8,806 nt of DNA from NCBI GenBank assembly GCA_021604265.1, contig BQIY01000066.1:1-8806 (forward strand). Reading direction: 5' to 3'. Of this stretch, positions 1 to 8,806 are shown piece after piece. The DNA is from Nitrospirales bacterium. GTDB lineage: Bacteria; Nitrospirota; Nitrospiria; Nitrospirales; UBA8639. Each line of letters starts with the position of its first letter. Positions within the stretch are counted from its first letter, which is position 1. Made by a program: the position numbers and the translations under genes. Under the pieces are notes generated by a model. It was not told where the DNA came from. It did not search any database and saw only the letters and a list, made by a program, of their open reading frames with translations.

Positions 1-37
1 GGATTGGCCTCAGATCAAGAAGAGATACGGAGACGCT

Positions 38-376
38 ATGCCTGGAACAGTCGAAAACGTCACAGACGAAAACTACGAAGAGTTTAAACAAGCCGCTGGG
101 TCTGTGGTCGCCTACGGTATTGCCTCCTGCGATCCTTGCCAAGCCTACGATCCTATTTTAGAGGAAACCGCTGCTCAATACTCGAATGTTCGAATCGGCA
201 AAGCGAAGATGCATGTTCCCGGTAAATGTCGCGAAATTAAGAAGCAACATACCTTCGAAACCTATCCCACCACCCACTTCTTTTCCAATGGAACGCTCGT
301 TCTGATCCGTGAAGGGAAACTCGAAAGTGCTGAATTGGCAAGTCTGATTACCCAGTATTTGCCAATAAACTCTTAA
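38..376 (+). CDS. Thioredoxin-fold protein with CDPC active site (possibly 5'-incomplete)
   Basis: A 112-residue protein of typical thioredoxin length. C31-D-P-C34 sits where thioredoxins carry CGPC, and Y76-P77-T78 gives the cis-proline loop that faces the active site. This fits thiol-disulfide exchange or a redox-sensing role. It departs from classical thioredoxin: the tryptophan before the first Cys is S30, and the residues aligning with E. coli Asp26 and Trp28 are Ala25 and Gly27, so its redox behaviour may differ. An extra Cys64 is present. No signal peptide is visible from this start, so it is probably cytoplasmic. ATG 38 is preceded by GGAG at 29-32 (spacing 5), and the fold starts soon after the Met, which supports this start. 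However, the frame is open to base 2, so the real protein could begin outside the window. The TAA stop (374-376) lies inside the TTAA that borders the downstream element. No functional link to the PKS cluster is evident. Confidence 0.8.
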   Translation: MPGTVENVTDENYEEFKQAAGSVVAYGIASCDPCQAYDPILEETAAQYSNVRIGKAKMHVPGKCREIKKQHTFETYPTTHFFSNGTLVLIREGKLESAELASLITQYLPINS

Positions 377-389
377 GGGTACTTCTAAA
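373..389 (+). repeat. Left terminal inverted repeat
   Basis: Reads TTAAGGGTACTTCTAAA. It pairs with 670-686 in inverted orientation, with mismatches only at the two positions after TTAAGG. The first four bases are the putative target duplication and include the stop codon of the thioredoxin-fold gene. Confidence 0.7.
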
Positions 390-669
390 CCCCATCCTTT
401 TCCGGCGATGGCGGCTTCAGCCACGTGTTCAGGTTCTCATGTATGCGCCTCTCGCCGTGTTGATCGACCGCTCAAGCTCGAGACGGTTCTGTGCCGTCTT
501 CGTGGCCCCTACCCACTGTCACAGTTCTTGGCTCGCATTGGCTGTCATCGTAGCCCATGGGGCACATGGCCGTCTCTGTCCAAGCCGACGAAACAGAAGA
601 TGAGACAAGGCCCGAGACGAGGCGGTGTTGCTCGTGCGACTTCCTTGCACTCACGAAAAAACCCTAATT

Positions 670-686
670 TTTAGAAGTGTCCTTAA
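670..686 (-). repeat. Right terminal inverted repeat
   Basis: On the minus strand it reads TTAAGGACACTTCTAAA, matching the left end at 15 of 17 positions. The last four plus-strand bases (683-686, TTAA) are the second copy of the putative target duplication. Confidence 0.7.
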
Positions 687-716
687 TTTATTTCTGCTAT
701 CCATATTTCGTATACA

Positions 717-750
717 AACAGATACGCACTGTTATCTGAACAGATACGCA
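717..750. promoter_or_regulatory. Operator-like cluster of CAGATA/TATCTG half-sites
   Basis: AACAGATACGCA occurs perfectly twice, at 717-728 and 739-750, a 22-bp period or about two helical turns. Between them an inverted TATCTG (733-738) makes the 14-bp inverted repeat TATCTGAACAGATA (733-746) with the second copy. The three half-sites are 719-724 (+), 733-738 (-) and 741-746 (+). This arrangement is typical of binding sites for a dimeric transcription factor. The regulator and whether it activates or represses are unknown. The cluster lies about 265 bp before the PKS start and just outside the mobile element. Confidence 0.4.
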
Positions 751-908
751 ACGCCTTTCAGCTCGCGATAGTTTTTCATGTCGACGACCTAGTTCGGCCC
801 TCATTCCATCATTGTTACTCCTACTTGTTTGCCTCTCGATGTATTTTGGCATTTCAATTGCTGTGTTGTTCGGAGAAGATTACGAGAGTCATACCGTAGG
901 AAAATATT

Positions 909-938
909 TTGTAAATGCATAGAAAAAGAAACGATAAC
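909..938 (+). promoter_or_regulatory. Weak sigma-70-like promoter candidate
   Basis: TTGTAA (909-914) is followed after 18 bases by GATAAC (933-938). Each hexamer matches its consensus at 4 of 6 positions. This would put the transcript start near 945, about 70 bases before the PKS start codon. It is the best pair I found in the leader, but chance pairs of this quality are common in AT-rich DNA. Confidence 0.2.
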
Positions 939-999
939 GATGATGGCATGTGTGGCACATCGTGGTTGTCGATCAACACGCATTGAAGAATTGCGTAAC

Positions 1000-1008
1000 A
1001 GGAGGAGG
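1000..1008 (+). promoter_or_regulatory. Strong ribosome binding site of the PKS gene
   Basis: AGGAGGAGG ends five bases before ATG 1014 and is an extended match to the anti-Shine-Dalgarno sequence. It fixes the PKS start and suggests efficient translation. The AOS and exporter genes have much weaker sites. Confidence 0.8.
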
Positions 1009-1013
1009 CATAC

Positions 1014-4000
1014 ATGACGACGTTGAGTAATCAAAAGGTAGCCATTATTGGAATGGGATGTCGGTTTCCAGGTGAGTCTGATAGTCCAGAACAGTTTTGG
1101 CACCTCATGAAGGATCAACGGAACGCCGTCGGACACATTCCTGCATTGCGCTGGGATATGAATCGATTCTATAGCCGTCAAAGCGCGGCGTCCGCGAAGT
1201 CCTATGTGAATCAAGGCCATTTCATTAATTGGGATTATAAAGAGTTTGACGCAGGGTTTTTTAATTTTGCACCAATCGAAGTGGAATATTTTGATCCTCA
1301 ACAACGGTTACTCCTTGAAGTATCTTGGGAAGCAATGGAAAACGCCGGTCTTGATGTCTCGACGCTCACCGGGACAGATGTGGGTGTCTATATTGGTGGA
1401 TTTACATTGGATCATATGTTGAATCAATTTGGGAGTGGCGGACGAAGTACGATTGGGGCTCATAGTGCGGCTGGCGCCACGTTAACCATCCTGTCCAATC
1501 GATTGTCCTATGCGTATGACTTACGAGGACCTAGTATTTCCGTCGATACCGCCTGTTCTTCTTCACTTGTTGTCTTATCCTACGCGGTAAGTGATATGCG
1601 AGCCGGTCGATGTCATATGGCACTTGTTGGTGGTGTCAATATGATGCTCAGGCCGGAATATCCTATTGCCATGTCCAAAGGGCAGTTTCTGGCGCGGGAT
1701 GGACGGTCGAAAAGTTTTGATCATCGTGCAGACGGGTATGGTAGAGGCGAGGGAGCAGGAATTGTTGTACTCAAATTTCTTGAGGATGCCTTACGCGATG
1801 GTGATCGTGTTTTTGCGGTGATTGATGCCGCTGGTGTGAATCAAGATGGACGAACCAACGGAATTACCGTTCCGAATCCCGAGTCTCAAGAAACTCTCAT
1901 GCGGAAGATGGTTGCCGAAGCTGGTATTCATCCGAGCAGTGTGCAGTATGTCGAGGCCCATGGGACAGGGACGCCGGTCGGCGATCCCATTGAAGCCAAA
2001 GCCATTGCGAGTGTCTATGGTAGATCAAGACAAGATCTCTGTCGAATTGGATCAGTCAAAAGTAACATTGGTCATTTGGAGGCGGCAGCCGGTGTGGCTG
2101 GCCTGATTAAAGCCTGTTTAGTACTGAATGAAAATCAAGTGCCGCCACTAGCCACATTAGAACAACCTAATCCAGATATTCCTTTTGGCGAAAATGGTCT
2201 TGCGTTAGCAGACTCTCTATCCACTCTGACTACAAACGGAGAGACACGAAGAGTGGCGATCAATGCTTTTGGATATGGCGGAACAAATGCGCATGCTATC
2301 TTGAGTTTGGATCATTATCGCGTGCCTCAACGATCAGAGCCGTCTTTCAAATCGTCAAAAAGCTTTCAACTTCTTCCGCTATCTGCACGGGATGAGAATG
2401 CATTGCGTGGATTAGCGTTGACATATGCGAATCTTTTAAGAAATAACGATGAGACTCTTGAGGATACTGTATATTCGATGGCTTGCCGACGTACGCATTT
2501 ATCCCATCGGTTGGCCATTTGGGGAGATACGCGAGAAGACTTAGAAGAGGGGCTTAACACTTTTGCGAAAGAAGGCATAGTGCAAAATGGGACTCAAGGG
2601 AGCCAGCCGTTTAAAGGTCAACGGCAACCGGTATTTGTCTACACCGGTATGGGACCACAATGGTGGGGAATGGGGCAAGAGTTGTATCGATATCATGCGG
2701 TCTTTAAACATGCTGTGGATGAAGCCGATGAAATATTTCGAGAAATTTCTGGATTCTCAATTCTCAACGAAATGTCAAAAGATGAAGCGACCTCACGTAT
2801 AACAGAAACCCACATAGCCCAACCAGCAAATTTTGTCTTGCAGTATGCATTAACTCAAGCCCTACGTGCGGAAGGTGTCGTTCCTGCTGCCGTCGTTGGA
2901 CATTCAGTTGGTGAAATTTCTTCCGCCTGGGCCTCGGGTATGTTGAGTCTGCATGATGCCCTTCTTGTTGCGTGTCATCGCAGCCGTATTCAGGCGAAGG
3001 CTGCAGGAAGCGGTGGCATGTTGGCTGTCGGGCTTCGCTATGATGATGTCTATGCTTACGTTGCTGAGAGTCAGGGAACTGTCAGTATCGCGGCGGTTAA
3101 CAGTCCGACCAGTATCACTCTCGCTGGTGATCAGAGTTATCTCAATAACATTCAGGTTGAACTGGAGAAGCGAGAGATATTTGCCCGTCCGCTACGAGTG
3201 GAAGTTCCTTATCATAGTCCGATGATGGAGCCATTAAAGCCAGAGTTGCGAGAGGCGTTGTCCTCACTCAAGCCAAATATTCCCCGTGTTCCTCTCTACT
3301 CGACCGTGACGGGAGGCCTGGCTCACGATACACCTTTTAACGCCGAATATTGGTGTCGGAATGTGCGCGAACCTGTGTTTTTTGCCAAGGCCATTGGTGC
3401 GTTATTGAATGATGACTATACCGTCTTTATTGAAGTCGGACCTCATCCTGTTCTACGAAATTCGTTGAAGGAAGTGTTGGCTGAACACAATGTCGACGGG
3501 CGCATTGTGGAATCGTTCAATCGTAAGAAATCTGAGCAGACGTCGTTTCGCCGATGTATTGCGGATGTCTATGCGCAGGGTGGAGATCTGCAATGGGAGG
3601 CACGTCATCCAACTGGCCAATTTGTCTCTTTGCCAAACTATCCGTGGCAGCGACAACAGTTATGGCGTGAGTCCGAACGGCAGCGGCGTGATCGGCTGCA
3701 TGATATCGCACGGCCCATCCTTGGGATACAAGAGCAGGGAATGAATGTGTGGCGCATGGACTTGGCAGACTATCGTCTTGATTATTTGGCAGATCATGTC
3801 GTGGACGGGATTGCCATCATGCCTGCCGCCGGTTATCTGGAAGCCATGCTGCAATCGGCTTCAGTTGTCAATACGGATGCGAAAGGCAGCTATCGTTTGA
3901 CTGATATTTCTATCGAGAAAGCATTGGTGCTTGGGATTGATAAACCACTGTATTTAGAAACACGGATGGATTCTGATGGCAGGCGTGTTGCCGTGCATAG

Positions 4001-7000
4001 TTTTAATGATGGGGATCCAACCCAGAACACCTGTCATGCGAGTTGTCAGGTCTATCCGTTAATCGGAAATCAAGAAGAGTATCTGGATATCAATGACATC
4101 TCAACGGAAGAAACGCGTGAAGCCACGGAGGTCTATGAAGGGTTTGAGAAATTTTCATTGCAGTATGGTCCGTTATTTCAACCAATCCGCCATGTGCATT
4201 TTCGTGCGAATCGTCAAGAAGTCATTGCGTACCTCCAACTTCCAACAAGTTTGGAAAAGACAAACAAAGACTATATCGCTCATCCGTGCTTACTCGATGG
4301 TTGCTTTCAGACAGTTTTAAGTCTATTGGACTCCAAGGATGGGGCATTTCTTCCAACGGGGATTCGAGATCTGCGAATATTCCAGCCTTTGTCCGATCGG
4401 TTCTGGTGTCGAGGAGTTCTGAAACATCGAGGTCCTCGTGTTGTGGAATGCGATGTAACGCTTATCAGTGAAAGTGGTCTTGTGATCGCACGAATTGACG
4501 GCTTGATGTGTACGGCGCTTCAACCAAAACGTCAGGATCGCGAATATCCGACTGGTGATCATATGTATCGTTGGACTCATGCCGCATTACCTCACCATGA
4601 TCGTCCGAGTCGTACGTGGTTGGTTCTGACAGATGATGAAGTGGGTGCACAAACAACCTTGTGCGCCATGGTCGAACAGGAGGGGCAGGATCGTGTGGTG
4701 CTTAGAAACTGGAATGCAGAAATGTGTTCAACGCTTGTCACGCAAACAGCGTGTGATGCGATCGTATTCATGGCACGTTCCGGATTTGATGATTCTTATG
4801 ATGTCACTGGTGAATTAGCTGCGGCGGCTTTGCTTCGTACGCTACAGGCTTTGGCCACGCGACATGATACTCCCCGTATTTACGTGGTGACACGGGGAGC
4901 ATTTCGCATCGATGACCAAGATGCTCCCACGATTCCAGCACAAGGAACGCTCATCGGATTAACACGTGTTGCACTGAATGAACTCGGACAATTTAGGCCG
5001 ACGACGATTGACTTGCCGCGTTTCATTGATCATGCAACAACGGCAATGCTGGTCCACGAGTTGAGGGCTGACGATGAAAAAGATGAAGTGGCTTTTCGTC
5101 AACATGCACGTTTTTACTCTGAACTTGGTGCGAGCAATATCTTTGTACGAAGTGCAGAGAGAGAGCTGAAGTCTGCCGATGGTGATCGATTTTCTTTGAA
5201 GAACGATTCCCGTTCAGGAACCATCAAGGCGTCATGTGCGCTTATGAGTCGTCTCAAGAGCGGAGAAATTGAACTCAAGATTGAAGCGTCATCGCTAAGT
5301 AGCGTTGCGGCTATGGAACAGTTAGAGGGAGTCGATGATCAAGGTCGGCTCATGACCGTTTGTGGACGTATCTCACGAATGGATTCTGAGTGCCAGGACT
5401 TTATGATTGACGATCGTGTATGTGGATTTGTCCCTGCTGCACTTGCGAGTCACATATCTGTCCCGTTACGCGAAGCGTTACTTGTCCACGTTGAAGAGGC
5501 CATTCCTGCTGAGACTGCGGTGTGTCGTGCTCTGCAGTCGTTGGCCAGGCGCATGCTCGATAGAGTGGAGGTCCGAGCTGGGGAACGCGCATTAGTGTGC
5601 GTCAATGTCCTAGGTCGTGCGGTGGCGGAACAACTTCAGAGTCGAGGAGTCGAGGTTGAACCCTTTCCTGCGCAGTCGTCGCAATGGACAATGACTGCTC
5701 TTCAGCAGGCGCAGACCGCTGGGGCCTTCAGTATTCTTGTGGCTCCACTGACCGAATGGGAGCCAATTTTTGGCTATGAAGGACTGTCGGTTGGTGGATG
5801 TTTGATTGATGTGGGTTTTGAAAAGAAAGGGCATTTTGAACCACTGAGTTGTGGCTCGAGGGTCGGTCAATTAATTCGAATGGATCCACGAGTGGAGATG
5901 CAACGATATCGTCAACAGATGCATGATGCCTTACAAGAGGCGCTTTGGAGCACCCCGGGTCATCTTCCCATGATTGACAGTATAGATGTGGCGGACATGG
6001 AGTCTTGTGACGCTCGTATCATGGCTCAACGTGATCAGGTAACGGTGAGCTATGGTAGTGAAACCATGATAAAAGCTGAGGCAGTGGATTCACCGAATAT
6101 CAAGGAGGATGCTGCATATATCATCACTGGAGCTTTTGGAGGGCTCGGGAAAGAGACGGCGAAATGGCTGGCAGCCCATGGTGCGGGACATCTCATGTTG
6201 GTCGGGCGCTCAGCCGGTCAGAGTCAAGTGGATCAAGTGTTTATGCAAGAACTCGAACGGATGGGATGTCAGGTTTCTGTATGTGCGTGTGACATTGCGG
6301 ACGCTGTACAGGTTGAAAAGCTTATGGTCAAGCTATCGGCATGCGAACATCCATTGCGAGGGATTTTTCATGCTGCAGGAATCATCGATGATAAACCTAT
6401 TGTAGACATGAGTGATCAGGATCTCTTAAGCGTGATGCGTCCTAAGGCCTTAGGAGCATGGAATCTCCATTGTGCCACGGTTGAGTGTAAGCTTGACCAT
6501 TTCGTGTTGTTTTCCTCGATCTCTGTGTTGGTAGGGAACAGCAATCAGGCTAACTACGCTGCGGCCAATGGATTTCTCGATAGTCTTGCGTCTTTTCGTC
6601 GAGCTCATGGCTTAGCTGGCTTGAGTGTCAATTGGGGAGCCATCGAGACCGTTGGTATGCTGAGTCGGGATGCCATGATTGGTCAACATTTGCGGCAGAT
6701 CGGACTGTCGCCTATTTCCTTTGATGCTGGGTTAATCGGTCTTGAGCGGGCGATTTCAGAAGGTGTGACACAGATTGGCATCGCGGACTTTTCAGATTGG
6801 AGTCGATGGGCTCGATACGAAACATACGGTGGACGTTCACCGAGGTTTCGCACGCTGGTTGAAGCAGCGAGAGCAAAGGATGATGATTCGGCTCAAACAG
6901 GGCTTCGTGGAAAGCTAGCGATTTTAGAGCCTCCGCAACGCCAAGAAATCTTAGGAGGGCTGTTGAAAGAAATCTTTGCGACGAAATTGAAAATGTCTTC

Positions 7001-7199
7001 TGCGCAGGTGGACCCCAAGTGTCCAATCGAGTCCCTGGGCGTGGACTCCCTGATGGCTACAGAGATTCAAGGTACGATTAGTGACACGTTAGGCATTTCG
7101 GTCTCAGTTCTCGATCTCGTCGGTGGCGGGTCGATTGCCAAATTAGCCCTCAAGTCTCTCGAGCAAATGCAGTTTGAAGTGGCATGTGATGCCGCATAA
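1014..7199 (+). CDS. Type I polyketide synthase, KS-AT-DH-(psiER)-KR-ACP, no thioesterase
   Basis: A single-module type I PKS of 2061 residues, probably iterative. KS (about 7-430): C181 in DTACSSS, H316 in EAHGTGT, H354 in KSNIGH. AT (about 539-825): nucleophile S631 in GHSVGE and H734 in VPYHS; the motifs favour malonyl-CoA over methylmalonyl-CoA. The linker LPNYPWQR follows. DH (about 899-1168): H928 in HxxxGxxxxP, YGPLF, and D1095 in DGCFQ. A structural KR subdomain (about 1201-1380) and a decayed ER (about 1403-1680) come next. KR (about 1700-1890): TGAFGGLG (1705-1712), K1811, S1835, Y1848, N1852; D1793 in the IIDD motif and no A-type Trp indicate a B-type (3R-hydroxyl) reductase that suits the DH. 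ACP (about 1968-2048): phosphopantetheine site S2012 in GVDSL. The protein ends soon after the ACP, so release must occur in trans, most plausibly by the AOS encoded 22 bp downstream. There is no loading module, so the starter is unknown. The start is set by the strong ribosome site. Confidence 0.96.
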   Translation: MTTLSNQKVAIIGMGCRFPGESDSPEQFWHLMKDQRNAVGHIPALRWDMNRFYSRQSAASAKSYVNQGHFINWDYKEFDAGFFNFAPIEVEYFDPQQRLLLEVSWEAMENAGLDVSTLTGTDVGVYIGGFTLDHMLNQFGSGGRSTIGAHSAAGATLTILSNRLSYAYDLRGPSISVDTACSSSLVVLSYAVSDMRAGRCHMALVGGVNMMLRPEYPIAMSKGQFLARDGRSKSFDHRADGYGRGEGAGIVVLKFLEDALRDGDRVFAVIDAAGVNQDGRTNGITVPNPESQETLMRKMVAEAGIHPSSVQYVEAHGTGTPVGDPIEAKAIASVYGRSRQDLCRIGSVKSNIGHLEAAAGVAGLIKACLVLNENQVPPLATLEQPNPDIPFGENGLALADSLSTLTTNGETRRVAINAFGYGGTNAHAILSLDHYRVPQRSEPSFKSSKSFQLLPLSARDENALRGLALTYANLLRNNDETLEDTVYSMACRRTHLSHRLAIWGDTREDLEEGLNTFAKEGIVQNGTQGSQPFKGQRQPVFVYTGMGPQWWGMGQELYRYHAVFKHAVDEADEIFREISGFSILNEMSKDEATSRITETHIAQPANFVLQYALTQALRAEGVVPAAVVGHSVGEISSAWASGMLSLHDALLVACHRSRIQAKAAGSGGMLAVGLRYDDVYAYVAESQGTVSIAAVNSPTSITLAGDQSYLNNIQVELEKREIFARPLRVEVPYHSPMMEPLKPELREALSSLKPNIPRVPLYSTVTGGLAHDTPFNAEYWCRNVREPVFFAKAIGALLNDDYTVFIEVGPHPVLRNSLKEVLAEHNVDGRIVESFNRKKSEQTSFRRCIADVYAQGGDLQWEARHPTGQFVSLPNYPWQRQQLWRESERQRRDRLHDIARPILGIQEQGMNVWRMDLADYRLDYLADHVVDGIAIMPAAGYLEAMLQSASVVNTDAKGSYRLTDISIEKALVLGIDKPLYLETRMDSDGRRVAVHSFNDGDPTQNTCHASCQVYPLIGNQEEYLDINDISTEETREATEVYEGFEKFSLQYGPLFQPIRHVHFRANRQEVIAYLQLPTSLEKTNKDYIAHPCLLDGCFQTVLSLLDSKDGAFLPTGIRDLRIFQPLSDRFWCRGVLKHRGPRVVECDVTLISESGLVIARIDGLMCTALQPKRQDREYPTGDHMYRWTHAALPHHDRPSRTWLVLTDDEVGAQTTLCAMVEQEGQDRVVLRNWNAEMCSTLVTQTACDAIVFMARSGFDDSYDVTGELAAAALLRTLQALATRHDTPRIYVVTRGAFRIDDQDAPTIPAQGTLIGLTRVALNELGQFRPTTIDLPRFIDHATTAMLVHELRADDEKDEVAFRQHARFYSELGASNIFVRSAERELKSADGDRFSLKNDSRSGTIKASCALMSRLKSGEIELKIEASSLSSVAAMEQLEGVDDQGRLMTVCGRISRMDSECQDFMIDDRVCGFVPAALASHISVPLREALLVHVEEAIPAETAVCRALQSLARRMLDRVEVRAGERALVCVNVLGRAVAEQLQSRGVEVEPFPAQSSQWTMTALQQAQTAGAFSILVAPLTEWEPIFGYEGLSVGGCLIDVGFEKKGHFEPLSCGSRVGQLIRMDPRVEMQRYRQQMHDALQEALWSTPGHLPMIDSIDVADMESCDARIMAQRDQVTVSYGSETMIKAEAVDSPNIKEDAAYIITGAFGGLGKETAKWLAAHGAGHLMLVGRSAGQSQVDQVFMQELERMGCQVSVCACDIADAVQVEKLMVKLSACEHPLRGIFHAAGIIDDKPIVDMSDQDLLSVMRPKALGAWNLHCATVECKLDHFVLFSSISVLVGNSNQANYAAANGFLDSLASFRRAHGLAGLSVNWGAIETVGMLSRDAMIGQHLRQIGLSPISFDAGLIGLERAISEGVTQIGIADFSDWSRWARYETYGGRSPRFRTLVEAARAKDDDSAQTGLRGKLAILEPPQRQEILGGLLKEIFATKLKMSSAQVDPKCPIESLGVDSLMATEIQGTISDTLGISVSVLDLVGGGSIAKLALKSLEQMQFEVACDAA
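5220..6053 (+). other. Decayed enoylreductase (psiER) region inside the PKS
   Basis: Residues about 1403-1680 follow the path of a PKS enoylreductase in order. SGEIELKIEASSL (1416 on) resembles the GEVxxxVxAxxLN start. DDRVCGF and the following stretch resemble the GDRVMGL region and substrate-domain end. RAGERALV (from about 1521) matches the RPGERVLVH strand that leads into the cofactor fold, and CLIDVGF resembles the GGRFxEIGK strand. But the glycine-rich NADPH loop (normally near GGVGxAA) is replaced by NVLGRAVAEQL (1531-1541), and the NFRDV motif is lost (LSSVAAM). The region keeps its frame and length of about 280 residues, so it may still be structural. The alignment is by eye; the inference is that this PKS does not reduce the enoyl intermediate itself. 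Confidence 0.65.
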
Positions 7200-7221
7200 A
7201 TATTTTGTTAGCAATTGGTGA

Positions 7222-8541
7222 ATGAATATGATGAATTCTTCCAGTGAAGATCTTTTGGCAGCGTTTAAAAAAGAATTTCTCGGTCCTTCCGGCGTGAAGA
7301 AGTCCAGTAAAGCGGAGTCTTTTGATCCGTTGTCGATGGATGTGGCGTCGATGGAAGACTATCAACGTATCCTTGAAATGCGAACATTTTATTCTCGTGA
7401 GGGAATGTGTAATCCCTATTTTATGCCGCGTCAGGGAGTCATTTCTGATCGAGTGCAGGTTGAGGATTGTGAGTACATCAGTTATTCCGGTTACAACTAT
7501 TTGGGGCTTTCCGATCATCCCCAGGTAATCGAATCGGCGAAGAATGCACTGACTCAATATGGAACGCACGCAGGTGCTGCACGAATGGTTGGGGGACAGA
7601 TGGAAATCCATCAAGCATTAGAGCGTGCATATGCCGACGCGTTTGGGTTTGACGACTGTGTGATGTCTGTTGGGGGATACGCGGTCAATGTTATGACTGT
7701 CAGTTACCTTCTTGGGGCCAACGATCTTATTCTGATGGATGAACTCATGCATAACAGCGGTGTCATGGGAGCGGTGATGTCACAGGCTCGGCGGATCATC
7801 TTTCCTCACAATGACTACCGTGCGTTGGGTCGTCTTTTGAAAGAGCACCGAATGAACTATCGTCGTGCCATGATCTTGGTCGAGGGTGCGTACAGTATGG
7901 ATGGTGATCTTGCACATCTTCCGTCTTTGCTCGCGCTCAAGCGTCAACATCATGCGTGGCTTATGGTTGATGAAGCACATTCTCTAGGTGTGGTCGGCGA
8001 AACGGGAAGGGGACTGTGTGAACATTGGGGAATTCCGGCATCCGAGGTTGATCTCATCATGGGAACCTTGAGTAAAAGTTTTGCGAGTTGTGGCGGGTTT
8101 ATCGGAGGATCTCAGAAGATGATAGATATGCTTCGTCATTTTGCTCCTGGCCTTTTGTTGTATAGCACGGGCCTCCCTCCAGCGAGTGCCGCTGCAGCAC
8201 TTGAAGCCCTGAATGTCATGCTCACGGAGTCAGCCCGCGTGCAACGGTTGCATCGTAATATTGAACGCTTTGTAGCATTGGCAAAGGAACGGGGGTTTGA
8301 TGTGGGACAGGCCGGTTTGTCAGCGGTTGTTCCGATTAAGCTAGGCGATACGATGTTAGCCCTCCATCTGATGTCAGAACTTCTGAAAGTCGGCATTATT
8401 GTTCATGCCGTGATGTATCCCGTTGTGCCAAAGAATGAAGCGAGGTTGCGGTTCTTTTTGACTGCCCAGCATACCGAAGAGCAATTCGTTCTCACCCTTA
8501 ATCGACTCCGTGAGCTGATTGATCACTATTCGATTTCTTAA
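7222..8541 (+). CDS. PLP-dependent alpha-oxoamine synthase (AONS/SPT/KBL family)
   Basis: A 439-residue fold-type I PLP enzyme of the family that condenses an acyl thioester with an amino acid, with loss of CO2, to give an alpha-amino ketone. Visible signatures: Y85-ISYSGYNYLGLS; H177 in DELMHNSG, at the PLP-stacking His position; IFPHND; D250 and H253 in DEAHS followed by GVVGETGRG; Schiff-base K285 in TLSKSFASCGG; and the RLRFFLTA segment (R408, R410) near the carboxylate-binding Arg. The amino acid used (Ser, Ala, Gly or other) cannot be read from these motifs. It lies 22 bp after the PKS with no terminator, consistent with co-transcription and with use of the PKS-bound chain. Residues 1-60 form an extra N-terminal segment compared with about 385-400-residue relatives; SEDLLAAFKKEF could be a helix. 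The Shine-Dalgarno is weak (GGTGA, 7217-7221), and it sits better for ATG 7228 or 7231 than for 7222, so the true start may be two or three codons in. A biotin-synthesis role is unlikely in this context. Confidence 0.93.
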   Translation: MNMMNSSSEDLLAAFKKEFLGPSGVKKSSKAESFDPLSMDVASMEDYQRILEMRTFYSREGMCNPYFMPRQGVISDRVQVEDCEYISYSGYNYLGLSDHPQVIESAKNALTQYGTHAGAARMVGGQMEIHQALERAYADAFGFDDCVMSVGGYAVNVMTVSYLLGANDLILMDELMHNSGVMGAVMSQARRIIFPHNDYRALGRLLKEHRMNYRRAMILVEGAYSMDGDLAHLPSLLALKRQHHAWLMVDEAHSLGVVGETGRGLCEHWGIPASEVDLIMGTLSKSFASCGGFIGGSQKMIDMLRHFAPGLLLYSTGLPPASAAAALEALNVMLTESARVQRLHRNIERFVALAKERGFDVGQAGLSAVVPIKLGDTMLALHLMSELLKVGIIVHAVMYPVVPKNEARLRFFLTAQHTEEQFVLTLNRLRELIDHYSIS

Positions 8542-8569
8542 ATCTCTAAATGTTCTGAGACATGAAACA

Positions 8570-8806
8570 ATGATGTTACACAAATTTGCAGAGAGAGTTG
8601 TGACGCGGCCATGGTTGATCATTGGACTCCTGTCCCTATTGATGACCGTGATATCGGTGGGTTCCAGTTGGTTGACATTCCGGAGTGATGATCGAATCTT
8701 TTTTTCTCACGAAAATCCAGAGCTTCAGGATCTAGAACGTTTTGAAGAACAGTACGGACGTGAAGACAATATCGTGTTTGTGATTACGGCAAAAAGTGGT
8801 GATTTG
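8570..8806 (+). CDS. RND/MMPL-family exporter, N-terminal part only
   Basis: The first 79 residues of a protein that runs off the right edge. A short basic N-terminus is followed by one transmembrane helix (about residues 15-37, starting PWLIIGLL). Then comes the start of a periplasmic loop with FRSDDRIFF, ENPELQ, LERFEEQYG and EDNIVFVI. This pattern (acidic pair, FF, NPEL, an acidic helix, then a strand) is characteristic of RND-superfamily predicted exporters of the MMPL/HAE3 group, which move lipids and other amphiphiles. The start ATG 8570 has GAGA at 8557-8560 nine bases upstream; ATG 8573 is an alternative. It follows the AOS by 28 bp without a terminator, so it is probably the third gene of the operon and may export the product. 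Substrate and subfamily cannot be fixed from this fragment. Confidence 0.85.
   Translation, partial: MMLHKFAERVVTRPWLIIGLLSLLMTVISVGSSWLTFRSDDRIFFSHENPELQDLERFEEQYGREDNIVFVITAKSGDL

What the first reader, a model, noticed from the sequence alone, without database searches (positions are those of the whole stretch)
1014..8806. Compact PKS - alpha-oxoamine synthase - RND exporter operon: candidate pathway for an amino-ketone (sphingoid-like) lipid
Three same-strand genes with gaps of 22 and 28 bp combine a chain-building single-module PKS, an enzyme that caps acyl thioesters with a decarboxylated amino acid, and a lipid-type exporter. Established: PKS plus AOS pairs make fumonisin-, AAL-toxin- and sphingofungin-type molecules in fungi, and AOS enzymes build prodiginines and sphingolipid bases. 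Inferred: this bacterium makes a long-chain, partly unsaturated alpha-amino ketone or its reduced amino alcohol and exports it. I do not recognise this gene set as a characterised bacterial pathway.
Basis: partly seen in the sequence, partly recalled or inferred. Interest (0 to 1): 0.75.

Follow-up and report, generated by a model that had tools for sequence, protein, structure and literature searches.

The report
Exporter-coupled polyketide–aminoketone lipid operon
A gene cluster shared by several unrelated bacteria appears to build a long unsaturated lipid ending in an amino-ketone (like the first step of sphingolipids) and to ship it outward through its own envelope exporter; it is a distinct, untested relative of the recently described polyketide route to bacterial sphingolipids.

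Summary
In detail: a one-module PKS (1014-7199), an alpha-oxoamine synthase (AOS, 7222-8541) and the start of an MMPL/RND exporter (8570 to window end) on one strand, 22- and 28-base gaps. In relatives (Nitrospirota, Gammaproteobacteria) RND is followed by a LolA-like gene (11 of 11 loci) and a putative outer-membrane protein (10 of 11; one contig ends). The window belongs to a different clade. Loci without the exporter have PKSs of about 2,500 aa with intact enoylreductase motifs (15 of 15), often with ketoreductase or LTA-synthase-like genes; a rhizobial capsule-type locus joins them. Exporter-linked PKSs, the window's included, have a degenerate enoylreductase (11 of 11 from loci; 16 more from a biased fetch). 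No SgaC orthologue was found in 6 exporter-type genomes tested. Most likely product: an unsaturated alpha-amino-ketone lipid sent to the outer membrane or outside. Amino acid, chain length and later reduction are unknown; no chemistry was tested. New variant of a known kind.

The parts
1014..7199 (+). Mono-modular, probably iterative PKS, 2061 aa: KS-AT-DH-(degenerate ER)-KR-ACP
   Evidence: residues C181, H316, H354, S631, H734, H928, D1095, S1835, Y1848, S2012 present (their catalytic roles are recalled)
1032..2159 (+). KS domain (residues 7-382)
   Evidence: PF00109/PF02801
2631..3563 (+). AT domain (residues 540-850); GHSVGE and VPYHS motifs; malonyl preference inferred from recalled rules
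   Evidence: PF00698; motifs
3738..4532 (+). DH domain (residues 909-1173) with H928 and D1095
   Evidence: PF21089/PF14765
5241..6098 (+). Degenerate enoylreductase region (residues 1410-1695): no NFRD motif, no HGAAGGVG-type nucleotide-binding motif, no ELGKRD; 286 residues against 321-340 in the sister group
   Evidence: profile matches ER and quinone-oxidoreductase structures, best E 3.2e-15
6111..6647 (+). KR catalytic domain (residues 1700-1878)
   Evidence: PF08659
6963..7148 (+). ACP (residues 1984-2045), phosphopantetheine serine S2012
   Evidence: PF00550
7222..8541 (+). Alpha-oxoamine synthase (AOS), 439 aa; PLP lysine K285; extra N-terminal helix 8-20 followed by a low-confidence linker
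   Evidence: AF2 model mean pLDDT 87.7, best PDB match serine palmitoyltransferase 3a2b
8570..8806 (+). N-terminal 79 aa of the MMPL/RND exporter; runs off the window
   Evidence: 70% identity over 79 aa to the L001 RND protein, which is PF03176

Best explanation
This is the front of an operon (five genes in relatives) for making and exporting a sphingoid-like amino-ketone lipid. Proposed steps: (1) the PKS extends a starter with malonyl units iteratively, reducing each keto group (KR) and dehydrating it (DH). (2) Its ER region is degenerate, so double bonds stay in the chain unless a separate enoylreductase acts in trans. (3) The AOS takes the finished chain from the PKS ACP, condenses it with an amino acid (serine most likely, by analogy with SgaB) with loss of CO2, and releases an alpha-amino ketone. 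(4) The MMPL/RND pump extracts it from the inner membrane, a LolA-like periplasmic protein carries it, and the putative outer-membrane protein places it in or through the outer membrane. Shown by sequence: gene order, families, active-site residues, ER degeneration, clade split, exporter linkage in relatives. Inferred: iteration, unsaturation, substrate hand-over, transport route. Unknown: starter, chain length, amino acid, further modification.
For: RND and LolA-like genes in 11 of 11 exporter-type ('R') loci, a type that I defined by the RND gene; outer-membrane gene in 10 of 11, L041's contig ending about 185 bases after LolA. Flanking genes differ between lineages. PKS active-site residues intact. 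ER motifs absent in 11 of 11 PKSs from loci (window included, L044 left out as cut) and in 16 more proteins (biased fetch); present in 14 of 14 PKSs of loci without the exporter ('S') and in the rhizobial one. AOS closest to serine palmitoyltransferase by sequence and fold. AOS tree: R rows in a 44-row clade (100/98), S rows in a 17-row clade (100/100), unmixed; KS-AT tree: R and S each one clade, SH-aLRT 100 (quick method). LolA-like gene in 0 of 3 S genomes, SgaC-type SDR in 0 of 6 R genomes. SgaB precedent: PMC12134224.
Against: I found no chemistry for any exporter-type cluster. The exporter may serve another lipid. Loss of ER motifs does not prove a polyene: a stand-alone enoylreductase may work in trans. 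The 'outer-membrane protein' has no Pfam match, its profile found nothing meaningful in the PDB and its AF2 model was useless (pLDDT 31); it rests on signal-like N-termini and a C-terminal Phe in the 3 examples printed. The LolA-like and outer-membrane genes are seen only in relatives. A phosphopantetheinyl transferase family match in 5 of 5 genomes is uninformative, since 10 of 14 control genomes match too.
Confidence: 0.7

Rival explanations
1. Same chemistry as SgaAB: a trans-acting enoylreductase from fatty-acid synthesis replaces the lost ER, and an unlinked reductase reduces the ketone, so the product is an ordinary saturated sphinganine that happens to be exported.
For: Nearest characterised relatives are SgaAB-type enzymes. 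Trans-ER partnering is established for LovB/LovC (recalled; the LovC structure is the last and weakest match, 0.087). A generic SDR lies near the operon in 4 of 4 loci of the L047-L050 lineage.
Against: No intact-ER or SgaC-type gene in the five-gene unit. Best SgaC match in 6 R-type genomes is 27-33% identity or none at 1e-15. The SDR near L047-L050 is only 24-28% identical to the SgaC-type reference; no such match at 1e-10 in the L001 and L041-L046 stretches, several of which are short.
Confidence: 0.25
2. The AOS is a BioF- or Kbl-like enzyme of primary metabolism that sits beside a PKS by chance.
For: NCBIfam's best hit is bioF (340.3 bits), below its cut-off of 426.45; many sources name these proteins 8-amino-7-oxononanoate synthase.
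Against: Eight more distant AOS-family proteins (33-38% identical; that they are BioF/Kbl-like is my assumption, they were not annotated) split off at 100/100 from all PKS-linked ones. A PKS is next to the AOS in 11 of 11 R-type loci, and next to it or one gene away in S-type loci. The NPIRA02 genome has a second AOS-family gene elsewhere (38%).
Confidence: 0.03
3. The product is an anchor for an exported polysaccharide or other surface polymer, as suspected for the rkp/wcb capsule clusters, rather than a free lipid.
For: Named S-type loci sit among capsule genes; PMC3908369 describes rkp/wcb PKSs as parts of capsule/LPS clusters (passages).
Against: No capsule, glycosyltransferase or LTA-synthase gene belongs to the conserved unit; no ORF of the 11 R-type loci matched the LTA-synthase or capsule reference at 1e-10. 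However, a glycosyltransferase-2 gene lies in the L047 flank, and some flanking ORFs of L041, L043 and L044 look sulfatase-like by eye and were not scanned.
Confidence: 0.1

Closest known systems
PfSgaA-PfSgaB of Pseudomonas fluorescens MYb115 (PMC12134224)
   Same: One-module PKS with a PLP-dependent AOS; SgaB has serine palmitoyltransferase activity; products are C24-C28 sphinganines and proposed phosphoglycerol sphingolipids (abstract, sections 7-9 and passages seen).
   Different: The window lies in another clade: degenerate ER, PKS about 440 aa shorter than S-type ones, RND-LolA-OMP genes in relatives instead of an SDR (SgaC). PfSgaA/B sequences were not in hand; I place them in the S clade by gene order: in L067 the SDR is the 5th gene after the AOS, as the locus tags of SgaC (RS19775) and SgaB (RS19800) suggest.
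rkp/wcb capsule clusters (RkpA/WcbR PKS; rhizobia, Burkholderia)
   Same: PKS next to AOS; the S. meliloti pSymB locus has PKS, AOS, SDR, an LTAS-like ORF and a capsule gene. That this is the rkp locus is recalled, backed by a reference title.
   Different: Intact ER motifs; capsule genes; no RND-LolA-OMP listed among its 14 annotated features.
Mycobacterial PKS + MmpL lipid systems (MAS, Pks2; PpsE-MmpL7)
   Same: The best PDB match of the PKS is mycocerosic acid synthase; synthesis coupled to an MMPL transporter (PMC1238737, listing only: title and abstract start).
   Different: Different release and products (recalled); a different envelope.
Aryl polyene cluster exporter (ApeL/M/N; PMC8253772)
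   Same: RND transporter with Lol-like partners proposed to place a polyene lipid in the outer membrane (passages).
   Different: Core of separate KS/KR/DH/ACP proteins; a DUF3261 LolB-like protein rather than PF17131 plus a putative barrel.
TOL_3187/TOL_3188 of Thalassolituus oleivorans (PMC6304351)
   Different: RND and LolA-like fused; the passages name no PKS or AOS beside it; not compared by sequence here.
Vitroprocines of Vibrio (PMC4523872)
   Same: Amino-polyketides released by a proposed PLP-dependent step (passages).
   Different: Tyrosine/phenylalanine-derived; no gene cluster in the passages seen.
swf clusters of sponge symbionts (PMC3908369)
   Same: One-module PKS; swf-like clusters are reported from Nitrospirota MAGs (PMC9426513, passages).
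   Different: KS-AT-DH-ER-KR-ACP; partners are a reductase-sulphotransferase and a radical SAM protein; HATGT motif (passages). The window has HGTGT and an AOS.

Membership tests
Sga/Rkp/Wcb-type PKS-AOS clusters (S clade) | One-module PKS beside an AOS | tested here: met
Sga/Rkp/Wcb-type PKS-AOS clusters (S clade) | Intact enoylreductase in the PKS | tested here: not met
   Motifs intact in 15 of 15 S-type PKSs examined, absent in the window and in every R-type PKS examined; no ER Pfam in the window or L001, present in L067 and L059
Sga/Rkp/Wcb-type PKS-AOS clusters (S clade) | PKS and AOS fall inside the S clade | tested here: not met
   Both fall in the R clade; the true PfSgaA/B were not in the trees
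Sga/Rkp/Wcb-type PKS-AOS clusters (S clade) | SgaC-type ketoreductase (SDR) | tested here: not met
   No orthologue in 6 of 6 R-type genomes; the 3 S-type controls, each chosen with an SDR already seen in its locus, matched at 44-52%. By relatives only: the window's genome is not held
Sga/Rkp/Wcb-type PKS-AOS clusters (S clade) | AOS uses L-serine | not testable with these tools
   Needs an assay; position 153 is Tyr in 42 of 42 R-clade rows and His in 17 of 17 S-clade rows used, so specificity could differ
Alpha-oxoamine synthase family | PLP lysine, AOS-like sequence and fold | tested here: met
   K285 invariant in 25 rows; fold matches SPT 3a2b, TM 0.84/0.94
BioF (8-amino-7-oxononanoate synthase) | Reaches the NCBIfam equivalog cut-off | tested here: not met
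   340.3 bits against a cut-off of 426.45
MMPL/RND exporters | MMPL domain | tested here: inconclusive
   Met for the L001 orthologue; the 79 aa in the window give no family match by themselves
Aryl polyene clusters | Separate KS/KR/DH/ACP proteins with an aryl starter ligase | tested here: not met
   The five-gene unit has none of these; features
swf clusters | ER-containing SwfA with HATGT motif and SwfB reductase-sulphotransferase | tested here: not met
   Window has HGTGT, a degenerate ER and an AOS partner (features)

The most novel reading that the evidence does not exclude
The cluster makes a previously unknown class of membrane lipid, a conjugated polyene capped by an amino ketone, and places it in the outer membrane through a dedicated RND-LolA-barrel route: a single-PKS counterpart of aryl polyenes built on a sphingoid head, found in Nitrospirota and scattered proteobacteria.
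Probability: 0.3. Interest if true: 0.82.

Novelty: new variant of a known kind. Interest (0 to 1): 0.6.

Why it matters
PKS-derived sphingolipids in bacteria were reported as a first in 2025, in a paper whose main text does not mention RND transporters. This work separates the PKS-AOS clusters into two branches that differ in the enzyme (enoylreductase kept or lost) and apparently in the fate of the product (headgroup and capsule genes, or a trans-envelope exporter). If right, it predicts unsaturated amino-ketone lipids in some Nitrospirota and proteobacteria, and gives a compact, testable model of how such a lipid reaches the outer membrane.

Tried and rejected
Rejected: BioF/Kbl (below cut-off, separate branch); swf and aryl polyene membership (features not met); the window PKS as an S-type enzyme (both trees put it in the other clade). 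No Rfam match in the window. Promoter and terminator scans at chance level.

Led nowhere: the OMP profile gave one meaningless PDB match (E 0.1), and the single-sequence AF2 model of the L001 protein had pLDDT 31. A repeat of the class search matched 1 of 361 genomes (its own centre) and the genomes listed were largely those, so the Pseudomonas/Ketobacter branch was seen only as proteins sharing contig lengths, not as gene neighbourhoods. Docking between the PKS C-terminus and the AOS N-terminus was looked at: the ends vary too much for a claim. The first attempt to collect outgroups failed and was redone. first checked a few active-site columns one residue off; one search repeated them at the right positions.

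Rows dropped or not used: L044 from the ER tally (PKS cut to 390 aa); L042, L044 and L045 from the KS-AT tree (cut); L071, L074, L075 and L076 from the ER tally (cut, no PKS found, or a different kind of PKS); L052 not scanned by Pfam; RND row P0360 from the contig-length match (I had typed a wrong length; 119 of 120 used). Of the 120 AOS rows, 37 went into the AOS tree and 25 into the AF2 alignment. Of the 120 PKS rows, 27 were used and 16 in the ER tally and the KS-AT tree; these were fetched with the degenerate ER region itself as query and are no independent evidence of its absence. Of the 30 rows labelled R in the AOS tree, 18 are labelled only by a contig length shared with an RND row; for three of these the contig is a 4.9-6.4 Mb chromosome, where sharing says little about adjacency.
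Full report
WHAT IS THERE. The window holds, after a thioredoxin-like gene, a 2061-aa PKS (1014-7199), a 439-aa AOS (7222-8541) and the first 79 aa of an exporter (from 8570), all on one strand. Pfam finds KS, AT, DH, KR and ACP in the PKS, and the expected active-site residues of all five are in place. The AOS scores best in the PDB with serine palmitoyltransferase of Sphingobacterium multivorum; its AF2 model (25-row alignment, mean pLDDT 87.7) has the same best match by fold, 3a2b, TM 0.84/0.94. Its NCBIfam bioF score is below the curated cut-off.

THE WHOLE UNIT. No genome is held for the window. The closest relative found is a contig of Nitrospirales bacterium NPIRA02 (L001; AOS 80%, PKS 76% identity) with the same order, also behind a thioredoxin-like gene. 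There the RND gene (PF03176) is followed by a LolA-like gene (PF17131) and a gene without Pfam match. Its product has a signal-like start, and in the three homologues printed the last residue is Phe; I read it as an outer-membrane barrel, but this is not shown.

DISTRIBUTION. I call a locus R-type if the AOS is followed by the RND gene and S-type if a PKS and AOS lie together without it. With the AOS as query, 8 of 395 genomes of the phylum of NPIRA02, itself included, matched at 1e-80; five have PKS-AOS-RND-LolA-OMP (L001, L047-L050). Of the other three, one AOS (L051) falls in the S clade with no PKS in the fetched stretch, one (L053) is an AMP-ligase-ACP-AOS fusion, and one lies on a 4-kb contig (L052) that I did not scan. 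In the order of G002, 6 of 24 genomes, G002 included, matched at 1e-100, all six R-type (L041-L046; the PKS is cut by a contig end in L042, L044 and L045). In class and phylum samples the only hits at about 62% were G414 and G002 (2 of 369) and G002 (1 of 398), all in that order; the other 10 and 5 matching genomes are at 39-48%. RND and LolA-like genes are present in 11 of 11 R-type loci and the OMP gene in 10 of 11, the exception ending at the contig edge. Most gaps inside the unit are a few bases or overlaps, but the OMP gene follows 314-372 bases after LolA in L047-L050. Flanking genes differ between lineages. Nineteen contig lengths are shared between an AOS row and an RND row of the best-120 protein lists, ten of them under 20 kb; the longer ones include Pseudomonas nitritireducens, P. 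nicosulfuronedens, Pseudomonas sp. M30-35 and Ketobacter alkanivorans. Equal length implies the same contig but is not proof, and on whole chromosomes says little about adjacency.

THE ENOYLREDUCTASE IS DEGENERATE. Residues 1410-1695 align to the ER of related PKSs but lack NFRD, the HGAAGGVG-type motif and ELGKRD. These are absent in 27 of 27 R-group PKSs examined (11 from loci, window included, found through the AOS; 16 proteins fetched with this region as query and so biased) and present in 14 of 14 S-type PKSs and in the rhizobial one. That the region derives from an ER is supported by hhalign of R against S profiles (probability 99.3 over 192 columns) and by a PDB profile search whose best match is CurK 5dp1 (an ER domain, recalled), E 3.2e-15, followed by other PKS chains and quinone oxidoreductases. 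Pfam finds no ER domain in the window or L001 PKS but does in the L067 and L059 controls.

TWO CLADES. In the AOS tree (71 rows) the 15 S rows fall in one 17-row clade (100/100) and the 30 R rows in one 44-row clade (100/98), unmixed; 18 rows of unknown context lie in either (14 in R, 2 in S) or outside both (2). The branch that would make R and S each other's nearest sisters against those last two is weak (84/33), and the tree program warned of long outgroup branches. Only 12 R labels rest on seen loci; 18 rest on shared contig lengths. By raw identity the L047-L050 AOS is slightly closer to the S-type reference (47-52%) than to L001 (46-47%), though the tree puts it in R. In the KS-AT tree (quick method) R (25 rows) and S (14 rows) are each one clade with SH-aLRT 100 and join against 7 chosen outgroups. 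S-type stretches carry an SDR, an LTA-synthase-like gene or both in 11 of 15, and none of the 15 had an RND, LolA or OMP match; none of the 11 R loci matched the LTA-synthase or capsule reference at 1e-10, though a generic SDR (24-28%) lies near L047-L050. At genome level, 3 S-type genomes (chosen with an SDR already in the locus) matched the SgaC-type SDR at 44-52%, while 6 R-type genomes gave 27-33% or nothing at 1e-15; the LolA-like gene was in 6 of 6 R-type (already seen in their loci) and 0 of 3 S-type.

KNOWN RELATIVES. PMC12134224 (abstract, sections 7-9 and passages) shows that PfSgaAB makes C24-C28 sphinganines, that SgaB condenses acyl-CoA with serine almost exclusively, and proposes SgaC as ketoreductase; its main text has no occurrence of 'RND', 'enoyl', 'capsul', 'rkp' or 'wcb'. 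PfSgaA/B sequences were not in hand. I place them in the S clade because the SDR is the fifth gene after the AOS in the Pseudomonas plasmid L067, as the locus tags of SgaC and SgaB suggest. An S. meliloti pSymB locus (PKS with intact ER motifs, AOS, SDR, LTAS-like ORF, capsule gene) joins the S clade; that it is the rkp locus is recalled, supported. For the exporter, aryl polyene clusters (PMC8253772, passages), a Thalassolituus MMPL-LolA protein with a porin (PMC6304351, passages) and mycobacterial MmpL systems (PMC1238737, listing) are working analogies, not families of membership.

MECHANISM. Intact KR and DH with a degenerate ER predict double bonds; the AOS predicts an alpha-amino ketone; the exporter set predicts removal from the inner membrane and carriage across the periplasm. 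Fusions of AMP-ligase and ACP to related AOS domains (L053, L076) hint at acyl-ACP as substrate in the wider family. The amino acid cannot be read from sequence: position 153 is Tyr in 42 of 42 R-clade rows used (30 labelled plus 12 of unknown context; two more of that clade were left out) and His in 17 of 17 S-clade rows.

NOVELTY. Ten paper searches listed no paper whose title or abstract start describes a PKS-AOS-RND-LolA cluster; the library lacks most subscription papers and preprints, so this is weak. The thing is best filed as a new variant: an exporter-coupled, enoylreductase-defective relative of the Sga/Rkp/Wcb clusters.

Noticed in passing
window 38-376 (+): Thioredoxin-like protein with a CDPC motif; 85% identical to one in front of the L001 operon, so the neighbourhood of thioredoxin-like gene and PKS operon is conserved between the two organisms.
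   Followed up: partly
L066, L067, L068, L077: SgaAB-type PKS-AOS pairs lie among capsule genes with SDR and LTA-synthase-like genes, including Sinorhizobium meliloti pSymB. This suggests that SgaAB and the rkp/wcb capsule PKS systems are one family, which the main text of the 2025 SgaAB paper does not mention; rhizobial capsule anchors could be sphingoid-like.
   Followed up: partly
L066:10944-11858, L068:10892-11818: In these two Burkholderia-group loci a gene annotated as UDP-3-O-acyl N-acetylglycosamine deacetylase lies between PKS and AOS.
   Followed up: no
L053:9189-12662 (-), L076:6476-9820 (+): Single proteins that fuse AMP-ligase, ACP and AOS: possibly another way to make amino-ketone lipids.
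   Followed up: partly
L047:2740-3474, L048:3074-3805, L050:1512-2243, L049:15329-16249: A generic short-chain dehydrogenase lies near the outer-membrane gene, beyond one or two small ORFs, on the opposite strand in all four loci of this lineage; a possible ketoreductase for the product.
   Followed up: no
L047-L050 PKS, near the KS GHLE motif: These four PKSs read VKATIGHLE where the others shown read KSN(I/L)GHLE; the His is kept but the Asn is replaced.
   Followed up: no
L041:1-1326, L043:15503-17383, L044:10537-12000: Flanking ORFs that by eye resemble sulfatase/LTA-synthase-type membrane proteins; not scanned against Pfam, and none matched the LTA-synthase reference at 1e-10.
   Followed up: no
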